From Eubacterium sp. (GTDB lineage Bacteria > Bacillota > Clostridia > Lachnospirales > Lachnospiraceae), in assembly GCA_017445525.1 (NCBI GenBank), contig JAFSTZ010000156.1:1-9334 (forward strand): a stretch of 9,334 nt of DNA. The letters are read 5' to 3'. The notes under the pieces are model-generated. The model worked only from the letters and a program-made list of their open reading frames with translations, did no database searches and was not told the origin of the DNA. Made by a program: the position numbers and the translations under genes. Of the stretch, positions 1 to 9,334 are shown piece by piece; position 1 is the first letter of the stretch; every line of letters begins with the position of its first letter.

Positions 1-120
1 AAGAAGATGCAGGAGATCCTCGATGAGGTATTCGGCAAGGGCATCTCAGATATGTTCTCAGACAGCGAAGGCACGGATGGTGAGTACACGGAATCAGAAT
101 CTTATAATTACGCAGCCTAA
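1..120 (+). CDS. 3' end of an unidentified gene (partial)
   Basis: Frame 1 is open from the first base to a TAA at 118-120, giving the last 39 residues of a protein that starts outside the window. The tail contains a short charged helix-like stretch (KKMQEILDEVF) followed by an acidic, Ser/Thr/Glu-rich, probably disordered end finishing in YNYAA. A terminator hairpin begins five bases after the stop, which supports this as a real gene end. No domain can be recognised from this fragment and no function is assigned. Codon use resembles that of the neighbouring chromosomal genes. Confidence 0.6.
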   Translation, partial: KKMQEILDEVFGKGISDMFSDSEGTDGEYTESESYNYAA

Positions 121-124
121 AGAA

Positions 125-164
125 AACACCCCGAGATTGATGCAATCGCACATCCCGGGGTGTT
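125..164. terminator. Bidirectional terminator between convergent genes
   Basis: AACACCCCG (125-133) pairs perfectly with CGGGGTGTT (156-164) across a 22-base loop. The plus strand continues into TATTTATATAT, and the minus strand runs from the stem into TTTTCTTTAGG. It lies between the stop of the upstream plus-strand gene (120) and the stop of the minus-strand kinase (180), so it can end transcription from both sides. Confidence 0.8.
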
Positions 165-179
165 ATTTATATATGAATA

Positions 180-1643
180 TCAGTCCGTCTCATCCGGCGC
201 CTCCGTCTCAGGAAAGTTCATCGTAAAGCAGGTGCCGTTCTGTGCGTCACTGTCTACCGATATCGTACCACCGTGACGCTCGACTATGTTTTTGGCAACA
301 ACCAGACCCAGTCCGGAGCCCTCTCTGGCTCCGTGGGTCGACGCTCTGTAGAACTTATCAAATACATGATCAAGCTCATCCTGAGGGATCACTACTCCGT
401 GATCCCTTACGGATGCAGTGATATATCCATCTGATCTTTCGATATGAACTCTTATCTCTGTCCCGGGATCGCAGTACTTTATGGCGTTTTGCATAAGTAC
501 CACAAAGACCTGCCTGATCCTGTCATAATCTCCCATGATCAGAGACATCTCATCGTTATAGGTCACCTCACCGGTGAGATCTTTCTCCTTCATAAGGATA
601 CGCAGGCCTCTCATGGCGTCCTGAGCGACGGCGATGACATTTATAACCTCGGTGTCGAGCTCAAAATCAGGGTTCTGCATGCGAGACAGTATGAGCAGAT
701 CCGATACGAGGCGCTCCATCGTGCTGCACTCATCCTGTATCCTCTTTAAGTAATCATCCCTCTTGGCCGGATCCGATACCACGCCCTCCACGAGTGTGTC
801 CGCATACCCCTTGGTGACAGTGATGGGCGTCCTGAGCTCATGTGAGACATTGGAGAAAAAGTCTCTCCTTGACTGTTCAACTCCCTCTCTGTACTCCTCA
901 GCCTCCTGCAGCTGTTCTGCCAGCTCATCCATGGTATCCGCCAGAGATCCGAGCTCATCCTTTCTGATAATACCGGTTGTCCCCATATAGTCGCCGGCTG
1001 CGATCTCACCTGCGAACTCATCTATCCTGATGATAGGTCTCACGAGCTGCCTCGAGAATATCAATGCAAGGAATATGGCGATCACCGCTCCCAGTCCCAC
1101 GCAAAGGATCATGTATTTCTGATACTGTTTGATCGTGTTTGACGTCATCCTCATGGGCCCGTTTACGACTACGGCTCCGATGACATTTTTATTGCTATCA
1201 TAAATCGGCGAGGCCACATGCATCATATCTCTGTCATACACCTCGTCGTGATCGGTATAGCTTCTCTTCTTCCCCTTGAATGCCGCCTCGAGGATGCCCT
1301 TCATCTTTTCAGAAAGATCCATCTGATCCGGTACTACATTGGTATAGTTATCAGGAAGAGGAGTCTGCGCATCGGGATTGGAAAAGATCCATATATCCGT
1401 ACGTCTCGAAGTACCAAAATCCTCGATTGCTGCAAGATAGTTAGAAAAAGTCTCGGTCTCCGAGATAGACGCTGCGTTACCTACCCTGGTAGCGACACTC
1501 TTTGCGAGGTCATTCAGCTGCGACCGGTATGTACCTACGATGTTATTTCTGTTGAATTGCGAGTACAAAAGTCCGATCAGCAGGGTAAATGCGACTATGA
1601 CGAGACCGAAGTATACGAAGACTCTTATAAATATATGCTTCAT
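180..1643 (-). CDS. Membrane sensor histidine kinase, PhoR/ResE-like
   Basis: 487-residue sensor kinase. Transmembrane helix 1 lies at about residues 9-28, an extracytoplasmic sensor region at about 29-177, and transmembrane helix 2 at about 178-197. These are followed by a HAMP linker (about 198-250), a HisKA dimerisation domain with phospho-accepting H268 in SNVSHELRTP, and a HATPase_c domain. The ATPase shows an N box (MQNAIKY, N386), an F box (FDKFYRA, about 428-434) and a G2 box (GSGLGL, 442-447). The G1 box reads DHGVVI (414-419) where DxGxGI is usual, so its second glycine is replaced by valine. The gene starts 9 bases after the response-regulator stop with an AAGGAT ribosome site, so the two form one operon. 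By family knowledge it phosphorylates the adjacent regulator. The signal is not evident; the Pho-box-like sites upstream hint at phosphate. Confidence 0.95.
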   Translation of the reverse strand: MKHIFIRVFVYFGLVIVAFTLLIGLLYSQFNRNNIVGTYRSQLNDLAKSVATRVGNAASISETETFSNYLAAIEDFGTSRRTDIWIFSNPDAQTPLPDNYTNVVPDQMDLSEKMKGILEAAFKGKKRSYTDHDEVYDRDMMHVASPIYDSNKNVIGAVVVNGPMRMTSNTIKQYQKYMILCVGLGAVIAIFLALIFSRQLVRPIIRIDEFAGEIAAGDYMGTTGIIRKDELGSLADTMDELAEQLQEAEEYREGVEQSRRDFFSNVSHELRTPITVTKGYADTLVEGVVSDPAKRDDYLKRIQDECSTMERLVSDLLILSRMQNPDFELDTEVINVIAVAQDAMRGLRILMKEKDLTGEVTYNDEMSLIMGDYDRIRQVFVVLMQNAIKYCDPGTEIRVHIERSDGYITASVRDHGVVIPQDELDHVFDKFYRASTHGAREGSGLGLVVAKNIVERHGGTISVDSDAQNGTCFTMNFPETEAPDETD

Positions 1644-1652
1644 CTTTTATCC

Positions 1653-2342
1653 TTAAATATTTATCTCAAACTTGTAACCCAGACCCCAGATGGTCTTTAT
1701 CTCCCAGTCGGGATGCTCGACCTGATCAAGCTTCGCGCGAAGCCTCTTGATGTGCGAGTCGACGGTACGGCTATCGCCGAAGTAGTCCTGCCCCCAGAGG
1801 CTGTCGAGAAGGTTATCTCTGGTAAATACCTTGCTCGGATTGCCGGCAAGGATCCACATGGTCTCCACTTCCTTCTTGGTCATGGGGAGTTTCTTGGATC
1901 CGACATAAACAGTGTAAGCTTCGATATTTATAGTGAGATCCCCGATGTTTAATACCTTCTTCTCCTCGGTCATATCACTTCGGCCTATACGTCTGAGCAC
2001 CGCTCTCACTCTGGCCATAACCTCATTGCCGCTGAACGGCTTGACGATATAGTCATCCGCTCCGATATCAAGACCCATAACACGCTCGTAATCCTCACCC
2101 TTGGCAGTGACGAGTATGATAGGCACATCCGAGTCTTCCCTGATCTTCTGGCAGACTCTGTATCCATCCATGCCCGGCATCATAACATCGAGAAGTATCA
2201 CGGCAGGATCCGTCTTTTTGAAAAGCTCCAAAGCCTCAAATCCGTCCTTTGCAACTACCGGCTCGAAACCCTCCTTTGCAACATAGGTGGCAAGCACCTC
2301 CCTGATATCCTCGTTGTCGTCAACGATCAAGATCCTCTGCAT
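1653..2342 (-). CDS. OmpR/PhoB-family response regulator
   Basis: 229 residues, the usual length for this family. The N-terminal receiver domain (about 3-117) has the acidic pair D8/D9, phospho-acceptor D52 in LLDVMMPGMDG, T79 and K101 in the KPF motif. The C-terminal winged-helix DNA-binding domain (about 130-227) carries the recognition-helix region RTVDSHIKRLRAKL and the wing IKTIWGLGYKFE. The start is supported by TAGGAGGT (2355 to 2348), five bases upstream of the ATG. It is the first gene of the operon with the sensor kinase downstream. A near-consensus promoter lies at 2448-2420. GTCA-N7-GTCA sites near its start may be its own binding sites, as expected for an autoregulated OmpR-class protein. 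Which OmpR-family subgroup it belongs to (PhoB/PhoP, ResD, other) cannot be settled by reading alone. Confidence 0.96.
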   Translation of the reverse strand: MQRILIVDDNEDIREVLATYVAKEGFEPVVAKDGFEALELFKKTDPAVILLDVMMPGMDGYRVCQKIREDSDVPIILVTAKGEDYERVMGLDIGADDYIVKPFSGNEVMARVRAVLRRIGRSDMTEEKKVLNIGDLTINIEAYTVYVGSKKLPMTKKEVETMWILAGNPSKVFTRDNLLDSLWGQDYFGDSRTVDSHIKRLRAKLDQVEHPDWEIKTIWGLGYKFEINI

Positions 2343-2360
2343 GATATACCTCCTAAGAAA

Positions 2361-2377
2361 TTGACTTTATTATGACA
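2361..2377 (-). promoter_or_regulatory. Pho-box-like operator 1
   Basis: The minus strand reads TGTCATAATAAAGTCAA: two GTCA cores separated by 7 bases, an 11-bp phasing. The E. coli PhoB box is likewise built from CTGTCAT repeats with 11-bp phasing. A third GTCA (2389-2386) lies 9 bases beyond. The site falls between the predicted start of transcription and the ribosome site of the regulator gene, a position that would favour repression or feedback. The matching of sequence and phasing is seen; the binding protein is inferred. Confidence 0.45.
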
Positions 2378-2419
2378 CATAACTGTGACATTTATACCAC
2401 ACGGTATGCTTATAGTATA

Positions 2420-2448
2420 ATTGTAATCAGTTTTAATAAGTATGTCAA
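2420..2448 (-). promoter_or_regulatory. SigA-type promoter of the two-component operon
   Basis: On the minus strand, TTGACA (2448-2443) is followed by a 17-bp spacer and TACAAT (2425-2420). This is a perfect -35 box with a 5/6 -10 box. The predicted start is near 2413, giving a leader of about 70 bases before the response-regulator ATG. The box overlaps a plus-strand TATAAT (2416-2421) that lacks a good -35 partner. Confidence 0.75.
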
Positions 2449-2479
2449 CGAATATTTATTATTTTTCATGAAAATCTGG

Positions 2480-2498
2480 CTATGACACATTTCTGACC
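2480..2498 (-). promoter_or_regulatory. Pho-box-like operator 2
   Basis: The minus strand reads GGTCAGAAATGTGTCATAG, again GTCA-N7-GTCA. It shares an exact 10-bp word, TATGACACAT on the plus strand (2481-2490), with the first site region (2371-2380). It agrees at about 15 of 19 positions with the E. coli Pho box. It lies 31 bp upstream of the -35 of the regulator operon and 11 bp upstream of the likely -10 box of the BIG2 gene, a spacing typical of promoters where an OmpR-class activator replaces the -35 element. Confidence 0.5.
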
Positions 2499-2509
2499 CC
2501 TACGCATGA

Positions 2510-2515
2510 TATTAT
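2510..2515 (+). promoter_or_regulatory. Likely -10 box of the BIG2-protein gene
   Basis: TATTAT (2510-2515) has no recognisable -35 box at 17 bp (ACATTT). Operator 2 overlaps the -35 position, which fits an activator-dependent promoter. Nearby is a perfect 12-bp palindrome, TTTTCATGAAAA (2463-2474), of unknown role. Confidence 0.35.
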
Positions 2516-2559
2516 TTTATTGAACTATGACCCCACATATATTATGGAGGATAAGACTC

Positions 2560-3177
2560 ATGAAAAAGAGCCTGTTCAGAACATTTATGGCATTTGTCTG
2601 TATCATGTGTTTGTTTGCAGGCATGACTACCATATCGCGTGCAGCTCAGCTGCCGAGGCTGAATCTCAAGCGCCTCGATCTGACAAAAAGTACATCATTT
2701 ACGATCAGAGTATATAACCTCGCAGAGGATGAGTCTGCAGTATTTAAGTCAACAGACTCTGAGGTTGCTGCTATCGACAGCGTGTCCGAAGACAAAAAGT
2801 CTGTCGTTATCACCGGCAACTCCGTCGGCAAGTCCACTATCAATGTCAAGATAAAAAAAGCCGGCAAGGTTATAACCACTCTGAAATGCAAGGTTAAGGT
2901 TTCACCTGTTCCGGTCAGCATCAAGTTTTCCGAGGGCACTATCACATTGCTTGAGGGACAGCAGACTTATCTCGATGCTATCATCAAGCCTTACTCAGCT
3001 ACTGAGTCACCGGTATTTGAGAGCAGCAACGAGGAGGTTGCCGTTATAAATGTCAAGGGACTCGTAACTGCCCTGACTCCGGGAAAGGCTGTCATCAAGG
3101 CCACACTGCTTTCCACCGGCAAGACTGCCACCTGTACGGTCATCGTCGAGGAGAATCCGGAAGAGCCTGAGTCATAA
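2560..3177 (+). CDS. Secreted protein with two BIG2 (Ig-like) domains
   Basis: The start is placed at 2560 because GGAGG (2546-2550) lies 9 bases upstream and the protein then opens with a classic signal peptide: MKKS, a hydrophobic core rich in F, M, V, I and C, and a cleavage site near ISRA/AQ. An in-frame ATG at 2527 has no ribosome site and would spoil the signal peptide. The 205-residue product has two bacterial Ig-like group 2 repeats, about residues 35-118 and 119-198. Each has the family pattern of a Ser-rich strand (STDSEVAAI; SSNEEVAVI) and a turn before VG/PGKxxIxxx. The tail is acidic (ENPEEPES). No catalytic domain, cell-wall sorting signal or second membrane anchor is seen, so it is probably released or held non-covalently at the surface. 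BIG2 domains usually mediate adhesion or act as spacers. The role of a stand-alone two-domain protein is unknown. Confidence 0.85.
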   Translation: MKKSLFRTFMAFVCIMCLFAGMTTISRAAQLPRLNLKRLDLTKSTSFTIRVYNLAEDESAVFKSTDSEVAAIDSVSEDKKSVVITGNSVGKSTINVKIKKAGKVITTLKCKVKVSPVPVSIKFSEGTITLLEGQQTYLDAIIKPYSATESPVFESSNEEVAVINVKGLVTALTPGKAVIKATLLSTGKTATCTVIVEENPEEPES

Positions 3178-3195
3178 CTTCATATTAAAAAATTC

Positions 3196-3243
3196 ACTTG
3201 CGAGATTGCATTATTTGTGTTATAATGTAACTCGCAAGTTTTT
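3196..3243 (+). terminator. Long-stem terminator after the BIG2 gene
   Basis: ACTTGCGAG (3196-3204) pairs with CTCGCAAGT (3231-3239). Inside it, past a bulged A, TTGCATTAT pairs with ATAATGTAA (one G-U pair), leaving a 7-base loop. A TTTTT run (3239-3243) follows. The stop of the BIG2 gene is about 20 bases upstream. The same DNA holds the promoter of the next gene. Confidence 0.8.
3198..3226 (+). promoter_or_regulatory. Promoter of the CheX-CheY gene, inside the terminator DNA
   Basis: TTGCGA (3198-3203), a 17-bp spacer and TATAAT (3221-3226) with an extended -10 TGT immediately upstream. Predicted transcription start is near 3233, in the right arm of the terminator, so the new transcript would not contain the full hairpin. 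The pattern CTTGCGAG-N13-TGTTATAATG recurs exactly, in reverse orientation, at 8554-8524. Confidence 0.6.
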
Positions 3244-3261
3244 ATTTACAAAAATGTTACT

Positions 3262-3300
3262 AATCACGTACTCTCCTGATGGGGAGTGGCAACCGTGAAT
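3262..3300 (+). ncRNA. Structured 5' leader hairpin of unknown class
   Basis: The leader of the CheX-CheY gene folds into an outer stem TCACG/CGTGA (3264-3268 with 3294-3298) and an inner stem TACTCTCC/GGGGAGTG (3269-3276 with 3281-3288, G-U pairs included). It has a TGAT tetraloop and a one-sided five-base bulge GCAAC (3289-3293). It ends 35 bases before the GGAGGG ribosome site (3334-3339). Stems around an unpaired purine-rich bulge are common in cis-regulatory RNAs. No known riboswitch consensus was matched, including the GEMM c-di-GMP class. Confidence 0.35.
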
Positions 3301-3344
3301 AGTTAATTGATCGTAATTATCAAATCGCATAACGGAGGGCTGAC

Positions 3345-4646
3345 ATGTTCGCAGAACTATTTGGACGGTACTTAGTTGATGAAAAAGTGATCACGGATGA
3401 CACCCTGACCAAGCTTCTCAAAGAGCAGGCAGAGACTCGAGTGAAACTGGGTATGATGGCCGTAGCCGAGGGATTTATCACCGCTGAACAGGCAACTGAG
3501 ATCAACCGAAAGCAGCAGAAGGAGGACAAGCGTTTCGGTGATATCGCTATCGAGATCGGCGCTCTGACAGAGGCGCAGCTTAACTCCCTTTTGGACAAGC
3601 AGGGAAGCCCTTACATGAGATTTATACAGATCCTGGTAGACGAGACCGATGTCGAGGCGCATGATATAGACGGTCACCTCGAGGGATTCAGAAAGAAAAA
3701 CGGTTTTGACCAGACTGAGCTCGACGCCATCAAAGAGGAGAATGTCGGTGGATACATCTCCGCATTTGCGACAGCTTCGCAGCCTTATGTATCAAATATC
3801 GCCGGTCAGGTTTTGAGAAATATGATCCGCTTTGTCAGCAGTGATTTCTATATCGACAAGCTGCGCAGAGTGGCTGAGGTACCCTATCAGACTCTCGCCA
3901 TACAGCGTTGCCACGGTGATCACTCCATCTATATCGGATTGCTTACCGAGGACAATGACGATGTTTTCCGTATGATCGCGGAGCATATCACAGGCGAGAA
4001 ATATGACTCTATGACTCCCGAGGTTTACGATGCAGTGGGTGAGTTCATAAACGGAGTCAGTGGTTTGATCACAACCGAGCTTGCAAGTGAGCGCATGATC
4101 ATAGAGATCTCTCCGCAGTCATTTTACGAAAAACAGATCATACAGGGGCGCGGTTATATCCTGCCCATCTACATAGAAGGACAGTTGATAGAGCTCTACA
4201 TAGCAGTTGATACCGAGGTGAATGTCGGACTGAACCCCATGGACATCCGCGTTAAGGTAAACACCACAAAGTCCGAGGGCGCAGATGGCAAGCCGACTGT
4301 ACTTATAGTAGATGACTCCGGCTGGTCCAGAACGATCCTGAGAAATCTTCTCGAGAAGAATGATTTTGCCATCATCGGTGAGGCAGGCGACGGCGAGGAG
4401 GCCGTAGAAGCTTACAAGAAACTCAATCCGGATATCGTCACTCTCGATATCACCATGCCGAAGAAGGATGGTATAGAGGCTCTTGCGGATATCATGGCTT
4501 ACGATAAGGACGCCAAGGTAGCGATGATCACCTCCGCAGGTCAGAGAAGCAAGGTGCTCGAGTCACTGAAGCTCGGTGCCGAGAAGTTCATAACCAAGCC
4601 GTTTGATCCGAACCTGGTACTGACGGAGTTGAAGTCACTCATCTGA
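3345..4646 (+). CDS. Chemotaxis-type protein: GspE-N-like, CheX/CheC-like and CheY domains
   Basis: 433 residues with GGAGGG at 3334-3339 before the ATG. Residues about 1-90 contain repeated short helical units (FGRYLVDEKVIT; AVAEGFIT; DIAIEIGALT) like the N-terminal region of type II secretion/pilus ATPases (GspE-N/MshEN type). Residues about 145-305 resemble the CheX/CheC/FliY phosphatase fold and hold the ExxN motif as E233-F-I-N236 within EFINGVSG. Residues about 317-433 are a complete CheY-type receiver with D323/D324, phospho-acceptor D368 in LDITMPKKDG, T396 and K418. By family knowledge CheX removes phosphate from CheY-P, so the protein may regulate its own or a partner's receiver. 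No DNA-binding or membrane segment is seen. It is apparently monocistronic, and no other chemotaxis gene is in the window. The first domain assignment is the least certain. Confidence 0.85.
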   Translation: MFAELFGRYLVDEKVITDDTLTKLLKEQAETRVKLGMMAVAEGFITAEQATEINRKQQKEDKRFGDIAIEIGALTEAQLNSLLDKQGSPYMRFIQILVDETDVEAHDIDGHLEGFRKKNGFDQTELDAIKEENVGGYISAFATASQPYVSNIAGQVLRNMIRFVSSDFYIDKLRRVAEVPYQTLAIQRCHGDHSIYIGLLTEDNDDVFRMIAEHITGEKYDSMTPEVYDAVGEFINGVSGLITTELASERMIIEISPQSFYEKQIIQGRGYILPIYIEGQLIELYIAVDTEVNVGLNPMDIRVKVNTTKSEGADGKPTVLIVDDSGWSRTILRNLLEKNDFAIIGEAGDGEEAVEAYKKLNPDIVTLDITMPKKDGIEALADIMAYDKDAKVAMITSAGQRSKVLESLKLGAEKFITKPFDPNLVLTELKSLI

Positions 4647-4666
4647 AACTCTTTATGAGTTTATAT

Positions 4667-4701
4667 ATGCAGTCGTTCTGCTGTAGACAAAACGACTGCA
4701 T
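4667..4701. repeat. Perfect 11-bp inverted repeat before the endonuclease gene
   Basis: ATGCAGTCGTT (4667-4677) pairs with AACGACTGCAT (4691-4701) around a 13-base loop. No T-run follows on either strand, so it is not a classic intrinsic terminator. It sits between the CheX-CheY stop (4646) and the endonuclease start (4741). It may be a degenerate terminator, an operator for the endonuclease, or an end of the inserted cassette. A smaller stem, AAACTC/GAGTTT (4646-4662), overlaps the end of the preceding gene. Confidence 0.5.
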
Positions 4702-4740
4702 GCTAACAAACTGCAAACATATACCAAAAAGGTAAAACGT

Positions 4741-5331
4741 ATGAACTTTACTATCAAAAACGAAGAGGTTGCCAAGTTTAACGAAAGTAAAAACTATGAT
4801 TTTCCCAAGTACACTACTCAGATTATCAATTTAGCAAACCAGAATGCCGGTGCGACAAGACCAGCAAAGATCGGGCAGCTATCTGATTTGTTTCCTGAAT
4901 ACGAACATTCAGGTTATCAAATAGCTATTGAGTATTGGAGAAAATTCTACGTCGATAAATATCCAGATGTTTTTGATACTGCAACCGAGAGTATATTTGC
5001 GCAGATTGAAAACCTACGAAATGCAATTGATCTCATTGATAAAAAAATGGTTAGAGAATGGGTTGAGGATCTAATTATCAATAAAACATATAATGGATTA
5101 TACTTCCAAAAAGCTATCCTCGCTTTTCTCGCAGAGAAGAAAAACACCTCATATAGACTTGCAAATCCCGTCGAAGAGGCTAAAGGAATAGATGGTTTTG
5201 TAGGTGAAACACCATATTCCGTGAAACCCGACACATATAAAACCATGAATCGACTCCCGGAATCAATTGATATTAAAATGATTTATTATACAAAGACGAA
5301 AACCGGATTAAAGATAGAGGTGGAAGATTAA
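4741..5331 (+). CDS. Type II restriction endonuclease, MjaI family (probable CTAG cutter)
   Basis: 196 residues, a typical size for a small type II enzyme. The sequence matches what I recall of the MjaI endonuclease family: the N-terminal block FPKYTTQIINLANQNA followed by TRPAKIGQLSDL, a central helical block with NKTYNGLYFQKAIL, and a catalytic-looking block with E145/E146, GID (D151) and SVK (K162). The last resembles a PD-(D/E)xK-type active site. MjaI cuts CTAG, so the same target is inferred. The ribosome site is a weak AAAGGT seven bases before the ATG and no strong promoter was found, consistent with low expression. The gene is convergent with its methyltransferase and is visibly more AT-rich than the flanking chemotaxis and radA genes, suggesting horizontal transfer. 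The last codons form one arm of the terminator at 5308-5353. Specificity is inferred from family only. Confidence 0.82.
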   Translation: MNFTIKNEEVAKFNESKNYDFPKYTTQIINLANQNAGATRPAKIGQLSDLFPEYEHSGYQIAIEYWRKFYVDKYPDVFDTATESIFAQIENLRNAIDLIDKKMVREWVEDLIINKTYNGLYFQKAILAFLAEKKNTSYRLANPVEEAKGIDGFVGETPYSVKPDTYKTMNRLPESIDIKMIYYTKTKTGLKIEVED

Positions 5332-5353
5332 TATCCTCCACCTCTATCTTTAA
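5308..5353. terminator. Bidirectional terminator between endonuclease and methyltransferase
   Basis: A perfect 17-bp inverted repeat (5308-5324 with 5337-5353, core AAAGATAGAGGTGGA) with a 12-base loop. Both strands leave the stem through TCTTTAA. The left arm encodes the last residues of the endonuclease and the right arm ends six bases before the methyltransferase stop. The T-tracts are short, so strength rests on the long stem. It may also limit antisense read-through between the two convergent genes. Confidence 0.75.
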
Positions 5354-5359
5354 GAGTGC

Positions 5360-6427
5360 TTATATTGCAACATACAGTTGTTTAGGCATCTGTGAGTACT
5401 CTTTATAATAATAATGATAACTGTTATCTATACGTTCATTATAATCTATAAGATCAATCTCAATCGCCATCTCTTGTTTTGTTTTTACCTTAAATCCATG
5501 ATTCTTATTTTTATAGCATCTTTCTCTTTTTTCAATAGGTAGACCATCAATAAATTGCAGGTGATTATTTACCCTCGAACTAATAATCCCGTTGACGTCA
5601 TCAATTTCAACATCTATATTTTTCAACGCAATTTTAGCCATCTCAGGATCAATTTCAACTCCAATACTGTTTCTATTTGAAGCTATGCACGCAATATTCG
5701 TAGTCGCTAATCCAGCAAACGGATCCAAAACGATATCACCATAAGCAGAATACATATTAACAAGTCTATATGGGATTTCAAAAGGAAATGAGGCATTACG
5801 CTCACGTGTGTTTTTTGTTAACAATTTCTTTTGTGAAGTACCTTTAACATCCCATAAATCTGAAAACCATACATTTCTTTCTTCCCAAAAGAAGGCGCTT
5901 TTTTGTCTTAACTCTTTATCTTTTCCTTTAAAAATCCTTTTTCCACCTTTCCTGAATATGAGAATATACTCATGTTCATAAGTTACATATGCACCTGCTG
6001 GATACATCCCGGATCCCATAAACTTATTTGGAGAATTCGACTGTTTTCTCCAAAGAACATCAGGGAGAACACAATATCCCATAGAAAGAAATTTATCAAT
6101 AATCCTCGTATGATTGGAGTATAAACAAAAATTATCATTAACTGTCCTTGTGGCATCTCCAATATTTATACACACAAAACCATTATCAATCAAGACTCTA
6201 TCACATTCTGTCCATATTAAATCCAGTATATCATGCATTTTATTAAACGCAGCATACCCATCTCCATTATCCAACAAGACTTGTATACTTGAATCCTGAT
6301 CGCAAAACATATCATCCCACATCTCTATCATCGGGTACGGAGGAGATGTAACAATCAAATTAATACTTTTATCAGCAATCATGGATAAATCCCTGCTATC
6401 AGCTGTTACGATTGTATGCGTTGTCAT
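5360..6427 (-). CDS. Beta-class DNA methyltransferase, probable N4-cytosine, partner of the MjaI-family enzyme
   Basis: 355 residues. Catalytic motif IV, TSPPY (27-31), comes first, and the AdoMet-binding motif I, LDPFAG (234-239) with GVEID at 256-260, comes near residue 235. This order defines the beta class. TSPPY is typical of enzymes that methylate the exocyclic amino group, frequently N4 of cytosine; the CTAG methyltransferase MthZI is such an enzyme. The usual DPFAGSGTT reads DPFAGLATT here. A Lys/Asp/Tyr-rich tail of about 75 residues follows motif I. The start ATG lies 29 bases inside the radA 3' end, with AAGGA and AAGGGAG just upstream, all within radA codons. Translation is therefore probably coupled to radA and the gene appears to depend on radA transcription. 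It is AT-rich like the endonuclease. N4 chemistry and CTAG specificity are inferences. Confidence 0.88.
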   Translation of the reverse strand: MTTHTIVTADSRDLSMIADKSINLIVTSPPYPMIEMWDDMFCDQDSSIQVLLDNGDGYAAFNKMHDILDLIWTECDRVLIDNGFVCINIGDATRTVNDNFCLYSNHTRIIDKFLSMGYCVLPDVLWRKQSNSPNKFMGSGMYPAGAYVTYEHEYILIFRKGGKRIFKGKDKELRQKSAFFWEERNVWFSDLWDVKGTSQKKLLTKNTRERNASFPFEIPYRLVNMYSAYGDIVLDPFAGLATTNIACIASNRNSIGVEIDPEMAKIALKNIDVEIDDVNGIISSRVNNHLQFIDGLPIEKRERCYKNKNHGFKVKTKQEMAIEIDLIDYNERIDNSYHYYYKEYSQMPKQLYVAI

Positions 6428-7808
6428 TCCTTATCTCCCTTATATGTTTCACACCTACCAGCTTGACATTATCGAACTCTGTGCCTGCCTTGGCAAGTGC
6501 CGCCCGATTGCTCTCCGGGAGCACCACGGTCGTGTATCCTGACTTGACAGCTTCTCTGATGCGCTGCTCTGCCATGGAAACCGCGCGCACCTCTCCGACG
6601 AGACCGACCTCGCCGAAAAACACTGTCTTGCTGTCGTACGCCTTTCCGGTGTGACTTGATATCAGTGCAGCCACTGTTGCGAGATCGAGAGCCGGCTCGA
6701 CTATCTTCATGCCGCCTGCGACATTCACATATGCATCGCAGTCACTTAAGTTTAGGCCATATCTTTTTTCCAGAACAGCCATAAGGAGATTCACCCTGTT
6801 GTAGTCCGTCCCCACAGCGGTACGCCTCGGAACCGGGAAACTCGAGTGACAGACCAGAGCCTGTACTTCTATGAGAAATGCTCTCGTACCCTCCATCGTA
6901 CAGACTACCACGGAACCGGCCTCATCTGTAAGCCTGCCCGCCATCAGATACTCAGAGGGGTTGCTCACCTCGATGAGCCCCTGCTCTCTCATCTCAAAAA
7001 CACCGATCTCTCCGGTGGATCCAAAACGATTCTTGACTCCGCGCAGCATCCTGTACATCGCAGTTTTGTCGCCCTCGAAGTACAGGACCGTATCCACCAT
7101 GTGCTCGAGCATGCGAGGACCTGCGACGTTGCCCTCTTTGGTCACGTGCCCCACTATAAATACGGTGATGCCCCGGCTCTTGGCAAGCTGCAGCAGTATA
7201 CCCGTAACCTCTTTTACCTGCGATACCGATCCCGGAGCGGCATCCACACTCTCCTCAAATACCGTCTGTATCGAGTCGATCACCAGAACCTCCGGAGAGA
7301 CATCATCCACGGCCTCTAGTATGGAACTCATGGAAGTCTCAGAGAACAGCAGCATACCGTCCGTGAAATCGCCTATACGGTCGGCTCTCAGTTTTATCTG
7401 CTTCTCCGACTCCTCACCCGATACGTACAGAGTTCGGACTCCGCTACCTGAGAGCATCCTGCAGGTCTGCAGCAGGAGAGTGGATTTACCGATGCCGGGA
7501 TCCCCTCCGATCAGGATGAGAGATCCCGGTACAATACCTCCTCCGAGCACCCTGTCAAACTCTGCCATGCCGATACTGCGTCGTTTGTCCCCTACAGTCT
7601 CGACCTGTGAGATGGCCACGGGTGCTTTTTTTAAGCCGGCTGATACGGCGGCTTTTTTTCTTGACTCGGAAACTGCTTTTGATTTCAGCTTTGCTGCCTG
7701 TCCTGCGGGAGCCTCAACCAGAGTGTTCCACGCATGACATCCCGGGCACTGCCCCGTCCACTTGCTGGTCTCAGTGCCGCATTCTTTACAGAAAAATAGT
7801 GTCTTCAA
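6399..7808 (-). CDS. radA: DNA repair protein RadA (Sms)
   Basis: A branched-DNA helicase/loader that promotes homologous recombination with RecA. The start is taken as TTG at 7808, giving 469 residues: GGGAGG (7824-7819) lies 10 bases upstream and the product then begins KTLFFCKECG, as RadA proteins do. An in-frame ATG at 7841 has no ribosome site and lies inside a repeat. Features in order: a four-cysteine zinc finger (C7, C10, C21, C24), a Walker A motif GGDPGIGKST, a Walker B region (EVLVIDSIQTV), the RadA signature KNRFGSTGEIG, and a Lon-protease-like C-terminal domain (VNVAGGMKIVEPALDLA). Length is normal. The last codons (RNDNAYNRNS) overlap the methyltransferase start and do not resemble an obvious RadA ending, so the 3' end may have been remodelled when the restriction cassette arrived. 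Confidence 0.96.
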   Translation of the reverse strand: MKTLFFCKECGTETSKWTGQCPGCHAWNTLVEAPAGQAAKLKSKAVSESRKKAAVSAGLKKAPVAISQVETVGDKRRSIGMAEFDRVLGGGIVPGSLILIGGDPGIGKSTLLLQTCRMLSGSGVRTLYVSGEESEKQIKLRADRIGDFTDGMLLFSETSMSSILEAVDDVSPEVLVIDSIQTVFEESVDAAPGSVSQVKEVTGILLQLAKSRGITVFIVGHVTKEGNVAGPRMLEHMVDTVLYFEGDKTAMYRMLRGVKNRFGSTGEIGVFEMREQGLIEVSNPSEYLMAGRLTDEAGSVVVCTMEGTRAFLIEVQALVCHSSFPVPRRTAVGTDYNRVNLLMAVLEKRYGLNLSDCDAYVNVAGGMKIVEPALDLATVAALISSHTGKAYDSKTVFFGEVGLVGEVRAVSMAEQRIREAVKSGYTTVVLPESNRAALAKAGTEFDNVKLVGVKHIREIRNDNAYNRNS

Positions 7809-7825
7809 AAAACGACAACCTCCCT

Positions 7826-7861
7826 GTCGTTGTTGATACATAAGACTGTTCGTGACAGCCG
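7826..7861. repeat. 36-bp direct repeat, copy A
   Basis: This copy matches the one at 7899-7934 at 32 of 36 positions, differing at one base near the middle and at a three-base block. The period between copies is 73 bp. Read on the minus strand it begins CGGCTGTCACGAACAGTC, which can form a small CTGT/ACAG stem, and ends CAACAACGAC. It contains the in-frame ATG (7841) upstream of radA; copy B has ACG there. Confidence 0.85.
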
Positions 7862-7862
7862 C

Positions 7863-7898
7863 ATGAACCGTGTGCTCTTACCAACTGAGCTATCCCGC
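7863..7898 (-). pseudogene. 5' half of a tRNA-like sequence with CAT anticodon
   Basis: On the minus strand the sequence starts GCGGGATAGCTCAGTTGG, followed by TAAGAGC, giving an acceptor-like strand, T8-A9 and a perfect D arm (GCTC, loop AGTTGGTAA, GAGC). It continues A, CACGG, TT, then CAT at the anticodon position. It then leaves the tRNA pattern: no matching CCGTG, no T-arm TTCAA and no 3' acceptor strand ATCCCGC follow. It therefore cannot be a working tRNA and looks like the 5' half of a Met-type tRNA broken just after the anticodon. It is enclosed exactly by the two 36-bp repeats. Confidence 0.7.
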
Positions 7899-7934
7899 GT
7901 CGTTGTTGATACGTAAGACTGTCTATGACAGCCG
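7899..7934. repeat. 36-bp direct repeat, copy B
   Basis: This partner of the copy at 7826-7861 begins directly after the tRNA half and ends three bases before the stop codon of the small gene (stop at 7939-7937). On the minus strand it contains CTGTC-ATA-GACAG, a perfect short hairpin that is partly broken in copy A. Repeat, tRNA half and repeat together form about one and a half units of a 73-bp tandem duplication. Confidence 0.85.
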
Positions 7935-7936
7935 GC

Positions 7937-8350
7937 TTACAGCTTTGATATCTGTATGGAAGCCTTCTTGCCTGCATCCAGTTCGATACTTGCATTCAGC
8001 TTGCCGCCGACATTTGTCTGGATACTGCCTGCCGACTCGCCGTTTACATCCAGCTTGTACAGTGTATCCGGCTCAAGCTCCACGGTAAATGAAAGGTCGC
8101 CCGGCGCCTCTACATCAAAGGATAACTTGTCCGTATCACCCTTAAAGTTTGTCACGGTAGATCCCGGGACCGACTCATATACCATAGTTCCGTTTTTCTC
8201 CAGTTTTGTGATCTCTTTAAAGGTTTTGATCTTGTAGGATGCTCCGCCATACGGAAAATCCGATTTTTTAGTCTTCTCACCAAGCTCGTAATTGCCGAAG
8301 CTCAAAGATCCGTCACTTTCCTCCCGGATAAGTTCCTCTACTACACTCAT
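7937..8350 (-). CDS. Conserved small protein, function unknown
   Basis: 137 residues, with GGAGG (8360-8356) five bases before the ATG. No signal peptide or membrane helix is present. The protein opens with an acidic segment (MSVVEELIREESDGSLSFG), has a Lys-rich middle (YKIKTFKEITKLEKNG), and ends with alternating strand-like segments (LSFDVEAPGDLSFTVELEPDTLYKLDVNG) and a Gly/Lys-rich tail. The pattern suggests a small soluble beta-sandwich. I recall similar proteins in Lachnospiraceae genomes, some carrying the label endosialidase, but nothing catalytic is visible and I do not adopt that name. It lies upstream of radA on the same strand, separated by the repeat/tRNA-half region. Its promoter is probably at 8553-8525. 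Confidence 0.85.
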   Translation of the reverse strand: MSVVEELIREESDGSLSFGNYELGEKTKKSDFPYGGASYKIKTFKEITKLEKNGTMVYESVPGSTVTNFKGDTDKLSFDVEAPGDLSFTVELEPDTLYKLDVNGESAGSIQTNVGGKLNASIELDAGKKASIQISKL

Positions 8351-8359
8351 TTTATCCTC

Positions 8360-8494
8360 CTATCCGAAGCGTATTACGATAAACTGCTGACCGGCACGGC
8401 GATCATCTGTGCTCTGCATGCCGATAAATACACGACCAAAGGCGCATCCGTGACGCTCCTGCGCGGATACGCATGAAAGGATATATCCGAACAC
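8360..8494 (-). CDS. Possible 44-residue ORF upstream of the small conserved gene
   Basis: A GTG-started frame runs from 8494 to a TAG at 8362-8360, and that stop overlaps the GGAGG ribosome site of the next gene. This arrangement is typical of translational coupling. The product would begin MFGYILSCVSAQERHGCAF and end AGQQFIVIRFG: a mixed, protein-like composition with Cys, Arg and Phe, with the GC-rich codon use of neighbouring genes. The start is uncertain because no good ribosome site precedes it (only AGAGG abutting the GTG), and an internal ATG is also in frame (8419). It lies within the transcript expected from the promoter at 8553-8525. It could be a leader peptide, a small protein, or chance. 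Confidence 0.35.
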   Translation of the reverse strand: MFGYILSCVSAQERHGCAFGRVFIGMQSTDDRRAGQQFIVIRFG

Positions 8495-8524
8495 CTCTCA
8501 TGGTCTGTTCATATAGTTGGCTTC

Positions 8525-8553
8525 ATTATAACATAGTTTTTACTCACTCGCAA
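8525..8553 (-). promoter_or_regulatory. Promoter of the small conserved gene
   Basis: On the minus strand, TTGCGA (8553-8548), a 17-bp spacer and TATAAT (8530-8525), with an extended -10 TGT. The pattern CTTGCGAG-N13-TGTTATAATG equals that of the promoter at 3197-3227. The predicted start lies near 8518, leaving a leader of about 170 bases that contains the possible 44-residue ORF. Confidence 0.65.
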
Positions 8554-8566
8554 GAACAATTCTTGC
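8550..8566. repeat. Inverted repeat overlapping the -35 box
   Basis: GCAAGAA (8550-8556) pairs with TTCTTGC (8560-8566) around CAA. The repeat overlaps the -35 element of the minus-strand promoter, the usual position of a repressor operator. On the plus strand an outer ACTC/GAGT pairing and a T-run (8578-8584) follow, so it could alternatively act as a plus-strand terminator, though no plus-strand gene precedes it. Confidence 0.4.
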
Positions 8567-8681
8567 CGATCAGAGAGTTTTTTTGTATCGTTCATGAAGG
8601 TCATAACATACCTTTTTTTGATAAGGTCTATCCGCCTGAAACTGCGCAATATCGCTATTTTTCGGATATATAAAAAAATAC
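8567..8681. other. AT-rich divergent intergenic region
   Basis: This stretch lies between the small-gene promoter and the transporter promoter. It holds a weak plus-strand stem AAGGT/ACCTT (8597-8601 with 8610-8614) leading into seven T residues (8613-8619), and AT-rich runs around 8667-8680. I see no convincing gene or RNA here; short ORFs on both strands have no ribosome site. Confidence 0.5.
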
Positions 8682-8710
8682 TTGAAATCTATATCATTTA
8701 ATGTTATCAT
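8682..8710 (+). promoter_or_regulatory. Promoter of the Na/Pi-cotransporter-family gene
   Basis: TTGAAA (8682-8687), a 17-bp spacer and TATCAT (8705-8710), each 5/6 to consensus, with TGT immediately before the -10. The predicted start near 8717 gives a leader of about 84 bases with two hairpins. No GTCA-N7-GTCA site was found near it. Confidence 0.6.
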
Positions 8711-8746
8711 GTTAGGCGTGTGAATAGGAAAAGGATAGAAGAAGGA

Positions 8747-8789
8747 GTGCCACGAGGGCACGGAAAGGCAGACCGGAGGCAGACTCCGG
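8747..8789 (+). promoter_or_regulatory. Two-hairpin leader of the transporter gene
   Basis: GTGCC/GGCAC (8747-8751 with 8757-8761) and CCGGAG/CTCCGG (8773-8778 with 8784-8789) form two tight stems in the GC-rich 5' leader. The second ends just before GGGA (8791-8794), the probable ribosome site. GAAGGAG (8741-8747) precedes the first stem. The arrangement could tune translation. No known riboswitch class was recognised. Confidence 0.4.
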
Positions 8790-8800
8790 CGGGATAATGG

Positions 8801-9334
8801 ATGACGATCTGGAATCTTTTCAATCTGATGGGCGGACTTGCGCTCTTCATATTCGGTATGAATCTTATGAGCGACGGGCTGAAGCTCGCCGCGGGCTCCT
8901 ATCTGAAAAATATACTTGAGACTCTGACGAAGAATCAGCTTGTTGCGGTATGCGTCGGTGCCGGACTTACCGCCCTGATCCAGAGTTCCAACGCCATGTG
9001 CGTTATGGTGGTAGGTTTCGTCGGCGCAGGCATGATGAAGCTTGAGCGCTCGGTAGGTGTCCTGATGGGAGCCAAGATCGGAACGACCATCACCGGACAG
9101 CTGATCGCGTTTAACATATCCGAGATCGCACCTGTTATCGCTTTCGCAGGTGTGGCAGTGATCATGATCTTTAAGAAGCCTTCCATTAAAAATGTGGGCA
9201 ACATCATAGCCAGCCTCGGTATCCTGTTTATCGGTCTCGGCATGATGTCATCATCCATGAAGCCTCTCGCAGCTGAGAGCTGGTTCCAGGATATACTTGT
9301 AGGAGTGTCCAACCCGATTCTCGCTATGTTGGTC
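8801..9334 (+). CDS. Na/Pi-cotransporter-family membrane protein (N-terminal part)
   Basis: The frame opens with ATG at 8801 (GGGA at 8791-8794) and runs without a stop to the window edge: 178 residues of a protein whose bacterial relatives are usually about 300-560. The opening MTIWNLFNLMGGLALFIFGM followed by NLMSDGL is the signature start of the PNaS/NptA Na+/phosphate symporter family. Hydrophobic segments lie at about 5-25, 47-80, 86-105, 110-125 and 134-152. The QSSS motif of the family reads QSSN (61-64), and the usual GANIGTT reads GAKIGTT (90-96). Both lie in the repeat that forms the transport site in this family. It is predicted to move phosphate (or a similar anion) across the cytoplasmic membrane. 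An ATG at 8797 is in another frame and is rejected. Membership of the family is clear; the substrate is not. Confidence 0.88.
   Translation, partial: MTIWNLFNLMGGLALFIFGMNLMSDGLKLAAGSYLKNILETLTKNQLVAVCVGAGLTALIQSSNAMCVMVVGFVGAGMMKLERSVGVLMGAKIGTTITGQLIAFNISEIAPVIAFAGVAVIMIFKKPSIKNVGNIIASLGILFIGLGMMSSSMKPLAAESWFQDILVGVSNPILAMLV

Follow-up and report, generated by a model that had tools for sequence, protein, structure and literature searches.

Organisation of the radA locus

The window, a stretch of 9,334 nucleotides from a draft genome of Eubacterium sp. (contig JAFSTZ010000156.1), contains a single repeat-spacer-repeat unit of CRISPR geometry at positions 7826-7934, where a sequence previously described as a tRNA half occupies the spacer slot. 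The analysis covers this one locus in this one draft genome. The features of the region between radA and its upstream neighbour are as follows.

6399..7808, minus strand: radA, probably starting with TTG (7808-7806), 10 nt past GGAGG
7811..7831, minus strand: 8-bp stem (one G-U) in which the end of copy A (AACGAC) plus AG pair with the radA flank, TTGTCGTT
7826..7861, minus strand: repeat copy A, with the weaker hairpin, holding an upstream in-frame ATG (7839-7841)
7862..7898, minus strand: spacer-like insert of 37 bp, corresponding to nt 2-37 of the host tRNA-Met(cat) with two transitions (nt 6 and nt 37)
7899..7934, minus strand: repeat copy B, first in the direction of radA, starting 2 bp past the q137 stop codon
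7937..8350, minus strand: q137, coding for a 137-aa protein without a Pfam match, often located upstream of radA in relatives

On the minus strand the q137 stop (7937) is followed, after 2 bp, by copy B (7934-7899), the insert (7898-7862), copy A (7861-7826), the motif AGGGAGG and radA. Each copy (7826-7861 and 7899-7934) has a length of 36 nt; the two lie 73 bp apart and are identical at 32/36 positions, with all four differences being transitions. The best pair of 36-nt segments at a spacing of 50-100 bp in 100 first-order Markov windows reaches at most 24/36. The 36-bp repeats flanking a tRNA 5' part, as described in the initial annotation, are borne out. Copy B can fold into a hairpin of 7 bp, one of them G-T (G-U): GGCTGTC-ATA-GACAGTC. 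The border of the repeat is ambiguous by one base, such that parses of 36/37 and 35/38 (repeat/insert) are both valid; in the 35-bp repeat/38-bp insert parse the repeat reads G...C, i.e. there is a G at both target borders. CRISPR arrays are composed of direct repeats of approximately 23-55 bp with unique spacers of comparable length between them, and the unit has such dimensions (36/37/36), though with just two repeats and one spacer. This geometry went unrecognised in the initial annotation, the interpretation of which is partly supported by the present analysis. The period of 73 bp, which had been likened to the length of a tRNA, is the sum of repeat and spacer and need not reflect tRNA length.

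The radA open reading frame, when extended to the in-frame upstream ATG, spans positions 6399-7841. Among the best 120 RadA homologues listed, from the 8000 candidates with the most shared words that were scored, the nearest shows 95% identity across the 200 residues searched and begins with MKTLFFCKEC, which argues for the TTG start and for the ATG in copy A being spurious, as had been proposed. The source names of RadA homologues, 'Lachnospiraceae bacterium' and 'Eubacterium sp.', make a placement of the host in the Lachnospiraceae likely. RadA of the closest relative's genome that was compared is 87% identical. The likely ribosome-binding site, GGAGG, is located in the 5-nt loop of the stem that ties copy A to the sequence before radA. 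A straddling stem of equal length is obtained with 3.4% (G-U allowed) or 1.4% (Watson-Crick) of shuffled flanks and with 0.9% (G-U allowed) or 0.7% (Watson-Crick) of random window flanks (20,000 each). As this stem joins copy A to the radA flank, with a chance expectation of 0.7-3.4%, copy A seems to be an original part of the radA leader, a result that is suggestive rather than decisive. In a scan for promoters and terminators the counts lie inside the spread of the shuffles, and the sole terminator-like site is the hairpin of copy A.

A RadA match is present in 36 relatives, and the radA loci of 29 of them were examined. The q137 gene is directly upstream of radA in 16 of the 29 loci, upstream with a gap of approximately 1 kb in one, downstream in four and absent from the stretch examined in eight. 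It is thus found near radA in 21/29 loci, at 64-85% identity, with the downstream side being occupied in four close relatives. Given that the directly upstream position is the commonest arrangement (16/29), the unit sits in an established gene junction. The repeat unit itself is present in none of the 29 radA loci.

Origin of the spacer-like insert

The insert (7862-7898, minus strand) matches a locus of the same draft genome (G000:C297:10362-10397) at 35/36 positions (E 9.5e-11), which ARAGORN identifies as an intact tRNA-Met(cat) gene adjoining a tRNA-Val gene. The proposed tRNA 5' part with a CAT anticodon can thus be assigned to the host's own tRNA-Met(cat), and the search of the host for a similar tRNA, suggested as a check, yields an intact gene. 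In keeping with the earlier view that no complete tRNA is present at the locus, ARAGORN predicts neither a tRNA nor a tmRNA in the window. No Rfam family matches the window at gathering thresholds, nor is there a match up to E 1 in 7750-8050.

When the insert and the tRNA are aligned, with the canonical tRNA numbering assigned by eye, nt 2 to 36 contain one mismatch, nt 37 is a mismatch (A to G) and nt 38 is a match, after which the repeat begins. Since nt 37 differs and nt 38 matches, the stop at the anticodon that had been noted is only apparent and reflects one substitution together with the repeat border, which is itself uncertain by one base. The nt-38 match also weakens the case for an anticodon-cleavage product as the source of the spacer. 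The tRNA stretch is found at three or fewer mismatches in 31 of the 39 same-genus genomes, this genome included, and the combination of variants in the insert is equalled by none of the tRNA genes listed among the same-genus genomes. A single exact pattern for a tRNA-Met 5' part with any base but A at nt 37 has a match in 1/397 family genomes, that of the host. The exact 36-mer of the insert is found in no IMG/VR contig, and a phage origin of the spacer was rejected on this basis.

Distribution of the repeat and comparison with CRISPR arrays

No further copy of the repeat is found in the host draft genome. At three or fewer mismatches it is absent from 60 relatives and from 391 other genomes of the order, representing 425 distinct genomes (26 are in both sets), and the sole match in the two genome scans (61 and 392 genomes) is the window's own. 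The further copies for which a search of the host and of related genomes had been suggested are therefore lacking in the draft genome and, at this threshold, across these 425 relatives. Exact core patterns of the repeat are likewise absent from GTDB r220 and IMG/VR, collections from which the window's own or very near genome records were possibly left out. Phages provide three matches of only 17-20 bp (E 1-5) and plasmids none. A tRNA array collapsed by tandem duplication, one of the origins initially put forward, is not supported, given the lack of a 3' half, repeats that are not tRNA and the lack of another repeat copy in the genome or its relatives. By the measure of a known repeat family or a copy elsewhere, the unit does not qualify as a CRISPR array in the host genome, the relatives, Rfam, GTDB r220 or IMG/VR. 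CRISPR repeats are generally common to relatives, whereas a duplicated segment of a local leader has no such spread. The private nature of this repeat is thus more in line with duplication of local sequence than with a CRISPR repeat family.

Pairs of at least 26/30 identity at a spacing of 58-89 bp were sought in 66 non-redundant sequences (388,114 bp), comprising the window and loci picked mostly around cas1, radA or tRNA genes, a set that is array-enriched by design. Such pairs occur at 21 places, namely 19 in CRISPR arrays (16 by array listing, with L013, L014 and L018 assigned from the repeat sequence), one run of N (L052) and the window. The run of N aside, the window thus holds the only unit of this kind outside arrays in the 388,114 bp scanned. 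Arrays are present in 15 of the 18 cas1 regions examined, which represent 18 of the 23 cas1 places, with repeat/spacer medians of about 36/30, 33/34-35, 30/35-37, 35/34-35 and 37/36. The nearest geometries are those of L072 (37/36, spacers of 35-38 bp) and L074 (35/34-35, spacers of 31-39 bp). Periods of 72-75 bp are found in L072, and the spacings include 74 bp in L074 and reach up to 75 bp in L018. The repeat of the window is in none of these arrays. The closest geometry seen in the genus is that of the L072 array (G006:C61, 8308-9002), with its 37-bp repeat and 35-38 bp spacers.

Cas machinery

Neither Cas1 or Cas2 nor a reverse transcriptase (RVT_1) was found in the host draft genome, an absence that carries little weight as the genome is 84.9% complete (5.67% contamination) and is distributed over 461 contigs. 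Cas1 is encoded in 17 of the 39 same-genus genomes. Two CRISPR repeat patterns of the genus, which we take to be II-A-like and I-C-like, are absent from the host genome at three or fewer mismatches. The nine window proteins that were run through Pfam include no cas gene product or transposase. The target junction agrees with the type I-C-like leader-repeat junctions of relatives at 7/10 positions. As 6.2% of window positions reach at least 7, this is not significant.

Origin of the unit

A Cas1-Cas2 integrase attacks each end of a repeat-length target by strand transfer, the two transfers being staggered, and gap repair then duplicates the target. The anatomy of the unit points, with about even confidence, to the off-target action of a Cas1-Cas2-type integrase, which may have put a tRNA-Met fragment into the radA leader and duplicated a target of 35-36 bp. 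Here a prespacer of 37-38 bp would have been joined to the leader by a pair of strand transfers with a stagger of about 35 bp, and gap filling would then have copied the target on both sides, giving the repeat-length duplication. The integrase may have belonged to a CRISPR system that has since been lost or is absent from the assembly, or it may have been active in an ancestor. The copies would afterwards have drifted apart (four transitions) to leave a decaying 'neo-CRISPR' scar, predicted to be carried in a q137-radA transcript as a passive leader. We infer this mechanism from the anatomy: a repeat-length duplication surrounds a spacer-length insert, as expected of a neo-CRISPR locus, and would stem from copying of a single-copy target. 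The unit probably has no working guide or immune function, because no effector is known here, a leader is lacking and a near-perfect target on the chromosome would come at a cost. A preference of Cas1 for guanine at both target borders and off-target plasmid integration in vitro are described in PMC6895254. The 35/38 parse fits this preference as each strand of the target has G as its first base. Off-target integration in vivo is attributed to Nivala 2018 in PMC9456107 and PMC11788318. Several observations count against the insertion, however: neither Cas1 nor Cas2 was found in the incomplete draft genome, the target junction is not significant, no PAM was recognised by eye beside the tRNA protospacer, none of the 337 spacers in 13 arrays of the genus is tRNA-derived by a crude motif, and the window dimensions of 36/37 or 35/38 are the median of no array in the 15 regions. 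Of the suggestion that an element had integrated at an anticodon, the scar with target duplication is close to this preferred reading; the anticodon as the site is not supported, since it is the radA leader that holds the insertion, the matching tRNA gene is intact and the endpoint at the anticodon is a substitution at nt 37.

The unit could instead be the relic of a real CRISPR array, whose system would be of an unsampled subtype and either lost or unassembled. Its last remaining spacer would match the host's own tRNA-Met, and its repeats would have diverged. The geometry, the hairpin inside the repeat and the divergence of the copies all suit such a relic, and orphan arrays and mini-arrays are documented in PMC8616872. 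It is nonetheless an alternative that we consider unlikely, if still appreciable, as the repeat occurs in no other genome or virus searched (the collection scans being for exact patterns) and has no Rfam match. No AT-rich leader is recognisable by eye, the flanks being the coding end of q137 and the radA ribosome-binding site; the unit starts 2 bp past a stop codon, and copy A, at its far end, takes part in a stem with that ribosome-binding site. A one-off event could also be explained without Cas proteins, of which Cas1 and Cas2 were both not found in the draft genome, by templated repair of a staggered break, where the ends were filled in to give the 36-bp duplication and a short piece of tRNA-Met DNA or cDNA served as filler. 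This appears improbable: RVT_1 has no match in the genome, a stagger of approximately 36 bp with a filler of approximately 37 bp would agree with CRISPR dimensions only by an odd chance, and the 388 kb scanned, mostly around cas1, radA or tRNA genes, hold no similar unit outside arrays. The initial annotation had also raised a tRNA-mimicking element in the radA leader, and this is retained as a weak rival, in which hairpins and tRNA mimic would regulate radA by attenuation or tRNA-responsive control. The 130-nt leader does fold somewhat better than its shuffles (z -2.08, with 5/200 shuffles equally good) and displays GGAGG in a loop. The unit is, however, absent from the radA loci of 29 relatives, lacks an Rfam match and contains an incomplete tRNA, and a functional leader element is accordingly thought very improbable.

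A further reading, which we regard as rather doubtful, holds that the tRNA-Met fragment was taken up, possibly in RNA form through a reverse-transcribing Cas1, and that its entry into a gene leader outside any array was the natural founding event of a CRISPR locus seeded by the host's own tRNA. RT-Cas1 is reported to add untemplated bases at RNA 3' ends (PMC11014452), and the G at nt 37 would fit such a base; a plain substitution is simpler, since nt 38 matches.

Relation to known systems

The unit resembles the neo-CRISPR loci of Nivala, Shipman and Church (2018), as far as these are outlined in the sources cited, in having a spacer outside an array and a repeat-length target duplication. It differs in that the insert is a host tRNA-Met fragment, the copies have already diverged and no integrase was found in the draft genome. 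Orphan and mini CRISPR arrays with self-targeting spacers, as summarised in PMC6990116 and PMC8616872, share the repeat-spacer-repeat order, the self match and the lack of cas genes among the Pfam-run window proteins. Unlike these, the present unit has no leader, its repeat is found nowhere else searched and it is positioned between two chromosomal genes. The tRNA-homing anchor spacer of type V-K CRISPR-transposons is similarly a CRISPR-type spacer that matches a tRNA gene, but the account in PMC9938897 gives it 17 nt bordered by a truncated repeat, a GTN PAM, and Cas12k and transposase genes. Here the spacer is 37 nt between two full repeats, with no such genes among the nine Pfam-run window proteins, and a type V-K homing spacer was rejected. 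For the RNA-derived spacers of RT-Cas1 systems (described in PMC11014452 and PMC6753606), an RNA source is conceivable here too and an untemplated 3' base would fit the nt-37 G. The host genome, in contrast, yielded no Cas1 or RVT_1, and the nt-38 match favours the simpler substitution. None of the titles and abstract openings listed in literature searches on tRNA-derived or off-target insertions describes a tRNA insertion of this kind.

To our knowledge, there are few natural cases in which a CRISPR integrase has acted outside an array. Such cases bear on the origin of new CRISPR loci and on how frequently an integrase writes into its host genome. As the inserted piece is readable together with the gene that probably donated it and the target presumed to have been duplicated, the event proposed for the radA leader is directly testable from strain-level sequence.

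Genes downstream of radA

An MjaI-family restriction endonuclease (PF09568) and a convergent N6/N4 DNA methylase (PF01555) are encoded at 4741-6427, with a 21-bp inverted repeat (5308-5353) located between them. The methylase open reading frame overlaps the 3' end of radA, suggesting that the pair was inserted directly downstream of this gene. Further along, at 3345-4646, a CheX-like domain is fused to a C-terminal response-regulator receiver domain.
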